Part shown: in pieces, positions 1 through 64,000 of the stretch
How the letters are laid out: every line of letters begins with the position of its first letter
How positions within the stretch are numbered: the first letter of the stretch is position 1
Notes under the pieces: generated by a model
Told to the model about the DNA's origin: nothing
The model's database searches: none
Seen by the model: the letters and a program-made list of their open reading frames with translations, nothing else
Made by a program: the position numbers and the translations under genes
Source: Brachybacterium fresconis
Lineage (GTDB): Bacteria > Actinomycetota > Actinomycetes > Actinomycetales > Dermabacteraceae
Direction: 5' to 3'
DNA: 64,000 bases
Assembly (NCBI RefSeq): GCF_017876515.1
Contig: NZ_JAGIOC010000001.1
Span: forward strand, 3,410,001-3,474,000

Positions 1-764
1 CGTCGGCCCGGGTGTGGAAGTGGGAGATGTGCACGGGCACGCCGGCGTCGAGCCCGATCCGGCCCACCTCCTCGATGCCCACCTGCGAGTTGTCCTCGTA
101 GCCGCCGCGCATGTGCGTGACGTAGGGGAGCCCGGTCGCGGCGAGCGGACGGCACAGGGCCGCGATCTCCTCGGCGTCGGCGTAGATCCCCGGCGTGTAG
201 TCCAGCCCGGTGGAGAGGCCGACGGCCCCGTCGGCCACCTCGCGGGCGACCAGCGCCGCCATCTCGGCGAGCTCGTCGGCGGTGGCGGGTCGGTCCTCGC
301 CGCCGATCACCTCGTGGCGCACGGTGCCGGCCGGGACCAGGGCGGCGACGTTCAGGGGCACTGCCCCGTCGTAGCTCGCCAGCAGCTGTGCGATCCCGGA
401 CCCCTGGTAGGTGGGGTGCGGGCCGTTGATCGCTGCGAAGTACGTGCTCGCCCACGCGCCATCGCCCGGGGCGTAGGAGACGCCGTCCTGCCCGCCGATG
501 ATGGTCGTGACCCCCTGGCGCAGCAGGGCCCGCTGCACCTCCGGGGTGAACACGGCGCCTTCGGCGTGCGAGTGGGCGTCCACGAGGCCGGGCAGCACCA
601 GGCGCCCGTCGGCCGCGAGGATCTGCGCGTCGGCGGCGTCGGCGGCAGCATCGGGCCCGACGGCGGCGATGCGCTCGCCGACGATCAGCACGTCGGCCTC
701 CCGCACGCCGTCGCGGTCGACGACGCGCCCGCCCCGGATCAGCAGCGATTTCGTGTGCGACATG
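1..764 (-). CDS. N-acyl-D-amino-acid deacylase-like amidohydrolase (3' end outside window)
   Basis: Metal-dependent amidohydrolase expected to hydrolyse an N-acyl (often D-) amino acid or a cyclic amide in the cytoplasm. The N-terminus carries the small beta-sandwich and the HxH metal motif (VDAHSHAEG, His64 and His66), then GVTTIIGG, an STGLDYTPG segment and VHISHFH before the window edge truncates the gene. This motif order is that of the D-aminoacylase/dihydroorotase-like group; the Cys often seen in the GNCG segment of D-aminoacylases is replaced (GGQDG). The ATG at 764 lies 1 nt past the stop of the upstream MHS permease, and AGGA precedes it inside that gene, so the two are translationally coupled. 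Substrate is not determinable; D-amino-acid derivatives are inferred from the family and the DauR-type regulator next door. Confidence 0.8.
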
Positions 765-765
765 C

Positions 766-2109
766 TCACGATCCTCGCAGAGCGTTCAGGCGACCGGCGT
801 CCGCGGTGTCGGGCCGCATGGACGCGGTGGCGGTCGCGATCGCGCCGACGGCGCTGATCACCACGACGTAGACGACCACCGGCCAGATCGACCCGCCGGC
901 CCAGCCCACCAGGGCGGTGGCGATCAGCGGGGCGAGGCCGCCGCCGAGGGTGTTGGACAGCTGGTAGCCGATGTTCACGCCGGTGGTGCGCTGCTCGACG
1001 TCGAACATCTCGGTGAGCATGGTCTGCAGCGTGCCCTGCATGGCGATCCCCGGGATCGCGAAGCCCACGATCATGCCCAGCCAGATCAGCACCGGTTCAT
1101 GTGTGCCGTAGAGGGCGAAGGCGGGCCACACCAGCAGGGCGAAGCCGAGGCAGCCGGCGATGTAGACCCTCTGCCGGCCGAGGCGGTCCGAGAGGGCGCC
1201 GTAGGTCGGGGCCAGGACGATCTGCAGGGCGCCGACGATCATGGTGCCGATGAAGCCGACCTGGGCGGGCACCCCGTCGGAGACCATGAACGCGAGGCCG
1301 AAGGTGAGCACCACGTAGCCGGCGATCGACTGCGGCAGGCCGATGAGGATGCCGAGGATCGCGTTCTTGGGGTGGCGCAGCACTTCTCGCAGCGGCGAGG
1401 GAGCGGCGACCTTCTGCGCGGCGACGTCGCTGCGGTGCTGGGTGAACTCCTCGGACTCCTCGAGGTGGCGGCGCAGGATGACCGCGACGATCGCCAGGAC
1501 CAGCGCGAACAGGAAGGGGATGCGCCAGCCCCAGGTCATGAAGAAGGATTCCGGGCCCGCGCCGAGGCCGGCCATCATGCCGGCGGAGGCGACGTTGGCG
1601 ATGCCGGCGCCGCTGATCAGGAGCGCGCCGAACAGTCCCCGTCGGCCGACGGGCGCGTGCTCGACGACCATCGTCGCAGCGCCGCCCATCTCGCCGCCGA
1701 CGAACAGGCCCTGGAACATGCGGGCGGTCACCAGCAGGACCGGAGCGGCCAGCCCGATGCTGGCGTCCGAGGGGATCAGGCCGATCGCGGCCGTGGTCAG
1801 GCCCATGCCGATCACGGTGATCATGAGGGTGAGCTTGCGGCCGAAGCGGTCGCCGATGTAGCCGAACACGAGCCCGCCGACGGGTCGCAGCAGGAAGCCC
1901 ACGGCGAAGGTCGCGAAGCTGGAGAGCTGGGCGACGAAGGCCGAGTCGGAGGAGAAGAAGACGGCGGGGAAGACCGCGGCGGAGGCGAGCCCGTACAGGT
2001 AGTAGTCGAAGTACTCCATCAGCGTGCCGATGGTGCCGCCGGCGATGGTGCGCCGCTGTGTGGGGGTGAGCGTCGCGGGCGGTGGTGCGGACTGGGTGGT
2101 CGGCTGCAT
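766..2109 (-). CDS. MFS transporter, metabolite:H+ symporter (MHS) family
   Basis: Twelve-helix inner-membrane proton symporter of 447 aa for a small organic acid or amino-acid derivative. The loop 2-3 MFS motif is at residues 84-93 (GYIGDRFGRK) and the MHS-type loop RRHLEESEEF is at 213-222, which separates it from drug pumps of the MFS. Start chosen at ATG 2109 because a strong GAGGAGG lies just upstream; the frame stays open 14 codons further to 2151 but without a ribosome site. It is followed after 1 nt by the amidohydrolase, so the pair looks like uptake plus hydrolysis of one substrate. It is divergent from the PAS/HTH regulator, with a direct-repeat candidate operator between them. Shikimate/proline/citrate-type specificity cannot be told apart by eye. 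Confidence 0.88.
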   Translation of the reverse strand: MQPTTQSAPPPATLTPTQRRTIAGGTIGTLMEYFDYYLYGLASAAVFPAVFFSSDSAFVAQLSSFATFAVGFLLRPVGGLVFGYIGDRFGRKLTLMITVIGMGLTTAAIGLIPSDASIGLAAPVLLVTARMFQGLFVGGEMGGAATMVVEHAPVGRRGLFGALLISGAGIANVASAGMMAGLGAGPESFFMTWGWRIPFLFALVLAIVAVILRRHLEESEEFTQHRSDVAAQKVAAPSPLREVLRHPKNAILGILIGLPQSIAGYVVLTFGLAFMVSDGVPAQVGFIGTMIVGALQIVLAPTYGALSDRLGRQRVYIAGCLGFALLVWPAFALYGTHEPVLIWLGMIVGFAIPGIAMQGTLQTMLTEMFDVEQRTTGVNIGYQLSNTLGGGLAPLIATALVGWAGGSIWPVVVYVVVISAVGAIATATASMRPDTADAGRLNALRGS

Positions 2110-2131
2110 GCTGTCCTCCTCGACGAGCCGG

Positions 2132-2160
2132 GCTTGACGGAATTTATACATGCTTGACAG
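2132..2160. promoter_or_regulatory. Direct repeat, candidate DauR-type operator
   Basis: GCTTGACGG at 2132-2140 and GCTTGACAG at 2152-2160 are near-identical and start exactly 20 bp apart, about two helical turns. They lie between the permease and the divergent regulator, in an otherwise AT-rich stretch (AATTTATACA). Such phased repeats suit a dimeric regulator bound on one DNA face. That the neighbouring regulator binds them is inference. Confidence 0.5.
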
Positions 2161-2170
2161 AGGTTACGTC

Positions 2171-2176
2171 TACCGT
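2171..2176 (+). promoter_or_regulatory. Leaderless-type -10 element for the PAS/HTH regulator
   Basis: TACCGT ends 6 nt before ATG 2183 (TACCGT-GGTGCC-ATG), placing the expected transcription start on the start codon. No Shine-Dalgarno precedes this ATG. The same layout recurs before many regulators in this window. Confidence 0.5.
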
Positions 2177-2182
2177 GGTGCC

Positions 2183-2908
2183 ATGATGGGCACCATGAGC
2201 GCAGCGGAGAGAGTCCCGAATCTGCCGGAGTCGTCGGCGCCTGAGCCAGGTGCTCGGTTCGCGAGCTTCGATGACGCCTACGGCGCGCTGACCCCGCTCA
2301 TGGAGGCGATCGCCGCCGTGGTGGGCCCGCACTGCGAGGTGGTGCTGCACGACCTCAGCCGCGGGGACCTCGACAGCTCCGTCGCCGCGATCGTGAACGG
2401 CCACCTCAGCGGGCGGACCGTCGGCGGCCCCTCCACCAACCTCGGCGCCGAGGTGCTGCGCGACCCCAGCATCGACCACGACGCCCACGGCTACCGGGGT
2501 CGCACGGCCGACGGACGCGAGCTGACCAGCTCCTCGGTCTACTACCGCGACCTCGAGGGATACATCATCGCGGCCTTCTGCATCAACGTCGACCTCACCC
2601 CGGTCCAGACCGCCATGAACGCCCTCGGCGCGCTGGTGCCCGAGGTGCGCCAGGACGTGGTGGAGCGGCCGAAGGAGCTGGTGGGTCCGGACATCTCCAC
2701 GGTGCTCGACGACCTGGTCGAGGAGGCGATCGCGACGGTCGGCAAGCCGGTGCCCTCGCTGACCAAGCCCGAGCGGATCCGGATCCTGCACCTGCTCGAG
2801 GAGCGCGGGGCCTTCCGCATCAAGCGCGCGGCCGACACGGTCTCCGCCCGGCTCGGCGTCTCCCGCGTGACGGTCTACGGCTACCTCGACGAGGTGCGGC
2901 GGGGCTGA
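2183..2908 (+). CDS. DauR-type transcriptional regulator (YheO-like PAS domain plus HTH)
   Basis: DNA-binding regulator of about 241 aa. The N-terminal half (roughly residues 30-140) is a YheO-like PAS domain, starting around ALTPLMEAIAAVVGPHCEVV and containing LHDL. The last 50 residues form the family helix-turn-helix (FRIKRAADTVSARLGVSR, then VTVYGYLDEVR). DauR controls D-arginine catabolism in Pseudomonas, so a link to D-amino-acid metabolism fits the deacylase and permease operon transcribed away from it. Start is uncertain among ATGs at 2183, 2186 and 2195; 2183 fits a leaderless promoter. The ligand is unknown. Confidence 0.82.
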   Translation: MMGTMSAAERVPNLPESSAPEPGARFASFDDAYGALTPLMEAIAAVVGPHCEVVLHDLSRGDLDSSVAAIVNGHLSGRTVGGPSTNLGAEVLRDPSIDHDAHGYRGRTADGRELTSSSVYYRDLEGYIIAAFCINVDLTPVQTAMNALGALVPEVRQDVVERPKELVGPDISTVLDDLVEEAIATVGKPVPSLTKPERIRILHLLEERGAFRIKRAADTVSARLGVSRVTVYGYLDEVRRG

Positions 2909-2960
2909 CGCGCGGGCGCTCCAGGGCTGAGGTTCCCTCGCCGTGGGCCGCGCCGGATGC

Positions 2961-3082
2961 GCCCTTCGGGGGCACCGCCCCGCCAGATGTGCCCTTCGAG
3001 GGGCACCGCCGCGCCGGGCCCGCCCGTCGAGGAGCGCCGCCCCGCCAGGCCCGCCCGTCGAGGGGCACCGCCCCGCCGATCC
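2961..3082. repeat. Tandem repeat, about 31-bp unit, 4 copies
   Basis: Four imperfect head-to-tail copies begin at 2961, 2991, 3022 and 3053, each built around GCCC(T/G)TCGAGGGGCACCGC followed by CGCC. They sit in the gap between the DauR-type regulator and the converging genes. No coding potential is needed to explain them. Confidence 0.75.
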
Positions 3083-3090
3083 GGTCGTAC

Positions 3091-3119
3091 GTGCCGTTCA
3101 GAGGGGGCCTCAACGGCAC
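3091..3119. terminator. Inverted repeat, possible bidirectional terminator
   Basis: Perfect 8-bp arms GTGCCGTT (3091-3098) and AACGGCAC (3112-3119) flank a 13-nt loop. It lies between the regulator ending at 2908 on the plus strand and minus-strand genes ending at 3141 and 3316, where a bidirectional terminator would be expected. There is no T-tract. Confidence 0.35.
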
Positions 3120-3140
3120 ATCTGACGGGATACTGACGGG

Positions 3141-3260
3141 TCATCGTCCGTGCGGCACCTTCCGGGCCTCTGCCTCGAAGGGTCTGCCGTGTCGCGCTCG
3201 GCGTTCGCGGAGCCATCGGAGCATGTCGTCGTCAGGATCTCGCCCCAACAGCTGACCCAT
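3141..3260 (-). pseudogene. Truncated FitA/VapB-type antitoxin fragment
   Basis: A 39-codon ATG frame, too short for ordinary gene calling, encodes a peptide beginning MGQLLGRDPDDD and continuing with RERRARHGRPFEAEARK. This resembles the start of ribbon-helix-helix FitA/VapB antitoxins (pattern MGQLLVRxLDD, then HGRSxEAEAR) and the complete antitoxin at 13170 in this window (EHGRSMEAEVR). It stops where the family would continue for about 40 more residues, and no PIN toxin follows. I read it as a decayed antitoxin; a chance open frame is the alternative. The similarity is by eye only. Confidence 0.4.
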
Positions 3261-3315
3261 CTCGCACTTCGGTTCGGCCAGTGCCCTCAAAGATGGCGGA
3301 GGCTGGGGTGCGTCG

Positions 3316-4119
3316 TCATCCTGTGGCGCTCCGCCTCTGCGCCGAGGGGACGACGGCCACCAGCGCCCCCACGACGATCGCCCCCACGACGATCGCCCCC
3401 GCGAAGACCGTCATCGGGACCTGAGCCGTGCCGACGAATGCCAGGGCCAGGTTCGCCCCGAGGTGGATCACGGTGCAGACGGCCATGCGCTGCCAGAACG
3501 TCCCGGTCATCACCGCGGCCATCGTCGCAGTCAGCGCGACGGTGCCGACGAGGAAGGCCGCGAACTGCGCCGGCGGCAGGGCGTAGTACTGGACGTGCCA
3601 GAGCCCGAACAGGACGCCCGTGATGACCGCGGCGCCCCAGCGGGGCAGCCACCGCTGCAGGCCGTGGAGGAGGAGTCCGCGGTAGCCGATCTCCTCGGTC
3701 AGGGCACCGACCGACTGCAGAAGCAGGAAGATCAGCAGGGGAGTGCCCGCGACTTCCCGGGGCATCACCGGGCCGCTTTCGCGGAGGATCGAGAGCGCCG
3801 TGAAGTAGATCGCGATGGCGGCGACGGCGAGTGCCAGCGAGGCGGCCATGGCCCCGGGGCGCGCTCGGGGGAGGGTCCAGGGGGAGTGGCAGCGCAGGAG
3901 GAGCCAGGCGGCACCGGCGCCGACGGCCGGAGCGAGCATCACCAGCGAGAGGACCTCGGGGTCCGGGCCCGTCAGCGATTGCGTGGCGAGGAGCGCTCCC
4001 GCGCACAGGCCCGAGACCATGAACCACACGGCGAGAGCGAGAGCGAGTCGGGCGGAGGAGACCGAGGCGAGCGGCGTCCGTTCCGACCTGATGCGGTGGC
4101 GGTACGCCCGCGTTTCCAT
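3316..4119 (-). CDS. CPBP-family intramembrane metalloprotease
   Basis: Polytopic membrane protein of 267 aa with the three motifs of the CPBP (Abi, Rce1-like) glutamic/metallo-protease family: EEIGYR (Glu142, Glu143, Arg147), FGLWH (His175) and HLGAN (His219, Asn223). About seven or eight hydrophobic helices are visible. Family members process membrane-anchored or prenylated peptides or bacteriocin-like substrates; the substrate here is unknown. ATG 4119 is preceded by TACATT and 7 nt with no ribosome site, a leaderless layout. The C-terminal helix contains a duplicated GAIVV segment encoded by a 15-bp direct repeat. It is transcribed away from the membrane protein at 4309. Confidence 0.85.
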   Translation of the reverse strand: METRAYRHRIRSERTPLASVSSARLALALAVWFMVSGLCAGALLATQSLTGPDPEVLSLVMLAPAVGAGAAWLLLRCHSPWTLPRARPGAMAASLALAVAAIAIYFTALSILRESGPVMPREVAGTPLLIFLLLQSVGALTEEIGYRGLLLHGLQRWLPRWGAAVITGVLFGLWHVQYYALPPAQFAAFLVGTVALTATMAAVMTGTFWQRMAVCTVIHLGANLALAFVGTAQVPMTVFAGAIVVGAIVVGALVAVVPSAQRRSATG

Positions 4120-4126
4120 GAGTGTG

Positions 4127-4132
4127 AATGTA
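4127..4132 (-). promoter_or_regulatory. Leaderless-type -10 element for the CPBP gene
   Basis: On the minus strand TACATT is followed by 7 nt and then ATG 4119; no Shine-Dalgarno is visible. Confidence 0.45.
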
Positions 4133-4296
4133 GTCGCGGGGGCAGCGGACGGGAAGGCCCGTGCATCGGAGCGGTACCTACGAAGGAGATGTTCCCGCGA
4201 CCACGCCGACCGGGTGCGGGCGCATGGGCCGTTCGGACGATGCCGACGATCCGACGGACCGGCCGTGCGGCCGATGCGAGGGCGCCGCCCGATTCC

Positions 4297-4302
4297 TAGC
4301 GT
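4297..4302 (+). promoter_or_regulatory. Leaderless-type -10 element for the membrane protein at 4309
   Basis: TAGCGT, then GGTGGC, then ATG 4309. The spacing of 6 nt places the transcription start at the ATG. Confidence 0.55.
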
Positions 4303-4308
4303 GGTGGC

Positions 4309-5385
4309 ATGCACCGACAACAGCCTCCCCTCGTCCAAGACCGGGCCCCGGAGCCTCGACGCCGCCTGACCGGCCGGGCGGCCCAGATCCTCGGCCTGCT
4401 GGCCCTGTCAGGCATCGGGGCCGAGCTGCTCGCGGCCTACTCCGACTCCACGGGGGATCCGGGCGCGATCGCCTTCGCGCTGGTGTTCTTCGGAGCGCTC
4501 TACGGCGCGCCGGCGCTGCTCGCGCGAGACCTGGCGCGCCGCCTGGGCTGGGGGTGGCCGAGCCTGCTGGTGATGTTCGCCGCGCTCGGTGTGGTGCAGG
4601 CCTGCCTCATCGACCAGTCGCTGTTCGCCGCCGACTACGGGGGATACACGGGCTGGGCCGAGAACCGTGAACCCACCCTGATCCCCGCCCTGGGCTTCAG
4701 CGGCTACAACGCCTACTCGTTCCTCATCGGGCACGTGATCTTCAGCTTCGCGGCGCCGGTGGCGCTCGCGGAGGCATGGTCGCCGAGGCGAGCTCGCACG
4801 CCGTGGCTCGGCCGGATCGGTACGATCCTCGCGGGACTCGCGTACCTCGGGGCGGCGGCGTTGATCGTCAGCGACCCGGAGTCGCAATCAGGGAGCGTGC
4901 CTCAACTGCTGGGTGCCTGCGGAGTTGTCGGTGCTCTGGTGATCGTGGCGGCGGTCGTCGGGCGCCGCGCGCGTGCGGCGGCGAGCGAGCCGTCCGCGGC
5001 ACGCGGCGAGATCCCCTTGTGGGCGATCGTCCTCACGGCCGTAGTGGCCGCGGTGGTCCCGGATCTCGTGCCTCCGACCTGGCCGGGCGTGGCCGGCGCG
5101 GTCGCGGTCTCCGCCGGGTTCGGGATCGCCCTGCTGCTCGCCGCACGCAGGCGGCGGTGGAGCATCCGCCACGCAGCGGCGGTCGCCGTGGGCTTTCTGC
5201 TGGCACGCGGGCTGCTGGCGTTCACCTACTTCCCGCTGAGCGGCGAGGTCTCACCGGCGGCCAAGTACACGCACAACGCGGTCATGCTGCTCGTGGTGCT
5301 GTTCGCCGGTGCGGTGGCGCTGCGGCGTCACCCGAGGAGCCCGGAATCGATTCGCGGTACGGGTGTGGCATCGTCGGACCCATGA
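4309..5385 (+). CDS. Polytopic membrane protein of unknown function
   Basis: I do not recognise this 358-aa protein. After a basic, proline-containing cytoplasmic N-terminus it has about nine hydrophobic segments with few charged residues, spaced along the whole length. A stretch around residues 110-150 (DYGGYTGWAENRE, then FSGYNAYSF) is rich in aromatic and glycine residues, and the C-terminus is a short basic tail. It overlaps the next gene by 4 nt (ATGA at 5382-5385), so it is co-translated with a peptidase E homologue. The promoter appears leaderless. It could be an integral sensor, transporter or enzyme; nothing visible decides. Confidence 0.8.
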   Translation: MHRQQPPLVQDRAPEPRRRLTGRAAQILGLLALSGIGAELLAAYSDSTGDPGAIAFALVFFGALYGAPALLARDLARRLGWGWPSLLVMFAALGVVQACLIDQSLFAADYGGYTGWAENREPTLIPALGFSGYNAYSFLIGHVIFSFAAPVALAEAWSPRRARTPWLGRIGTILAGLAYLGAAALIVSDPESQSGSVPQLLGACGVVGALVIVAAVVGRRARAAASEPSAARGEIPLWAIVLTAVVAAVVPDLVPPTWPGVAGAVAVSAGFGIALLLAARRRRWSIRHAAAVAVGFLLARGLLAFTYFPLSGEVSPAAKYTHNAVMLLVVLFAGAVALRRHPRSPESIRGTGVASSDP

Positions 5386-6014
5386 GGCTGTACCTGTCGT
5401 CGTACCAGCTCGGGGACCGCCCCGACCTGCTCGTGTCCATGGTGCGCGGCGAGCGGCGCGGATGGGTGATCGCCAATGCCCTGGACGGCGGGGATCAGGA
5501 GCGCCGCACCGCCGATACCCAGCGCCAGATCGCCTCCCTGGCGGAGCTCGGCCTCGAGGCGGCAGACCTGGACCTGCGCGAGCACGATTCGTCGTCGATC
5601 GAAGCCGTCGTCGGAAGACCGGACTTCCTTTGGATTCGCGGCGGGAATGTCTTCACCCTGCGCATGGCGCTGGCCCGGTCCGGGATGGACGCGCTCCTCG
5701 TCGACGGTCTGCGCCGGGACGCCTTCGTCTGCGCCGGTTTCAGCGCGGGCCCGTGCGTGCTGGCGCCGACCTTGAACGGTCTGGAGCACTGTGACCCGAT
5801 CGAGGACTGCCTCGCCGCGTACGGCGAGGTCCGCTACGACGGGCTCGGGGTGCTGGACCGCGCCGTCGTCCCTCATATGAGCTCGCCTGGCCACCCGGAG
5901 ACGGAGCTGCTCGGTGAGGTCGCGGCACGGTATGACGCCGAGCGGAGGCCGTATTGGGCACTGCGTGACGGACAGGCGCTGGTCGTGGACGGTGGCGCGC
6001 CGACGGTTCGGTGA
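5382..6014 (+). CDS. Peptidase E-like (family S51) serine peptidase
   Basis: Cytoplasmic 210-aa protein of the S51 family, whose members cleave Asp-X dipeptides or related small peptides. The nucleophile motif GFSAG places the catalytic Ser at about residue 121, and the family WIRGGNVF segment is at 85-92. Length fits the family (about 210-230 aa). The start ATG overlaps the stop of the upstream membrane protein by 4 nt, indicating translational coupling. Exact peptide specificity is unknown; bacterial S51 relatives include cyanophycinase, which is usually longer. Confidence 0.82.
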   Translation: MRLYLSSYQLGDRPDLLVSMVRGERRGWVIANALDGGDQERRTADTQRQIASLAELGLEAADLDLREHDSSSIEAVVGRPDFLWIRGGNVFTLRMALARSGMDALLVDGLRRDAFVCAGFSAGPCVLAPTLNGLEHCDPIEDCLAAYGEVRYDGLGVLDRAVVPHMSSPGHPETELLGEVAARYDAERRPYWALRDGQALVVDGGAPTVR

Positions 6015-6055
6015 GCAGCTGCGGGCGCTTCCGGCCCGGCTCTCCGGTCAGCCTC

Positions 6056-7300
6056 CTAGAAGAACGTCTCGACGGCCTCGTGCACGACGTTCGTCTCGGC
6101 GTCGACGATCGGGATCAGCCGCCACTTGTCGAAGGCGGTGCAGGGGTGGGAGAGCCCGAGCGTGACCACGTCGCCGAGTGCGAGCGGGGACTCGCCGCGG
6201 TAGCGCAGGAAGGCGTGCTGGTCGTTCAGCGCCGTGATCTCGGCGTCCAGCGGCCGCTCGGGCCCGCCGAGCTGCGCGGCGACGGCGAGCGGGACGGGCA
6301 GGCCCTCGTCGAAGGGGACGTCCCGCTTGCCGGCGTCGAGCAGGGCCAAGCCCGGCTCCGGCATCGAGACCACGCGGGCGTAGGCGCGCATCGCCGGCAG
6401 CAGGGCCTGCTCCTCGGCGACGTCCCGCGTCGTATCCAACGGGGAGATGCCCCGGTAGAAGCCGGAGTCGTGCACGATGTACGCGCCCGAGCGCAGGATC
6501 GCGCGCAACTCGCTCAGCGGGGCGAAGGCGTCGGCCACGAGGTCGAAATAGGCGCTGCCGCCCGCGGTCACCCACGGGGTGCCCTCGATCAGCGGGCGCA
6601 GCCGGCCGACCAGCGCGGCCAGGCGCTCGCAGTAGGCGCCGACGGTCGCGAGCGACTCCTCGGAGCGGTCATGGGCCAGCGCCCCTTCGTAGCCGGCGGC
6701 GCCGTACAGCGTGAGCGTGCTCGAGGTGGCCACCCGCTCCGCGATCGCGAGCGCCGTGGCCTCGTCGCGGGCGCCGGTGCGGCCCCCGTCGGCCCCGAGC
6801 TCCACCAGCACACCCAGGCGCGATGCCGCCGGCAGCTCCCGCTCGAGCAGGTCGATCGTGGCCAGGGAGTCCGCCCAGCACACCAGCTCCTGATCGGGGT
6901 GCTCGAGCAGATGCGCGGCCAGGCGCCGCAGCAGGGCCGGGTCGGTGCACGCGTTGGCCAGCTGCACGGTGGGCACCCCGGCCAGCAGGGCGACGTCCGC
7001 CTGCCAGCCGGTGGCCACGGTGATCCCTGTGCACCCGACGTCGAGCTGGCGCTGCCACAGCACCGGCGCCATCGTGGTCTTCCCGTGCGGCATCAGCTCG
7101 AGCCCGCGCTCGGTCGTCCAGTCGGCCATCACCTGGAGGTTGTGCGCCATCGCCTGCTGATCGAGCACCAGCAGGGGCGTGGAGAAGTCCGCCAGGGGCG
7201 TGTCCAGCGCGGTGATGTCGCGGCCGACGAGACCGAGCGGGAAGGACTTGTCGACCGCTTCGACGGTGCGTCCGTCGGTGCGCTGGGCGTGCTGGGACAT
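6056..7300 (-). CDS. D-serine dehydratase-like / amino-acid deaminase, fold-type III PLP enzyme
   Basis: PLP enzyme of 414 aa with an alanine-racemase-like barrel and the C-terminal D-serine-dehydratase-like domain. The Schiff-base lysine is in MPHGKTTM (Lys74). The zinc-binding pair of eukaryotic-type D-serine dehydratase is present as HPC near the C-terminus (His385 and Cys387). Expected reaction is deamination of a D-hydroxy-amino acid (D-serine, D-threonine) to a 2-oxo acid, or the related aldol cleavage. It is a single gene with only a weak AGGT before ATG 7300. With the D-aminoacylase-like operon at the window start it gives the region a D-amino-acid theme; that link is inference. Confidence 0.85.
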   Translation of the reverse strand: MSQHAQRTDGRTVEAVDKSFPLGLVGRDITALDTPLADFSTPLLVLDQQAMAHNLQVMADWTTERGLELMPHGKTTMAPVLWQRQLDVGCTGITVATGWQADVALLAGVPTVQLANACTDPALLRRLAAHLLEHPDQELVCWADSLATIDLLERELPAASRLGVLVELGADGGRTGARDEATALAIAERVATSSTLTLYGAAGYEGALAHDRSEESLATVGAYCERLAALVGRLRPLIEGTPWVTAGGSAYFDLVADAFAPLSELRAILRSGAYIVHDSGFYRGISPLDTTRDVAEEQALLPAMRAYARVVSMPEPGLALLDAGKRDVPFDEGLPVPLAVAAQLGGPERPLDAEITALNDQHAFLRYRGESPLALGDVVTLGLSHPCTAFDKWRLIPIVDAETNVVHEAVETFF

Positions 7301-7426
7301 GGGTGACCTCGCTCGGCTCGACGGTGATGAACTGCGAGTCTCTGGGGTTGGCTGGGATTATGCAAGACGGACGGAGGGGTCGTGGGGGTCGGGCGCTCGC
7401 GCCGTGCCGCGAGGGGCATCCGCCAA

Positions 7427-8841
7427 CTACCGTACGATCTCCCAGGTCGCGCGAGGATCTTTCGCCGAGCGCCCGCTCCACTCGACGAGGCCGGCGTCCC
7501 GGAGTGCTTCGAGTGCCGTGCGGGTCCAGGGACGGGACTTTCCTGTCGCCTCGATGATCTCTCCTGTCCCCAGCGGGGCGCCATGGGTGCGAAGCAGTTG
7601 AAGGATTGCGTCTGCTCCGGAGGGGAGTCCTTCTTCGATGCGTGGGTCCAGCCGCCCCGAAGTCGTCAGGATCAGTCGCACACTGCCGCTGGTCTGTTCA
7701 TACACCGGGTCGGTGAGCCCCGTGCTCCGCATCTCCTCGAAGATGCGCTGGATGCCCTCGCCGCGCTCCAGGGTGATTCCGAGGTCCGAACAGACGCGGG
7801 CGATACGTGGATTCCTCGCGTACCGGGCGATCTCGAGCGGTCTGGTCGGGTCCGCAAGGCCGGGAAAGCGACCAGGGCTTTCGATCTCGATGCGACCCGG
7901 GTAGATGCTGACCCGGATGTGGTCCCTGCCATGGAATAGCTGCGGTGGACGACGGCATTGACCAGACCTTCGAGCCAAGCGTCCTTCGGGATGAGTGGCA
8001 CATCGTCGAAGCGGCCGGACACGCCCAGCGCCCGATGCTTCGGCATCCACTCGTCGATGCAGTTCGATGCGTTGTCGAGGATCGTGGGGATCGGTCCTTC
8101 GAACCTCTGATCCTTCCCGGACTCCAGGGTCTGGCGGGCACCGGTCCCGGCCGCGTCTCTGGCGAAGCGCATCACGCGCACGTACGCCTGGGGGAGAGCT
8201 TCCTGGGGGTGTCGGCCCAGCAGCAAGGATGTGGCGTGGTTAGGTCGTCCGTCGCGCCGTAGGAGGCTGCGGGCGCGCAGAGCCGTCTCGATCGACGACG
8301 AGGCTCCGATGGCTTCGCGGTACAGAGACAGCTGGCGAGCGTCCAGATCATCGAGCGTTACATCCGGGACCGCCTCAGCCTCGAAGTATGCAGCACCTCG
8401 GTCGTACTCCAACTCCTTCCGCTGGGTGAAGCTGAGCTTCTTCGACTCGTCGCCGACCCGGAGGTAGACGTCTCCGGTGTTCGTCTCGTGGACCCGCTCG
8501 CTCGGAGGGACATCGATGTTGAGCACCCTGCGGTTCTCGCCGACATCGAGCCGCGTGACGTAGGTGCGCACCGGAGGGACCGTGAAGTCCATCCCGGTCT
8601 GGAGCAGAGCGTTCTCGCGGTCAACAGTGAGCAGGCCACCGTCATGGTTCCCGTCGCTGAGCCCGACGACGATCGTTCCGCCCTCGGCATTGGCGAACGC
8701 GACCACTGTGCGGGCAAGATCCTTCGGAGCGATCCGCCCCGACCTGCGATCGAACCACTGGTCCTCGGGCGTGGTGGTAAGACGCCGCAATCGCTCCTCG
8801 GGGTGGGCGTCCTCGAGCTTCTGGAGAGACGTGATCGACAT
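7427..8841 (-). pseudogene. AlbA_2 / ATP-binding domain transcriptional regulator, frameshifted
   Basis: Helicase-like-named regulator family with an N-terminal AlbA_2 (Schlafen-like) domain at about residues 15-130 (motifs QWFDRRSGRIAPKDLA and FANAEGGTIVVG), a GHKL-type segment and a C-terminal winged helix. The reading frame from ATG 8841 is intact to VVHRSYSMAG, then the homologous continuation (DHIRVSIYPGRIEIESPG) is in another frame ending at 7427. One base is missing in a run of G (plus-strand CCC at 7924-7926); adding one restores a protein of about 470 aa. This is either a real inactivating indel or a homopolymer sequencing error. A GGAG ribosome site precedes ATG 8841. It probably shares a transcript with the hypothetical gene ending at 8856. 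Confidence 0.8.
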
Positions 8842-8845
8842 GCAT

Positions 8846-8868
8846 CTACTCCAAACTATTTAGAGTAG
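8846..8868. promoter_or_regulatory. AT-rich dyad before the AlbA_2 gene
   Basis: Perfect 6-bp arms CTACTC (8846-8851) and GAGTAG (8863-8868) enclose an AT-rich 11-nt spacer, and a further GAGTAG occurs at 8873-8878. It spans the ribosome site of the AlbA_2 gene. The AT content stands out against its surroundings. An autoregulatory operator or an mRNA hairpin over the ribosome site are both possible. Confidence 0.35.
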
Positions 8869-9266
8869 GTACGAGTAGTCCCGACATTGAGGTGCGGATC
8901 GAGGTCGCTCCACGAGCCGGGGGCGTTAGCCGTCGACCAGTCGATGACCTCGGCGTTCGTCAGACGGACCGGGTTGCTGGTGAGGACCTGCGGAGTCCCG
9001 TGGAACCAGGAGCCGTGCTTCCCTCGAGACGTCAGCTCGGAGATCCAGGCGAGGTTCCGCTCCGTGGTCTCGTGCAGCGCTTCAAAGGACGAGTGGTCCA
9101 GCGGAGTGGTCTCGGCGGGACCGATCGGATCGCCCGAGCGCGTCTGGTGGCGATCGAGGACGACGACCTCACCGAGGTCTTCCACGGGGATCGTCCAGAA
9201 TTCCTGCCTAGGAAGCTGCCGGTCGAGGGCTGTGCTCCACGCCGCGCGTATGGCGTGCGGGAGCAA
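8856..9266 (-). pseudogene. Hypothetical protein, probably 5'-disrupted
   Basis: I do not recognise the family. The frame encodes about 136 aa with natural-looking composition (for example VVVLDRHQTRSGDPIG and LAWISELTSRGKHGSWF) and ends 14 nt before the AlbA_2 start. Only a TTG is available as start, without a ribosome site. Upstream, protein-like sequence (PIPRLAVKCTKTAFLSPVAP) continues in a different frame and would join it if one C were removed near 9258-9265. I therefore read it as a frame-disrupted gene extending to about 9350. A genuine short TTG-initiated gene is the alternative. Confidence 0.45.
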
Positions 9267-9587
9267 CGGGGGAGAGGAAAGCGGTCTTCGTGCACTTCAC
9301 CGCCAGGCGCGGGATGGGCGTCGTGCGCAGACGCCGCCGCTCAGGGTGTCGTCGTCCTTCGCGATGGCGCGGTCGTACGCGGCGCGATCATGATCGCGCA
9401 ACGCGCTCAGCGGCAGGAGCTCGCTCGAGTCAGCGTTTGCGGGTGCGCATGTGGAACACGCAGCGTTCGAGATCCATGGCTGAAGACTCCCACAGGCGAC
9501 AGCGACAGCGGACGCGTGCCTTGCCGTGAGCAGGGGAGGGCGAGGAGCCGGATTCCTGAGCTCGTCGGGGACCGGACACCCACCGCG
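9267..9587. other. Non-coding or decayed stretch
   Basis: About 320 bp without a convincing intact gene. The first 90 bp hold the displaced upstream coding-like sequence described for the neighbouring hypothetical gene. A 15-codon minus-strand ATG frame at 9431-9478 (MDLERCVFHMRTRKR) looks protein-like but ends in a stop. Nothing else recognisable is seen. Confidence 0.4.
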
Positions 9588-9721
9588 TCACTCGAGGGAG
9601 GAGGCGGAGCGGCGACCCTCAGGAAGCGTCAGGTACTTGCGGTGCTCGAGCGTGCGCGATGCCACCGACAGCACACTGACCGCCATGATCAGGACTCCGA
9701 CGACCCGGTTCTGCGGACCAT
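9588..9721 (-). pseudogene. Small single-helix membrane protein, frameshifted near its start
   Basis: ATG 9721 has an excellent ribosome site (GAGGAGGTGGC) but its frame stops after 10 codons. In the frame displaced by one nucleotide, a plausible peptide of about 40 aa runs to the stop at 9588: a hydrophobic helix (VVGVLIMAVSVLSVASRTL) followed by EHRKYLTLPEGRR. One added base just after the start codon would join ribosome site and peptide. Alternatively translation begins at the internal ATG within LIMAV. It directly follows the carbonic anhydrase and could share its transcript. Function unknown. Confidence 0.4.
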
Positions 9722-9737
9722 GCCACCTCCTCGGCGC

Positions 9738-10400
9738 TCAGGCCCCGATGCTCAGCTGCCCCACCGAGGTGATCGGGGCGACCCGGCCCTTCTCGAGCTG
9801 GTACTGGCAGCCGACGATGCCGAGCTTCCCCTGGGCGACGGCGTCGCTGATCACCCGCGAGGAGCGCATGAGGGCGTGGATCGTCTCGTCCAGGTGACGC
9901 CGGCCGACGGCGTCCGCGTCGATCAGCTCCGGGTCGACGTACGGGGTGTCCTTGTGGGTGGCCAGCCACTCGCGCTGGACCGCGGGCTGGATCAGCTCGA
10001 GTTCGCGCCGGATCGCCGGGGTGACCTCGCTGGGCTCGGCGGTGGTCTGATCGATGGCCGCCTTCACGGCGCCGCAGGAGCCGTGGGCGAGCACCACGAT
10101 CACGGCGACACCGAGCTCGGCGACGGCGAACTCCATGGTCGCGGTGGTGTTCTCATTGGCGATCTGGCCGATGTTGCGCACCACGAACAGGTCGCCGAGA
10201 CCGCAGTCGAACAGGATCTCCGCGGCGACGCGGGAGTCCGAGCAGCCCAGGAAGGCGGCGTCGGGGGCCTGGTAGCCGGTCAGCTCGTGGCGGCGCGCCG
10301 CATCCTGCTCGGGATGGCGCAGCTCGCCCTCCATGAACCGCTCGTTGCCCTGCGCGAGAGCATCCCACGCCTCCTGCACTGTGACGCGGGGTGAGCTCAT
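9738..10400 (-). CDS. Beta-class carbonic anhydrase
   Basis: Zinc enzyme of 220 aa catalysing the reversible hydration of CO2 to bicarbonate in the cytoplasm. All class motifs are visible: CSDSR (Cys53, Asp55, Arg57), VRNIG (74-78) and HGSCG with the zinc ligands His106 and Cys109. Length and motif spacing are those of the bacterial beta class. ATG 10400 follows a GGAAGGA ribosome site. It is a single gene; the upstream gap contains a large palindromic element and a tandem repeat. Confidence 0.95.
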   Translation of the reverse strand: MSSPRVTVQEAWDALAQGNERFMEGELRHPEQDAARRHELTGYQAPDAAFLGCSDSRVAAEILFDCGLGDLFVVRNIGQIANENTTATMEFAVAELGVAVIVVLAHGSCGAVKAAIDQTTAEPSEVTPAIRRELELIQPAVQREWLATHKDTPYVDPELIDADAVGRRHLDETIHALMRSSRVISDAVAQGKLGIVGCQYQLEKGRVAPITSVGQLSIGA

Positions 10401-10566
10401 CGTCGACGTCCTTCCGGGATCTCGTTCGAGGGCGGGTCGGCAGCATGCCGTTCCCGGCCCGTGGCCGGTCAGGGCGGTGCCCGTGCCGGCCCTCGGCCGT
10501 CGGCAGAATACCCCTCGTGCGTCGCGGCGGCCGACGCGACGGGCCCGGACGAGACGAAGGGAGTGG

Positions 10567-10641
10567 TGCGAACTTTCGTCGCGTGGCGTGACCTGGACCG
10601 CTATATGGGCGTGAGGTCACGCTGAGCGACGAATGTTTGCA
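10567..10641 (+). repeat. 75-bp palindromic element, copy 1
   Basis: Arms 10567-10594 and 10614-10641 match at 23 of 28 positions when one is reversed, around a 19-bp centre containing TATATGGGC. The outer ends read TGCGAAC and GTTTGCA. A second 75-bp element with the same arms and orientation lies at 21311-21385. It sits between the carbonic anhydrase and helicase genes, both on the minus strand, and could form a long hairpin. Confidence 0.85.
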
Positions 10642-10728
10642 GGGCCGGGGCCGGGGCCAGGGCAAGAGCCAGGGCCGGGGCAAGAGCCAGGGCCGGGGCC
10701 AGAGCCAGGGCGGGGGCGGATCAGGGTG
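10642..10728. repeat. Imperfect tandem repeat, (GGGCCGGGGCAAGAGCCA)-like
   Basis: A run of purine-rich 6- and 18-bp units built from GGGCCGGGGC and AAGAGCCA directly abuts palindromic element copy 1. It is strongly G-skewed on the plus strand. No gene is apparent in it. Confidence 0.7.
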
Positions 10729-10743
10729 GTCCTGGTTCCACCG

Positions 10744-13056
10744 TCAGCCCCTGCTGTCCACCCAGGCCAGGAACTCCTCGGCGTCCAGCACGGGCTTGCC
10801 CCAGGCGGCGGCGTTCTTGGCCTTGCGGGACTGGGTGCCGCGCTCGGCGACCACGAGCACGTCAGTCCGGGTCTTGGTGACGTTCTGGACCGGGGACAGG
10901 CCGTGCTTCGTGGCCAGGCGCTGCATGCGCTCGCGGTCGAGGAAGCCGTGCTCGGGGTGGACCACCTCGCCGGTGAAGCAGACCCGCGCACCGGGGGTGA
11001 GGACGTCGGCCGCCGTGGGCGGACCGTCGAGCTCGAGGTCCTCGGGCAGCACCTGGACCCCGAAGTGCGCCTCGGCCGCGCGCAGACGGTCGACGACCTC
11101 CTGGTCCGGGGCGAGCACCCGCTCCCAGGCCGCCCCGAGCGACTCGGCGAGCACCTGGGCCGGGTCGTCCTCGGCCGAGAGGTTCCCGCCGACGACGAAC
11201 CCTTCGGGGCCTGCGGCCCCCGCCTCGCCGCTGGTGCGGGCCAGCAGATAGCCGGTCCCGCGGGTCAGCTGCGGGAAGCTCGTCCCACCGTGGCCGGTCC
11301 AGACATTCTCATCCCGCAGCCGGCGCACGATCTCCGCGGTGGTGCGGGCGCGCTCGAGCGCGCTGGACGCTCGCAGCCCCGCGCGGTCCTCGGCCGTCAG
11401 GGACCGGGAGGGAAGCTCGATCCCGAGCGGCATCGGCTCGACCGTCCCGCCCCGCTTGAGCTCGAAGTCGATCCAGGCCAGCTGCTCGTCGATGCGCGCG
11501 CCGACCGGGAGACGCCCGGCGAGCAGGGGCGCGAGCGCGGCCCAGGCTTCCCCCAGCAGCGGAGCCAGCTGCACGTCGCGGGTGGTCAGGGCGTACTCGG
11601 TGCGGGCGGCGAACAGGTCGCTGGTGGGGTTCACGACGGTGGTCGCCTCGTCGCCGTCGTCGGTGACCACGGCGATCTCCACCGGCCGGGGACGGTACTT
11701 GTCGCCGACATTGCCCACGGTCAGCGCCGCGAGGTACACCTCGCCGAGGGTCTCGGAGGGCTCGGCCGAGGCCGCCAGGAAGCGCCGCACCCGCACGTCG
11801 GACTTCAGATCCCGTGGAAGCACGTCGCGGCGCAGCACCAGCCCCTCCAGGCTCGTGCAGCGCGAGAGCGCCACGTACAGCTGGCCGTTGGCGAAGGTGC
11901 CGCCGGTGAGGTCCACGACGACGCGGTCGAGGGTCTGGCCCTGGGACTTGTGGATGGTGATCGCCCAGGCCAGCTTCATCGGCAGCTGGGTGAAGGTGCC
12001 GACCACCTGGTGGACGAGCTCCCCGCCCTGAGCCTCCGGACGGGTGATGTCCCAGGTGTGCTCGCGCACCTGCTCGAGCCGCCCGTCGCGCAGCTGCACC
12101 TGGACGACGGGCCCCTCGGCGTCCTGGCCGATCGCGGTGACGCGCCCCAGGGTGCCGTTGACCCAGCGGTCCAGCGGGTCGTTGCTGAGCATCATCACCT
12201 GCGCGCCGACGGCGAGTCCCAGCTGGGTGTCGGTGGGCTTCTCGAAGCCGTCCAGCTCCCCGCTGATCTGCGCGGTGAAGGTCTGCGGCGGGTCCGGGAG
12301 GCGCTCGAGCATCTGTCGGTTGCGGGAGGTGACGATGCGGTTGGTGGTCGCCAGCGTCAGCCAGAACTCGTCCATGGGCGGCTCGAAGTCGCGGTCGGTG
12401 CGGGCATTGAGCTCGGCGCGGGCGTCCTCCAGCAGCGTGCCCTCGCGCACGGCGTTCAGCAGGTGCACCAGGCGGTCATCGCCGATCTGGCGGAACACCG
12501 TGGACAGCTCGACGACCGCGAAATCTTCCCGGGTGAAGGAGCGGGCGGAGAAGAAGAACGGGGTGCCGTAGCGCTGCTCGAGGTGCGTGGCCTCGCTGTC
12601 GTGGACCACCGGCGGCAGCTGGTACAGGTCGCCGACCAGCACCAGCTGCACGCCGCCGAAGGCCTCGCCGGGTCGAGGGCCGAAGCGCTCCAGCGCCGCG
12701 GCCAGAGCGTCGAACAGGTCGGCCCGCATCATCGAGGCTTCGTCGATGATCAGGATCTCCAGCTCGCCCAGCGCTGCGGCGAAGCGCCCCGGGTAGTAGC
12801 GGGCCGAGCGCACCTGCTCCTCGGTGATGCCGACGGGGAAGGAGAACAGGCGGTGGATGGTGTATCCGTCCACGTTCAGTGCGGCGATGCCGGTGGGTGC
12901 CACCGTCAGCGCGGTCCGATCCGTCGTCTCCAGGAAGTGGCGGATCAGGGTCGACTTGCCGGTGCCGGCGCGGCCGGTGAGGAAGAGGTGGTCACCGGCG
13001 CGGAGCGCGTCCAGGGCGTGCTGGAAGTCCTCGGTGATCGTGATCGGGGCGGGCAT
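10744..13056 (-). CDS. PIF1-like superfamily 1B DNA helicase with C-terminal BRCT domain
   Basis: ATP-dependent 5'-3' helicase of 770 aa. Walker A is GRAGTGKST (residues 28-36) and the DEAD-box-equivalent is IIDEASM. The C-terminal RecA-like part contains a UvrD_C_2-like segment (AITIHKSQGQTLDRVVV, then VALSRCTSLEG). After a linker of about 200 residues, the last 85 residues form a BRCT domain (ARVCFTGEV, then KHGLSPVQNVTKTRTDVLV and a conserved W near the end), a module for binding phosphopeptides or DNA ends in repair. The combination suggests replication or repair work at structured DNA. ATG 13056 follows GACAAT by 6 nt, possibly leaderless. Monocistronic. Confidence 0.87.
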   Translation of the reverse strand: MPAPITITEDFQHALDALRAGDHLFLTGRAGTGKSTLIRHFLETTDRTALTVAPTGIAALNVDGYTIHRLFSFPVGITEEQVRSARYYPGRFAAALGELEILIIDEASMMRADLFDALAAALERFGPRPGEAFGGVQLVLVGDLYQLPPVVHDSEATHLEQRYGTPFFFSARSFTREDFAVVELSTVFRQIGDDRLVHLLNAVREGTLLEDARAELNARTDRDFEPPMDEFWLTLATTNRIVTSRNRQMLERLPDPPQTFTAQISGELDGFEKPTDTQLGLAVGAQVMMLSNDPLDRWVNGTLGRVTAIGQDAEGPVVQVQLRDGRLEQVREHTWDITRPEAQGGELVHQVVGTFTQLPMKLAWAITIHKSQGQTLDRVVVDLTGGTFANGQLYVALSRCTSLEGLVLRRDVLPRDLKSDVRVRRFLAASAEPSETLGEVYLAALTVGNVGDKYRPRPVEIAVVTDDGDEATTVVNPTSDLFAARTEYALTTRDVQLAPLLGEAWAALAPLLAGRLPVGARIDEQLAWIDFELKRGGTVEPMPLGIELPSRSLTAEDRAGLRASSALERARTTAEIVRRLRDENVWTGHGGTSFPQLTRGTGYLLARTSGEAGAAGPEGFVVGGNLSAEDDPAQVLAESLGAAWERVLAPDQEVVDRLRAAEAHFGVQVLPEDLELDGPPTAADVLTPGARVCFTGEVVHPEHGFLDRERMQRLATKHGLSPVQNVTKTRTDVLVVAERGTQSRKAKNAAAWGKPVLDAEEFLAWVDSRG

Positions 13057-13169
13057 GGGGTGATTGTCCCGCACCGGAGCCGGCTCCGGTGCGGTCAGTC
13101 GCCGACGCTCGCCGGTGGTGGCGCGCAGACCACCCGGTGAAAGCATCAGTGCTATCGAAGGAGGTCGGC

Positions 13170-13412
13170 ATGGCATCGATCGTTGTCCGCAATGTGGACC
13201 CTGAGGTGAAGGAATTCCTCGTGGCCCGAGCGGCAGAGCACGGCCGCTCGATGGAGGCCGAGGTGCGGGACGTGCTGGCTCGCGCCGCGCGACGGCCCCG
13301 TCACCGGAACATCGCACTGGCCCTTCGCGGAGCAGCGGAGAGCGCCGGGGTCATCGAGGACCTCCCCATCCCGGAGCGCGTCGACGACGCCCGTCTCGCG
13401 GAGTTCGAGTGA
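13170..13412 (+). CDS. FitA/VapB-type ribbon-helix-helix antitoxin (orphan)
   Basis: DNA-binding antitoxin of 80 aa. Residues 3-10 (SIVVRNVD) form the RHH strand, followed by VKEFLVARAAEHGRS and the FitA-type MEAEVRDVL helix; the acidic C-terminus would wrap a PIN toxin. A GGAGG ribosome site precedes the ATG. Family members autorepress the toxin operon and neutralise a VapC/FitB ribonuclease. Here the toxin frame that overlaps its stop is broken after about 11 residues (see 13409), so this antitoxin is probably an orphan. Confidence 0.85.
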   Translation: MASIVVRNVDPEVKEFLVARAAEHGRSMEAEVRDVLARAARRPRHRNIALALRGAAESAGVIEDLPIPERVDDARLAEFE

Positions 13413-13441
13413 TCGTCCTCGATACGACCGTCGTCTCCGGC
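13409..13441 (+). pseudogene. N-terminal stub of a PIN-domain (VapC/FitB) toxin
   Basis: A GTG overlapping the antitoxin stop (GTGA, the usual vapBC coupling) opens a frame beginning VIVLDTTVVSG, the canonical first strand and first catalytic Asp of PIN toxins. Similarity then ends; the frame runs into unrelated sequence and stops at 13495, inside the 3' end of the opposite-strand monooxygenase. About 120 residues, including the other acidic residues, are missing. Confidence 0.7.
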
Positions 13442-13464
13442 CAGGGAACAGCCTCGGGCGGTGC

Positions 13465-14823
13465 TCACCGCCGGCGCGCCCACCCCATCGAGTAGGTCCA
13501 CGCCATCACGTGCCGCAGCGGCGTGCGCAGGGCGAAGCTCACGCCGAGCGACCGTGCGGCGGCGAGCGGTCCGGGCAGCGGACGCCCGAGGGCCGTGTTC
13601 GCGTGGCCGAGGAGGCCGGCCACCCGGGCCCGTCGGCGACAGACCCGCTCGAGGCGCCGCCACGACGGGTCCGTATCCAGCGGGCCGCGCGACGCTCGTC
13701 CGCTCGCCGTGCCCCGCACCATGCGCGCCAGGAGCGGCGCGGCGTCGAGGGCGTCCAGCCAGCCCAGAGTGATGCCCTGACCGCCGATGGGGCTGATCTC
13801 GTGGGCGGCATCGCCCAGCAGCACGCACCGGGTCGTGACCAGGCTCTGGGCCGTGCGGCGGCGCACCGAGAACACGCTGATCATGCTGGTCGTCGCCGGA
13901 TCGAGCCGCACCCCGATGCGCTCGCGGATCGCCCGGGTCAGCACCTCGGGGTCGGGCTCTGCGAGATCGCCTCGACCGGTGTGGGCCACCCAGCGTCGTC
14001 GTGCGCCCGGCAGGGGGAAGGACTCCACGACGCCGTCCGGCTCGAGGTGGATGAGGGCGTCGCGGTCGGTGCCGACTCCGCGGGGGTCGGTGCCTTCTGC
14101 GCTGATGCCCCCGGTGCCGGTGCCGGTGCCGGTGCCGGTGCTGGTGCTGGTGCCGGGGCCGTTATCGCCGATGCCCTCGGCGCCCGCGCTGTCGGGGTCG
14201 GCGAGGTCGCCCATGAGGTAGGTGTCGCGATGTTCGGCTCCGGTGGTGCCGATGCCGAGCAGCTCACGGACCGTGGAGCGGGATCCGTCGGCGGCGACGG
14301 CCACGCGGGCATGGAGACGGAGGGTGTCCGTCGAGGGTCCCGTCTCCGCGACCTCTCCGGTCGCTCTCGCGGTCACCTCGACCCCGTCGGCCCTCTCCCG
14401 CAGCGCCGTCACCTCCCAGCCGCGGCGCAGCGCTCCGGGCGCCGACGCGTTCAGGCGCTCGGCGAGCATCGCCTCGGTGCGGCTCTGCGGCAGCGCCAGC
14501 ACATAGGGTCGGCCCAGCCAGGCCCGTGCGAAGCGCAGCCGGCCCAGCTCCCGGCCCCGGCTGCGCGCTCGACCACAGCGGATCCGTGCCCCGGCCCGGG
14601 CGGCGGCGCGTTCCAGGCCCACCTCGCGCAGTGCGCGGAGCGCCGGCGGGTGCAGCCCGATCGCGCGCGAGTGCTCGGCGGGGGCGGTGCGACGCTCCAT
14701 GACGAGGACATCGACGCCGCGCCGCGCCAGCAGCGCGGCGAGGAACAGCCCCGTCGGCCCGCCGCCGACGATCAGCACCTCACAGCGAACGTCGACCTCG
14801 GGGCCGGGAGCCGGCACGGTCAC
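13465..14823 (-). CDS. FAD-dependent aromatic hydroxylase/monooxygenase of the type III PKS operon
   Basis: Class A flavoprotein monooxygenase of 452 aa. GGGPTG (residues 20-25) binds FAD ADP and GDAAHEISPIGGQG (337-350) contacts FAD ribityl and substrate. Residues 225-238 are a low-complexity Thr/Ser-Gly run in a loop, encoded by a GGTGCC-type repeat at about 14107-14160. The GTG start overlaps the methyltransferase stop (GTGA), so it is the third gene of an operon with a type III PKS and a methyltransferase. By analogy with SrsC of Streptomyces it may hydroxylate a polyketide-derived phenol toward a quinone; the substrate is inferred from context only. Confidence 0.87.
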   Translation of the reverse strand: MTVPAPGPEVDVRCEVLIVGGGPTGLFLAALLARRGVDVLVMERRTAPAEHSRAIGLHPPALRALREVGLERAAARAGARIRCGRARSRGRELGRLRFARAWLGRPYVLALPQSRTEAMLAERLNASAPGALRRGWEVTALRERADGVEVTARATGEVAETGPSTDTLRLHARVAVAADGSRSTVRELLGIGTTGAEHRDTYLMGDLADPDSAGAEGIGDNGPGTSTSTGTGTGTGTGGISAEGTDPRGVGTDRDALIHLEPDGVVESFPLPGARRRWVAHTGRGDLAEPDPEVLTRAIRERIGVRLDPATTSMISVFSVRRRTAQSLVTTRCVLLGDAAHEISPIGGQGITLGWLDALDAAPLLARMVRGTASGRASRGPLDTDPSWRRLERVCRRRARVAGLLGHANTALGRPLPGPLAAARSLGVSFALRTPLRHVMAWTYSMGWARRR

Positions 14824-15524
14824 GGCGTTCCGGTGCCGTGGGTGAGCAGGAGCCGCCAGCGCCCGGTCGCCGTCACCTCCCAGTCCTCCGGCACGAGGGG
14901 GCGCAGCTCGTCGGCCGTATAGCTGCGGCGGATCGAGGTGAGCCCGTCCTCCCGGATGTAGGAGCCGCGGAAGAGCGGCCAGGTGCCCACGGAGAACAGG
15001 GCATAGCCGAGGCGACCCCGCTGGATGTCGCTGTGGACCGCGGCGGTGCGGGCGAGGCGCCGGGAATCGGCCAGCAGGGCCTGCAGCTCGTCGGCGGTGA
15101 GGTGGTGGAGCAGGTGGTTGGAGACGACCAGGTCGAAGCGCTCGCCCTCGGCCACCAGCTCGCTGGAGAGCGCCCGACGGAACTGCACTCCCGCGACGGG
15201 CGGTTGCCGTCGCGCCCAGGCATGCGCCCGCGGATCCGGATCGATGCCCGTCAGGCGCAGGTCGAGGCCATCGCGATGGGCCCACCGGGCCAGCGCCCGG
15301 ACGAGGTCCCCGCCGCCGCTGCCGACGTCCAGCACCGTGGTCGGCCCGTCGCGGCGCAGGTGGGGTCGCAGCTGGTGGCGGTAGGTGGCCCGCCAGTCGG
15401 CGACCACGGCGTTGACCAGACGGAACTGGGCGTAGGTGCGCTCGAGCATCGCCGGGTCGCAGTCGGGATCGTCCATCTGCTCCGTGGCGCGCTCGTCCCG
15501 TGCGAGAAGGGACGGCAGGATCAC
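14820..15524 (-). CDS. Class I SAM-dependent methyltransferase of the type III PKS operon
   Basis: Cytoplasmic methyltransferase of 234 aa with motif I VLDVGSGGGD at residues 64-73, the acidic end of beta2 in LTGIDPDP, and DLVVSNHLLHHL as motif IV-like. It starts at a GTG overlapping the PKS stop (GTGA) and overlaps the monooxygenase start at its own end, making all three genes translationally coupled. Likely role is O- or C-methylation of the PKS product. The analogous srs cluster uses a different, isoprenylcysteine-type methyltransferase, so the chemistry may differ. Confidence 0.85.
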   Translation of the reverse strand: MILPSLLARDERATEQMDDPDCDPAMLERTYAQFRLVNAVVADWRATYRHQLRPHLRRDGPTTVLDVGSGGGDLVRALARWAHRDGLDLRLTGIDPDPRAHAWARRQPPVAGVQFRRALSSELVAEGERFDLVVSNHLLHHLTADELQALLADSRRLARTAAVHSDIQRGRLGYALFSVGTWPLFRGSYIREDGLTSIRRSYTADELRPLVPEDWEVTATGRWRLLLTHGTGTP

Positions 15525-16678
15525 GGGCGCTCCGCGGGCTCGTCGACGGGCGCGCCGATCGTGGTCAGCAGCGCCGTCTCCACCGTCAGACCGGGGCCGA
15601 AGGCCATCGAGCACACGCGCTCCTCCGTGCCGGGAGTCGCCTCGCGCAGGATCTCGGCCAGCACGAACATCACGGTCGCGCTGGACATGTTGCCGAAGTC
15701 CCGCAGCGTCTGCCGGGCGGGGACGAGCTGGGCCTCGGTCAGCTCCAGCTTCGCCTCGACCTTGTCCAGGATGCTGCGGCCGCCGGGGTGGATCGCCCAG
15801 TGCTCGATGTCGCGATAGGGGAGCGCCTCGAGCGACGGGTCGTGGGCGAGCAGCGGGACCAGGGCGCCGGTGATGTGTTCATCGATGATGTGGGGGACGT
15901 AGGTGCCCAGGACCATCTCGAAGCCGTGGTCGCCGATGTTCCAGGCCATCGCCTCCTCGCCCACCGGGGTCAGCACGGTCTCGAAGTGGTCCAGCCGCAG
16001 CAGCGGGGTGCTCGCGGGCAGGTCGCGCCCGGTGACGATCGCGGCGGCGGCGCCGTCGGCGAACAGGGAGGAGCCGACGATGGTGTCGGGGTCGTTGGAG
16101 GTGCGCACGTGCAGGGTGCACAGCTCGACGGTGGCCACCAGCACCACGGCCTCGGGGTCGGCTCGGCAGATGGTCTGAGCCTGGCGCAGGGCGGGCAGCG
16201 CGGCGTAGCAGCCCATGAACCCCAGGTGGTAGCGCTGCACCGAGGGGTTCAGGCCGAGGGCGCGGACGATCCGGTAGTCCGGGCCGGGGGCGAAGAAGCC
16301 GGTGCAGGAGACGGTGATGACGTGGGTGACGTCCGCGGCCTCGATCCCCTCGGCGGCCGTCAGCGCCTGGTCGGCGACGCGGGTGTAGAGCTCGGAGGCC
16401 TCCCGCGTGAAGACCTCGTTGCGGGCGCCGGTGGTGGGGTTCAGGAAGCGGCCGGTCCCGGCCTCGAAGAACACCGGGTCGCCCTCCTCGGGCGGGCCGT
16501 CCCACTCATCCAGGGCGCTGTAGCGGCGCTCGATGCCGGAGGAGTTGAACGAGGTGGAGACCAGGCGCTGGCCCAGGCGGGTGAGATCGGGCTGGGCGGC
16601 GAAGACATCGCGGACGTCCTCCTGCGCCAGCTCCGTGGCAGGGACTGCGACTTCCAGGGACCGAAGGGTGACCGTCAT
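15521..16678 (-). CDS. Type III polyketide synthase (chalcone/stilbene synthase superfamily)
   Basis: Homodimeric ketosynthase of 385 aa that extends an acyl-CoA starter with malonyl-CoA and cyclises the product to a resorcinol, pyrone or naphthalene. The triad is complete: Cys125 in SCTGFFAPGPD, His297 in AIHPGG and Asn330 in FGNMSSAT. The family C-terminal AFGPGLTVE is at 359-367. First gene of the PKS-methyltransferase-hydroxylase operon. ATG 16678 is preceded by GACAAT and 5 nt, possibly a leaderless start. Starter length and product type cannot be read from sequence alone; an alkylresorcinol or alkylpyrone lipid is the likeliest guess. Confidence 0.93.
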   Translation of the reverse strand: MTVTLRSLEVAVPATELAQEDVRDVFAAQPDLTRLGQRLVSTSFNSSGIERRYSALDEWDGPPEEGDPVFFEAGTGRFLNPTTGARNEVFTREASELYTRVADQALTAAEGIEAADVTHVITVSCTGFFAPGPDYRIVRALGLNPSVQRYHLGFMGCYAALPALRQAQTICRADPEAVVLVATVELCTLHVRTSNDPDTIVGSSLFADGAAAAIVTGRDLPASTPLLRLDHFETVLTPVGEEAMAWNIGDHGFEMVLGTYVPHIIDEHITGALVPLLAHDPSLEALPYRDIEHWAIHPGGRSILDKVEAKLELTEAQLVPARQTLRDFGNMSSATVMFVLAEILREATPGTEERVCSMAFGPGLTVETALLTTIGAPVDEPAERP

Positions 16679-16936
16679 GGTTCATTGTCGGGACGGACGC
16701 GCCATGGGGACAAGCCTTGCCGGTGGGGCGGGCCCGGCGCGGGAGCGCCGAAGGCCGACGGACCTGGCGGTCGGGGCGTGATCTCCGGGCGACGGGCCGG
16801 ATTGTCCGGGCATGGACCGTGCGGTTGGCGGGACGAAGACGCCATCGCCTCCCGGATCGTTCGGCAGGGGATCGGCAGGGGAAGGGGCCGACGGAAGAGC
16901 GAGTCCCGTCAGCTCGGCCGCGTCCTCCGCTTGGCC
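16679..16936. other. Intergenic stretch without recognised gene
   Basis: Together with the following repeat this is a 320-bp gap between the PKS start and the amidase end. Apart from the leaderless-type GACAAT next to the PKS start and a degenerate repeat copy at 16920-16936, I see nothing in it. Confidence 0.5.
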
Positions 16937-17004
16937 GTGTGTTCCGATCCGCTGTGTGTTCCGATCCGCTGTGTGTTCCGCTCGGCCGTGTGCTCCGCTC
17001 AGCG
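16937..17004. repeat. 17-bp tandem repeat, 4 copies plus one degenerate
   Basis: Units start at 16937, 16954, 16971 and 16988, with consensus GTGTGTTCCGATCCGCT. A degenerate copy precedes at 16920. The last unit overlaps the amidase stop codon (16999-17001), so the array is at the 3' end of that gene. Confidence 0.8.
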
Positions 17005-18453
17005 GGCGCTCGCCGGCAGCGGGAACAGCTCCTCCACCGCCGCCGCCGCGCGCAGCACCGCGCCCTCGCCCAGCGCGGGCCCGAGGAACTGCATCGACAC
17101 GGGCATGCCGTCCAGCATCCCGCAGGGTACGGACACCGAGGGGAGGCCGGCCAGGTTCGCGGGGCCCACCAGGCGCATCAGCTCATCGTCGCGGTCCCGC
17201 TCCTGCCCGCCGACCTCGACCACCGCGTCCCCGATGCGCGGGGTGCGGATCGGCAGGGTCGGCGAGGCGAGCACGTCGACCTGCGCGAAGACGCGGGCGA
17301 AATCCTCCCGGACCCGGGAACGGATCTGCTGGGCCTGGAGGTAGTCCACCGCGGTGGGCAGCGCGCCGCACTCGATGAGCACCCGCACGTCCTCGCCGTA
17401 GTCCTGCGGGCGCTCGCGGAACTGCTCGGCGTGGAAGGCGGTGGTCTCGGCGGTGTCGATCACCGTCAGTGCGTAGACCGCGTCCGCGAGGGAGGGGAGC
17501 GAGACGGGCACGAGCTCCACCCCGGCGCCGACGTCCGCTCCCGCGCCGGCGCCGACGTCCGCCCCTGCGCCCGCCAGGGAATCCAGCATCTCCCGCACGA
17601 CGGCCTCGATCTCGGCATCGATCGAGGCGAAGAAGAAGTTCTCCTCGATCCCGATGCGCAGGGGGCGTACCCGCCCGCGCTCGCCGGTCTCTTCGAACTC
17701 GCGCGCCGCCTGCGAGGAGATGACTCGCAGGGAGGAGGGCACCCGAGGGTCGTGCCCGCTGATCGCATCGAGCAGCACGGCGGCGTCCTCCGCAGTGCGG
17801 GTCAGCACGCCGACGTGGTCCAGGCTCCACGCCTCGGGGTAGCAGCCGTAACTGCTGACCAGCCCGTAGGTGGGTTTGAGCCCCAGGATCCCGCAGGCCG
17901 CGGCGGGGATGCGGATCGACCCGGAGGTGTCCGAGCCGATGGCGCCCAGCGCCATGCCGGCGGCGACCGCGACGGCCGATCCACCGCTGGAGCCGCCGGG
18001 GGTCCGGTCGCGGTCCCACGGGTTGCGGCAGATCCCGAAGTGCGGGTTCTCCGTGGTCACCCCGAGCGCGAACTCGTGCAGGTTCGTCTTCCCGACCCGC
18101 ACGGCGCCCTGCTGCTCGAGGCGGTCGACGACCCCGGCGTTCTCCTCCGCGACGTGGTCGCGGAAGATCGCGGATCCGACCGTGGTCACCCCGCCTGCTG
18201 TGGAGAGGTTGTCCTTGACGGCGATCGGCAGCCCGTCGAGCGTGCCGATCCGGCGCCCCTCCCGCACTCGGGCATCGGCCGCGTCGGCCTGCGCCCGGGC
18301 GCGATCGGCCTCCACGGTGATGAAGGCGCGCAGGTCCTCGTCGCGGGCCGCGACCCGGGCCAGGCTGTTCTCGGTCAGCGCGCGGGAGGTGGTCCTGCCC
18401 TGGGCCAGGTTGCGCGCGGCCTCGGTCAGGGTCAGCGACTCCGTGCCGGTCAT
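16999..18453 (-). CDS. Amidase signature family amidohydrolase
   Basis: Enzyme of 484 aa hydrolysing a carboxamide to acid plus ammonia. The Ser-cisSer-Lys triad is visible: Lys80 in IAVKDN, cis-Ser in GGSSGGS (about 155) and the nucleophile Ser179 in GSDTSGSIR. Residues near 300-315 contain a duplicated GADVGAG segment, an unusual Gly/Ala insertion. Third gene of an operon: its ATG overlaps the stop of a small proline-rich protein by 4 nt, and that gene overlaps an APC permease. The operon logic is import of an amide or amino-acid derivative followed by hydrolysis. Substrate unknown; relatives include GatA, AtzF and nicotinamidase-like members. Confidence 0.9.
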   Translation of the reverse strand: MTGTESLTLTEAARNLAQGRTTSRALTENSLARVAARDEDLRAFITVEADRARAQADAADARVREGRRIGTLDGLPIAVKDNLSTAGGVTTVGSAIFRDHVAEENAGVVDRLEQQGAVRVGKTNLHEFALGVTTENPHFGICRNPWDRDRTPGGSSGGSAVAVAAGMALGAIGSDTSGSIRIPAAACGILGLKPTYGLVSSYGCYPEAWSLDHVGVLTRTAEDAAVLLDAISGHDPRVPSSLRVISSQAAREFEETGERGRVRPLRIGIEENFFFASIDAEIEAVVREMLDSLAGAGADVGAGAGADVGAGVELVPVSLPSLADAVYALTVIDTAETTAFHAEQFRERPQDYGEDVRVLIECGALPTAVDYLQAQQIRSRVREDFARVFAQVDVLASPTLPIRTPRIGDAVVEVGGQERDRDDELMRLVGPANLAGLPSVSVPCGMLDGMPVSMQFLGPALGEGAVLRAAAAVEELFPLPASAR

Positions 18454-18785
18454 GATGCTCCGTTCCGCGGATCGAAGGTCAGGGCGGATTGTCGGCCGCG
18501 CAGCGCGGCGAGGTCCACCCGCCGGCGCAGGGCGGCGAGGCGCTCGGCGTGCGCCGCGAGCCCGGAGGCGTCCTGGTCCGGGGTGTGCGGGAATCGGGCG
18601 CGGACCAGGTCGAGGGTGCGGGGCGCGTCGGATGCGTCGGCCGACGCGGTCTGCGGCGTCGGCACTCCGAGCGACGCCGGCTCGTCCCTCGGCGGGGGCG
18701 TCGGAGGTGGTGCAGGCTGCGGCGTCGGCCGGGGCGCCGGTTCGGGCGTGGGCCGGGGCGCCGGCTCGGGCGTGGGCTCAGGCAT
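18450..18785 (-). CDS. Small proline-rich protein between permease and amidase
   Basis: Unrecognised 111-aa protein. Residues 1-33 are a (TPEPAPRP)-type proline/acidic repeat; the rest is a predicted helical part (LDLVRARFPHTPD, then HAERLAALRRRVDLAALRG). Its ATG lies inside the last codons of the permease gene and its stop overlaps the amidase ATG, so all three are made together. Amidase operons sometimes encode a small GatC/AtzG-like partner in this position, and the size fits, but I see no decisive motif; that role is inference. Confidence 0.65.
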   Translation of the reverse strand: MPEPTPEPAPRPTPEPAPRPTPQPAPPPTPPPRDEPASLGVPTPQTASADASDAPRTLDLVRARFPHTPDQDASGLAAHAERLAALRRRVDLAALRGRQSALTFDPRNGAS

Positions 18786-20178
18786 GCGGGTTCCTCTCAG
18801 TCTCCTCGATGGTCTCGACATCCTCGGGGCCCAGGATGATGGGCGTGTAGTCGGGATTCACGCGGGAGCGATAGAACCTCATGGCCAGGGGGACCAGCGC
18901 CCCGATGATGAGATAGGCGATGATCGGCGGCCAGGCGTTCGCCGGCAGCAACGTCACGCCGACGACGGTGATGGCGGCCGAGATCAGCATGCCGACGGCG
19001 AACATCGGTCTGCCGATCGGGGCCCGGAAGGGCCGCTTCCACTCGGGGTGCTTGGTGCGCAGGCGGTAGGCGGACAGGCAGCCCAGGAAGTACACGGCCC
19101 CGGCCGCGACCACGGAGAGCGAATAGGTGTACTGCACCCAGTTCGTGCCGGTGAAGGCCGCGAAGAAGATCCCGAACGCGAGCACGACGAGGTTGGCGAT
19201 GTAGGGCTGGCCGTGCCGATTGGTGCGGCTGAACCAGGGCGGCAGCTGACGCAGCTGCGAGGCGCCGTAGAGCACTCGGGCCGAGGAGGTCCAGAACCCC
19301 ATCAGCGTGGTGAAGGCATACAGCAGACCGGCGGCGATCGCCAGCAGGCCGATGATCGCGGGCATGCCCAGCTGATCCACCAGCTCCGGCTCGGGGACGC
19401 TGAGGCCGGCGATGACGTCGTGCGGGGCGAGGCCGCCGATCGCGACGGTGGCCAGCATGTACACCACGGCCGGGATGAACAGCCCGGCCAGGATCACGAT
19501 GACCATCTTCTTCGCGGCGAACTTCGTCTCCTGGATCATCGTCGGCGTCATCGCGAACCCGATGTACTTCAGCACCAGGGCCGACGCCGCGGCCACGGCA
19601 CCGTAGATCCCGTGCGGGAAGAATCCGCCGTGCTCGGAGATGTTGGTGAACTCCCAGTGGCCGCTGGAGAAGTAGTAGATCGAGGTGCCGACCGTGATGG
19701 ACACCATCGTGATGAACAGGACGATCGCCATCACGCCGGTCAGCTCGATGGAGAAGTTCGAGAAGACGTACCACAGCACCATGATGGCGATCGCGATCAG
19801 CGGCTGGACCGCCACCGGGACGTCGACGAAGAAGCCGGCGGCGGTGACGAAGATGAAGGCGACCAGCGGCGGCTCGACCACCTGCACCAGGAAGAACAGC
19901 CACTGGGTGGCCCAGCCCGTGGTCGAGTTCATGGCATTGCCGGACCACACGTCCACCGAGGAGGAGAACGGCAGCACCGAGGTGAGCTCGGCGAAGGCGA
20001 GCGCGATCGGCACCAGGATCACGGCCAGGATCGGGAAGATGATCGCGGCGCCGGCTCCCGTGAGCTCGAACCAGTAGGGGGCTTCGGCGAGCCATCCGCC
20101 GAGCACCGCCCCGGCCGCGAGGGCGACGAGGCTGAGGAGGGACAGTTGACGTTTGAGACCTGCATTCCGACCAGCCAT
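18778..20178 (-). CDS. APC-superfamily amino-acid permease
   Basis: Inner-membrane transporter of 466 aa with about 12 helices and APC features: an unwound first helix (VALAAGAVLGGWLAEAP) and the loop FMTPTMIQETKFAAK-like segment after helix 5-6. The C-terminus is a short acidic tail (GPEDVETIEETE). A GAAGGAGA ribosome site precedes ATG 20178. First gene of the permease, small protein, amidase operon, so its cargo is probably the amidase substrate or product. Specificity cannot be assigned. Confidence 0.88.
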   Translation of the reverse strand: MAGRNAGLKRQLSLLSLVALAAGAVLGGWLAEAPYWFELTGAGAAIIFPILAVILVPIALAFAELTSVLPFSSSVDVWSGNAMNSTTGWATQWLFFLVQVVEPPLVAFIFVTAAGFFVDVPVAVQPLIAIAIMVLWYVFSNFSIELTGVMAIVLFITMVSITVGTSIYYFSSGHWEFTNISEHGGFFPHGIYGAVAAASALVLKYIGFAMTPTMIQETKFAAKKMVIVILAGLFIPAVVYMLATVAIGGLAPHDVIAGLSVPEPELVDQLGMPAIIGLLAIAAGLLYAFTTLMGFWTSSARVLYGASQLRQLPPWFSRTNRHGQPYIANLVVLAFGIFFAAFTGTNWVQYTYSLSVVAAGAVYFLGCLSAYRLRTKHPEWKRPFRAPIGRPMFAVGMLISAAITVVGVTLLPANAWPPIIAYLIIGALVPLAMRFYRSRVNPDYTPIILGPEDVETIEETERNPHA

Positions 20179-20427
20179 GACGTCTCCTTCGACGTACGAG
20201 TGCCGGATCCCGAGCTTAGTGGTGAATCCTTCCGTTATCCAGAGCTGGAGCGGACATTCCGGGCGAACCGACGGGCGGTCCGCGCCCGATGGGGTCTGCG
20301 CTGCGGGCTCGCCCACGGCGCGCGAACGGCCATGTCGACCGGGCTCGCGCTCGGCCCGGACCGGGAGCGCGGCGCACGCTCGTCGCCCGGGATGACGGCA
20401 CCGCGTCCCACCCGTCACCATGGACGG

Positions 20428-21267
20428 ATGGCGAGAACGAGAGACGACGAGACCCCGGACCGCGCAGAGAACGACCGGCAGGAGCCCGACTGGCCGTGGT
20501 TCCTCCCCGCCCCCGAGGAGGAGCGGGCCGGCTGGTCCGCCGAGGACAGCGCGGTGACCGAGGACCCGGGTGCCTTCGCCGTCCAGCACGCGGAGGTCGC
20601 CCTGGTCGCGCGGGCCGTCGCCCTGCTCGATGTGGTGGGGGAGGGACGCGGGACCACCGACAGCGGTGCGCTGGTCCTGGCCGACGTGCGCACTCTCGTC
20701 CAGCGGTGGGAGCTTCCGACGGGCGCGGAACCGCCGGACTCGATGTGGGACGTGCCGGAGCTCGTCGGCCCGTGGACCGCACTGACCGCCGGCGGCTGGA
20801 TCGAGGTGACCGGGGACAGCGCCCGCCCGGGCGAAGGAGCGAGCCCGTACGTGCCGGCAGAGCAGGACCCGGACGCGTTCATCCAGTTCGCCCGCGCCCT
20901 GATGGGCATCCTGCTGCTCACGCTCTCGCAGCAGAAGGTCGACCATGGGGGCTTCGAGGGCGGCGCCGACACCTTCGCCGCGCTGTTCTACGTCACCAGC
21001 GCCGAGGGGCTCACGGTGCCGGACATCCTCACCGGTGGGACCGACATGCCGGGCGTGCCCCGCGGCGCGGACGGCGGCCCCGACCTCGATCAGGCGCTGC
21101 GGCTGATGTACACGATCAGCGACCTCACGCGCCTGAGCGCCTACGGACTCATCCGTCGCGACAGCGAGCGCGCCGCCCCGGACACTCACTACCGGGCGAA
21201 CCTCGCCGTCATGGCCGTGGTGGCCAGCACCGCTGACCTGCTGTTCCACGGCCCCGACGAGGGGTGA
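20428..21267 (+). CDS. Conserved-looking hypothetical protein
   Basis: Soluble acidic protein of 279 aa that I do not recognise. It begins with a charged, probably disordered 50 residues, then alternates helices; segments such as PPDSMWDVPELVGPWTALTA and ALMGILLLTLSQQKVD look like folded core. No signal peptide and no enzyme motif. ATG 20428 is preceded by CACCAT and 6 nt (leaderless-like) and no ribosome site; the frame is open far upstream but composition changes before this ATG. Neighbours on both sides are unrelated. Confidence 0.65.
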   Translation: MARTRDDETPDRAENDRQEPDWPWFLPAPEEERAGWSAEDSAVTEDPGAFAVQHAEVALVARAVALLDVVGEGRGTTDSGALVLADVRTLVQRWELPTGAEPPDSMWDVPELVGPWTALTAGGWIEVTGDSARPGEGASPYVPAEQDPDAFIQFARALMGILLLTLSQQKVDHGGFEGGADTFAALFYVTSAEGLTVPDILTGGTDMPGVPRGADGGPDLDQALRLMYTISDLTRLSAYGLIRRDSERAAPDTHYRANLAVMAVVASTADLLFHGPDEG

Positions 21268-21310
21268 GGACGCTGGGGGTGCGTGCCGGATCGCATGCGG
21301 ACGGACGAGC

Positions 21311-21385
21311 TGCAAACATTCGGTCGCGTGCGTGACCTCAACGGCCATATGGGCTTGAGGTCACGGTGGGCGACGGAAGTTTGCA
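21311..21385 (+). repeat. 75-bp palindromic element, copy 2
   Basis: Left arm 21311-21341 and right arm 21355-21385 are inverted repeats ending in TGCAAAC and GTTTGCA, with CATATGGGC in the centre. Same length, orientation and layout as the element at 10567-10641, including the GTGACCT/AGGTCAC inner arms. It lies downstream of the hypothetical gene ending at 21267 and is followed within 60 bp by a tandem repeat, as in copy 1. Confidence 0.85.
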
Positions 21386-21440
21386 GGCGCTCGCTCCGCC
21401 ACGGGGTCACGGGGCGCCCCGGCTGCCAGGTGGGCGCTAC

Positions 21441-21540
21441 CGGGTGGGCGCCGCCGGATGGGCTGCGGTGCTGCCGGGTGGGCTGCGGTGCCGCCGGATG
21501 GGCTGTGGTGCTGCCGGGTGGGCTGCGGAGCCGTCGGCAG
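21441..21540. repeat. 20-bp tandem repeat, 5 copies
   Basis: Units begin at 21441, 21461, 21481, 21501 and 21521, alternating GGCTGCGGTGCTGCCGGGTG and a variant with CCGCCGGATG as second half. Further degenerate copies reach back to about 21421. The array ends about 90 bp before the oxidoreductase start at 21632. Confidence 0.8.
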
Positions 21541-21631
21541 GACCCCATTTACACGGAGCCCTCCGCGGGGAGAAGCTGTCCCTGAGCCGTGGATTCGCGT
21601 GCTCGCCCGCCGGATGAGGGGAGGCACCGAG

Positions 21632-22753
21632 GTGACCTCGATTCCAGAGAAGATTCCAGAGACGATGAGCGCAGTGCAGCTCGTGGGACACGGTGGGCTG
21701 GATCAGCTCGTGCACTCCCACGACGTACCCACGCCGAGGCCTGCGGCGGGGGAGGTGCTGATCGACGTCCACGCCTGCGGGATGAACAACACCGACGTCT
21801 GGGTGCGCGAAGGCGCCTACGGCAGCGACACCGACCCCAGCGAGGTCTCCAGCTGGCGACGCGGCCGCTCCACGCTCACGTTCCCCCGCATCCAGGGCGC
21901 GGACATCGTCGGCCGGATCGCCGCCGTCGGCGACGGCGTGAGCCGGGACCGGGTGGACCAGCGGGTGATGGTCGACTTCAGCCTCTATCACCGTCCCGAA
22001 GGCGATGAGTCCCTGGCCGACATCGACTACATCGGCCACGGCCGCGACGGCGGCTACGCCGAGTACGTCGCGGTGCCCGCCGAGAACGCCTACGAGGTCA
22101 CCGCCGACATCCCCGACGCGGGCCTGGCGACCTTCTGCTGCGCCTATCTCACCGCGGAGCAGATGCTCGACCGCGCCCGCCTCGCGAAGGGGGAGCGGAT
22201 CCTGGTCACGGGCGCTTCCGGCGGTGTCGGCTCCGCGATCATCCAGCTCGCGCGGGTGCGCGGCGCGATCCCCTATGCGATCACCAGTGCCGGCAAGGAG
22301 CAGGCGCTGGTGGCGATCGGCGCCGAGGGCACGATCCTGCGCGATACCGGCGACCTGGTCGCCGAGGTCGAGAAGGTGGTCGATGCCCCGGTGGACGTGG
22401 TCGCCGACCTGGTCGCGGGGGAGATGTTCAACGACCTGCTGCGGATCCTGCGCCCAGAGGGTCGCTACACCACTGCCGGTGCCATCGGCGGCCCGGTGGT
22501 CCAGCTCGACCTGCGCACGATGTACCTCAAGCATCTCGAGCTGCACGGCTCATCCCAGGGCACCCGCACCGCCTTCCGCCGTCTGGTCGGCTACATCGAG
22601 GACGGCTCGATCCGCCCGCTGCTGGACCGCACCTTCGCGCTCTCCGACTTCCACGACGCCCAGCGCGCGTTCATGGCCAAGTCCTATATCGGCAAGCTGG
22701 TCGTCGTCCCCGACCGGCACTGGGACACCGTGGGAGCACCTCATGCGCCGTGA
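21632..22753 (+). CDS. MDR-superfamily zinc-independent quinone oxidoreductase-like reductase
   Basis: NADPH-dependent medium-chain reductase of 373 aa. GroES-like part with NNTDVW, Rossmann motif VTGASGGVGSAIIQLA, and no structural zinc cysteines, as in QOR-type members. GTG 21632 chosen because GGGGAGG lies 8 nt upstream; the next ATG (21665) has none. The N-terminus contains a duplicated IPE(K/T) from a 12-bp direct repeat. Its stop overlaps the proline-racemase-family gene by 11 bp, so the two probably act together. A close relative of the reductase at 38359, sharing the IPEKM/T, HGG and FPRIQGAD segments. Confidence 0.85.
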   Translation: MTSIPEKIPETMSAVQLVGHGGLDQLVHSHDVPTPRPAAGEVLIDVHACGMNNTDVWVREGAYGSDTDPSEVSSWRRGRSTLTFPRIQGADIVGRIAAVGDGVSRDRVDQRVMVDFSLYHRPEGDESLADIDYIGHGRDGGYAEYVAVPAENAYEVTADIPDAGLATFCCAYLTAEQMLDRARLAKGERILVTGASGGVGSAIIQLARVRGAIPYAITSAGKEQALVAIGAEGTILRDTGDLVAEVEKVVDAPVDVVADLVAGEMFNDLLRILRPEGRYTTAGAIGGPVVQLDLRTMYLKHLELHGSSQGTRTAFRRLVGYIEDGSIRPLLDRTFALSDFHDAQRAFMAKSYIGKLVVVPDRHWDTVGAPHAP

Positions 22754-23774
22754 ACGAGCCCTCGAGCTGATCGACACCCAGTCCGGCGGGGACGTCAGCC
22801 GCATCGTCACGGCCGGCATCGAACCACTGCCGGGCCGGACCGTGCTGGAGAAGGCCCGCTACCTCCAGGCCGAGGGTGATGGGCTGCGTCGGCTGCTGCT
22901 CTCGGAGCCCTACGGCGACCCGGCGATGTCGGTGGACCTCATCGTCGAACCGGGCAACCCCGAGGCCCAGGCCGGCTACATCATCATGGAGGCGATGGGC
23001 TACCCGATGTACTCGGGGTCGAACACCATCTGCGTCGCGACCGCCCTGCTGGAGAGCGGGATGATCGAGATGACCGAGGGGCTGCAGAAGATCGTCCTGG
23101 AGTCCCCGGCCGGGCTGGCCCACATCACCGCGCGCAACGCCGACGGGCACGTCGAGTCGATCACCACCCAGGGCGAGCCCGCCTACGTCGCCGAGCGCGG
23201 GCTGGGCGTGGAGGTGCCCGACTACGGCCGCGTCGAGTTCGACCTGGTCTGGAGCGGTGCCTACTTCGCGATGATCCGCTCCGCGGACCACGACTTCGAG
23301 CTCACGGCCGACGAGCAGATCGCCCTGACCGCCTTCGGCGACGCCTTCGTGCGCACCGCCCGCCCCGGGCTGCGCCAGGAGCATCCCTCGCTCGGCGACG
23401 TCGGTCCCTTGCCGTTCGTGCACTTCATGGGCCGGGTGCGGACGATGGAGAACGGTGCGGTCGAGTCGCGCTCGGCCACCTACGTGCACCCGGGGGTGAT
23501 CTGCCGGAGCCCGACGGGGACCGGCACCTCCGCGCGGCTCGCGCTGATGGCCGGGCAGGGCGACCTCGGCCCCGGGGACACGCTGGAGACCATCTCCCCA
23601 CGGGGCAATCGCTTCCTCGGCACCGTGGTCGGGGACACCACCGTCGGTGATTACCCCGCCTGGCACTCCACGATCACCGCCAGCGCCCGACTGATGGCCC
23701 GCTCCCGGGTGACCGTGGACCTCGACGACCCGCTGGTGGACGTCTCGGACCTGGAGCAGCTGCTGAGCCCGTGA
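22743..23774 (+). CDS. Proline racemase superfamily protein with altered catalytic residues
   Basis: Cytoplasmic protein of 343 aa with the two-lobed proline racemase fold, to which 4-hydroxyproline epimerase and trans-3-hydroxyproline dehydratase also belong. The first catalytic motif, normally MCGH, reads MYSGSNTIC here (Ser91), and the second, normally DRSPCGTGTSA, reads CRSPTGTGTSA (Thr258). Both catalytic Cys positions are therefore Ser and Thr, and the neighbouring Asp is Cys254. Fold and length are otherwise normal. It starts inside the end of the MDR reductase. A dehydratase or isomerase on a modified imino acid is possible; classical racemase activity is unlikely. Confidence 0.85.
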   Translation: MRRERALELIDTQSGGDVSRIVTAGIEPLPGRTVLEKARYLQAEGDGLRRLLLSEPYGDPAMSVDLIVEPGNPEAQAGYIIMEAMGYPMYSGSNTICVATALLESGMIEMTEGLQKIVLESPAGLAHITARNADGHVESITTQGEPAYVAERGLGVEVPDYGRVEFDLVWSGAYFAMIRSADHDFELTADEQIALTAFGDAFVRTARPGLRQEHPSLGDVGPLPFVHFMGRVRTMENGAVESRSATYVHPGVICRSPTGTGTSARLALMAGQGDLGPGDTLETISPRGNRFLGTVVGDTTVGDYPAWHSTITASARLMARSRVTVDLDDPLVDVSDLEQLLSP

Positions 23775-23777
23775 CGG

Positions 23778-23798
23778 GGCCGCCCCCGGGGGCGGGCC
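23778..23798. terminator. GC-rich palindrome, possible terminator
   Basis: CGCCCCCGGGGGCG (23781-23794) is a perfect palindrome extended by GGC/GCC flanks, just after the racemase-family stop and between convergent genes. No T-run follows. Confidence 0.35.
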
Positions 23799-23867
23799 CA
23801 GAGCGGCACTCCACCGCCCGGACCGGTGGCAGAGCAGGGCAGGGCGCAGCCCGAGCCAGGACGCTGT

Positions 23868-24506
23868 TCAGCGAAGAATGCTGCGCTGTCGAGCGTCCGC
23901 TCCCTGCTCCGGACCCGTCGCGCGGGCCCGGAGCAGCTCGGTGACATCGCGAAGGCCCATCTCGACGCGTCCGTGGACCCGGGGGTTCAGCAGCGTGGTG
24001 CCGTCGAAGTCGCCGGAGGAGGCGAAGATCGCGACCGGGATGGTCAGGGCTTGGAAGAAGCCGAACAGCGGCCGCATCGCGTGCTCCAGCATGAGCGCGT
24101 GGTGCTCGCCGCCGCCGGTCGCCACCAGCAGCACCGGCTTGTCGGCCAGCGCGTACTGATCGATCAGGTCGAAGAAGTGCTTGAACATCCCCGTATACGA
24201 GCCCCGGAACACCGGTGTCGCGGCGATCAGCAGGTCGGCCTGCTCGGCCTCCTGCAGCACCACCTCGACGTCGGCTGCGATGTCGTCGCGCTCGATCGCC
24301 CCGGTGAAATCGGGCCCGAGGCGGTACACATCGATCTGAGAACGCTGGACGGGCATGTCCCGCTCCAGGGCGTTCAGCACGACGCCGACCAGGCCCATGG
24401 TCTTGGAGGACTCGCTCGGGCTGCCGTTGACGACGACGACGCGCAGCGCCGCACCGGAGGTCGGTGCCGCTGTCCTGGTGTCCGTGATCGGTGCGGTGAG
24501 AGTCAT
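23868..24506 (-). CDS. NADPH-dependent FMN reductase
   Basis: Flavodoxin-like reductase of 212 aa supplying reduced FMN. The phosphate loop NGSPSESSKT (27-36) and GSYTGMFKHFFD are typical of the MsuE/SsuE group. An AAAGGA ribosome site precedes ATG 24506, which overlaps the stop of the LLM monooxygenase by 4 nt. Pairing with an LLM oxygenase is the usual two-component flavin-dependent monooxygenase arrangement, in which this protein feeds FMNH2 to the partner. Confidence 0.88.
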   Translation of the reverse strand: MTLTAPITDTRTAAPTSGAALRVVVVNGSPSESSKTMGLVGVVLNALERDMPVQRSQIDVYRLGPDFTGAIERDDIAADVEVVLQEAEQADLLIAATPVFRGSYTGMFKHFFDLIDQYALADKPVLLVATGGGEHHALMLEHAMRPLFGFFQALTIPVAIFASSGDFDGTTLLNPRVHGRVEMGLRDVTELLRARATGPEQGADARQRSILR

Positions 24507-25567
24507 GCTGCTGCCGTCCTTTCTCGTGCGGCCACTTCGCGGCGCACGACCGGGGCCACCTCGGTCCCGAGTCGTTCGATCGTCTCGAGGTGCAGCTTCT
24601 GTGGGAGGCCACCGAAGCCCATCTGCAGCAGGGCACGGCTCAGGCCGTAGACCTCGTGGTAGGTCATCAGCTTGTCGATGATCTCCTGCGAGCTGCCCAC
24701 CAGCAGCCCGGAGGACGGGGAGGACTGTGCGTCGAAGGCGGCCCTCGACAGGTTCATCCCCTGGCCGCGCTGGTGGTTGTTGTCGGCCATGCCCTGGGCG
24801 AAGTAGGGGAACATCTCGTCCCGGGCGCCCTGGCTGGTGCGCCCGACGTAGCCGTGGGCGTTGATGCTGATCGGCATCGAGCTGGGGTCGTGCCCGGCTT
24901 GCGAGGCCGCCTCGCGATACAGCGCGGCCGTGCCCTCGTGCTGCCGCAGCCGGCCCAGCAGCAGCGCCATCGCCATCGGCAATCCGCGCTGACCTGTGCT
25001 GATGGCCGAGGCCGGTGAGCCGCCCACGCCCACCCAGATCGGAATCGTGTCACCGTCGGCGCGGGGCGCGATGTCTGCATCGACCAAGGGGGCACGCAGC
25101 TTCCCGGTCCAGGTCAGCGGGTTCTGCTCCCGGATCGCGAGCAGCAGATCCAGCTTCTCGCGGAACAGATCGGCGTAGTCGGCCAGGTCGTAGCCGAACA
25201 AGGGGAAGGACTCGGTGTACGAGCCGCGGCCCGCGATGATCTCCGCGCGGCCGGCGGAGAGCAGGTCGAGGGTGGCGAACTGCTCCCACACGCGGACGGG
25301 GTCCTCGGAGCTGAGCACGGTCACCGCGCTGGTCAGCCGGATGTTCCGGGTCTTCTCCGCGGCGGCGGCCAGCAGGAGTGCGGGCGCGGAGCCCACGAAG
25401 TCGCTGCGGTGATGCTCGCCGACCGCGAAGAGGTCCAGGCCGACCTCGTCGGCCAGCTGGGCCTGCTCGATGGTCTCCCGCACCCGGGTGCGCGGGGAGG
25501 GGAGCTCACCGGTGAGGGGGTCTTCGGTGATCTCCCCGAAAGTCAACATTCCGATCTCGAAGGGCAT
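24503..25567 (-). CDS. LLM-class flavin-dependent monooxygenase
   Basis: Luciferase-like TIM-barrel oxygenase of 354 aa using FMNH2 and O2. Family segments include FAVGEHHRSDF, LTSAVTVLSSEDPVRV and GRGSYTESFPLFG. ATG 25567 is preceded by GAGAGGA. Translationally coupled to the FMN reductase downstream. Substrates in this class include sulfonates, aldehydes and heterocycles; none can be assigned. A MarR gene lies 295 bp upstream on the same strand; whether they share a transcript is unclear. Confidence 0.88.
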   Translation of the reverse strand: MPFEIGMLTFGEITEDPLTGELPSPRTRVRETIEQAQLADEVGLDLFAVGEHHRSDFVGSAPALLLAAAAEKTRNIRLTSAVTVLSSEDPVRVWEQFATLDLLSAGRAEIIAGRGSYTESFPLFGYDLADYADLFREKLDLLLAIREQNPLTWTGKLRAPLVDADIAPRADGDTIPIWVGVGGSPASAISTGQRGLPMAMALLLGRLRQHEGTAALYREAASQAGHDPSSMPISINAHGYVGRTSQGARDEMFPYFAQGMADNNHQRGQGMNLSRAAFDAQSSPSSGLLVGSSQEIIDKLMTYHEVYGLSRALLQMGFGGLPQKLHLETIERLGTEVAPVVRREVAARERTAAA

Positions 25568-25861
25568 GGTGAATCCTCTCTGGTCAGTGCAGTTCGATCT
25601 GCTGTCGGCGCCGCAGGTCGTGCTGTCGGCTCCGTGCGCCGTGGTGCCGGTCTCCGCCGGGGCGCCCGCGGGCGGGGTCCGCGCGGTGGGTGCGCTGCGC
25701 TTCAGGGCGCGAGCGCTCGCGCCGTGGGCTGCGGGACGGCGTGGTCCGGTCACCGGGCCGGGTGCTGGGACGTGCCTGCGCGTCGTGCGCCGCATGGGCG
25801 GCGATATCCCTGCTCGGCAACGAGGTGCGCGGCAGTGGTGGATCCTGGTGCGGGGCGGGGG
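25568..25861. other. 294-bp intergenic region between LLM and MarR genes
   Basis: GC-rich sequence in which I find no gene, hairpin or clear promoter apart from the ribosome site of the LLM gene. Confidence 0.4.
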
Positions 25862-26314
25862 TTACTGCTCGGAGCGCAGATGCTCGAGGATCGTGCCGGA
25901 GAGCTCGGCGAAGCGGTCGAGCTCCTCCGGGGTCAGATGGTCGACGAAAAGTCGACGCACCTCCCGGGCGTGACAGGGCACCGCGCTGACGAGCGCGTCC
26001 ATTCCCACTTCGGTGAGCACCGCGTCCATGCCGCGGGAACCGCACCGCTCGCGCTCGACCAGGCCGCGCTTGGACATCCGGGTGAGCTGATGGTGCATGC
26101 GGCTCTTCTCCCAGCCGGCCGACGCGCAGAGCTCGTAGATGCGCATGCGCTGCTCGGGGGCCTCGGACAGCAGGCTCAGCACGCTGTAGTCGGCGTTGGA
26201 CAGGCCGCTGGTGGCCTGCAGCTGCTGCTCGATCCGTCCGCGCAGAAGCTCCATCATCTGCATCGACGTCCGCCACGCGCGGAGCTCGCGCTCGGTCAGT
26301 TCCTGCTGTGCCAT
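25862..26314 (-). CDS. MarR-family transcriptional regulator
   Basis: Winged-helix dimeric regulator of 150 aa. The recognition region IYELCASAGWEKSRMHHQLTR and the wing (RGLVERERC, then SRGMDAVLTEVG) are typical; Cys residues (ERCGSRG and VPCHAREV) could make it redox- or quinone-responsive. ATG 26314 lies 6 nt after TAGGCT, a leaderless layout, and a G(G/T)TGA-N4-TCA(A/C)C operator sits immediately upstream. Two similar operators bracket a promoter 270 bp further upstream. Probably represses itself and that promoter in response to a small aromatic or oxidant. Confidence 0.88.
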   Translation of the reverse strand: MAQQELTERELRAWRTSMQMMELLRGRIEQQLQATSGLSNADYSVLSLLSEAPEQRMRIYELCASAGWEKSRMHHQLTRMSKRGLVERERCGSRGMDAVLTEVGMDALVSAVPCHAREVRRLFVDHLTPEELDRFAELSGTILEHLRSEQ

Positions 26315-26320
26315 GGGGTG

Positions 26321-26326
26321 AGCCTA
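26321..26326 (-). promoter_or_regulatory. Leaderless-type -10 element for MarR
   Basis: TAGGCT on the minus strand, then CACCCC and ATG 26314. The neighbouring operator would overlap the polymerase site. Confidence 0.5.
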
Positions 26327-26333
26327 CCGCTCG

Positions 26334-26349
26334 AGGTGACAGATCACCT
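26334..26349. promoter_or_regulatory. MarR operator candidate 1
   Basis: AGGTGA-CAGA-TCACCT is a perfect 6-bp dyad. It lies 20 bp before the MarR start and matches sites 2 and 3 at 26585 and 26616. Confidence 0.6.
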
Positions 26350-26402
26350 GCGTTGTCGTCGGTGTCGATGAGGGGGTGTGTGCGGCGTCGTTCACCGACG
26401 AG

Positions 26403-26489
26403 TGCCGCCTCGGCCGGCCGGTGCACGGTGGCGGTGGCGGTGGCGGTGGCGCTGTAGTAGGTGACGGCTGCCGTGATCGAGGTGCTCAT
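26403..26489 (-). pseudogene. 5' remnant of a WrbA-like NAD(P)H:quinone oxidoreductase gene
   Basis: ATG 26489, with a GGGAGAC ribosome site, opens a frame reading MSTSITAAVTYYSATATATA, then TVHRPAEAA. This resembles the first strand and phosphate loop of WrbA-type flavodoxins (YYSATG.VHALAEA). The loop is scrambled by an ACCGCC hexamer expansion, and after about 29 residues similarity is lost as the frame runs into the MarR gene. The rest, about 170 residues, is absent. A well-formed promoter with operators still precedes it. The assignment rests on a short match. Confidence 0.5.
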
Positions 26490-26584
26490 GTGTCTCCCTT
26501 CGCGGGGACTGCTCCGGAGGGTCGGGGTGGTGCCCGGTCCCGGTGGACTCGCCCTTGTCGCCGAGCCGGGTCGGCCGACATTTA

Positions 26585-26598
26585 GTTGACGTATCACC
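26585..26598. promoter_or_regulatory. MarR operator candidate 2
   Basis: GTTGA-CGTA-TCACC lies just downstream of the -10 of the minus-strand promoter at 26600-26628 and would block initiation. Confidence 0.6.
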
Positions 26599-26599
26599 C

Positions 26600-26628
26600 A
26601 AAGTAGAAGCCTCGAGGTGACATGTCAA
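26600..26628 (-). promoter_or_regulatory. Sigma-70-type promoter overlapped by MarR operators
   Basis: Minus strand: -35 TTGACA (26628-26623), 17-nt spacer, -10 TACTTT (26605-26600). It reads toward the WrbA-like remnant and MarR. Operator 3 covers the -35 and operator 2 the start-site region. Confidence 0.7.
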
Positions 26629-26629
26629 C
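26616..26629. promoter_or_regulatory. MarR operator candidate 3
   Basis: GGTGA-CATG-TCAAC, with a perfect TGACATGTCA core, overlaps the -35 hexamer of the adjacent promoter. Confidence 0.6.
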
Positions 26630-26691
26630 CCCGGGGTGGGTGGAGCTGACGGGTGAGGCGTCGAGAAGCGGGGACTCCGGTGCCCCTGGAG

Positions 26692-26914
26692 GGCGTCGGC
26701 GGTGACGCCACAACCCGACGTCAGCGGCGCCACGACCTGGCGTCAGCAGCGCCACGACCTGGCGTCAGCGGCGCCACGACCTGGCGTCAGCGGCGCCACG
26801 ACCCGACGTCAGCGGCGCCACGACCCGACGTCAGCGGCGCCACAACCCGACGTCAGCGACGCCACGACCTGGCGTCAGCGGCGCCACCACTCGGCGCCAG
26901 CGGCACTGCAGGCC
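26692..26914. repeat. 22-bp tandem repeat, about 10 copies
   Basis: Units start at 26717 and every 22 bp thereafter to 26893, nine in exact register, with a displaced degenerate copy at 26692. Each has a G(G/A)CGTCAGCGGCGCCAC core followed by ACCT or ACCC ends. Period is not a multiple of three, there are no unique spacers, and no gene is apparent, so it is a minisatellite rather than coding or CRISPR. It ends about 25 bp before the zinc-ribbon gene stop. Confidence 0.9.
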
Positions 26915-26936
26915 GATGTTCGGATCCGGAAAGTTC

Positions 26937-27143
26937 TCAGACGTCGATCACGGCGCCGCAGATCCCGCACGTCTCGTACTGGCGGCGGCGCCAGCGAAGG
27001 ACGGGGATCACGAAGAACAGGGTGAGCTGGCGGAACGAGCGCATCCGCAACCACTGCGTGGTGTTGTGGCAGCGCGGGCACTCTCGCGTCGCCCCGTCTC
27101 CGAGGTGCCGAAGCTTGGTGTTGATCCCGATGATGAAGAACAC
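26937..27143 (-). CDS. Small zinc-ribbon protein
   Basis: Protein of 68 aa with two CxxC knuckles (Cys22/Cys25 in ECPRCHN and Cys59/Cys62 in TCGICG) flanking a basic, hydrophobic middle (FRQLTLFFVIPVLRWRRR). This matches a common actinobacterial zinc-ribbon family that starts FFIIG and carries a membrane-proximal hydrophobic strand. GTG 27143 follows TACCCT by 6 nt, a clear leaderless arrangement. Function of the family is unknown; a structural or nucleic-acid-binding role is usual for such ribbons. Confidence 0.8.
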   Translation of the reverse strand: MFFIIGINTKLRHLGDGATRECPRCHNTTQWLRMRSFRQLTLFFVIPVLRWRRRQYETCGICGAVIDV

Positions 27144-27149
27144 GGCGCC

Positions 27150-27155
27150 AGGGTA
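27150..27155 (-). promoter_or_regulatory. Leaderless-type -10 element for the zinc-ribbon gene
   Basis: TACCCT-GGCGCC-GTG on the minus strand; the start codon here is GTG rather than ATG. Confidence 0.55.
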
Positions 27156-27332
27156 CGTCCCGGTGCGTTCGGCGACGGGTGGCAGCGCGGCGACCGGATC
27201 CTGGTGGAGCGGCGAGCGCTCGGCCGGCGCACGCGTCATCTGGAGCAGCTCGATCAGGAGCGGACGATCGCGCGGACGGGACCGCAGCCTCGTACGGTAG
27301 CGGAACGCGCCCGCAAGGAAAGGACTTCTTCC

Positions 27333-28691
27333 ATGAATCTCCACGAACTGCTCCGCGCCCGTGAGGACGCCGGCACTCCGATCCGAATCGGTCTGATCGG
27401 TGCCGGTCGTTACGGGACGATGTTCCTGGCCCAGGCGCGCAGCACTCCGGGTATGCATGTGGTCGGGATCGCTGACATCAACACGCAGCGTGCCGAGGGG
27501 GCGCTGGATCTGGTCGGCTGGCCGGCCGAGCAGGTCGCCGGCAGCGTCGAGGAGGCCCTGACCGGTGGTGGGACGGCGGTGGTCGGCGATGCCGGGCTGT
27601 TGTTGGAGGCGGATCTGGACGTGATCGTGGAGGCGACCGGCAATCCGATCGTCGGCACCGATCACGCCCTGCGGGCGATCCGGGGCGGGAAGCACATCAT
27701 CATGGTGACGGTGGAGGCGGATGCGTTGTGCGGGCCGGCGCTGGCTGTCGAGGCGAAGCGGGCGGGGGTGGTGTATTCGCTGGCGTACGGGGATCAGCCG
27801 GCGCTGATGTGGGAGCTGGTGGATTGGGCGCGGACCTCAGGGTTCACCGTGACCGCGGCCGGTAAGGGTGCGAAGTACCTGCCGCACTATCACCAGATGA
27901 ATCCGGACACCGTGTGGGAGAACTGGGAGTTCTCGAAGGAGCTGACCGATTCCGGGCAGTTGAACCCGTACATGCACACCTCGTTCCGTGATGGGACGAA
28001 GGCGGCGATCGAGATGGCCGCTGTCGCGAATGCGGCCTCGCTCTTCCCCTCCGATGGAGGGCTGACGTTCACGCCGGGGAATGTGGAGCAGATTGCGACG
28101 ATCTGTCGTCCGGAGGCCGACGGTGGGGTGCTGGCCCATCGCGGGTCGGTGGAGGTGATGAGCTCGGTGACGCGCGAGGGGGAGTGGATCGACAAGAACA
28201 TCCAGGAGGGGATGTTCGTCGTCGTCGAGGCGACCAACGACTATGTCGCCGGCTGCTTCACGGAGTACCCGTGGCATCCGGATCCCTCCGGGCGGTATGC
28301 GGCGCTGTACCGCCCGTACCACTACGTCGGCCTGGAGCTGGGGGTCTCGATCGCCCATGCCGCGCTGCGCGGGGTCGCGACGGGCAGCCCGGCCGGGTTC
28401 TGCGCCGACGTGGTGGCGACCGCGAAGAAGGACCTCACCGCGGGTGAGGTGCTCGATGGCGAGGGCGGGTACTGCGTGTACGGCAAGCTCATCTCCGCCG
28501 AGACGTCGGTGGCCCGCGGTGCTCTGCCGGTCGCTCTGGCCCACAGCGTGCCGCTGCTGCGCGACGTTCCGGCGGGCGAGGTCGTCACCTGGGACGACGT
28601 CGAGATGGCCGAGGGTATGGAGACCGTGCTTCAGATGCGCGAGAAGACGGTCGCCATGATGGCGCGAGCTGGGGAGAGTGCGCGGGCCTGA
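27333..28691 (+). CDS. NAD(P)-dependent homoserine-dehydrogenase-like oxidoreductase with C-terminal SAF domain
   Basis: Protein of 452 aa. N-terminal Rossmann motif IGLIGAGRYGTMF (residues 18-30), middle catalytic-like domain (GKGAKYLPHYHQMNPDTVW) and a C-terminal SAF-type domain (about 340-440; ALPVALAHSVPLLRDVPAGEVVTWDDVE). This architecture is found in a family often encoded with sugar-acid or C4-sugar catabolism, where it acts as a dehydrogenase or oxidoisomerase. AAGGAAAGGA precedes ATG 27333. It stands alone here without kinase or transporter partners, so the substrate is unknown. GGG and GAT codons are more frequent than in neighbours, hinting at a different origin. Confidence 0.8.
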   Translation: MNLHELLRAREDAGTPIRIGLIGAGRYGTMFLAQARSTPGMHVVGIADINTQRAEGALDLVGWPAEQVAGSVEEALTGGGTAVVGDAGLLLEADLDVIVEATGNPIVGTDHALRAIRGGKHIIMVTVEADALCGPALAVEAKRAGVVYSLAYGDQPALMWELVDWARTSGFTVTAAGKGAKYLPHYHQMNPDTVWENWEFSKELTDSGQLNPYMHTSFRDGTKAAIEMAAVANAASLFPSDGGLTFTPGNVEQIATICRPEADGGVLAHRGSVEVMSSVTREGEWIDKNIQEGMFVVVEATNDYVAGCFTEYPWHPDPSGRYAALYRPYHYVGLELGVSIAHAALRGVATGSPAGFCADVVATAKKDLTAGEVLDGEGGYCVYGKLISAETSVARGALPVALAHSVPLLRDVPAGEVVTWDDVEMAEGMETVLQMREKTVAMMARAGESARA

Positions 28692-28715
28692 GCAGCTGCC
28701 GCCCTGTGAGATCGC

Positions 28716-29867
28716 TCAGTCCTGCGAGACCTCCGTCAGCAGGGCGACCACCTCGTCGGCGAAGAACGCAGGCAGCTCGACCGCGCCGAAGTGACCGCCC
28801 GACGGTGCCATCGTGCAGCGGCGGACGTCGTAGAAGCGCTCGGCATACGCGCGCGGAGCGGTGACGAAGTCGTGCGGGAAAAACGTCAGGCCGGTCGGGA
28901 CGGACGGTGCAGGTGTGCTGCCGCTCCCACCACCGTCACGTCCGGCGCCCGCGTCACCTGACTCCTCGTCGTCGCCGGCCCAGGCGCTCGGATCGATCGC
29001 CTCGGAGTACAGCCGTAACGAGGAGCGGGCGTCGTTCGTGAACCAGTGCACGCTCACCTCGGTCAGGAGCGTGGAGAGGTCAGGTTCCGCATCGCTCCAA
29101 TCCCGGATCTTTCCCGCGATCCAGGCGAGCAGCGCCGTCGGCGAATCGCTGAGGCCCGATGCGAGCGCGGTCGGCTCCGCCGCCTGGATCCCGAAGTACG
29201 CCGCCTGCTGGAACCATTCCCCCGCCGTCGCGAGGTAATCCTGCTCCTCTGCCGACACCGCGGATCGATCCACCTGGAACGACTTGGTGAACGGCACATC
29301 GGTCAGATGCAGCGCCGCGATCGCCTCCGGATGCGTCGTCGCCAGGTGATCGGCGATGCCGGCACCCCAATCGCCTCCGGAGACGGCATACCGCTGGTAC
29401 CCGAGACCGGTGACGAGCGTGTGGAGCTGTTCGGCAGCTCCTGCGAGCCGCAGCGGACCGTCGGGCTGCCCGCTGAACGCGAATCCCGGCAGCGAGGGCA
29501 CGATGACGTCATGGCCGGCCGCGACGAGCAGCGGTATCACGGCCCGGTACCGCAGGAAGGAGTCGGGCCAGCCGTGCACGAGCAGCACGGGCATCTTGTC
29601 GCCGTGCCCACGGGCGTGCACGACGTGGAGGGCGGTGCCTCCGAGGTCCGCAGTGAACTGCGGCAGGCGGTTGAGCTCTTTTTCGATCGCACGCCAGTCG
29701 AAGGAGGTTCTCCAGTGCTCGGCAGCACTGCGCAGCCAGGCCAGGCTCATACCCCTCTCTTCCGCGGCGGGGGCGACGGCGTTCGGCCACCGCGTGGCCT
29801 CGAGACGGGCGGCGAGGTCGTCGATCTGGTGCTGCGGGATCTCGATGGTGAAAGGCCGGATGTCCAT
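28716..29867 (-). CDS. Epoxide hydrolase, alpha/beta-hydrolase fold with EHN domain
   Basis: Microsomal-type epoxide hydrolase of 383 aa. The N-terminal EHN segment is FTIEIPQHQIDDLAARLEAT. Oxyanion-hole HGWP is at 98-101, nucleophile Asp166 in GGDWG, and catalytic His359 in SGGHFG. An Asp/Gly/Ser-rich loop (about 295-320, DDEESGDAGAGRDGGGSG) is an unusual insertion before the last third. AAGGAGC precedes ATG 29867. Single gene, convergent with the SAF-domain gene. Expected to hydrolyse an epoxide to a diol. Confidence 0.9.
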   Translation of the reverse strand: MDIRPFTIEIPQHQIDDLAARLEATRWPNAVAPAAEERGMSLAWLRSAAEHWRTSFDWRAIEKELNRLPQFTADLGGTALHVVHARGHGDKMPVLLVHGWPDSFLRYRAVIPLLVAAGHDVIVPSLPGFAFSGQPDGPLRLAGAAEQLHTLVTGLGYQRYAVSGGDWGAGIADHLATTHPEAIAALHLTDVPFTKSFQVDRSAVSAEEQDYLATAGEWFQQAAYFGIQAAEPTALASGLSDSPTALLAWIAGKIRDWSDAEPDLSTLLTEVSVHWFTNDARSSLRLYSEAIDPSAWAGDDEESGDAGAGRDGGGSGSTPAPSVPTGLTFFPHDFVTAPRAYAERFYDVRRCTMAPSGGHFGAVELPAFFADEVVALLTEVSQD

Positions 29868-30074
29868 GGTGCGCTCCTTCGTTCGGGGAACTGCGGACCC
29901 TGCGGGGACTGTCGAGATCAGAGTGGCAGGACGACAGGTCTGATGTCGTCCTGATATTCGAGGACGAGGAGCCGTGGAAGAGACCGATCCGGGGCCATCG
30001 GTCGTCATCGCGCAGCGGAATCGAGGGCACCTCGAACCATTGCCGCCCGAGCCGCGCCGTGCCAGCCTTGCGGC

Positions 30075-30356
30075 ATGTGCCGGAACATCAGACCGTTGTA
30101 CAACGTCGCCCCGGAGACCACCTCCCAGGAGGTCCATGACGCCGCCCTGCAGTACGTGCGCAAGGTCAGCGGGATGACCAAGCCCTCGCAGGCGAACGCG
30201 GAGGTGTTTCAGCGGGCGGTCGACGAGATCGCGCACACCACCGAGCACTTGCTGGCGGACCTCGTCACCTCCGCCCCGCCGAAGGACCGCGAGGTCGAGC
30301 GAGAGAAGGCGCGGGCGCGGAACGCGAAGAGGTTCGGGCAGCCCGCCGCGTCCTGA
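30075..30356 (+). CDS. DUF2277-family protein
   Basis: Small conserved protein of 93 aa starting MCRNIRPLYNVAPETTSQE, the family signature (CRNI.LxN..P), with predicted helices through DEIAHTTEHLLADLV and a basic C-terminus. The members have no assigned function. CAGCCT lies 6 nt before ATG 30075 and there is no ribosome site, so it may be leaderless. Monocistronic. Confidence 0.85.
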   Translation: MCRNIRPLYNVAPETTSQEVHDAALQYVRKVSGMTKPSQANAEVFQRAVDEIAHTTEHLLADLVTSAPPKDREVEREKARARNAKRFGQPAAS

Positions 30357-30465
30357 GGCTTTCGTGCAGATCGCGGGGATGCTCGCGACGCCGGGCTGTC
30401 GAGGCATACCTGACGAGTGCATGGCCGGACGTGGAACAGCCGCGAGCACGGGTGATGCCCCGCGG

Positions 30466-31263
30466 TCATCGCCCCTCGAAATCGGGCGCCCGCTTGGCCA
30501 GGAACGCCGCGGCGCCCTCGTCCTTGTCCTCCGTGGTGTACAGCAGCGTCTGCGCCAGCTGCTCCAGCAGCAGCCCCGTGCGCTGATCCGTGTCGCTGCC
30601 CGGGCCGATCACCAGCTTGGCCAGGCGGACCGCCAGCGGCCCCTTGCTCAGCACGGTCGCCATGATCTCCGCGGCGGTGGGGAGCAGGTCCGCGGCGGGC
30701 ACCACGGTGGTCACCAGCCCGCAGCGCTCCGCCTGCTCCGCGGTGAGGGTGCGGCCGGTCAGGATCATCTCGAGGGCCCTCCCGGTGCCGACGAGTCGGG
30801 ACAGCCGCTGGGTGCCGCCGGCACCGGGCAGCACGCCCAGTCCGGCCTCCGGCAGGCCCATCCTCGCGTGATCGGCGGCGATGCGGATGTCGCAGGCCAT
30901 CGCGAGCTCCAGTCCGCCGCCCATCGCGACGCCGTTCAGCGCGGCCAGGGTCGGCTTCTGGAAGTCCTGGATCCGGTCGTAGAGGCGCTGCATGGGGGCG
31001 GCGAGACCGTCGGCCAGGTTCCAGCGTGCCAGCTCGGAGATGTCGGCCCCGGCCGCGAAGGCCGTCGGCCCGGACCCCGTGACGACGATCCCGCGCACGG
31101 TCTCGTCGGCCTCCCAGGCGTCCAGCACCTGGGTGATCTCGGTCAGCATGGTGCTGGTCAGGGCATTGCGCTGCTCCGGCCGGTCGAGCGTGATCGTCCC
31201 GACGCGGTCGGTCACCTCGATGCGCATCGTCTCGAAGGTCCGGGGCTGCTGCTGGTTCGTCAT
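30466..31263 (-). CDS. Enoyl-CoA hydratase/isomerase family protein
   Basis: Crotonase-fold enzyme of 265 aa hydrating a 2-enoyl-CoA. Both catalytic glutamates are present (Glu119 in GGGLELAMACD and Glu139 in LPEAGLGVLPGAGG), with the oxyanion segment FAAGADISEL. Last gene of a minus-strand run: TetR, acyl-CoA dehydrogenase, SDR, hydratase. Given the BadH-like SDR next to it, it may act as a cyclohex-1-enecarboxyl-CoA hydratase (BadK role); ordinary fatty-acid beta-oxidation is the alternative. Confidence 0.9.
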   Translation of the reverse strand: MTNQQQPRTFETMRIEVTDRVGTITLDRPEQRNALTSTMLTEITQVLDAWEADETVRGIVVTGSGPTAFAAGADISELARWNLADGLAAPMQRLYDRIQDFQKPTLAALNGVAMGGGLELAMACDIRIAADHARMGLPEAGLGVLPGAGGTQRLSRLVGTGRALEMILTGRTLTAEQAERCGLVTTVVPAADLLPTAAEIMATVLSKGPLAVRLAKLVIGPGSDTDQRTGLLLEQLAQTLLYTTEDKDEGAAAFLAKRAPDFEGR

Positions 31264-31381
31264 GGTCTCCTGCTCTCGGCTCGGGTCAGGGTCGCGCTGC
31301 CGTGTGGTGTCGCGGCCGAGGAGGGGTCGCCTCCTCCGGGCCGCGGGCGCCTCAGCGATGCCGCCCCGGGGTGTCGTCGCG

Positions 31382-32158
31382 TCACGCCATGGTCAGCCCG
31401 CCGGAGACGGACAACGTCTGGCCGGTGATGTAGCTCGAGGCGGGGGAGGCCAGGAAGGCCACGGCGTTGGCCAGGTCCTCCGGCTGGGCGAGCCGGCGCA
31501 GCGGGATGGCGCGCTCCAGGGAGGCGCGCAGCTTCGGATTGTCCTCGGACATCTCGGCGAACAGCGGGGTGTCCGCCGGGCCGGGGCAGATCACGTTCGC
31601 GGTGATGCCGACCCGGGCGGATTCTCGGGCGAGGGTCTTGGTGAACGCGACGATGCCGCCCTTGCAGGCGGAGTACACGGCCTCGCCGGAGGAGCCCACC
31701 CGCGCCGCATCCGAGGCGATGTTCACGACCGTGCCGTGGCCCTGCTCGGTCATCACGCGCACCACCGACTGGCAGCAGTGCAGGGTGCCGTAGAGGTTGA
31801 TGGCGACGATGCGGTCCCAGATCGCGGTGTCCTGCTCCAGGAAGGGACCGACCTTGTCCCAGCCGGCGCAGTTGACCAGCACGTCGATCCGCCCGAAGCG
31901 GTCGGTGACCTGCGCTGTCATGGCATCCACGCTGTCGCGGTCGGTGATGTCGACGGCGACGGGGAGGCTGTCTCCGCCGAGGTCCGCGGCGACGGACCGC
32001 GCCGCCTCCTCGTCGATGTCGGCGATCACCACGACGGCGCCCTCGGCGGTCAGCCGCGTGGCGATGCCGTGGCCGATGCCGCTGCCGGCACCGGTGACGA
32101 GGCAGATCCTTCCGGTGAGGTCCTGGTCATTGGTGGTGAGGGCCGGGGTCTCGGCCAT
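31382..32158 (-). CDS. SDR oxidoreductase, 2-hydroxycyclohexanecarboxyl-CoA dehydrogenase (BadH)-like
   Basis: NAD(P)-dependent classical SDR of 258 aa: TGAGSGIG cofactor loop (22-29), NCAG in place of NNAG (96-99), catalytic Ser and YSACK (162-166). From recollection of BadH, the segments [25 protein letters not shown]-like and the SGGLTMA terminus are highly characteristic of 2-hydroxycyclohexanecarboxyl-CoA dehydrogenase. AGGAGGGA precedes ATG 32158. It lies between an acyl-CoA dehydrogenase and a hydratase, giving the three oxidation steps in a row. A general 3-hydroxyacyl-CoA dehydrogenase is the fallback. Confidence 0.85.
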
Positions 32159-32277
32159 GTCGTCCCTCCTGGGTTCGGTGGTGCGGCGGAGCAGGGGATC
32201 GGTCGATGGCGGCCTGGGCGCGGTCTCTCCCGACGGGCCGCGTGCGGCAGAGGGCCCGCCCGCCGTCGGCGGCCCGC

Positions 32278-33420
32278 TCACGGTGCGAGCTCCCGGTCGA
32301 CGCTGTGGCGGGCGATGACCAGCTTCATGATCTGGGCGGTGCCGTCGCCGATCTGCAGGCCGAGCACGTCGCGCATTCGCTGCTCGATCGGCCGGTCGCT
32401 GAGATAGCCGTACTGGCCGTGGCTGAGCAGGCACTGGTGGATGACGTCGTAGGCCGTCTTCGGCGCCCACCACTTGCACATCGCGGCCTCCTTCGTGTGC
32501 TCCAGCCCGGCGTCCTTCAGCCACAGGGTCTTCTGGCACAGCAGACGGGCTGCGGCCAGCAGGGTCTCCGCCTCGGCCAGCGGGAACGCGACGCCCTGGA
32601 AGGAGCTCAGCGGCTGGTCGAAGGCCGTGCGCTCGCCGGTGTATTCCCAGGTCTCCTCGAGCGTGACCTGGGCGGCGCCGATCACCTGCAGGCCGATGAG
32701 GGAGCGGGAGAAGTCGAAGCCCTGCATGACCTCCGTGAATCCGGTGCCGAGCTCCCCGAGCAGGTTGTCCGGCGGGATCCAGGTGTCGGTGAACTCGATC
32801 CCGCCGCGGCCGACGGCTCTGGTCCCCACATCCGGGGAGGCGCGGCGCTGGATCCCGTCGCGATCCAGCTCCACCAGGAAGGCGGTGATGCCGCGTCCGC
32901 GGCCCTCCGGGGCGGTCCGGGCGAACACCACGGCGGCTCCCGCGTGCATCGCGAAGGACATGGACTTGGTGCCGCGGAGCACCCAGCCGCCGCCCTGCGG
33001 TCTGGCGGTCATCGACGGATTGCCGGCGTCGGACCCGGCGTTCGGCTCCGAGAGCCCGATCGCCACGACGTCCTCGCCGCTGGTGATCTGCGGGACCCAG
33101 CGCGCCGCCAGCTCGGGGCGGGCCGTACGCGCCAGGATCTGCCCCACCAGGGAGCCGATCACCTGGACGTAGGCGACGGTGAGGTCGCCCCGCGCAATCT
33201 GCTCGGTGATCATGCCGGTGGTCAGCGCCCGCTCGTCGCGTCCGCCGAGCTCACGGGGGAGCTCGGGGGCGATCAGCCCGCACGATCCCATCTGTCGGCG
33301 CAGCTGCGGGTCGATGAACCCGTCGCGTTCGCGCTGCTGGTAGTCGGGGGCGATCTGGGAGGCGACCCCCGCCGCGGCGTCGAGGTAGCCCTGCATGGCG
33401 TCGTCGACGGCGAAATCCAT
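32278..33420 (-). CDS. Acyl-CoA dehydrogenase, possibly for a cyclic acyl-CoA
   Basis: FAD-dependent dehydrogenase of 380 aa with the family signature [13 protein letters not shown] and the C-terminal flavin motif. The position of the usual catalytic Glu (xEGTxxI) reads GDGTAQIMK, giving Asp359. First structural gene after TetR in the run toward the SDR and hydratase. With the BadH-like neighbour it could be a cyclohexanecarboxyl-CoA dehydrogenase (AliB role); that is inference from context. Confidence 0.88.
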
Positions 33421-33455
33421 GGGTCCTCCTGGGCTGCGGTGTCGGGCGCGAGGAC

Positions 33456-34124
33456 CTACGCGAGGTCCCCGAGGAGATCGCAGTAGCGGCTGCGGTGGTC
33501 CGGATGGATCGCCGTGGAGAGCACCAGCGCGGTCTGGGAGCGGACGAACTCCTCGAAGGTGACCCGCGGAGCGAAGTACCAGTGCTTCAGCGCCCAGGAG
33601 TGGGCGACCGTCAGCAGGTCGTAGGAGTAGAGCTCGGTGTGGATCGGGCGCAGCAGACCCTGCTCGACGGCGGCGTCGACGGCGCTGCGCAGGGGCGCGA
33701 CGGTGCGGACCTCCAGCTCCTTGGTTACCTGCCGCCCGGCCTCGTCCAGGGTGTTCGACTCGCGGTAGGTCAGCAGCACCGCCTGGCGATTGTCGCGGAT
33801 GACGGTGCAGGTGGCGGCGAAGGCGCCGGCGATCTGGCGGACCGGGTCCTCCTCCGGCTCCAGCGCCTCGGCGACGAGCCGCCCGATGTCATCGAGCACG
33901 CCCTCGGTCACGGCCTGGATCAGGTCCTGCTTGCCGGTGAAGTACCGGTAGATCAGGCCGACGGAGACTCCGGCCATAGCCGCGACCGACTGCATGGAGA
34001 CCGCCTGCGATCCGCTGCGCTCCATCAAAGGGGCGGCCGCGTGCAGGATCTGCCAGCGGCGCGCATCGGACCGCGCAGCGCGGGCGGCCTCGGCCGGGGC
34101 GACGGCAGCGTCGGTGCCGGACAT
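33456..34124 (-). CDS. TetR-family regulator of the acyl-CoA oxidation genes
   Basis: Repressor of 222 aa with an N-terminal HTH (SMQSVAAMAGVSVGLIYRYF, residues about 43-62) and a helical ligand-binding domain. It starts the minus-strand run that continues 36 bp later with the acyl-CoA dehydrogenase. A strong purine ribosome site (GGGGAGGAGGGG) precedes ATG 34124, and a 38-bp dyad lies immediately upstream, so autorepression released by an acyl-CoA is likely. Confidence 0.87.
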   Translation of the reverse strand: MSGTDAAVAPAEAARAARSDARRWQILHAAAPLMERSGSQAVSMQSVAAMAGVSVGLIYRYFTGKQDLIQAVTEGVLDDIGRLVAEALEPEEDPVRQIAGAFAATCTVIRDNRQAVLLTYRESNTLDEAGRQVTKELEVRTVAPLRSAVDAAVEQGLLRPIHTELYSYDLLTVAHSWALKHWYFAPRVTFEEFVRSQTALVLSTAIHPDHRSRYCDLLGDLA

Positions 34125-34142
34125 GCCCCCTCCTCCCCGATG

Positions 34143-34180
34143 AGTGAATGTCGTTCATCAAAAGTGAACGATGATTCACT
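34143..34180. promoter_or_regulatory. 38-bp compound dyad, TetR operator candidate
   Basis: Outer arms AGTGAAT (34143-34149) and ATTCACT (34174-34180) with inner CGTTCA and TGAACG arms form a nested inverted repeat; each half is itself a TGAA-N5/6-TTCA dyad. It sits just before the TetR start at 34124, fitting two dimers bound side by side. Confidence 0.65.
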
Positions 34181-34254
34181 GTCGAGTGTGCCGCGAGTCA
34201 CGAGGCGCGTCAAGGGGGCTTCCTCCCGCCGATCGGGGAGCGGGGCGCCTGATG

Positions 34255-34887
34255 TCACCCGGCGCGGTATGCCCTCAGGAACGCCCGCACGCCCTCGATG
34301 ACGAGGGGGCGGAAGCGATCGTCCTCGGTGGCGTTCGCGATGCCGAGCCTGTTGATGGTGGCTGCAAAGGTCAGGCCGATGAAGTGGTCGGCGGCGAGAC
34401 GGGGGTCGGAGATCTCGAGCAGCCCGACGTCGGCCAGGGAGGCGAGCTGCTCGCCGATGGCCTCCTCGGGCTCGTCGGTCAGCGAGGGCGCCCGCGTGCG
34501 CGGCGGGCGGTCGGAGTCGACGTGGGCCAGCCGGCGCAGGGTGGTGTAGTCCGACGAGTCGAGCCAGTCGGTCGCGATCCGCATCGAGAAGTCGACCAGC
34601 GCGGTCTCCAGCTGGTCCGTGGCGGTGATCCCGGCGAGCGTGTCGCGCAGACTGCTGCGGATCGCGGCGAGCAGAGAGCGGCCCAGGTCCTCGAGGACGG
34701 CCCGCAGCAGGGATCGCTTGTCCCCGAAGTAGTCGTACACGGTCCGTTTGGACACGCCGGCCCGGGCGGCGATCGCGTCGACGCTCGAGCGGTCGAACCC
34801 CTCGGTGACGAACAGTTCCCGAGCGGCGCGGAGGATGGCGGACCGTTTCTGCTCGGACCCCTGGCGCAACGACTTCGAAGTGGACAT
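34255..34887 (-). CDS. TetR-family regulator divergent from a TetX-like monooxygenase
   Basis: Regulator of 210 aa with HTH SVDAIAARAGVSKRTVYDYF (about residues 35-54) and a TetR_C ligand domain. ATG 34887 follows TAGGAT by 6 nt with no ribosome site (leaderless). It is divergent from the FAD monooxygenase at 34984, and an ACTACAC/GTGTAGT dyad lies between. Likely represses itself and the monooxygenase. Confidence 0.87.
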   Translation of the reverse strand: MSTSKSLRQGSEQKRSAILRAARELFVTEGFDRSSVDAIAARAGVSKRTVYDYFGDKRSLLRAVLEDLGRSLLAAIRSSLRDTLAGITATDQLETALVDFSMRIATDWLDSSDYTTLRRLAHVDSDRPPRTRAPSLTDEPEEAIGEQLASLADVGLLEISDPRLAADHFIGLTFAATINRLGIANATEDDRFRPLVIEGVRAFLRAYRAG

Positions 34888-34893
34888 CGCTCG

Positions 34894-34899
34894 ATCCTA
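34894..34899 (-). promoter_or_regulatory. Leaderless-type -10 element for TetR at 34887
   Basis: TAGGAT-CGAGCG-ATG on the minus strand. Confidence 0.55.
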
Positions 34900-34904
34900 C
34901 CGCA

Positions 34905-34924
34905 ACTACACTGCACGGTGTAGT
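34905..34924. promoter_or_regulatory. TetR operator candidate
   Basis: ACTACAC (34905-34911) and GTGTAGT (34918-34924) are perfect 7-bp inverted arms separated by TGCACG, located between divergent start sites and next to the leaderless -10 of tetR. Confidence 0.65.
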
Positions 34925-34983
34925 GTAATCACGGTGTCGGCCGGGACTCCGAGATCCGACACCGGACGAGAGGAAACATCCTG

Positions 34984-36177
34984 ATGACATCTTCGAAGCG
35001 CACATCCGTCCTGATCTCCGGGGCGAGCATCGCCGGTCCCGCGCTGGCGTACTGGCTGCATCGATACGGATTCGAGGTCACGGTCGTGGAGAGAGCGGGC
35101 TCCCCGCGCGGAGGCGGCTACCCGATCGACGTCCGGGGCACGGCGATCGAGGTGGTCCGGCGGATGGGACTGCTGCCCCGGCTGCAGGCCGCGAGCCTCC
35201 GGATGGAGCGGTTCACCGTCCTCGACGCCGACGGTGAGGAGGTGGCCACTCTCCGCCCGGCCACCATGACGAAGAGCGTCGAGGGCCATGATCTCGAGCT
35301 GGGGCGCGGAGAGCTGACCGCTGCCCTGTATGCGGCGGTGCACGACGACGTCGAGTTCCTCTTCGATGACTCGATCGACACGCTCGGCGAGCACGGTGAC
35401 GGCGTCGATGTCACGTTCCGCAGCGGCGGCCGTCGTCGGTTCGATCTGGTGGTGGGTGCCGATGGCATGCATTCGCACACCCGACGCCTCGTCTTCGGCG
35501 CCGAGGAGCAGTTTCACCACTATCTCGAATACGCGTTCGCCGTGTTCTCGATGCCCAACACCCTCCAGCTCTCCCATGAGCTCGTGCTGTGGAACAGACC
35601 GGGACGCGCAGCGGCTCTGTACGCCACCGGTGGCGACGAGGACGACGTCCACGCCTTCGTGAACTTCCATCTGCCTGCGCCGCCGCGGGATGCGCTGCGG
35701 AATCCGTCCGCCCAGCGGGCTCTGGTGTCCGAGGTCTACGCCGATGCGGGCTGGAGGGTCCCGGCCATCATCCGGGCGATGCAGAACGCCGAGGACCTGT
35801 TCTTCGACACGGCCGCCCAGATCCGCATGCCGAGCTGGTCGACGGGCCGGGTCGCCCTCGTCGGCGATGCGGCGTACGCACCGTCGTTCTTGACCGGACA
35901 GGGCTCCAGTCTTGCTCTCGTCGGTGCCTACATGCTTGCCGCCTCCCTGGCCGCACACCAGGACCACGCAGCGGCCTTCCGAGCCTATGAGCGCGACACC
36001 CGGGAGTTCGTGACGAGGAACCAGGCGTTGGTCGACACCGGCGGCGCCCCGCTCTTCCCCATCACGGACGCCGCCCTCGACCAGCGCAACGAAGCCCTTC
36101 GAGATCTGGATGCCATGCCACCGTCCACCGGGGACCCCGCCCATACGGCCCAGACGCTGCCCCCACAGATCCGGTGA
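34984..36177 (+). CDS. FAD-dependent monooxygenase, TetX-like
   Basis: Class A flavin hydroxylase of 397 aa. FAD motif SGASIAGPALAYWL (12-25), the DG segment VVGADGMHSHTRRLVFG and GDAAYAPSFLTGQGSS. TetX-type relatives hydroxylate tetracyclines and other polyketides; the GGGYPIDVRG segment near residue 40 fits this group. No ribosome site is obvious at ATG 34984. Controlled presumably by the divergent TetR. Role in drug inactivation or in catabolism of a phenolic compound cannot be distinguished. Confidence 0.87.
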   Translation: MTSSKRTSVLISGASIAGPALAYWLHRYGFEVTVVERAGSPRGGGYPIDVRGTAIEVVRRMGLLPRLQAASLRMERFTVLDADGEEVATLRPATMTKSVEGHDLELGRGELTAALYAAVHDDVEFLFDDSIDTLGEHGDGVDVTFRSGGRRRFDLVVGADGMHSHTRRLVFGAEEQFHHYLEYAFAVFSMPNTLQLSHELVLWNRPGRAAALYATGGDEDDVHAFVNFHLPAPPRDALRNPSAQRALVSEVYADAGWRVPAIIRAMQNAEDLFFDTAAQIRMPSWSTGRVALVGDAAYAPSFLTGQGSSLALVGAYMLAASLAAHQDHAAAFRAYERDTREFVTRNQALVDTGGAPLFPITDAALDQRNEALRDLDAMPPSTGDPAHTAQTLPPQIR

Positions 36178-36202
36178 CAGCTCTCGGCGCCGGGGGCACG
36201 GC

Positions 36203-37462
36203 TCAGCAGGGCACGGAGACCGCGTCCGTCGCCCGGGCGCTCGTCGCAGCCCGTGCCTGCTGGCGACGGTGGACGGCGAACGACCAGCCGGCGATCCCCA
36301 GCCCGAGGACCGCGAGGACCACGCCGGTCCACGCGGGCGCCAACAGCCCCCACCCCGCGGCGAGCACGCCCGCACCGAGCGCGGCGCCCAGGGAGTTGCC
36401 GATGTTCAGTGCGGAGTGGTGCAGCGCCGCGGCCAGCGACGGTGCGTCAGGGGAGGCGTCCAGCAGGAACAGCTGCAGGGAGGGGCCCATCTGTTGGGAG
36501 GTCACGGCGATCGCGAACAGCAGGATCATCCCGGCGACGGCGTTCTGGGCGACCAGCGCGAACACGGCCAGGCTGAGCGCCATGCCGGCCATGCCGAGGA
36601 AGATGGTGCCGTACAGGCTGCGATCGGCCAGGCGCCCGGCGACGATGTTGCCCACCGTCATACCGACGCCGAACACCAGCAGCGCCAGCGGCACCGCCCG
36701 CTCACCCAGACCCATCACGCCCGGCACGATCTCGCCGATGTAGCTGTACACGGCGAACATGCCGCCGAAGCCGATGGCGCCGATGCCGAGCGCGAACCAC
36801 ACCTGGACGCGAGCCAGAGCCCGCAGCTCCCCGCGGATCGAGCCGGTCGAGCCGGAGGATCCGGTATTCGGGGGCTCGGGCACCAGGCGCCAGATCGCCA
36901 TGGTGGAGACCGCGGCGATCAGCACGACGATCACATAGGCGGTGCGCCAGCCCATCGCCTGACCGAGCGCGGTGGAGGCGGGGACACCGATCATGGTGGC
37001 GACCGTCAGGCCCAGCATCACCAGCGACACGGAGCGGGCGCGCCGGCCGGCGGGGGAGAGGTTGGCGGCGACCAGCGAGGCGACGCCGAAGTAGGCGCCG
37101 TGGGGGAGCCCGGCGACGAAGCGGGCGGTGGCCAGCACGGAGAAGTCCGGGGCCATCGCCGAGAGCAGGTTCCCGAGCCCTATCAGGGCGATCAGCAGCA
37201 CCAGCAATCGAGCGCGCGGCATCCGCACGGCGGCGATCGTCACCAGCGGCGCGCCGATCACCACGCCCAGGGCGTACAGGGTGATCAGCATGCCGGCCTG
37301 GGGGATGGACACCTCGAGGTCCTGTGCGATCTGCGGCAGCAGCCCCATGCTGGCGAACTCGGTGGTGCCGATCGCGAAGGCGCCCAGCGACATGGCCAGG
37401 ATGACCAGCCGCAGACGGCCGGCGGGCAGCGGGGTGTGCGGCGTCGCGAGACGGGACGTCAT
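36203..37462 (-). CDS. MFS exporter, DHA1/AraJ-type
   Basis: Twelve-helix efflux transporter of 419 aa. The N-terminus AIGTTEFASMGLLPQIAQDL is the signature of the AraJ/YdhP-type group and the loop after helix 2 carries a basic cluster (RMPRARLL). GGAGGT precedes ATG 37462. Convergent with the TetX-like gene, 25 bp apart, and not obviously tied to a regulator. Probably exports sugars or drugs. Confidence 0.88.
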   Translation of the reverse strand: MTSRLATPHTPLPAGRLRLVILAMSLGAFAIGTTEFASMGLLPQIAQDLEVSIPQAGMLITLYALGVVIGAPLVTIAAVRMPRARLLVLLIALIGLGNLLSAMAPDFSVLATARFVAGLPHGAYFGVASLVAANLSPAGRRARSVSLVMLGLTVATMIGVPASTALGQAMGWRTAYVIVVLIAAVSTMAIWRLVPEPPNTGSSGSTGSIRGELRALARVQVWFALGIGAIGFGGMFAVYSYIGEIVPGVMGLGERAVPLALLVFGVGMTVGNIVAGRLADRSLYGTIFLGMAGMALSLAVFALVAQNAVAGMILLFAIAVTSQQMGPSLQLFLLDASPDAPSLAAALHHSALNIGNSLGAALGAGVLAAGWGLLAPAWTGVVLAVLGLGIAGWSFAVHRRQQARAATSARATDAVSVPC

Positions 37463-37708
37463 GGAACCTCCAGCGCGGGTCGGGCAGGGACATCGCTGCC
37501 GACGCTGGAAGCGGTGAGGGATGGTTCGATCCTATAGGCCGGGGTGGACGAGGGGCCAGGAGTGGGTGAGGGATCTCCGGGACGTGGCGGGCCCTTCCCT
37601 CGAGAGGTCGGCCATGTGGGGAGCCGACGACAGGTCGGCGGCGCTCTGTCGGCCGACGTCCTCTTCGGCGGTGACCAGTCCTGCACCCGGCTCCATGGTC
37701 GGTCCCGG

Positions 37709-38299
37709 TCAGGCGCTCGGGATGCTCGCTCGGGTGAGGGCGCGAGCCAGCTCGGTGCCCGCACTCAGGTCCTCCTGCCCCAGGGGCAACGTCGCGAGAG
37801 CGCCCTCGTGGAGCAGGAGGAGCTGCGTGGCCAGCTCGCCGGGCGCCGTCGCCCCGGCCTCCTCCGCCAGGCGGGCGAAGAGGTCCCGCAGCCAGCGCTT
37901 CTGCTCCAGGGCGATCCTGCGGGCCGGGTCGTCCGGGTCAGGAAGCTCGGCCAGGGCGTTGAGGAAGGCGCAGCCGCGGGAGCTCGTCCGGCTCCACTTC
38001 TGCAGGGCGACGAAGGGTGCGGTGACGGCGTCGACCGCGTCCCCGCACGCGGCCACCTCGGCCTCTGTGAGGGCGCGCCAGCGGGCGTCACGGGCGCTGA
38101 GGTAGGCCGCCACCAGGTGCTCCTTGGAGCCGAACTGGTTGTAGAGGGTGCGCTTGGACGCTCCGGAGTGCTCGGCGACGAGATCGACGCCCACTGCCGT
38201 GATTCCGCGGTGGTAGAAGAGGTCCTCCGCGGCCTCGACGATGCGCTGCCCCGTCGGCGTCATCCGCCGGGGCGTCGGAGACTGGATCCCTGTATTCAC
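37709..38299 (-). CDS. TetR-family regulator divergent from an MDR reductase
   Basis: Regulator of 196 aa. HTH GVDLVAEHSGASKRTLYNQF is at about residues 37-56 and the ligand domain contains FLNALAELPDPDDPARR, typical of the AcrR/YcdC-like group that often control reductases. GTG 38299 is used; an internal ATG at 38263 is the alternative. Two direct repeats 30 bp apart lie between it and the reductase at 38359. It likely responds to an electrophile or quinone. Confidence 0.85.
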   Translation of the reverse strand: MNTGIQSPTPRRMTPTGQRIVEAAEDLFYHRGITAVGVDLVAEHSGASKRTLYNQFGSKEHLVAAYLSARDARWRALTEAEVAACGDAVDAVTAPFVALQKWSRTSSRGCAFLNALAELPDPDDPARRIALEQKRWLRDLFARLAEEAGATAPGELATQLLLLHEGALATLPLGQEDLSAGTELARALTRASIPSA

Positions 38300-38300
38300 A

Positions 38301-38343
38301 GATCGGTGTACCCTTCGAGAGGCATTTACCGATCAGTGTACCC
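38301..38343. promoter_or_regulatory. Direct repeats with 30-bp spacing, TetR operator candidates
   Basis: GATCGGTGTACCC (38301-38313) and GATCAGTGTACCC (38331-38343) differ at one position and start 30 bp apart. The second ends immediately before the first ATG of the reductase mRNA region. Confidence 0.6.
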
Positions 38344-38358
38344 ATGGAGGTGTGCAGA

Positions 38359-39429
38359 ATGACCATTCCGGAGAAGATGACAGCAGTGCGGATCGTGGCG
38401 CACGGAGGCCCGGACGTGCTGGAGCTCGCGGAGGTGCCCGTCCCCGTTCCGGCGGCGGGCGAGGTGCTGGTGGAGGTGCGCGCGGTCGCGCTGAACAACA
38501 CCGACCTCTGGACCCGCCAGGGGGCATACGGCACGCCGGAGGATCCCGAGGCGCTCGCCGGGTGGCGCGGCCCTCTCGACTTCCCTCGCATCCAGGGCGC
38601 TGACGTGGCCGGCATCATCATCGCGGTCGGCCCGGGCGGCGACGCGGGGCTCGAGGGTCGCCGGGTGGTGATCGATCCGGCGATCTACGACGCCGACGGC
38701 CCGCAGGCGAATCCCGTGGGCCTGATGGGCAGCGAGCGGGACGGCGGCTATGCCCAGCACGTCATCGCACCGGTCCGTCAGGTCCACGACGTCACCGGCT
38801 CCTCGCTCTCGGACGCCCAGCTCGCCTCTCTTCCCACCGCCTACGGCACCGCGCTGGGGATGATCGAGCGCGGAGGCGTCCGCGAGGGGGAGACCGTGCT
38901 GGTCACCGGGGCGTCCGGCGGTGTGGGCCTTGCCCTGGTGCAGCTCGCCGCCGCCCGCGGCGCCCGGGTGCTCGCCGTCAGCAGCGGCTCGAAGCTCGAG
39001 GCTGTCCGCAGCGCCGGGGCCGATGCCGTGGTCGATCGCGCGCAGGACATCGTCGGGCAGGTGCGCGCCGCAGCCGACGGGGGCGTCGACGTCGTGCTCG
39101 ACGTGGTGGCCGGCGATCTCGTGGGGGAGGGGCTCTCCCTCCTGCACGAGGGTGGCCGATGGGTGATCGCCGGGGCCCTCGGCGGTCATGGCGTGGGCTT
39201 CGACGTGCGCCGCCTCTACCTGCACAACGCCCAGATCGTCGGCTCCAGCATGCACACGCGGGAACACTTCGCACTGCTGATGGACATCGCCCGTGGGGCT
39301 CAGGTCCAGCCCGTCATCGCGGCCACCTACCCGCTGGACCAGGCGGCCCGCGCGCAGGAGGAGCTGGGCCGGCGCCACCACGTCGGCAAGATCGTTCTGG
39401 ATCCGCGGGAGGCAGCACCGCCGGCATGA
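38359..39429 (+). CDS. MDR-superfamily quinone oxidoreductase-like reductase
   Basis: NADPH-dependent reductase of 356 aa with NNTDLW, the Rossmann motif VTGASGGVGLALVQLAA and no zinc ligands. ATG 38359 preferred because GGAGG lies 8 nt upstream; ATG 38344 has none. Paralogue of the gene at 21632 (shared IPEKM, AHGG/GHGG, FPRIQGAD and the HVGKIV/YIGKLV ending). Divergent TetR with direct-repeat operators suggests induction by its toxic substrate, for example a quinone or enone. Confidence 0.88.
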   Translation: MTIPEKMTAVRIVAHGGPDVLELAEVPVPVPAAGEVLVEVRAVALNNTDLWTRQGAYGTPEDPEALAGWRGPLDFPRIQGADVAGIIIAVGPGGDAGLEGRRVVIDPAIYDADGPQANPVGLMGSERDGGYAQHVIAPVRQVHDVTGSSLSDAQLASLPTAYGTALGMIERGGVREGETVLVTGASGGVGLALVQLAAARGARVLAVSSGSKLEAVRSAGADAVVDRAQDIVGQVRAAADGGVDVVLDVVAGDLVGEGLSLLHEGGRWVIAGALGGHGVGFDVRRLYLHNAQIVGSSMHTREHFALLMDIARGAQVQPVIAATYPLDQAARAQEELGRRHHVGKIVLDPREAAPPA

Positions 39430-39503
39430 GGCCACGGGCCGGGCACGGCTGTGGCGGACCGGAAGATCCCGCTGCCGTGCTGGACAGTTGGCCGCAGGAG
39501 CCC

Positions 39504-39584
39504 GACACCGCCTCGGGCCTCGGACGCACCGTGCGGGGGATCTGCGAGAAGCTCGTGCAGCGCGGTGGGTCCATCGGGGGATGA
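39504..39584 (+). pseudogene. C-terminal fragment duplicated from the small gene at 57733
   Basis: The frame encodes DTASGLGRTVRGICEKL, then VQRGGSIGG and a stop. It corresponds residue for residue to the last 26 aa of the hypothetical protein ending at 58041 (DTASGLGRTVRGIREKL, SQRGGPVGG). The 81-nt stretch is about 88 percent identical between the two. No start or upstream homology is present between the reductase stop and this fragment, so it is a partial copy or remnant. Confidence 0.65.
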
Positions 39585-39641
39585 GACGGGGCGCGGACGG
39601 ACGGCCCCGCGGCCACCCGCGCCCCGTGCGCGATCGGGTCT

Positions 39642-41081
39642 CTAGTCCTCGAGCATCACCGCCGTGCGCGGGAGGAGCGGGAGCGCCAGGAGGCAGGTGG
39701 CGGCCATGACGAGGATGATGACCAGCGTGATGGTCATCGCCGGGATCGTCCCCGCAGCCAGATTGCCGAGGAAGATCGTGGTCACGAGGGCGGACCCGAT
39801 GCCGTTGGCGACCTGCTGGATGGCGCTGAGGGAGCCACTGGCGGAGCCGGCCTCCTCCGGCTGCACGTTGCCCAGGGCGGTGTTGAACACGGAGTTGAAG
39901 CTGATTCCCGCGGCGGTGCCGATGATGCTGGTCGCGATGAGGTTCTGCCACCAGGTGGCCTCCAGGCCGGCCGTGAGGACGATCAGGAGCAGCACACCGG
40001 TACCCAGTAGCGTGGTCAGCATCCCGAGGAGCACCACACGTCGGCCGAGGGAGAGGATGAGGGCATTGGCGATCCCGGAGCCGGCGATGATCCCGATCGT
40101 CAGGGGGATGAGGTTCAGCGACGCCTGGGTGGGGGTGTATCCGAGCCCGAGCTGGAAGAACAGGCTGATGACGTACATCAGGCCGCTGAACCCGGCGAAG
40201 ACGCACAGCCCCACGACCAGGCCCGAGGTGAACCCGCGGTTGGCGAGCAGCTGCCGTGGCAGCAGGGGATCCGGGGTGCGGACCTGACGGATCGCGAACG
40301 CCGCCAGCAGCGCGCCGCCGAGGAGGGTGCTGGCGATCGTGACCGGCCCCCACCCCTGCGATGCCCCGGTGAGCAGCCCGAACAGGAGTCCGAACAGAGC
40401 CGTGCCGAGCAGTGCGCTTCCCCGGGCGTCGATCCGCACCGAGCGGTGCGGCGGGACGGCGGGCAGGTGACGGAGCGCGAGGACCAGGGCGATGCCGCCC
40501 AGGACGACGTTCATCAGGAAGATCGGGCGCCAGGCGAGACCGAACAGGTCGGCATCGATCAGCAGACCGCCGACGATCGGCCCGGCCACGGCGAAGACTC
40601 CGAGCATCGGGGCGAAGACCGCGAACGCCGTGCGCAGCATGGGCTTGGAGAAGGTTGCGGCCATGATCGCCATCCCCTGCGGGATCAGCAGCGCCCCGAA
40701 GGTCCCCTGCACGACGCGGGCGGCGATGAGGGCTCCCGCGGTCGGTGCGAGGCCGGCGAGGGCGGAGCCGGCCATGAAGCCGATCAGCCCGACGAGGAAG
40801 GTGCGGCGCTGGCCGAACCTGTCCCCCAGTCGGCCGCCGAGGACGAGCAGGGACCCGAGGGCCAGGGCGTACGCGGCGCCCAGCCAGGGGATGACGTCGT
40901 CGCCGACGCCGAGGTCCTGGACGATCGACGGGGCGGCCACATTGGTGATGGTCGCGTCCATCAGGTCCATGGCGTCGGCGAGCAGCACGACGATGAGGGT
41001 CAGCCAGGCGGCGCGCGGGGATGCCGTCGGCGTGGTGGTGGGGGCGGTGGTGGTCTCGGTGGAGGTGGGGGTGTCGGTCAT
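39642..41081 (-). CDS. MFS multidrug exporter, DHA2 (14-TMS) family
   Basis: Proton-driven drug exporter of 479 aa with about 14 helices. Motif A is LGGRLGDRFGQRRTF, motif C GVFAVAGPIVGGLLID, and the family start DATITNVAAPSI is present. The Thr/Pro-rich first 22 residues are cytoplasmic. It is divergent from a TetR gene 90 bp away, with a promoter whose spacer contains a CGAAC/GTTCG dyad, the classic drug-pump/TetR layout. Confidence 0.92.
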   Translation of the reverse strand: MTDTPTSTETTTAPTTTPTASPRAAWLTLIVVLLADAMDLMDATITNVAAPSIVQDLGVGDDVIPWLGAAYALALGSLLVLGGRLGDRFGQRRTFLVGLIGFMAGSALAGLAPTAGALIAARVVQGTFGALLIPQGMAIMAATFSKPMLRTAFAVFAPMLGVFAVAGPIVGGLLIDADLFGLAWRPIFLMNVVLGGIALVLALRHLPAVPPHRSVRIDARGSALLGTALFGLLFGLLTGASQGWGPVTIASTLLGGALLAAFAIRQVRTPDPLLPRQLLANRGFTSGLVVGLCVFAGFSGLMYVISLFFQLGLGYTPTQASLNLIPLTIGIIAGSGIANALILSLGRRVVLLGMLTTLLGTGVLLLIVLTAGLEATWWQNLIATSIIGTAAGISFNSVFNTALGNVQPEEAGSASGSLSAIQQVANGIGSALVTTIFLGNLAAGTIPAMTITLVIILVMAATCLLALPLLPRTAVMLED

Positions 41082-41090
41082 GGCGACTCC

Positions 41091-41101
41091 GTTCGACGAA
41101 C
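41091..41101. promoter_or_regulatory. Secondary GTTCG-A-CGAAC dyad
   Basis: Perfect 5-bp inverted arms around one base, 24 bp downstream of the related dyad at 41124 and close to the exporter start. Possible second TetR site. Confidence 0.45.
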
Positions 41102-41116
41102 ACAGGAACGAACAGG

Positions 41117-41145
41117 ATCGTAGCGAACACGTTCGTCACGATCAA
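41117..41145 (-). promoter_or_regulatory. Sigma-70-type promoter of the DHA2 exporter with operator in the spacer
   Basis: Minus strand: -35 TTGATC (41145-41140), 17-nt spacer, -10 TACGAT (41122-41117). The spacer holds the dyad CGAAC-GT-GTTCG (41124-41135), where TetR binding would exclude polymerase. Confidence 0.65.
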
Positions 41146-41159
41146 GGTTGCCCGCACGA

Positions 41160-41165
41160 TAGAGT
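41160..41165 (+). promoter_or_regulatory. Leaderless-type -10 element for TetR at 41172
   Basis: TAGAGT-GGTGGG-ATG; no ribosome site. Confidence 0.55.
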
Positions 41166-41171
41166 GGTGGG

Positions 41172-41855
41172 ATGAGTCGCCCCGAGCCCGTGAGCCGCCG
41201 TGAGCGCCCGGCGAAGCCTGCGCTGTCCCGTGCGGCGATCGTCGATGCGGCGATGGCCGTGCTCGAGCAGGACGGCATCGGCAAGCTGACCATGCGTCGG
41301 GTGGCCGCCGAGCTCGACACCGGACCGGCCTCGCTGTACGTGTACGTCGCCAACACGACCGAGCTGCACGCCCTGCTTCTCGATCGGCTGCTCGGCTCCC
41401 TCGATCTGACGTGGGACGAGGTCGAGCCGTGGCGCGATCGGCTCCACCGGGTGCTGGCCGACTATGTGGAGCTGGTCTCCCGGGAGGCGGGGCTGGCGCG
41501 AGCGGCTCTGTTCGTCTGGCCCGACGGTCCGCACTATCTCGACCTGGTCGAGCTGATCTTGCGCCTGCTGCTGGCCGCCGGCGTCGATGAGCGGACGGCC
41601 GCGTGGGGCGTGGACCTCCTGCTGCAGCACGCCGGTGCCTCCGTGGCCGAGTGGTCCACGCGCGCCGCGGATTCCGGCCAGCGTCTCGAGGACGTCGCGG
41701 CTCAGCTGGATGCGGCGGACCCGGAGCGGAACCCGGTCCTGGGCTCGTTCGACACCGCGCTGTTCACCCAGGGCCACCACACCACGCGCACGCTGTGGGC
41801 GCTCGAGGCCGTCATCACCGGGATCCTGGACGTCCGCTTCCCGTCGGCCTCCTGA
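41172..41855 (+). CDS. TetR-family regulator of the DHA2 exporter
   Basis: Repressor of 227 aa. HTH LTMRRVAAELDTGPASLYVYV (about residues 38-58) matches the TetR subgroup with a TetR_C_1-like ligand domain typical of antibiotic-pump repressors. Leaderless start. The divergent promoter region contains two GTTCG/CGAAC dyads that it probably binds. A perfect 8-bp hairpin overlaps its stop codon. Confidence 0.88.
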   Translation: MSRPEPVSRRERPAKPALSRAAIVDAAMAVLEQDGIGKLTMRRVAAELDTGPASLYVYVANTTELHALLLDRLLGSLDLTWDEVEPWRDRLHRVLADYVELVSREAGLARAALFVWPDGPHYLDLVELILRLLLAAGVDERTAAWGVDLLLQHAGASVAEWSTRAADSGQRLEDVAAQLDAADPERNPVLGSFDTALFTQGHHTTRTLWALEAVITGILDVRFPSAS

Positions 41856-41874
41856 GCCGGCGCCGGGCCGGCTC
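41854..41874 (+). terminator. Hairpin at the tetR stop, terminator candidate
   Basis: GAGCCGGC (41854-41861) and GCCGGCTC (41867-41874) are perfect 8-bp arms around a 5-nt loop beginning in the stop codon. No T-tract, as is common in high-GC genomes. Confidence 0.5.
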
Positions 41875-41975
41875 CGAGCCGACCCGCCGGTGGCTGGCGC
41901 CGCTCAGCCTGGCCCTCGCTCTCCCAGGCTGGGCTCGGCCTGGTAGGTGCCGCTCGTGGGGCGCACGCTCGTGCC

Positions 41976-42734
41976 ATGAGCGATTCGACGACATCCCCTG
42001 ACCATCCGACCACCGTCCTGATCACCGGCGCCAACAAGGGCCTGGGCTACGAGACGGCCCGCCGGCTCGGTGCCCTCGGCTGGCGCGTGCTCCTGGGCGC
42101 CCGGGACGAGACCCGCGGGCGAGAGGCCGCGGATGCCCTCGCCGCCGATGGCGCGGACGTGGCCTTCGTCGCCCTCGACGTCACCTCCGACGCCTCGGTC
42201 GCCGCGGCCCTCGAGGCCGTCGGCGAGACCACGGACAGGCTCGACGTCCTCATCAACAACGCCGGGATCACGGGGGAGCAGGTCGGCCCGATGGATGAGC
42301 TGATCACCCCGGAGAACACGCTGCCCCGCCATCTCCTCCCCGTGCTCGACGTCAACGTGCTCGGACCCCTCCGCGTCACCCGTGCGAGCCTGCCGCTGCT
42401 GCGCGCGGCGGGGGACCCGCGCGTGGTCATGGTCTCCAGCGGCGCCGGGTCCCTGACCCACATGACGGACCCGTCGCGGCCCGAGGCGCAGCGGGCCCAC
42501 CTGATGTATCCCACGTCCAAGACGGCCCTGAACATGCTGACCGTGCAGTACGCGAACGGGATCCCGGACGTCCGGTTCAACCTGGCCGACCCCGGCTTCA
42601 CCGAGACGGATCTGAATCACCACCAGGGCACCCAGACGGTCACCGAGGGCACCGACGCCATCGTCGAGCTGGCCACCGCCTCGCCCGGACCGACCCGGCA
42701 GTACCGTGACCGCCACGGCGTGGTCCCGTGGTGA
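41976..42734 (+). CDS. SDR-family carbonyl reductase-like oxidoreductase
   Basis: Cytoplasmic NAD(P)H-dependent SDR of 252 aa. Cofactor loop TGANKGLG (17-24), NNAG (94-97) and YPTSK (about 169-173) with a preceding catalytic Ser. The GANKGLGYETAR start is typical of carbonyl-reductase-like SDRs. CACGCT lies 6 nt before ATG 41976 (possibly leaderless). Its stop overlaps the frame of the M24-fold gene, whose preferred ATG is 35 bp later, so the two may be cotranscribed. Confidence 0.87.
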   Translation: MSDSTTSPDHPTTVLITGANKGLGYETARRLGALGWRVLLGARDETRGREAADALAADGADVAFVALDVTSDASVAAALEAVGETTDRLDVLINNAGITGEQVGPMDELITPENTLPRHLLPVLDVNVLGPLRVTRASLPLLRAAGDPRVVMVSSGAGSLTHMTDPSRPEAQRAHLMYPTSKTALNMLTVQYANGIPDVRFNLADPGFTETDLNHHQGTQTVTEGTDAIVELATASPGPTRQYRDRHGVVPW

Positions 42735-42769
42735 CGGCGGCCGGGACGAGCGATCCCGAGGAGCACGAC

Positions 42770-44086
42770 ATGTCCACAGCGCACGGCAAGTCCACAGCGC
42801 ACGACATGTCCGCAGCGCACGACAGGAGCGATCCCGTCGTGCCGACCTACTCGGATGCCGAACGCGAACGACGCTGGGGCCTGCTGCGCTCCGTCATGCA
42901 CCGCGCGGGGCTCGACGCGATGCTCGTGTTCGGCGAGCACGAGGACTCCGGGCCCGCTCCGTTCGCCTACGACGCGTGGATCACCAACGACAGGCCGGGG
43001 ATGACGGTGCTCGTTCCCCGCGACGGCGACCCGATCTCGCTGCTGCCGATGGAGATGTTCTCCAAGGACCACCTCGAATCCGCCCGCCGGGGCGAGAGCC
43101 TCTGGATCGCGCCGGAGAACCTGCGGACGCCCCGCGACTCCCGCGTCGTCATCGCCACGCTCCACGAGCTGGGACTGGCGCGGGCCGCGATCGGCGTCGT
43201 CGGCCTGGAGCCCTATCCGCCCTGGCACCCTGAGGGGATCATGCCCTACGGGCTGTGGAGCACCGTGCTGGCAGAGTTCCCCGAGGCGGACTTCCGCCCG
43301 GTCGGAGCGCTTCTGTCACGGCTCATCATGCCGCTGGGCGCCGAGGAGATCGCCGTCGTGCGCCGTTCGGCCGCCATCGGCGATGCGATGGCTCGGGCCA
43401 TGGTCGAGGCAGCCGCTCCCGGCGTTCCGGAGTCTGCGGTGTACGCGGCCGGGATGGCCGCAGGCTATGCGCGCGGCACCACCCCGGCGGCGATGCACTT
43501 CTGGAGCGGTCCCGCCCCGCTCGCCTCGGGACTGCCGCCGTGGAGCTACCGTCCGCAGGCTCCCCGGGTCCTGGCCGACGGCGACGTCATCTCGGCGGAG
43601 GTGTTCGCGCACGTCGCCGGTCGGCACACCCAGCACCAGGTCACCATCACCCTGGGCCCGCCGCACGAGGACCTCCGCCGCGCTGCGGACGTGGCCCGGG
43701 AGGCCTATGACGCCGGCCTGGCCGCGCTCCGTCCCGGCCGCACCTTCGGCGACGTCGTGGAGGATCTCCGCGGCCCGTACCGCGCCGCCGGAGGCTGGGA
43801 GTTCGGCCCGGCGATCCACACCCTCAACCCGATGATCGCCGCCGCCGGCTTCCCGGTCGAGGCCAGCCGGCGCAGGGCCGGCGCGGATGCCTATCCGCCC
43901 GAGACCGACCGGCCCACCATGGCCGCCGACATGGTGCTGGAGCCGGGGATGACCTTCGCCCTGGAGCCCAACTACGCCTACGGGCGGCACCTGGCGTACC
44001 TCGGCGGCACCGTGCTGGTGACGGACGACGAACCGCTCGAGCTGAACCCGTACACCGCCCGGCTCCTCCGCGCCGGGGGAGGGTGA
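42770..44086 (+). CDS. M24-fold (creatinase/Xaa-Pro peptidase-like) protein lacking metal ligands
   Basis: Pita-bread-fold protein of 438 aa with the creatinase N-terminal domain (YSDAERERRWGLLRSVMHRAGLDA) and C-terminal M24 domain. In the latter, the two metal Asp positions read Glu and Gln (GDVISAEVFAHVAGRHTQHQ), the last Glu of the site is Gly (LGGTVLVTDD), and only the FALEP Glu and a His remain. So a metallopeptidase is unlikely; a metal-independent hydrolase like creatinase, or a lyase, is possible. ATG 42770 chosen for the GAGGAG 6 nt upstream. Its first 20 residues come from an 18-bp repeat (STAHGK, STAHDM, SAAHDR). Confidence 0.8.
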   Translation: MSTAHGKSTAHDMSAAHDRSDPVVPTYSDAERERRWGLLRSVMHRAGLDAMLVFGEHEDSGPAPFAYDAWITNDRPGMTVLVPRDGDPISLLPMEMFSKDHLESARRGESLWIAPENLRTPRDSRVVIATLHELGLARAAIGVVGLEPYPPWHPEGIMPYGLWSTVLAEFPEADFRPVGALLSRLIMPLGAEEIAVVRRSAAIGDAMARAMVEAAAPGVPESAVYAAGMAAGYARGTTPAAMHFWSGPAPLASGLPPWSYRPQAPRVLADGDVISAEVFAHVAGRHTQHQVTITLGPPHEDLRRAADVAREAYDAGLAALRPGRTFGDVVEDLRGPYRAAGGWEFGPAIHTLNPMIAAAGFPVEASRRRAGADAYPPETDRPTMAADMVLEPGMTFALEPNYAYGRHLAYLGGTVLVTDDEPLELNPYTARLLRAGGG

Positions 44087-44096
44087 GCGAGAGCGT

Positions 44097-44152
44097 CCGT
44101 CCGGCCTCGTCCGTCCGGCCTCGTCCGTCCGGCCTCGTCCTTCCGGCCGCGT
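44097..44152. repeat. 14-bp tandem repeat, 4 copies
   Basis: CCGTCCGGCCTCGT repeats at 44097, 44111 and 44125, with a variant at 44139, directly after the M24-fold stop and 30 bp before the leaderless -10 of the next tetR. Confidence 0.85.
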
Positions 44153-44180
44153 CCGCCCGATCGACGGTCGGCGCGATCAG

Positions 44181-44186
44181 TAGGAT
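44181..44186 (+). promoter_or_regulatory. Leaderless-type -10 element for TetR at 44193
   Basis: TAGGAT-CCGGCC-ATG; no ribosome site. Confidence 0.55.
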
Positions 44187-44192
44187 CCGGCC

Positions 44193-44816
44193 ATGGCCCC
44201 ACGCAGCGAGACCTCGGACGACGACGCCCCGATCGGCCGGCGCGGTTCCTACTCCAAGGGCGTCGCCCGGCGCCAGGAGATCCTCGACCGTGCCGCGGAG
44301 GTGTTCCGCGAGCGCGGCCCGGAGGGGACCTCCCTGCGCCGCGTCGCCGAGGAGATCGGCGTCTCCCACGGCGCGCTCCTGCACTACTTCAGCTCGCGCG
44401 AGCAGCTGCTGCTGGCGCTCTACGAGCACACCGAGATGCATCGCAATGAGCTGCGCGACAGCGAGGAGTCGAGCGGTCGGGGAGCTGTGGAGAACCTGGT
44501 CGACGCGGCGAGCGTCAACGTGACTCTGCCCGGCTACGTCCAGCTCTACTCGACCCTCGTCGCCAATGCGCTCGAGGAGGAGCGGACGGAGACCCGCGAC
44601 TACTTCGTCCGACGCTTCGAGCGCGTGCGGGAGCAGACCGCCGAGCGGCTGCGCCGTCAGCAGGAGGCGGGGGAGGTGCGCCGCGGCCTCGACGCGGACA
44701 AGCTCGCCGCCCTGCTGGTCGCCGCCTCCGACGGCCTGCAGACCCAGTGGCTGCTCGAGGAGACGGTGGATCTGGAGGGGAGCCTGGAGCTGTTCGAGGA
44801 GCTGCTGCGGCCGTAG
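44193..44816 (+). CDS. TetR-family regulator
   Basis: Regulator of 207 aa with a disordered acidic start, HTH SLRRVAEEIGVSHGALLHYF (about residues 46-65) and a TetR_C_6-like ligand domain. Leaderless start. It follows the M24-fold gene on the same strand and converges on the CvpA-like gene 22 bp away. Its target is not evident; the M24-fold/SDR pair is the nearest candidate. Confidence 0.85.
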   Translation: MAPRSETSDDDAPIGRRGSYSKGVARRQEILDRAAEVFRERGPEGTSLRRVAEEIGVSHGALLHYFSSREQLLLALYEHTEMHRNELRDSEESSGRGAVENLVDAASVNVTLPGYVQLYSTLVANALEEERTETRDYFVRRFERVREQTAERLRRQQEAGEVRRGLDADKLAALLVAASDGLQTQWLLEETVDLEGSLELFEELLRP

Positions 44817-44838
44817 GGGCTCCTTCTGTCGGCTTCTG

Positions 44839-45312
44839 TCAGCGCAATCGCGCCAGGAAGCCGTCCAGCAGCGCAGGCGTCGTCCGGTCGACGAATTGCA
44901 GCAGGTGCGAGGAGTCCACGGCGGAGGAGAGCGAGGGGATCTCGACCCCGGTGAGGACGGCTCCGGCCAGGTAGACGATGACCAGGCCGATCACGAGCCC
45001 GAGCGCGCCGCCGAAGAGGCGGTCGATGATTCCCAGGTGCAGGCGGTCGGCGCCGCGACGCACCAGGTTCCCGATCCAGCCGCCGATCCCGCTGCCGATG
45101 ATCAGCAGCGCCAGCAGCGAGCCGAGCATGGCGAGAGTGCGCCAGGGCGCATCGACCGCGTCGGAGACCCACGGCAGCGCCCAGACGGCGGCGACGGCTC
45201 CCGCGGCGAGGCCCAGCAGCGACCCCAGGGTCGCGGCGAACCCCGATCGCAGGCCCGAGGCCGTGGTGCCGAGCAGGACCAGCACGATCACGATGTCGAC
45301 GATCCAGTCCAT
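44839..45312 (-). CDS. CvpA-family membrane protein
   Basis: Inner-membrane protein of 157 aa with four hydrophobic helices and the CvpA-type pattern (VDIVIVLVLLGTTASGLRSGF at the start, then GIIDRLFGGALGLVIGLV). In other bacteria CvpA is linked to colicin V production and envelope stress; homologues in actinobacteria are uncharacterised. ATG 45312 follows AGAGGTG. Monocistronic. Confidence 0.8.
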   Translation of the reverse strand: MDWIVDIVIVLVLLGTTASGLRSGFAATLGSLLGLAAGAVAAVWALPWVSDAVDAPWRTLAMLGSLLALLIIGSGIGGWIGNLVRRGADRLHLGIIDRLFGGALGLVIGLVIVYLAGAVLTGVEIPSLSSAVDSSHLLQFVDRTTPALLDGFLARLR

Positions 45313-45420
45313 GGTGCACCTCTTCCGCACGTCCGGGTCATGCTGTGCGGGCATCGTGCCAGGGGAGGCTGGAAGCTTGGTGAGTCATCGGCGTACGACG
45401 GGCTGATCGTCGCCATTTGT

Positions 45421-45426
45421 TAGCGT
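45421..45426 (+). promoter_or_regulatory. -10-like element before phoX
   Basis: TAGCGT lies 12 nt before ATG 45439, predicting a leader of about 6 nt. No pho box was recognised upstream. Confidence 0.35.
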
Positions 45427-45438
45427 GGTGCGGATCAC

Positions 45439-47616
45439 ATGTCTCCGGACGACAAGGATCTCGTCATGCCGATCGACCTCCCCCTGCTGATGACGGGGCG
45501 CACGCGCGGCAAGCGCTCAGCGGTCACCTGCGCGCTCAAGTGCGGGAACCAGTGCGCCCACGCCGCGTGCAACACCAGCGGGAACGCGTACTTCGGCGAC
45601 ATCGCGAGCGCCGCCCTCTCCCGCCGTGCGCTCTTCGGCGCCGCTGGTGCCGGAGCCGTGGTCGTCGCCTACGCGAGCCTGACGGACTCGCCCGCCCTCG
45701 CCGAGGCCCGGCCGCCGGCCGACGAGTACGCCCCTTCCGGCACGCCGCTGGTCTTCGCGCCGATCGCCCCGGTCGACGCGGAGGCGGACGAGATGAGCGT
45801 TCCGGGCGGCTACACCTGGTCGCCGATCATCCGCTACGGCGATCCGCTGTTCGAGGACTCGACCCCGTTCGACCCGGAGAACACCACGGCAGAGGCCCTC
45901 GCCACCCAGTTCGGCTACAACAACGACTACACCGAGATCCTCGAGGTCCCCGGCTGCGACGGCCGCCGTGCCGTCATGTTCAACAATCACGAGTACGACA
46001 ACGTCGCCCTCATGGTCCCGCCGTCCACGGGCGAGAGGCAGAGCATCGAGATCCAGATGGCGGCGCACGGGCTCTCCGCGGTCGACCTCGAGCGGACGAA
46101 GCGCGGGCGTCCCTGGACCTACGTGGTCGGCGGGGAGCGCAACCGTCGTTTCACCTTCGACACCGACTTCGAGCTGGTCGGCCCGGCCGCCGGGGCGGAG
46201 CTGCTGCAGACCGCCGCCGACCCCTCCGGCATCACCGTGAAGGGCACGATCAACAACTGCGCCGGTCGCCGTACCCCGTGGGGCACCGTGCTCTCCGGCG
46301 AAGAGAACTTCCACGGCTATTTCGCCGGAGGCGCGCAGACCGAGGCGCAGCGGCGGTACGGCGTCGGCGACGGCATCCGGAAATGGGAGACCGTCGATCC
46401 CCGATTCTCGACGGCGAACGTCGGGTTCGTGAACGAGTCCAACCGCTACGGCTGGATCGTGGAGGTCGACCCCTTCGATCCGGACTCGACCCCGAGGAAG
46501 CACACGGCCATGGGGCGGTTCAAGCACGAGGGCGCCTCGACGATCATCGGCGAGGACGGTCGCGCCGTCGCCTACATGGGCGACGATCAGGCCTTCGAGT
46601 ACGTCTACAAGTTCGTCTCCCGCGACACCTACGTCGATGGCGACAGGGCCCACAACATGGCGCTGCTGAACAACGGCAGCCTCTACGTCGCACGGTTCAC
46701 CGGCGACTCCGAGCTCGTCGACGCGCACGGGACCCTGCCCGAGGACGGCGAGTTCGACGGCACCGGTGAGTGGATCCAGCTGACAGACGGGGAGAGCTCG
46801 CTGGTCGACGGCTTCACGCTCGAGGAGGCCCTGGTCAACACCCGTCTCGCGGCCGATGCGGTCGGTGCGACGAAGATGGACCGTCCGGAGGACGTCGAGT
46901 TCAGCCCGATCACCGGCAAGATCTACGCCTCGCTGACCAAGAACGGGGACCGCGAGGAGTCCGGCGAGCTCGGGGTCGACGAGGTCAACCCCCGCGCCGC
47001 GAACCGCGACGGTCATGTCCTGGAGATCATCGAGGCCGAGGGCCAGGCCGGCGCGACGTTCACCTGGAATCTCCTGCTCGTGGCGGGCGACCCGGCGAAC
47101 GAGGACTACGAGGTCTACTTCGGCGGCTACCCGATCGACAAGGTCTCGCCGATCTCCTGCCCCGACAACCTGGCCTTCGACTCGGTGGGCAACCTCTGGG
47201 TCTCCACTGATGGTGCCCCCGACGGCATCGGCTACAACGACGGGCTCTTCCGGGTCACGCTGGAGGGGCAGGATCGCGGCTACACCGAGCAGTTCCTCTC
47301 CGTCCCGCGCGACGCCGAGGTCTGCGGCCCGAACGTCTACGACGAGGACGGTCTGGTCGTCGTCGCCGTCCAGCACCCGGGCGAGGACGGCGAGTGGGGC
47401 GCGCAGCGCTCGCAGTTCCCCTATCAGGAGTTCTCCGAGCTGCTGCCGCGCCCGGCGGTGGTCCAGACGTACCGGACGGGCCGCGGGGATGACACCCCGC
47501 CGCGCGGGCCGGGCCACAACAACGGCCGCGGCGGCGGGACCGGCGCACCGGGCAACGGCAAGGGCCGGGGCGCGGACAATCGCGGGCCAGGCAACAACAG
47601 CGGCCGGGGCAACTGA
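45439..47616 (+). CDS. phoX: PhoX-type alkaline phosphatase, Tat-exported
   Basis: Secreted phosphomonoesterase of 725 aa (PhoX/DUF839 family; Ca and Fe dependent) releasing phosphate outside the membrane. The Tat signal SRRALFGAAGAGAVVVAYA is at 61-79, after an unusually long Cys-rich leader (CALKCGNQCAHAACNTSGN) typical of actinobacterial PhoX. Metal-site segments such as LSGEENFHGYF and the propeller repeats are present. The last 50 residues are a Gly/Asn/Arg-rich tail of low complexity. Start 45439 or 45466 are both possible. Single gene, so probably expressed on phosphate limitation, though no PhoP site was seen. Confidence 0.92.
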   Translation: MSPDDKDLVMPIDLPLLMTGRTRGKRSAVTCALKCGNQCAHAACNTSGNAYFGDIASAALSRRALFGAAGAGAVVVAYASLTDSPALAEARPPADEYAPSGTPLVFAPIAPVDAEADEMSVPGGYTWSPIIRYGDPLFEDSTPFDPENTTAEALATQFGYNNDYTEILEVPGCDGRRAVMFNNHEYDNVALMVPPSTGERQSIEIQMAAHGLSAVDLERTKRGRPWTYVVGGERNRRFTFDTDFELVGPAAGAELLQTAADPSGITVKGTINNCAGRRTPWGTVLSGEENFHGYFAGGAQTEAQRRYGVGDGIRKWETVDPRFSTANVGFVNESNRYGWIVEVDPFDPDSTPRKHTAMGRFKHEGASTIIGEDGRAVAYMGDDQAFEYVYKFVSRDTYVDGDRAHNMALLNNGSLYVARFTGDSELVDAHGTLPEDGEFDGTGEWIQLTDGESSLVDGFTLEEALVNTRLAADAVGATKMDRPEDVEFSPITGKIYASLTKNGDREESGELGVDEVNPRAANRDGHVLEIIEAEGQAGATFTWNLLLVAGDPANEDYEVYFGGYPIDKVSPISCPDNLAFDSVGNLWVSTDGAPDGIGYNDGLFRVTLEGQDRGYTEQFLSVPRDAEVCGPNVYDEDGLVVVAVQHPGEDGEWGAQRSQFPYQEFSELLPRPAVVQTYRTGRGDDTPPRGPGHNNGRGGGTGAPGNGKGRGADNRGPGNNSGRGN

Positions 47617-47641
47617 GCCGAGGGCCCGTACCGCACTCACC

Positions 47642-48760
47642 TCACCCCGTGTAATCCCCCTCGCGCGCGTTCAGCGCCCTGTAGTGGGCGAGCTTGTCCT
47701 CGTCGACCTCGACCCCGAGCCCCACCCCGTCGGGTACGCGGAGGCAGCCGCCCTCGAAGGACAGGGGGTCGATGATGTCGTCGTCGTGCAGGTAATACAT
47801 GGAGTCGATCGCGCTGGAGAGCACAGGGGTGCTGGCCACGATCGCGAGGTGGGCGGCGGTGGCGATGCCGAGCTCGCCGCCGCTGTGCAGGTTCATGCCC
47901 AGTCCGAAGGCGTCGCAGTGGGCGGCCAGGTGCTTGGTGATCGCGATCCCGCCCCACTTGTAGACGTCCCCGTGGATGACCTGCACCGCGTTCAGACGCA
48001 CGGCAGGGGCGAGATCCTCCCAGCGCACCACGCACATGTTGGTGCACAACGGGATCCGCACCGCCTCGGCGACCCGCGCCATCTGCTCGAGTCCCTGGCA
48101 GGGGTCCTCGAGGTACTCCAGCCCCAGCGGCTCCAGAGCATGCCCGGCGCGGATCGACTCGGGCACGCTCCAGGCGGCGTTGGGGTCCACGCGCAGCTCC
48201 ACCTGAGGAAGCCGCTCGCGCAGGGCCTGCATGATCGCGACATCGGACCGGGCATCGGTGCTGCCCTTGAGCTTCACGGCGGTGAAGCCGTGCTCGTCGA
48301 CGACCTGCTCGGTGGCGTCGGCGAGGGAGCCGGGGTAGTCGCGCTCGTCGCCGTCGGAACGGGTGATCAGCGCGGTCAGCGGGATCTGTTCGCGCACCCG
48401 CCCGCCGAGCAGGTCCACCACGCCCATCCCCGCGGCCTTGCCAAGCAGGTCCCAGCACGCCACGTCGATCGCGGCGAGGGCCGCATAACCCAGGTACCCG
48501 TGGAAGAAGGGCAGCATGCGGTGGCGGGCGTGGAAGGCTTCCAGGGCACGGGGGTCGGTGCCGATCACGTCGTCGGCCAGCTGGCGCACCAGACGCGCCA
48601 CGGGAGCGCCCCACATCGTCTCGCCCCAGCCCACCAGGCCGTCGTCGGTGGTCATCCGCACGATGGTGCGGGTCTCTCCCTGTTTGGTCTCGAACGACGA
48701 GGTGAATCCCTTGCGCATCGGCAGGTTCACCACGCTGACCTCGAGGTCGACGATCTTCAT
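47642..48760 (-). CDS. Enolase-superfamily dehydratase/racemase, GlucD-like subgroup
   Basis: Mandelate racemase/muconate lactonising enzyme-type protein of 372 aa. The KxK base motif is KLKG (about 164-167); metal ligands are Asp in RVDPNAAW, Glu in YLEDPC and Asn in PLCTNMCVV. The Asp-Glu-Asn set and TNM are those of the glucarate dehydratase subgroup. GDVYKWGG and LHSGGE supply the Asp/His dyad. Expected reaction is dehydration or epimerisation of an acid sugar or a related acid. Its ATG overlaps the creatininase stop by 4 nt; substrate unknown. Confidence 0.85.
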   Translation of the reverse strand: MKIVDLEVSVVNLPMRKGFTSSFETKQGETRTIVRMTTDDGLVGWGETMWGAPVARLVRQLADDVIGTDPRALEAFHARHRMLPFFHGYLGYAALAAIDVACWDLLGKAAGMGVVDLLGGRVREQIPLTALITRSDGDERDYPGSLADATEQVVDEHGFTAVKLKGSTDARSDVAIMQALRERLPQVELRVDPNAAWSVPESIRAGHALEPLGLEYLEDPCQGLEQMARVAEAVRIPLCTNMCVVRWEDLAPAVRLNAVQVIHGDVYKWGGIAITKHLAAHCDAFGLGMNLHSGGELGIATAAHLAIVASTPVLSSAIDSMYYLHDDDIIDPLSFEGGCLRVPDGVGLGVEVDEDKLAHYRALNAREGDYTG

Positions 48761-49611
48761 GCGGTCTCTCCTTCGTCGGGGGTGCCTGCTGCGCGCTGGG
48801 GGTTGCCGAAAGTGCGATCAGGAGGTGCGGCGCCTGAGCGGGCGCCTGCTGTGTCCTCGGGGGTGCCTGCTGCGCGCTCGGAAGTGTCCGCCTCCGGAGG
48901 CAGGGCGGAGGTGAGCAGTGCGTCGAGGCAGGCCTCCAGCGCGGCCGCCGCCTCGGTGAGCGTGGCCTCTCCGCGAGTGGGGTCTCCGTCACCGGGAGGG
49001 TCGGTGACCCCGCCGGTGCGCGGCCATTCGCCGTGGCGTTCGAGGTGGAGGCCGGGCACCAGCTCCTGGTCGAACAGCGGCAGCTCGGTCGGGCCGTGGC
49101 CGTCCGGGCCGACCAGGGCGGGGTGGGCCGCGCTCATCAGATCGGTCTCGAAGCGCCCCGCATGGCCCGGACCGCCGGAAGTGTTCGTGACCAGCTGCCA
49201 GTAGCTGCAGCAGGCGGCGAGGATCGGGTGCTCGAGCGCGGCGAGCTTCACGGCCTGGCTCATCATCTCGATGTTCCCGCCGTGGCCGTTGACCACGAGG
49301 ATCCGTCGGAACCCTGCGGCCACCAGGGAGTCCAGCAGCGCGGAGAGCACGTCAAGCAAGGTCCGTGGTGGCAGGCTGAGGGCGACGGCGAACTGGTGGT
49401 GCCCGCTGAAGCCGTAGGGCAGCGTGGGGCACAGCACCGCGTCCTCGCGCTCACCGAGGGCTCGGTCGACCACGGCCTCCACGAGCAGGGAGTCGGTGCC
49501 CAGCGGCAGGTGCTCGCCGTGCTGCTCGAGGGAGCCGATCGGCAGCACGGCGACGCTGCGGGGGGCGAGCTCGGCGACGTCCTGTCGTCGCAGTGAGGTC
49601 AGTCGAGTCAT
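48757..49611 (-). CDS. Creatininase-family amidohydrolase
   Basis: Metal-dependent amidohydrolase of 284 aa. Family motifs: LPIGSLEQHGEHLPLGTDS with the Glu/His/Asp ligands (about 25-43), NGHGGN and GHAGRFETDLM with the final Glu. Creatininase relatives open cyclic amides or formamides. The C-terminal 50 residues form a disordered tail with repeated AAGTPED-type motifs from a DNA repeat. Translationally coupled to the GlucD-like enzyme, suggesting two steps of one pathway. Divergent from the ROK gene. Confidence 0.88.
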   Translation of the reverse strand: MTRLTSLRRQDVAELAPRSVAVLPIGSLEQHGEHLPLGTDSLLVEAVVDRALGEREDAVLCPTLPYGFSGHHQFAVALSLPPRTLLDVLSALLDSLVAAGFRRILVVNGHGGNIEMMSQAVKLAALEHPILAACCSYWQLVTNTSGGPGHAGRFETDLMSAAHPALVGPDGHGPTELPLFDQELVPGLHLERHGEWPRTGGVTDPPGDGDPTRGEATLTEAAAALEACLDALLTSALPPEADTSERAAGTPEDTAGARSGAAPPDRTFGNPQRAAGTPDEGETA

Positions 49612-49648
49612 GGGGTCCTCCTCTGTCGTGGTCGTCTCCCGGCGCGGT

Positions 49649-49654
49649 TACTGT
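49649..49654 (+). promoter_or_regulatory. Leaderless-type -10 element for the ROK gene
   Basis: TACTGT-GTGCGC-ATG 49661; no ribosome site. Confidence 0.55.
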
Positions 49655-49660
49655 GTGCGC

Positions 49661-50611
49661 ATGTCCGGTCGTGTCCTGTCGTTCGAGCCGCCCGCCTCAC
49701 GGAACGGCTCCTTCCTCGCCCTGGAACTGCTGCCGGGACGGGTGCAGGGGGCGCTGATCGACCCGGCCGGACGGTTCCGGGCGCGGCGGGAGGCGAGATT
49801 CGACCCGTCGGCCCCGCGGGTGAAGATCCTGGCCGAGGTGGACCGCGTCGCAACGGGTCTGGCGCGCAGCAGCAGACTGGGCGGCTGCGTGATCTCCGCC
49901 GGCGGCGTCCTGGACACCGCGCACGGCACGATGGTGCAGGTCGTGGACATGCCGAGCCTCGAGGGCTGCGCGATCGCGGAGCATCTGCACACGGTGGTGG
50001 GGGCGCCGACGCTGCTGGAGCACCGGGCGCGGCTGCAGGTCCAGGGCGATCACTACTTCGGGGCCGGCCAAGGTGAGGAGACGTTCGCGTCCGTCGCCAC
50101 CGGCAGCACCCTCGGGGTGGGGATCCTCTACCAGGGCATGATCCTCGCGCCCGACGGCGGTCGCAGCGGGGCGCACATGACCGTGGCCGCCGGTCAGATC
50201 ACCTGCAGCTGCGGCAAGCGCGGCTGCTGGCGCACGATAGCGACCACTGCCTGGCTGCGGGAGCAGGGGCGGCCCCTCGAGATCCCCGACCAGGACCTCG
50301 CCGGCTGGGAGAAGCGGGCCACATCGGACCCGCGGGCTGCCGCAGTGGTCTCGGAGTACGCGCGGAACATCGCCGTGGGACTCGCGAACATCCAGCAGCT
50401 GTGCATGCCCGGCCTGTTCATCCTGCACGGGGAGGCAGCTCAGGCCTCGGACGGATTCCGGGCCACGATCCTGGAGACCCTGCGGGATCTCTCCCGCACG
50501 GGCGGGGAGACCGAGCCCCGTCTGGTGACGACCTCCCTCGGAGAGGACGACTCCACCCTGTTGGGCGGAGTGGCGCTGCTGCTGCATCGCGGGCTGCCGT
50601 CGATCGGCTGA
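49661..50611 (+). CDS. ROK-family protein without kinase residues
   Basis: ROK-fold protein of 316 aa lacking an HTH. The zinc-binding motif CSCGKRGC is intact (Cys182, Cys184, Cys189; His172). The N-terminal phosphate motif DxGGT is missing (LALELLPGRVQGAL at 19-32) and the catalytic Asp of the END motif is Arg (EHR at 120-122), so sugar phosphorylation is improbable. It may sense a sugar and act on transcription indirectly, or be a decayed kinase. Leaderless start. Convergent with the peptide transporter operon and divergent from the creatininase/GlucD pair. Confidence 0.8.
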   Translation: MSGRVLSFEPPASRNGSFLALELLPGRVQGALIDPAGRFRARREARFDPSAPRVKILAEVDRVATGLARSSRLGGCVISAGGVLDTAHGTMVQVVDMPSLEGCAIAEHLHTVVGAPTLLEHRARLQVQGDHYFGAGQGEETFASVATGSTLGVGILYQGMILAPDGGRSGAHMTVAAGQITCSCGKRGCWRTIATTAWLREQGRPLEIPDQDLAGWEKRATSDPRAAAVVSEYARNIAVGLANIQQLCMPGLFILHGEAAQASDGFRATILETLRDLSRTGGETEPRLVTTSLGEDDSTLLGGVALLLHRGLPSIG

Positions 50612-50643
50612 GTGGCACGGCCCCGGGCGCCCTTCCGTCGAGA

Positions 50644-51516
50644 TCATGCGTCGGCCCCGGCGGCCCCGTCGGCCCTGTCGGCTCGTCCGGCTCCGGTGCT
50701 CGCGAGTGCCGGGTTCGCCCGGCGCGGATCGGGGTGCGCGATCGAGTCCAGCAGGCGTCGGGTCACGGCCGACGACGGTGCCGACAGCACCTCGCGGCAG
50801 GGGCCGATCTCCTCGATCCTGCCGTCCGCCATCACAGCGACGCGGTCGGCGATCCCGGAGACCACGGCGAGGTCATGGCTGACGAACAGGTAGGCGACCC
50901 CCATGCGCTCCTGCAGATCCCGCAGCAGGTCCAGGATCGTCGCCTGCACCGAGACGTCCAGGGCGCTCGTGGGTTCGTCGAGCACGAGCAGCTGAGGTTC
51001 CAGGGCGAGTGCGCGGGCGATCGCGATGCGCTGGCGCTGGCCGCCGGAGCACTCGTGGGGGAAGCGTCGTGCCAGGTCCGGGTCGAGATCGACAGCCTCC
51101 AGCAGGCGCGAGACCTCGGCCCGGATCCCATCGGCGCCGAGCTCACCGCGGCGGTGGGTGATCAGGCCCTCCGCGATGACGTCCCGGATCCGCATTCGCG
51201 GGTTCATGCTCGCGTACGGGTCCTGGAAGACCATCTGGACCGTGCGTGCCCGCTGCGCCGAGGAACGTCGACGGCCGGTCGCGAGATCCTCCCCGAGGGT
51301 GAGCACCCGGCCCCCGGTGGGCTCGGCGAGACCCACGATGATGCGAGCGAGGGTGGTCTTGCCGGAGCCGGACTCGCCGACCAGCGCCAGGGTCTCGCCG
51401 GCGTGGATGTCGAGGTCGATGTCGGTGAGCACCGTGTTCTCCCGGCGGTGCTGCCGGAAGGTCTTGCCCACCCCGCGGACCGTGATCAGCGGGGCGTCGT
51501 GGTCGTGGGGGCTCAT
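50644..51516 (-). CDS. Peptide ABC transporter ATP-binding protein (DppF-like)
   Basis: Cytoplasmic ATPase of 290 aa: Walker A GESGSGKTT (about 47-55), Q-loop FQDPYASMNPR, signature CSGGQRQR, Walker B LLVLDEPTSALD and H-loop SHD. An oligopeptide-type C-terminal segment is followed by an Ala/Asp/Arg-rich tail. Last gene of the five-gene operon running from 55784; overlaps DppD by 4 nt. Confidence 0.93.
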   Translation of the reverse strand: MSPHDHDAPLITVRGVGKTFRQHRRENTVLTDIDLDIHAGETLALVGESGSGKTTLARIIVGLAEPTGGRVLTLGEDLATGRRRSSAQRARTVQMVFQDPYASMNPRMRIRDVIAEGLITHRRGELGADGIRAEVSRLLEAVDLDPDLARRFPHECSGGQRQRIAIARALALEPQLLVLDEPTSALDVSVQATILDLLRDLQERMGVAYLFVSHDLAVVSGIADRVAVMADGRIEEIGPCREVLSAPSSAVTRRLLDSIAHPDPRRANPALASTGAGRADRADGAAGADA

Positions 51517-52325
51517 GCGGTCGCTCCGATCTCCAGGCGCGGGGTGGCGGCGAGGAGGCTGCGGGTGTAGTCGTGCTGGGGGTGCTCGAACATCTGGAGC
51601 GCGTCCCCCTGCTCGGCCAGCACCCCGTCGTGCAGGACGGCCACGCGATCGGCGACCGAGGCGACCACCCCGAGGTCGTGGGTGATCAGCAGGATTCCCA
51701 TGCCGGTCTCGGCCTGCAGGGTGCGCAGGAGGTCGAGGATCTCCGCCTGGGTGGTGACGTCCAGAGCGGTGGTGGGCTCATCGGCGATCAGAAGTCGCGG
51801 TCTGCTCATCAGGGCCATGGCGATCATGACCCGCTGGCGCAGACCGCCGGAGAGCTGGTGCGGGTACTGGGCCGAGCGCCGCTCGGGCTGCGGCACCCGG
51901 GCCTGTTCGAGCGCTTCGAGCATCCGGCGTCGGCGCTCGCGACGGTCGCCGCTGCGGTGGATGCTCATCACCTCCATCAGCTGGCTGCCCACGGTGCGCA
52001 ATGGGTTCAGGGTGGCCATCGGGTCCTGGAACACCATGGAGATGTCGCGTCCGCGCACGGCGCGCAGCTGCTTCGAGGACAGGGTCAGCAGATCGGTGCC
52101 CTCGAAACGGACCTCGCCGCGCGGGTAGACGGCCGGCGGCTCGGGGTTCAGCCGCAGCACCGACAGGGCGGTGCTCGACTTCCCGGAGCCCGATTCGCCC
52201 ACGATCGCAAGGGTGCGGCCCGCCTCGAGGGTGAGGTCGATGCCGCGCACGGCGGCCACCTCGGTGCGGCGGGAGGAGAAGGAGATGTGCAGGTCGGAGA
52301 TCTCGAGCAGGGGAGCAGTGGTCAT
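51513..52325 (-). CDS. Peptide ABC transporter ATP-binding protein (DppD-like)
   Basis: ATPase of 270 aa with Walker A GESGSGKSS, Q-loop FQDPMATLNPL, signature LSGGLRQR, Walker B LLIADEPTTALD and H-loop THD. ATG 52325 overlaps the DppC stop (ATGA). It pairs with DppF as the heterodimeric motor for peptide import. Confidence 0.93.
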   Translation of the reverse strand: MTTAPLLEISDLHISFSSRRTEVAAVRGIDLTLEAGRTLAIVGESGSGKSSTALSVLRLNPEPPAVYPRGEVRFEGTDLLTLSSKQLRAVRGRDISMVFQDPMATLNPLRTVGSQLMEVMSIHRSGDRRERRRRMLEALEQARVPQPERRSAQYPHQLSGGLRQRVMIAMALMSRPRLLIADEPTTALDVTTQAEILDLLRTLQAETGMGILLITHDLGVVASVADRVAVLHDGVLAEQGDALQMFEHPQHDYTRSLLAATPRLEIGATA

Positions 52326-53233
52326 GACGTGTACGTCCTCGGATCGAAACGGTCGCGCACGGCGTCCCCGGCGATGTTGATCGACAGCACGGTCAGCAGC
52401 AGCGCGGTGCCCGGGAACACGGCGAGCCACCAGGCGGTGCCCATGTACAGCTGGCCGTCGGCCAGCATCGAGCCCCAGGTGGCGATCGTGGCGGGGATGC
52501 CGAGGCCGAGGAAGCTCAGCGCCGCCTCGGCGAGGATCACGGTGCCCACCTGGAGGGTGAGGATCGTGGCGAGGGGTCCGGTGACGTTCGGGAGCATGTG
52601 CCGGATCATGATGCGGTGCGCGGGCACGCCCATCACCTGGGCGGCCTCGACGAACTCGCGCGTGCGCAGGGACAGCACCTCGGAGCGCAGCACCCGGGCG
52701 TAGGAGACCCAGCCGGTGATTCCCAGCACCACGATCACGGTGGCGAGGCTCGGGCCCACGAAGCCGATCACGGCGAGGGCGAGCAGCAGGGTGGGGAAGG
52801 CGAGCTGCACGTCCGTCAGGCGCATGAGCAGACGGTCGGTCCAGCCACCCATGTAGCCGGCCATGATCCCGATCATCGAGCCGATCACGCCGGAGAGCAG
52901 CGCGGCGGTCACTCCCACGAGCACCGAGATCCGGCTGCCGATGACCAGGCGGGCCAGGACGTCCCGTCCCAGCTGGTCGGTGCCGAGCAGGTGCCCGTCG
53001 GTGCCGGGTGGGGAGAGGCGCTGCAGCAGGTCCTGCTCGCCGGGGTCGTCGACGAGCAGTGGGCCGATGAGCGCGAGCAGCACCACCAGGGCGAGGAAAG
53101 CGCCCGAGGCCAGCAGGGGGACGTCGAGGCGTCGACGTCGGTCGACCGACGGGCTGGATCCGTCAGCGGGTCCCGGTCCGTCAGCGGATTCGGCATGGGT
53201 GGGGGAGAGATCGGGAAGGGCGGTGGCGTTCAT
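52322..53233 (-). CDS. Peptide ABC transporter permease (DppC-like)
   Basis: Membrane permease of 303 aa with a disordered 38-residue start, DppC signature GTDQLGRDVLARL and EAA loop EFVEAAQVMGVPAHRIMIRH. Six helices. Overlaps DppB and DppD by 4 nt each. Confidence 0.93.
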   Translation of the reverse strand: MNATALPDLSPTHAESADGPGPADGSSPSVDRRRRLDVPLLASGAFLALVVLLALIGPLLVDDPGEQDLLQRLSPPGTDGHLLGTDQLGRDVLARLVIGSRISVLVGVTAALLSGVIGSMIGIMAGYMGGWTDRLLMRLTDVQLAFPTLLLALAVIGFVGPSLATVIVVLGITGWVSYARVLRSEVLSLRTREFVEAAQVMGVPAHRIMIRHMLPNVTGPLATILTLQVGTVILAEAALSFLGLGIPATIATWGSMLADGQLYMGTAWWLAVFPGTALLLTVLSINIAGDAVRDRFDPRTYTS

Positions 53234-54252
53234 GCCTCGGTCCTCACACGGGGGTCGATGATCGCGTAGGAGAGGTCCACCAGCAGGTTCACCACGATGA
53301 ATGTCACGGCGAAGAGCACCACGGTGCCCTGGACCAGCGGGAAGTCGCGGAAGCTGATGGCGTCGATCGTGAGCCGGCCGATGCCGGGCCAGTTGAAGAT
53401 CTGCTCGGTGAGGATCGCTCCGCCCAGCAGTGCCCCGAGCTCGAGGCCCAGCACGGTGATCACGGGCATCGAGGCGTTGCGCAGGGAGTGGCCCAGCAGC
53501 ACGCGGACTTCTCCGGCGCCCTTGGCACGGGCGGTGCGTACGTGGTCCTGGCCCATGACCTCGATGAGGGAGGAGCGCAGCAGGCGGGCGACGACGGCGA
53601 CGGAGAAGATCGCGAGCGTCGTGGCGGGCAGGACGAGATGGGCCAGGGTGCCGTAACCCGCCGCGGGCAGAACCCTCAGCTGGACCCCGAACAGGAGGAC
53701 CAGCAGGATGCCCACCCAGAACGCCGGAGTGGACTGGCCCACCAGCACCGCGCCCATCACCGTGCGGTCCACGCCGGTGCCGCGGCGCATCGCGGCGATC
53801 GATCCGGCGAGGAAGGCGACCACGACGGTGATCAGCAGTGCCGCCGCCGCGAGCAGGGCGGTCGCGGGGATGCGCTCGGCGATCAGGGAGGTGACCGGTT
53901 CCCGGTACAGCAGGGAGTCGCCGAGGTCCAGGCGCACCAGCCCGCCGAGGAAGTCGAGGTACTGCACGATCAGGGGTCGGTCCAGCCCCAGGGTGGCCTG
54001 CATCTGGGCGACCTGTTCAGGGTTCGCGTTCTCCGGGAGCAGCTGGGCGACGGGGTCGCCGGAGGCTCGCGAGAGGACGAAGACGACGGTGACGGCGGCC
54101 CACAGGACTCCGAGGGAGGAGAGCAGACGGGTGAGCGCGGCGCGGAGCAGGTGTCGACGCGAGGACGGGGCAGGTGACGTCGGGCTCGTCGTCGCGGTCG
54201 ACGTCTCCGCCGACGGGGCGGACGACGGGGACGGTGCGGGTGAGGTGCTCAT
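53230..54252 (-). CDS. Peptide ABC transporter permease (DppB-like)
   Basis: Membrane permease of 340 aa. Ser/Thr/Pro-rich 30-residue start, then DppB features: SRASGDPVAQLLPENANPEQ, DLGDSLLYREPV and EAA loop HVRTARAKGAGEVRVLLGHS. About six helices. ATG 54252 overlaps the binding-protein stop (ATGA). Confidence 0.93.
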   Translation of the reverse strand: MSTSPAPSPSSAPSAETSTATTSPTSPAPSSRRHLLRAALTRLLSSLGVLWAAVTVVFVLSRASGDPVAQLLPENANPEQVAQMQATLGLDRPLIVQYLDFLGGLVRLDLGDSLLYREPVTSLIAERIPATALLAAAALLITVVVAFLAGSIAAMRRGTGVDRTVMGAVLVGQSTPAFWVGILLVLLFGVQLRVLPAAGYGTLAHLVLPATTLAIFSVAVVARLLRSSLIEVMGQDHVRTARAKGAGEVRVLLGHSLRNASMPVITVLGLELGALLGGAILTEQIFNWPGIGRLTIDAISFRDFPLVQGTVVLFAVTFIVVNLLVDLSYAIIDPRVRTEA

Positions 54253-55784
54253 CGGGCGGTCTCCATCGCGAGCGTGCCGTTGACGTTGGGCTCCCAGGTG
54301 ATCTCGCCGTTGGTCGCGAAGTCGAGGTCTGCCTGGTAGAGGAACAGGAACGGAGCCTCGTCGTGCAGCCACTGCTGCATCTCCTGGAGGGCTTCGAGCC
54401 GGGTATCGGGGTCGATGGTCTGCTCGATCGTGTCCATCAGAGCATCGGCATGGTCCGAGCGGATGCGGCTGCGCCGGCGGTCGGAGCGGATGTAGGACTG
54501 CAGCGTCGCGCCTCCGTCGAGGGTCCATCCCGTCGAGCCCGTGAGGTACATCGACCCCAGCGAGGAGGGGTCGTCGGATTCGAGGCGCTCGGCGAAGGTG
54601 CCGGGTTCGAGCAGCTCGAGGTCGAGCGTCACGCCGACGTCGCCGAGCATCCCGGCGAGGGCCTCGCAGACCAGCTGCTCCTTGTTCGAGGAGGTGAAGC
54701 GCAGCTCGATGCCGTCCGCGTGCCCGGCCTCGGCGAGCAGCTCCCGGGCGAGGTCCGGATCGCGCTCGGGCGGCGGGATGTCCGGCACGTAGCCGAATGC
54801 TTCCTGGGGCACGATGGTCGCCGCCTCGCGGCCGGAGTCGTTGAGCACTGCTTCGATGAGCAGCGGCACGTCCACGGCGTGGTTCAGGGCGCGGCGCACG
54901 CGCTCGTCGCGCAGGATCTCGTGCTCGGTGTCGAGCACGACGAAGTACATGCGGATCCCGGGGTACTTGTCCAGGGCGACGTCCTTGTAGCCCTCGAGCT
55001 GGAGGGCGGCCTCGGGGTCGAGCGCGGAGACCATGTCCACCACATCGCTCTGGATGCCGGCCAGCGCCGAGGCGGGATTGGGCATGGCCGTGAAGTGGAG
55101 CTCGTCGAAGGCGGGGCGGCCGTTCCAGTGCTCGGCGTTCGCCTCCAGGCGCAGCAGCTGGGCCTTGCGCCAGGAGACGAAGCGGAACGGGCCGGTGCCC
55201 ACGGGCTGGGCGGCGAACTCCTCGTCCCCCACGTCCTCGAGGTAGCCGGGCGGGAGCATCACCCCGCCGAACAGCGAGACCTTCTCGGGGATCACGGGGT
55301 CGGGATCGGCCATGACGATGTCCACGGTGTGCTCATCGACGATCTCGACGTGGTCGACGGCGCGCAGCTCGATGATGGTCGATTCGGTCGCGGGGTCGAT
55401 GAGCCGCTCGATCGAGAACTTCACGCTCGCGGCGTCGAAGGACTCCCCGTTGTGGAAGGTGACGCCTTCGCGGAGATGGAAGCGCCAGCGGTGCTCGTCG
55501 ACGGCTTCCCACGATGTCGCCAGGCGCGGGACGAGTTCGTTGCTGCTGTCGCGCATCGTGAGGGTGTCGAAGATGTTGATGAGCACGTTCATGCCGTCCA
55601 AGCCGCTCTCGAGATGCGGATCGAGCCCCGTGGGCTCGCTCTTCTGGGCGATCCGCAGGGCGCGGGCATCGCCCGCTGCGGGCTCGCTCCCGCATCCGGC
55701 GGTGAGTGCGAGGGCGCCCAGCGCGGAACCGCCGGCCCCCAGACGCAACGCGTCACGGCGGGTGGGACGAGGCAGAGATGTCAT
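54249..55784 (-). CDS. Peptide ABC transporter substrate-binding lipoprotein
   Basis: SBP_bac_5 protein of 511 aa anchored outside the membrane. Signal with twin Arg (TRRDALRLG) and lipobox LTAGC (Cys31). Family segments: TFHNGESFDAASVKFSIERL and TGPFRFVSW. First gene of the dpp-like operon (SBP, B, C, D, F), starting 92 bp from the divergent IclR. No close relation to murein-peptide or opine binding can be proved by eye. Confidence 0.92.
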   Translation of the reverse strand: MTSLPRPTRRDALRLGAGGSALGALALTAGCGSEPAAGDARALRIAQKSEPTGLDPHLESGLDGMNVLINIFDTLTMRDSSNELVPRLATSWEAVDEHRWRFHLREGVTFHNGESFDAASVKFSIERLIDPATESTIIELRAVDHVEIVDEHTVDIVMADPDPVIPEKVSLFGGVMLPPGYLEDVGDEEFAAQPVGTGPFRFVSWRKAQLLRLEANAEHWNGRPAFDELHFTAMPNPASALAGIQSDVVDMVSALDPEAALQLEGYKDVALDKYPGIRMYFVVLDTEHEILRDERVRRALNHAVDVPLLIEAVLNDSGREAATIVPQEAFGYVPDIPPPERDPDLARELLAEAGHADGIELRFTSSNKEQLVCEALAGMLGDVGVTLDLELLEPGTFAERLESDDPSSLGSMYLTGSTGWTLDGGATLQSYIRSDRRRSRIRSDHADALMDTIEQTIDPDTRLEALQEMQQWLHDEAPFLFLYQADLDFATNGEITWEPNVNGTLAMETAR

Positions 55785-55822
55785 GCGAGGTGCTCGCTCT
55801 CATCGTCGATGATGAATGCCAT

Positions 55823-55854
55823 TGAATGGAATGTGCGTTCTGGTGAACGGAACG
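55823..55854. promoter_or_regulatory. Direct repeats, IclR operator candidate
   Basis: TGAATGGAATG (55823-55833) and TGAACGGAACG (55844-55854) match at 9 of 11 positions and are phased 21 bp apart between the divergent binding-protein and iclR genes. Confidence 0.55.
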
Positions 55855-55863
55855 ATGGTGGCT

Positions 55864-55869
55864 TACGCT
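55864..55869 (+). promoter_or_regulatory. Leaderless-type -10 element for IclR
   Basis: TACGCT-AGTGGGC-ATG 55877, spacing 7 nt; no ribosome site. Confidence 0.5.
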
Positions 55870-55876
55870 AGTGGGC

Positions 55877-56563
55877 ATGGGAGACGACGTCAACACCTCC
55901 GCGCGCAGCGTCGCGGACAAGGTCATGGCCCTGGTGCACGCCCTGGGCACGGCCGAGGAGCCGTTGCGTCTGGGGGCGTTGGCCGAGGTCAGCGGCACGA
56001 GCAAGGCCACGGCGCGGCGGCTGCTGCTGGACCTGTGCACGCAGGGCTATGCGCATTCGCCCGGGCGCGGCCTGTACCTTCCGGGCCCGCGCCTGCAGGG
56101 CCTGGCGGCTGCGGTGGTGCGCCACGACCCGCTCGGCGGGGTGATCGCGGAGTCTCTCGGCGCTCTCGCCCGGGCGACGGGCCACGTCGCGGCGCGCGTC
56201 GGCGTCGCCGACGGCCGGGCCGTGGTGCTGGGGCTCGAGAACCCCCAGCGACTGCCGCTCGCCCTGCAGGTGGGGGACGAGCTGCCGGGGCATCCGCTAT
56301 GGGCCGACGACGCCGACTTCGGCGGGGTCGGCTCCGGGGCGGGACCCGGAACCCGGGTCGGATCGGCGACGGAGTCCCTCATGGAATACCCGACGGCGTC
56401 GACCTGGATGCTCGCCGCTCCCGCGAGCACTGATCGCACCACCTTCCTGGTGCTGGTGGGTCTCGCCTTCATGCGCCCGCAGGACGACACCGCCGCGCAG
56501 CTGCTCGCCGGGCACGCCCGCGCCCTCGGAGGGTCCCCGGAGGGTCTGCGCGATGTCGGCTGA
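55877..56563 (+). CDS. IclR-family transcriptional regulator
   Basis: Regulator of 228 aa. N-terminal winged helix ADKVMALVHALG, then RLGALAEVSGTSKATARRLL; the C-terminal effector domain is shorter than usual. Its stop lies 11 bp into the serine-hydrolase gene, so both are cotranslated. Divergent from the peptide transporter operon, which it probably controls through the phased repeats at 55823-55854. Confidence 0.85.
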   Translation: MGDDVNTSARSVADKVMALVHALGTAEEPLRLGALAEVSGTSKATARRLLLDLCTQGYAHSPGRGLYLPGPRLQGLAAAVVRHDPLGGVIAESLGALARATGHVAARVGVADGRAVVLGLENPQRLPLALQVGDELPGHPLWADDADFGGVGSGAGPGTRVGSATESLMEYPTASTWMLAAPASTDRTTFLVLVGLAFMRPQDDTAAQLLAGHARALGGSPEGLRDVG

Positions 56564-57584
56564 CGCGATGCCGGTCGACCTGATCGGACGCGACGTGCAG
56601 GACCTGTTGGGTCGGGCGCGGGGCGACGGCCAGTTCAGTGGCGCCGCCTGGGCCGTCGGCACGAGCGCCGGCGTGCAGCGCAGCGGCGAGGTGGGCACCT
56701 TCGCCCGCGACGAACATCGGCCGATCGGGCCCGACGCCCTGTTCGACCTGGCCTCGGTCACCAAGCCGATCGTGGGCCTCGCTCTGCTGAGACTGGTCGA
56801 TCGCGGCGCGCTGGACCTCGATGCGACGGTGGGGGAGGTGCTCGAGGACTGGCCCGAGGGCCCGATGGCCCACGCCGACCTGCGGTCTCTGCTCACCCAC
56901 ACCTCGGGCGCCCCGGGACCCACCCCGCTGTGGCGGGAGCACGAAGGCCGCGCCGCGCTGCTGCAGGCGCTCGCTGAGCTGGAGTTCACCGCTTCCGGCA
57001 GCTGGCGCTACTCCTCGATGGGATTCATCGTTCTCGGACTCGTCGCGGAGCGTGTCGCCGGGATGTCCCTGGATCAGCTCGTGGCCCGGGAGATTACGGA
57101 ACCGTTCGGTATGACGAGCACTGGCTACGGCCCGGTGCCCGCGGACCGCGCCGTCGCGACCGAGGACTGCCCCTGGCGCGGACATGTGGTGCGTGGCGAG
57201 GTGCACGACGAGAACGCCGTGGTGCTCGGCGGCATCGCCGGTCACGCGGGTCTGTTCGGCACCGCCGGAGACCTGGGCCTCCTCGGTGCTGGGCTGCTGC
57301 GCGGAGACCTGTTCACCCCGGGCATGGACCGGGCGATGCGGGGCGCTGATGACGGTCGCCCGCTCGGCTGGTGGCCGCGGGCGCAGTGCACCTACCTCGG
57401 AGACCATTTCGGCCCGAAGGCGTTCGGCCACACCGGGTTCACCGGGACCAGCCTGGTGATCGATCCCGATGCGGATCGCTGGTTCGTGCTGCTCACCAAT
57501 CGCGTGCACCCCTCTCGGGAACCGCGGGGGTTCGACGTCGTGCGAACGGCGTTCCATGAGACCGCCGGCGGTGCCGCCCCCTGA
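56553..57584 (+). CDS. Class C beta-lactamase-fold serine hydrolase
   Basis: Serine hydrolase of 343 aa without signal peptide, hence cytoplasmic. SxxK is SVTK (Ser68, Lys71), the Tyr motif is YSS (Tyr153) and the third motif HTG (in FGHTGFTG). Cytoplasmic members are esterases or D-aminopeptidases rather than antibiotic lactamases. Coupled to IclR and divergent from a peptide importer, it could hydrolyse the imported peptide. A perfect 7-7-7 hairpin follows. Confidence 0.87.
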   Translation: MSADAMPVDLIGRDVQDLLGRARGDGQFSGAAWAVGTSAGVQRSGEVGTFARDEHRPIGPDALFDLASVTKPIVGLALLRLVDRGALDLDATVGEVLEDWPEGPMAHADLRSLLTHTSGAPGPTPLWREHEGRAALLQALAELEFTASGSWRYSSMGFIVLGLVAERVAGMSLDQLVAREITEPFGMTSTGYGPVPADRAVATEDCPWRGHVVRGEVHDENAVVLGGIAGHAGLFGTAGDLGLLGAGLLRGDLFTPGMDRAMRGADDGRPLGWWPRAQCTYLGDHFGPKAFGHTGFTGTSLVIDPDADRWFVLLTNRVHPSREPRGFDVVRTAFHETAGGAAP

Positions 57585-57617
57585 TCTGATCGTCGCCCGC
57601 GGCGCGGGCGCCCGGGC

Positions 57618-57638
57618 ACCGGGAGCAGTGATCCCGGT
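57618..57638 (+). terminator. Hairpin after the serine hydrolase
   Basis: ACCGGGA (57618-57624), 7-nt loop, TCCCGGT (57632-57638), perfect arms; a smaller GCCCGC/GCGGGC hairpin precedes at 57595-57609. No T-run. Confidence 0.5.
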
Positions 57639-57732
57639 ACTGTGCTGAGGAGCCGGTCGCAGCCGCCCGGCCTCCGCGCACCGACCTCTCCGCGCGGGGA
57701 TCTTCGACTTGTTGGGACGTCCCGTGGAACAG

Positions 57733-58041
57733 ATGACCGTCGCCGGCCACTCCGAGCCCATCCCCACCTCGCCCGTCGCGGCACGCCTGCTGAACGAGCG
57801 GCTCGAGACGGCCCGCGAGAAGCGCGGCGACGAGGCGGCCGAGAATCTCGAACGGCTGGTCGGTGAGCGGATCGGAGCACTCCTCGAGGGTGGGATGCCC
57901 AGCATCGACTTCGCGACCATGCGCTCCATCGTCGACTTCGTGGAGACCCCCGAGGAGGAGGACACCGCTTCGGGCCTCGGACGCACGGTGCGGGGGATCC
58001 GGGAGAAGCTCTCGCAGCGGGGCGGGCCCGTCGGGGGCTGA
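57733..58041 (+). CDS. Small hypothetical protein with a duplicated C-terminal motif
   Basis: Soluble, highly charged helical protein of about 102 aa that I do not recognise. A long helix (LLNERLETAREKRGDEAAENLERL) precedes a C-terminal segment DTASGLGRTVRGI and EKLSQRGG. The last 26 residues recur as an isolated fragment at 39504-39584. ATG 57733 is provisional; GTG 57724 or TTG 57709 would add 3-8 residues and no ribosome site is clear. Confidence 0.6.
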   Translation: MTVAGHSEPIPTSPVAARLLNERLETAREKRGDEAAENLERLVGERIGALLEGGMPSIDFATMRSIVDFVETPEEEDTASGLGRTVRGIREKLSQRGGPVGG

Positions 58042-58131
58042 GAACCGCCCGGCGAAGGGATCGGAATCGCGCCTGACCTCGCGGAGGCCGCTCGAGCAGG
58101 GATTCTCCATCACAACGTGGAAACCCACGGG

Positions 58132-58160
58132 TCGACATCGCGCCCGCGGTCTCCTATGCT
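58132..58160 (+). promoter_or_regulatory. Sigma-70-type promoter of the sulfatase
   Basis: -35 TCGACA (58132-58137), 17-nt spacer, -10 TATGCT (58155-58160). The expected start site falls inside the dyad at 58166-58177. Confidence 0.6.
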
Positions 58161-58165
58161 CGCAG

Positions 58166-58177
58166 TTAGTCGAATAA
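58166..58177. promoter_or_regulatory. LacI-type operator candidate
   Basis: TTAGTCGAATAA is a near-perfect 12-bp palindrome with a TCGA centre, immediately after the sulfatase -10. LacI/GalR operators often have a central CG; the LacI gene at 59585 is the obvious binder. Confidence 0.5.
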
Positions 58178-58260
58178 CCGCAGTCGTGGACAAGGGACGA
58201 AACGTGTCGCAGCGTCCGCCCTCCAGCATCCCTGCCGACTCACACGATAAGGACGTCACC

Positions 58261-59574
58261 GTGCCGCACCACCCCAATGTTCTCGTCCTGCTGACGGACC
58301 AACAGCGTTGGGACACCGCCGGGATCCATGGCAATCCGCTGGGGCTGACGGAGAACCTCGACCGGATGGCTGCCGAGGGCGTCCACCTCTCCCACTCCTT
58401 CACCTGTCAACCGGTGTGCGGGCCGTCCCGAGCGGTGATGCAGACGGGCCGATATCCGACGTCGACCGGGTGCTATCGCAACGGCATTGCGCTGCCCGAG
58501 GACGAGACCACCCTGGCCGACAGGTTCGGCGAGGCCGGTTACCGCACGGCCTACATCGGCAAGTGGCACCTGGCCGATGTCGACACCGCGGGCCCGGTGC
58601 GGCCCGAGCAGCGCGGGGGGTACGAATACTGGATGGCCGCGAACCTGCTGGAGTTCACGTCGGACGCCTACCGCACCACGCTGTACGACGGCGAGGGCGC
58701 GGCGCACGAGTTCGACGGATATCGGGCCGATGCCGTGACCGGGGCCGCGATCGACTTCCTGCGCCAGGAGCACGAGCGACCGTTCTTCTGCTTCGTGTCC
58801 TTGTTGGAGCCCCACCACCAGAACGACCGCGACGACTACCCGGCTCCGGACGGGTACCGCGAGCGGTACGAGGACACGTGGGTCCCGCACGACCTCGAGG
58901 TGCTGAAGGGCAATTCCGTCGAGCACCTCGGCGGCTACCTGGGCATGGTCAAGCGGGTCGACGAATGCCTCGGCCGGCTGCGCGACACGCTCGAGGAGCT
59001 GGATCTGGCGGACGACACCATCGTGCTGTTCACCTCCGACCACGGCTGCCACTTCAAGACGCGCAACACGGAGTACAAGCGCAGCTGCCACGACGTGTCG
59101 ATCCGCGTGCCCACCGTGCTGCGTGGTCCGGGCCTGGACACCGGGGAGCCGATCGACCGCAGTATCAGCCACGTCGACCTGCCGCCGACGCTGCTGGAGG
59201 CGGCCGGGCTTCCCGTCCCGGATGCTCTGCAGGGCCACTCGATCATGCCGCTGGTCCGCGGGGACGAGGACACCCGGCCCGATGAGATGTTCGTCCAGAT
59301 CAGCGAGTCCGAGGTGGGACGCGCCCTGCGCACGCCCGAGTGGAAGTACGGGATGACGGCCGCGGACTCCGACGGGTGGCAGGACGCCGCTGCCGACACC
59401 TACCAGGACGCCTACCTCTACGACCTCGGGGCGGACCCGTACGAGCTGGACAATCTCATCGGCCGCGAGGGGTACGAGAACGTGGTCGCGCCGTTGCGCG
59501 AGCGTCTCCTCGAGCGGATGGTCCAGGCGGGGGAGCGACGGCCGACGGTCAGTCCCTCCAGCGGTCTTCGCTGA
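58261..59574 (+). CDS. Type I sulfatase (formylglycine-dependent)
   Basis: Arylsulfatase-fold hydrolase of 437 aa releasing sulfate from a sulfated sugar or similar ester. The maturation motif CGPSR (Cys53, to be converted to formylglycine) is followed by AVMQTGRYPTSTG. Metal and substrate segments LLTDQQRWDTAG, YIGKWHL and FTSDHG are present. No signal peptide, so cytoplasmic. GTG 58261 with AAGGA upstream is preferred; GTG 58204 would add 19 residues. No maturase gene is in the window. Convergent with lacI and close to a sugar ABC operon. Confidence 0.9.
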   Translation: MPHHPNVLVLLTDQQRWDTAGIHGNPLGLTENLDRMAAEGVHLSHSFTCQPVCGPSRAVMQTGRYPTSTGCYRNGIALPEDETTLADRFGEAGYRTAYIGKWHLADVDTAGPVRPEQRGGYEYWMAANLLEFTSDAYRTTLYDGEGAAHEFDGYRADAVTGAAIDFLRQEHERPFFCFVSLLEPHHQNDRDDYPAPDGYRERYEDTWVPHDLEVLKGNSVEHLGGYLGMVKRVDECLGRLRDTLEELDLADDTIVLFTSDHGCHFKTRNTEYKRSCHDVSIRVPTVLRGPGLDTGEPIDRSISHVDLPPTLLEAAGLPVPDALQGHSIMPLVRGDEDTRPDEMFVQISESEVGRALRTPEWKYGMTAADSDGWQDAAADTYQDAYLYDLGADPYELDNLIGREGYENVVAPLRERLLERMVQAGERRPTVSPSSGLR

Positions 59575-59584
59575 CGCCACCTGC

Positions 59585-60610
59585 TCAGCCGGAGTCCCGT
59601 GCGAGAAGGTGCCAGGGGGATCGGATCACCGTTCCGGGGAGGGGCTCCGCGGCCTCCAAGCGGGTGAAGAACCGCTCCACCTCCACGGTGAAGTCGAGCT
59701 CCGGCAGCCCTACGGTGGTCAGCCGCGGAGACATGATCTCCCCTTCCGGGATGTTGCCGACGCCGACGATGGCGAGCTGCTCGGGCACGTCGATCCCGAG
59801 CTCGCGGGCGGCCCACACCGCGTCGATCGCGGCGCGGTCGGTGGCGGAGAAGACCGCCGTGGGCGGGTTCGCGGACCGCAGCAGCGAGGTCACCGCGGTG
59901 TGCGCCTCCTGCCGGGAGTCCGCCACCGGCACGATGAGATCCGGGTCGAGCCCGATGCCGTGGTCCGCCAGCGCGTCCCGGTAGCTGCGGAACTTCACCG
60001 AGCGCTCCGGATTCTCCAGCTCGCGCTCGTGCGCCAGATGGGCGATCCGCCGATGCCCGGCGACGAGCAGCCGCTCGATCCCTGCCCGGCAGGCGGTGAG
60101 ACGATCCTGATGCACCACGTCGAAGCCGTCCGGAACGGCCTCGTCGTGGAAGACCAGCAGGGACTGCCCCCGCTGGGCGATGCCGGCCAGCTCCTCGACG
60201 TCGACCGGGCAGTCGGGCAGCAGCACCGCCCCGTCGACCATCCGCTCCCGCAGCGGCCGCAGCACGGAGTGCTCCGCGGAGGTGGGCGTCACCGGCAGCG
60301 CGATCACGGTGAGGTGACGAGGATCCGCCGCGGCCTGCAGTTGCTCGATCAGGCGATCCGACCAGGGACTGGCCGGTGCCGGATACATCAGGGCGATGAC
60401 GTCGCTGCGCTGACGGCGCAGACTGCGCGCGATGTGGTTGAGCTCGTATCCGACCTCGTCCGCGGCGCGCAGAACCCTCTCGTGAGTGGCGGCCGTCGGA
60501 GGCTTGCCGGGTCCGCTGCGACCGCTGAGCACGTAGGAGACCGTCGCCGTCGACACTCCCGCGCGCTCGGCCACATCGCGCTGGGTGGCACGGCGCATGG
60601 CGGGAGGCAT
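59585..60610 (-). CDS. LacI-family transcriptional regulator
   Basis: Regulator of 341 aa: LacI HTH RDVAERAGVSTATVSYVLSG near the start, hinge region, and periplasmic-binding-like effector domain. ATG 60610 lies 7 nt after TACCGT (leaderless); the GTG at 60619 overlaps that element. It follows the sugar ABC genes on the same strand, 46 bp after the binding protein. Likely regulates these and the sulfatase, whose promoter holds a LacI-like dyad. Confidence 0.88.
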   Translation of the reverse strand: MPPAMRRATQRDVAERAGVSTATVSYVLSGRSGPGKPPTAATHERVLRAADEVGYELNHIARSLRRQRSDVIALMYPAPASPWSDRLIEQLQAAADPRHLTVIALPVTPTSAEHSVLRPLRERMVDGAVLLPDCPVDVEELAGIAQRGQSLLVFHDEAVPDGFDVVHQDRLTACRAGIERLLVAGHRRIAHLAHERELENPERSVKFRSYRDALADHGIGLDPDLIVPVADSRQEAHTAVTSLLRSANPPTAVFSATDRAAIDAVWAARELGIDVPEQLAIVGVGNIPEGEIMSPRLTTVGLPELDFTVEVERFFTRLEAAEPLPGTVIRSPWHLLARDSG

Positions 60611-60617
60611 GCCGTTC

Positions 60618-60623
60618 ACGGTA
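60618..60623 (-). promoter_or_regulatory. Leaderless-type -10 element for lacI
   Basis: TACCGT-GAACGGC-ATG 60610 on the minus strand, implying that lacI also has its own promoter within the operon. Confidence 0.5.
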
Positions 60624-60656
60624 TCCCGTCGCTGCGGCGCATCCCGCTCTCCGCCG

Positions 60657-61970
60657 TCACTTCGCCAGGATCTTCTTGAGGCCGTCGGAGATGCGGGTGG
60701 CCGTCTCCTGCGACTTCTGCTGGCCGGTCCAGCACAGCTCCAGCTGGTCCGTCAGCAGCCCCGCCATCTCGGAGAACGACGTCATCGTCTGCAGTGCCAC
60801 CATCTCCTCCGGGACCGTGCGGGCATTCTCGGCGAAGACCGTCATCAGCTCTGGGCGGTACACCCAGTCGAGGTCCTGGCCGACGAGGTCCTCGCGCACG
60901 GGCACGAAGCTGGACTCCTCGCAGAACCGGGACATGCTCTCGTCGTTGCACATGTATTCGACGTACTTCGCGGCGGCCTCCGGATCGCCGGCGCTCGAGG
61001 TCACCACCAGGGCGTTGCCGCCCATGTTCGTCGCCTTGCCGACGTCCTGGAACAGCGGCCCGACGGTCCAGCTCTCCTCGGGGAGCTTGTCCTTCAGTCC
61101 CAGCATCTTGAAGTCGCTGGCGATCATCATGCCCACCTGCTCGTTGGCGAACAGGGTCTCGGCCGTCTGGGCCTTGCTCGCCTTGAGGCTGTTCTCCGGG
61201 GACATCAGCCCGTCTTCGAACCAGGTGCGGGACCATTCGATGGCCTCGACGCCCTCGTCGCTGTCGATGGCGGGAGCGGTGAGGTCCGCGTTCAACAGCG
61301 AGCCACCGTGCATGTACAGCACCGGCAGCCAGCGTGAGGCGGTCTCGGGGCCGACGAGGAACCAGCTGAAGGCGTACTTGCCGGTCACCTTCTGCATCTC
61401 GGTGGCGATCTGCGTGAACTCGTCCCAGCTCCAGGCCTCGGAATCGTCGTGGGGAACCTCGGCGCCGATCTGCTCCATGATGTCGAGGTTGGTGAAGATC
61501 CCCCATCCGTCCGTGTGCAGGGGGACGCCGAAGACGCCGCCGTTCTGCTCGACCGCGGACCAGTACGGGCCCAGGAACTTCTCGCCGTAGCCAGATGGCA
61601 GATACTCGCTGAGGTCGACCAGCCCGCCATCGGCGAAGCGCCCCATGTTCTGGTAGGTCCAGGTCAGCACGTCCGGGGCGGTGTCGGAAGCCAGGCGGGT
61701 GCTCAGCCACGAGGTCGGGTTGTCCGCCGGGGTGGAGGTGAGGGTGACCGGCGTGCCGCCGTCGTCGTACTCGGTGATCAGCTCCTCGAAGGTCGCCATC
61801 GAGGCGGGGACGTTCCACGTCGCGTGGGTGAGCTCCCCGTCACCGCCCTTGCCGCCGCAGCCGGCCATCACGGCCGTGCCGGTCCCGGCCAGGGCGGCTG
61901 CCCCGGAGGCCTTGAACAGCTCTCGCCGGCCCAGATGCGGGAGCGTCAGATCGGAGATCGTGCGTGCCAT
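60657..61970 (-). CDS. Sugar ABC transporter substrate-binding lipoprotein
   Basis: SBP_bac_1 protein of 437 aa. Signal with twin Arg (GRRELFKASG) and lipobox VMAGC (Cys38). Typical segments: FADGGLVDLSEYLP, YGVPLHTD-like GVFGVPLHTDGWG and EEMVALQTMTSF. GGAGGACAG precedes ATG 61970. Third gene of the ABC operon. Sulfated mono- or oligosaccharides are plausible cargo given the sulfatase. Confidence 0.92.
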   Translation of the reverse strand: MARTISDLTLPHLGRRELFKASGAAALAGTGTAVMAGCGGKGGDGELTHATWNVPASMATFEELITEYDDGGTPVTLTSTPADNPTSWLSTRLASDTAPDVLTWTYQNMGRFADGGLVDLSEYLPSGYGEKFLGPYWSAVEQNGGVFGVPLHTDGWGIFTNLDIMEQIGAEVPHDDSEAWSWDEFTQIATEMQKVTGKYAFSWFLVGPETASRWLPVLYMHGGSLLNADLTAPAIDSDEGVEAIEWSRTWFEDGLMSPENSLKASKAQTAETLFANEQVGMMIASDFKMLGLKDKLPEESWTVGPLFQDVGKATNMGGNALVVTSSAGDPEAAAKYVEYMCNDESMSRFCEESSFVPVREDLVGQDLDWVYRPELMTVFAENARTVPEEMVALQTMTSFSEMAGLLTDQLELCWTGQQKSQETATRISDGLKKILAK

Positions 61971-62064
61971 GGTTCTGTCCTCCAGGTGGTGCTGGTCGGT
62001 TGTCGAACGGATGGTGCGGCCCAGGTGGTGCTGCCCCTTGCCGGGACGTGCTCTCCCGGGCGGC

Positions 62065-62943
62065 TCACTTCAGTCCCGAGCTCGCCATGCCCTGGACGAA
62101 GCGGCGCTGGAAGAGCAGGAACACGATGAGCACAGGGACGATGGAGATGAGGCTGACGGCCATGATCGGGCCGGTCGCCGAGTTGTAGATGCTGTTCATC
62201 GAGTTCAGGCCGACCGGCAGGGTGTAGCTGCTGATGGACGGCAGGGCGATCAGCGGCCAGATGAACTCGTTCCAGCGCCACACGAAGGTGAGGATCACCA
62301 GTACGGCGATCAGAGGCCCGCTCATCGGCAGCACGATGCGCCAGAAGATGGTCAGCTCGCCGGCGCCGTCGACGCGGGCGGCGTTGATCATCTCGTCGGG
62401 GATGGAGAGCATGAACTGGCGGGCCATGAAGATGGCCAGCGCCTCCGCAGAGCGGGGGAGGATCACGGCCCAGGGGGTGTCGGTCATGCCCAGTGAGTTC
62501 ACGATGATGAACTCGGGCACCATGATCACCTGGATGGGCACGGTGATCGTCACCAGCACCAGCACGAACAGCAGGTCACGACAGGGGAAGCGGTACTTGG
62601 CGAAGGCGTACCCGCCCAGCAGGCTGGTGAAGACCGTGACGATCACGGCACCGATGGTGATGATCGTGCTGTTGAGGAACCAGGTGAGGATGGGTTGGGT
62701 CTCGAACGCGGTGGCGAAGCTGCCCCACTGCATGGCATCGGGCCACAGGGAGAACTCGGGGGTGTTGACCTGGTCCGGCGGGCTGACCGCGGTGACGAAG
62801 ATCCAGTACACCGGCGCGATGGTGACGATCGCGCCCAGGATCAGCAGCAGCCACAGCAGCAGAGTGCCGGGGCGGCGCAGGCCGCGTCGCGGGCGGCGGG
62901 GCTGCCTCGTCGGGGACGGGATGCGGGTCGCGGTGGCGCTCAT
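62065..62943 (-). CDS. Sugar ABC transporter permease (MalG-type)
   Basis: Permease of 292 aa with six helices and the EAA loop EMINAARVDGAGELTIFWRI. An Arg/Pro-rich cytoplasmic start of 25 residues. ATG 62943 overlaps the stop of the partner permease (ATGA). Needs a shared ATPase such as MsiK encoded elsewhere; none is in the operon. Confidence 0.92.
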   Translation of the reverse strand: MSATATRIPSPTRQPRRPRRGLRRPGTLLLWLLLILGAIVTIAPVYWIFVTAVSPPDQVNTPEFSLWPDAMQWGSFATAFETQPILTWFLNSTIITIGAVIVTVFTSLLGGYAFAKYRFPCRDLLFVLVLVTITVPIQVIMVPEFIIVNSLGMTDTPWAVILPRSAEALAIFMARQFMLSIPDEMINAARVDGAGELTIFWRIVLPMSGPLIAVLVILTFVWRWNEFIWPLIALPSISSYTLPVGLNSMNSIYNSATGPIMAVSLISIVPVLIVFLLFQRRFVQGMASSGLK

Positions 62944-63881
62944 ACGGCCATTTCTCCTTCGGCGCGCTCGGACTGCCTGCGCACGACCGCCAGCAGCAGC
63001 AGGATGATGGTGAGCACGACGCTCAGCGCGCTGGCGTAGCCCAGCTCCCCGTTGGTGAAGGCGGATTCGAAGATGTACTGCAGCAGGACGGTGGTCGCGA
63101 AACCGGGACCGCCGCCGGTCATCACGTAGATGATGTCGAAGGCGTGCAGCGAGAAGATCACGTTGATGACGAACAGCAGGAACGTCGTCGGCGACAGCAA
63201 CGGCAGGACGATCCGGAGGAACGCCTGCCAGGTGGTCGCTCCGTCGAGTGCGGCCGCCTCGTGCAGGTCGGTGGGGATGTCCTGCAGCGCCGCCAGGTAC
63301 ACCACCATGCACAGGCCCACGCGCGTCCACACCACCGCCAGGATCAGCGTGACCATGGCGAGGTTGGGCGAGGTGAGCCACTGGACCCGGTCCAGTCCCA
63401 GAGCCGCCAGACCGTTGTTGATCACGCCGTAGTCGCCGTTGAAGATCCACGACATGATCAGCGACGTGACCACGCCGGAGACGACGATCGGCAGGAAATA
63501 GGCGGTGCGCAGGATCGCTCGGCCGGGCATCGGCCGGTTCAGGGCGATCGCCAGCGCCAGCCCGATCGCCATGCTCACCGGGACCGTTCCCACCGTGAAG
63601 ATGGCCGTGATCTTCAGACTCTGCCAGAACAGCGGGTCCTGGACCATGCGGGTGTAGTTGTCGACACCGATCCATTCCCCGGTCCCGAACTGGGCGACGT
63701 CCTGGAAGCTCAGCACCAGCATCCACCCGATCGGCACGAAGGCGAAGACGATGTACAGGCACATGGCCGGGCTGATGAACAGCCACGGCGCCCACCGGGG
63801 CCGCAGGCCGTGCCGCCGTCGAGGTCGACGTGAGGTGTCGCCGGTCCGTGCCGGAGCCGCCGCGTGAGAGGTCGTCACCAT
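62940..63881 (-). CDS. Sugar ABC transporter permease (MalF-type)
   Basis: Permease of 313 aa with six helices and EAA loop DLHEAAALDGATTWQAFLRI. ATG 63881 has GGAG 8 nt upstream; the frame extends to 63944 without a ribosome site. First gene visible in the operon; the promoter lies in the last 120 bp or beyond the window. No LacI-like dyad was seen in those bases. Confidence 0.9.
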   Translation of the reverse strand: MVTTSHAAAPARTGDTSRRPRRRHGLRPRWAPWLFISPAMCLYIVFAFVPIGWMLVLSFQDVAQFGTGEWIGVDNYTRMVQDPLFWQSLKITAIFTVGTVPVSMAIGLALAIALNRPMPGRAILRTAYFLPIVVSGVVTSLIMSWIFNGDYGVINNGLAALGLDRVQWLTSPNLAMVTLILAVVWTRVGLCMVVYLAALQDIPTDLHEAAALDGATTWQAFLRIVLPLLSPTTFLLFVINVIFSLHAFDIIYVMTGGGPGFATTVLLQYIFESAFTNGELGYASALSVVLTIILLLLAVVRRQSERAEGEMAV

Positions 63882-64000
63882 CGTGGCTCCGCCGTTCGTG
63901 TCGGTGCGGACACGGCGCACTCGGCTCCCGATGTCCGGCGACATGTGCAGCGACGACCCTGTCGCATGGTCGGCCTCCTGTGGTCGAGCAGTGCGGTCCT

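Follow-up and report, generated by a model that had tools for sequence, protein, structure and literature searches.

A 64,000-nucleotide stretch of the Brachybacterium fresconis genome (order Actinomycetales; contig NZ_JAGIOC010000001.1, positions 3,410,001 to 3,474,000), referred to here as the window, carries a compact operon for a type III polyketide synthase (PKS), a methyltransferase (MT) and a flavin hydroxylase. A three-gene operon had been noted at this position in a preliminary description of the DNA, and that observation is confirmed. Its features are as follows.

15521..16678, minus strand: type III PKS, 385 aa; ATG start at 16678, stop at 15521; triad C157/H297/N330; W246, M255
15521..15524, minus strand: GTGA overlap of 4 nt between the PKS and MT genes, seen in the sequence
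14820..15524, minus strand: class I SAM-dependent MT, 234 aa; GTG start at 15524; family NF004851/PRK06202
14820..14823, minus strand: GTGA overlap of 4 nt between the MT and FAD genes, seen in the sequence
13465..14823, minus strand: class A (FAD_binding_3) flavin hydroxylase, 452 aa; GTG start at 14823, stop at 13465
14111..14161, minus strand: strain-specific array of 8.5 copies of the hexamer CCGGTG, coding for a Gly-Thr loop

Both junctions are thus four-nucleotide GTGA overlaps, as first described, and with start codons picked by script, of 12 Brachybacterium relatives 11 share the PKS/MT overlap and eight share the MT/FAD one. For the MT and FAD genes the list of open reading frames also gives longer alternative starts. 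We judge all three genes to be real because of their third-position GC (0.96, 0.91 and 0.89 for PKS, MT and FAD, respectively), their Pfam matches above cut-off (Chal_sti_synt_N/C, Methyltransf_25 and FAD_binding_3, respectively) and their dN/dS ratios of 0.13-0.44 against four relatives, which indicate purifying selection. A scan for a promoter and a terminator found neither. The Gly-Thr repeat loop, which had been noted in the hydroxylase, turns out to be a hexamer expansion that occurs in none of the 12 Brachybacterium relatives compared, one of which (L122) has a broken FAD gene. On this absence we do not regard the loop as a family feature and reject it as a functional element.

The PKS is an intact enzyme of the chalcone synthase type, as had been proposed from its sequence: in addition to the two Pfam domains it has the Cys-His-Asn triad, which is present in all 57 aligned PKS rows. 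Its predicted model (pLDDT 80.8) has a chalcone-synthase fold with 4b0n as the best PDB match, and Ectocarpus PKS1, PKS18, 2-pyrone synthase and chalcone synthases were top matches of the fold search, with scores so similar that the search does not discriminate between possible starter tunnels. A Trp at position 281 directs ArsB to resorcinols, and a Gly directs ArsC to pyrones. W246 and M255 of the window PKS correspond to ArsB W281 and ArsC M293 by a mapping drawn from the motif and the same nine-residue spacing, with ArsB itself outside the alignment. We refer to operons of the window kind as type A and to those of the srs/pkq kind, with an ICMT methyltransferase, as type B. Trp246 and the triad are found in 34 of 34 aligned type A rows (33 genomes, one entered twice), and on the above mapping Trp246 points to a resorcinol over a pyrone; of the two product classes first suggested, the phenolic lipid is favoured over the pyrone. 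Met255 would be the HidC-type Met at the Phe265 position, where a Met has been described in enzymes of that type (PMC8086630).

Among the 80 nearest named loci, 75 keep all three genes and 77 keep the hydroxylase gene, and the trio is also present in Deinococcus, Proteobacteria and Planctomycetota. Of the 297 genomes sampled from the order, 59 have the type A operon. The layout is common, not rare, and belongs to a known kind; viral contigs, scanned once with a single PKS, gave no relative. The assignments of the two tailoring enzymes made at the outset are borne out. Besides its Methyltransf_25 domain, the class I MT matches PRK06202 (NF004851) at 333.5 bits against a cut-off of 243, and the same NCBIfam family ranks top for all seven of the other-phylum trio MTs scanned; a search of solved structures returned two weak matches only. 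The class A flavin hydroxylase, identified by FAD_binding_3, contains GxGxxG, DG and GD motifs, and the solved structures that it matches are generic hydroxylases and oxygenases. FAD_binding_3 scores 169 bits in this protein and no more than 56 bits in any of the five proteins scanned from trios outside Deinococcus. Judged by these scores, the MT family is common to trio operons of other phyla and the flavoenzyme subfamily is not, and since that subfamily is unlike the one in non-Deinococcus trios, the reaction of the flavoenzyme may differ.

Of the systems described so far, the mtr-fdo-pks operons of Planctomycetota (Gimesia, Rhodopirellula; PMC10896814), with the same three functions, come closest in PKS signature and MT family; the hierridin operons are close by signature only, and srsABC is not the closest. 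The products of the planctomycete PKSs are C15/C17 alkylresorcinols; when mtr and fdo were added to the PKS, a methylated product resulted, in which the study judged the added methyl to be C-linked while leaving the role of the flavoprotein open (PMC10896814). An operon of this layout in Paludisphaera shares the signature residues of the window PKS, and its MT reaches 232.4 bits against PRK06202, just below the cut-off. Its gene order is MT-FAD-PKS, as opposed to PKS-MT-FAD in the window; its flavoprotein belongs to the geranylgeranyl-reductase superfamily (best NCBIfam TIGR02032), unlike the FAD_binding_3 protein of the window; and its PKS, the only planctomycete PKS compared and itself no tested enzyme, is about 41% identical to ours. 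Cyanobacterial hidABC (hierridin; PMC8086630), likened by description alone, combines a PKS that has Met at the Phe265 position with a methyltransferase and an oxidoreductase, and the order hidC-hidA-hidB also exists.

The preliminary description had likened the operon to srsABC with a different methyltransferase class, and this comparison holds: Streptomyces srsABC and Mycobacterium pkqABC have the same order of PKS, then MT, then flavoprotein, but their MT is an ICMT (PF04140) and that of the window is of class I. ICMT was found in six of six type B loci of the order and in one Streptomyces locus; a search of type A loci found no ICMT. Of the 13 type B rows aligned, 12 also have Trp at position 246. 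The window PKS is 31-35% identical to PKSs of srs-type loci of the order (stand-ins for SrsA and PkqA) and falls outside the SrsA/PKS10-11 clade, in a separate group of the PKS tree; the best solved relative of a type B PKS query was Pks11. The srs/pkq-type flavoprotein is SrsC-like, with the geranylgeranyl-reductase family as its best match, and is also unlike that of the window. Actinoplanes agqABCD joins a type III PKS to an MT, a monooxygenase and a prenyltransferase; going by this general description it differs from the window operon, as the few neighbour genes scanned include no prenyltransferase. The named comparison sequences came from a plasmid collection and stand in for HidABC, SrsA and AgqA.

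We consider it probable that the three enzymes act in turn to produce a long-chain phenolic lipid and that the role of this product overlaps that of the srs/pkq-type operon. The PKS would take a long acyl thioester and add three malonyl units, with aldol condensation closing the ring to give a 5-alkylresorcinol. The PRK06202-family MT would methylate this intermediate, either on O as HidA does or on C as does the Gimesia enzyme, and the class A flavin hydroxylase would then hydroxylate the ring to a hydroquinone that could oxidise to an alkyl-methyl(oxy)-benzoquinone. Such a product might serve as a phenolic lipid of the membrane or carry electrons as an alternative quinone. The sequences show which genes and families are present, the active-site residues, the conservation and the exclusivity among the sampled genomes; we infer each of these chemical steps, as well as the starter length, the site of methylation and the physiological role. 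The most likely product, as read from the sequence, is a methylated, ring-hydroxylated long-chain alkylresorcinol able to oxidise to a quinone; the methylated, oxidised phenolic lipid originally envisaged is judged likely. A literature search found no chemistry or experimental work on any member of the type A clade, and if our reading is right a common operon gains a testable function.

Type A appears to replace the srs/pkq-type operon in some lineages. Among the 297 sampled genomes, 59 have a type A PKS, 69 a type B PKS and none both, where 13.7 with both would be expected if the two were independent. Most families carry A only or B only, so that this order-wide exclusion is confounded by kinship, and the within-genus test comes from one genus only. 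In that genus of 11 genomes, four have type A and seven type B, with none having both or neither. The A and B genomes are interleaved on an rpoB tree, with at least four switches, and the permutation chance of so perfect a complement is 1 in 330 when the tree is ignored. The glgA site, which is the place of type B, is without B genes in all four type A genomes, while type A lies at three unrelated places, the 3.2-kb operon being the only long block of DNA common to the three regions. Type B in this genus consists of a PKS and an ICMT only, with neither a flavoprotein nor an SrsC orthologue. Equivalence of the two types therefore reaches at most the PKS and the MT, and in this genus they could not both lead to a quinone without the action of a further enzyme. 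We tentatively propose, as a reading with nearly as much for it as against it, that types A and B, whose methyltransferases are unrelated and whose PKSs belong to different clades, are interchangeable in Actinomycetes, with A repeatedly arriving at new sites as a 3.2-kb block, B being lost from its fixed place and each genome keeping just one of the two.

The exclusivity could instead reflect phylogenetic clumping and chance only, the two operons having unrelated roles. The preponderance of families with a single type, the confinement of mixing to one genus and the missing flavoprotein of type B in that genus all fit such an account, but the finding that each of the 11 genomes has a single system in spite of repeated switches, together with the permutation result, makes it unlikely. 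A different question is whether the phenolic lipid plays no part in respiration and serves the membrane only in a structural or protective capacity, with the hydroxylase tuning its redox state or polarity. The title of a 2008 paper links Srs lipids to penicillin resistance, Azotobacter lipids are linked to cysts, and the alternative to type A in the mixed genus dispenses with a flavoprotein; the retention of the hydroxylase in nearly all of the nearest loci, however, suggests that the oxidised ring matters, and we regard this purely structural role as possible though doubtful. Alternatively, the PKS may make O-methylated alkylpyrones, with the flavoenzyme acting on the pyrone or its side chain; a pyrone product was left open in the preliminary description. 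PKS18-like and Bacillus enzymes yield pyrones, and the nearest folds include PKS18. Yet the invariant Trp246 of the type A rows is neither Leu nor Gly, and the PKS18-like enzyme of Tsukamurella (Leu246, Cys255) has no adjoining MT or flavoprotein, which leaves a pyrone product improbable.

If types A and B are interchangeable, the lipid would be near-essential in the lineages concerned. The one-or-other pattern, on which a literature search found no report, would then be genetic evidence that a phenolic lipid long held to be a secondary metabolite does a job, and one that at least one genus seldom goes without. Neither type was seen in 22 of 35 Brachybacterium relatives, and the lipid is therefore dispensable there. 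Within genus g14, a 727-base stretch (80%) is common to type A region L153 and type B region L158; it was rejected as a link between A and B neighbourhoods, since in L158 it lies within a chemotaxis-receptor gene of a common paralogous family. A weak stretch of 454 bases (68%) is also found between L152 and L167 of the same genus.

The three genes of the operon were delimited by ORF reading and domain matches on the minus strand of the window, in a genome of 4.63 Mb in two contigs.

16678-15521, minus strand: type III PKS gene
15524-14820, minus strand: class I methyltransferase (MT) gene
14823-13465, minus strand: class A flavin hydroxylase (FAD) gene
14111-14161, within the FAD gene: CCGGTG array of 8.5 copies, encoding a Gly-Thr stretch

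Two GTGA overlaps in the sequence join PKS to MT and MT to FAD. Composition, domain matches and dN/dS values of 0.13-0.44 against four relatives show that all three genes are under purifying selection. The GTGA-coupled three-gene operon of the preliminary description is confirmed, and the interpretation as a whole finds partial support; the layout is ordinary and the operon common in its order. The window PKS is the best chalcone-synthase-domain match of the genome (89.8 bits); a second, weaker match (35.2 bits, cut-off 27) we infer to be a FabH-like protein. The nearest named relatives of the PKS among the matches listed are from Brachybacterium, at 81-84% identity. Near the end of the FAD gene lies a FitA-like antitoxin gene (13170-13412, PF22513). 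After it comes a toxin-like start (frame 13409-13495), which breaks off after 28 codons beside the FAD gene's end and may be a truncated toxin partner; the length of this stretch (13170-13495) differs in the nearest relative.

The Gly-Thr repeat loop of the hydroxylase, which had been singled out earlier, is present but is not a mark of the enzyme family: the stretch is missing from all 12 genus relatives compared, including the closest (PKS 96% identical). The length of the site differs among these relatives, one of which carries another low-complexity insert; the stretch is an expansion specific to this strain, in a loop that tolerates variation. The FAD protein of locus L129 (genome G017) carries His-Glu-rich and other low-complexity inserts, and therefore the hydroxylase tolerates repeats in several loops. 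In the same-genus genome G022 (loci L122/L008) the match to the FAD gene is split between two reading frames and the C-terminus diverges, through either sequencing error or decay.

The top match of the window MT is NF004851/PRK06202 (333.5 bits, cut-off 243), which also ranks first for the seven other trio MTs scanned; of these seven, the Deinococcus MT alone scores above the cut-off. The flavoenzymes of the window and of D. radiodurans are class A hydroxylases, with 169 bits each for FAD_binding_3; this domain reaches at most 56 bits in five other trio proteins and 66 in one SrsC-like protein. Of these six, the four scanned against NCBIfam all have the geranylgeranyl-reductase family as top match. 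The window operon thus agrees with planctomycete and proteobacterial trios in type of PKS and in MT family, with srs/pkq operons in gene order, and has a flavoenzyme of its own.

The window PKS is 38-42% identical to the PKSs of six proteobacterial and planctomycete trios (one truncated) and 36% to that of the Paenibacillus trio, whereas the SrsA/PKS10-11-type enzymes of the order reach only 31-35%. In a tree of 57 PKSs, a branch with support 1.0 parts enzymes of the window kind (type A) and Deinococcus from the rest, and the 13 rows of the srs/pkq kind (type B; SrsA-type PKS with an ICMT methyltransferase) form one clade (support 0.998); the Proteobacteria, Paenibacillus and Paludisphaera trios fall between, the deeper branching order being poorly supported. 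In the alignment, Cys125, His190 and Trp246 (window numbering) are common to all trio PKSs, and Met255 to all but three (Ile, Ile, Leu); at these four positions the 13 type B rows carry Val (Thr in one), Thr, Trp (Phe in one) and Ile (Val in one). According to the available text of two sources, Trp281 of ArsB leads to resorcinols and Gly284 of ArsC to pyrones, with Met293 of ArsC nine residues beyond Gly284 (PMC6274091, PMC9927152). Trp246 and Met255 have this nine-residue spacing and were putatively matched through it to the Ars positions, with ArsB itself outside the alignment. At the Phe265 position, Met is described as a HidC-type mark and Cys as that of a clade near PKS18 in the accessible part of another source (PMC8086630); the Tsukamurella PKS has Leu246 and Cys255 in the alignment, HidC itself lying outside it.

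Named genome loci gave at least 589 pattern matches, at least 560 of them confirmed. The PKS-MT-FAD order is complete in 75 of the best 80, which were examined; three have no recognisable FAD gene, two of them at a contig edge (L034, L062), and two, both from Sinomonas, no recognisable MT. Type A was found in 13/35 same-genus and 3/22 same-order genomes (58 including the window's own), in 59/297 genomes of the order in a wider sample that counts the window's own, and in 27/394 of the class (identity at least 48%). In the plasmid collection 187 records match the PKS, and 14 regions from these matches were opened. Trios are annotated in Deinococcus (two regions), Paracoccus, Roseomonas, Methylobacterium, Paludisphaera (order MT-FAD-PKS), Psychrobacter (MT and FAD on the opposite strand) and on a Sphingobium yanoikuyae plasmid (L141), where the trio comes after genes for a carrier protein and a ketosynthase, which could supply an acyl-ACP starter. 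MT and FAD genes adjoin an unannotated PKS match in Microbacterium, the Paenibacillus trio is visible through ORF comparison alone, and one Streptomyces locus is srs-type; the annotation of the Tsukamurella and Rhizobium regions holds no trio, and in Nonomuraea the PKS alone matched, the queries being window proteins rather than type B genes. On plasmid 3 of the D. radiodurans isolate DRR11 (L113), glycosyltransferase and phospholipase D-like genes follow a type A trio.

Across the same 297 genomes of the order, type A occurs in 59, type B in 69 and both in none (A at E <= 1e-80, B at E <= 1e-50, with at most six or seven first-look candidates per genome), against 13.7 co-occurrences expected under independence (P = 2e-8, kinship ignored). 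Kinship explains part of this exclusivity, because most families have one kind only. Family f13 (24 genomes) has five A, seven B, none with both and 12 with neither, sorted by genus. We found no mention of the exclusivity in the literature that was searched; it is a testable observation.

Within one genus (g14), where every candidate was scored, all 11 genomes have exactly one system (four A, seven B). On an rpoB tree (FastTree, rooted on the window genome, supports 0.985-1.0) the A genomes are interleaved with the B genomes, with sister pairs A175/B048, A080/B148 and A109/B202, so that at least four changes are needed; a tree of nine of the genomes from glgA-side genes agrees on the latter two pairs. 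Four changes were both the maximum and the commonest outcome of label shuffling (9,617/20,000), and the trait is therefore scattered as if freely moving. B lies near glgC-glgA in all five B genomes read, and this site is without B genes in all four A genomes, one on a 4.3-kb contig. The neighbours of the A operon differ in the three A genomes read, whose only long common DNA is a 3.2-kb block, 86-89% identical, the operon itself. As the A PKSs of the genus form one clade (support 1.0), A probably spread within it.

In the available text of a planctomycete study (PMC10896814), PKSs from mtr/fdo-type operons gave pentadecyl- and heptadecylresorcinols in the host Corynebacterium glutamicum. With mtr and fdo added, the product carried one methyl group, probably bound to carbon; the study leaves open what fdo does, and describes HidA as O-methylating. 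In the srs/pkq pathways, as far as the available text goes, methylation and oxidation yield an alkylbenzoquinone, an electron carrier reported in Mycobacterium and proposed in Streptomyces (PMC9927152, PMC5916927). By analogy with these pathways, the window operon would make a methylated, hydroxylated alkylresorcinol able to oxidise to a quinone; we found no experimental work on this clade, chemistry included, in the literature that could be searched. Type B of genus g14 is a two-gene version, PKS plus ICMT, in the five loci read (L155-L159), with no SrsC-like gene beside it, and SrsC has no match above 30% identity in the seven B genomes (56% in a positive control genome). What alternates in the genus is therefore at most a methylated polyketide, not proven quinone synthesis, and this speaks against A and B being equivalent.

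Neither A nor a B-like match was found in 22/35 Brachybacterium genomes, some incomplete, and the lipid is thus not indispensable everywhere. In Brachybacterium the type A operon is in part vertically inherited: its flanks on either side recur in the closest relative, and at least the one past the FAD gene recurs in three further loci (L119, L123, L126).
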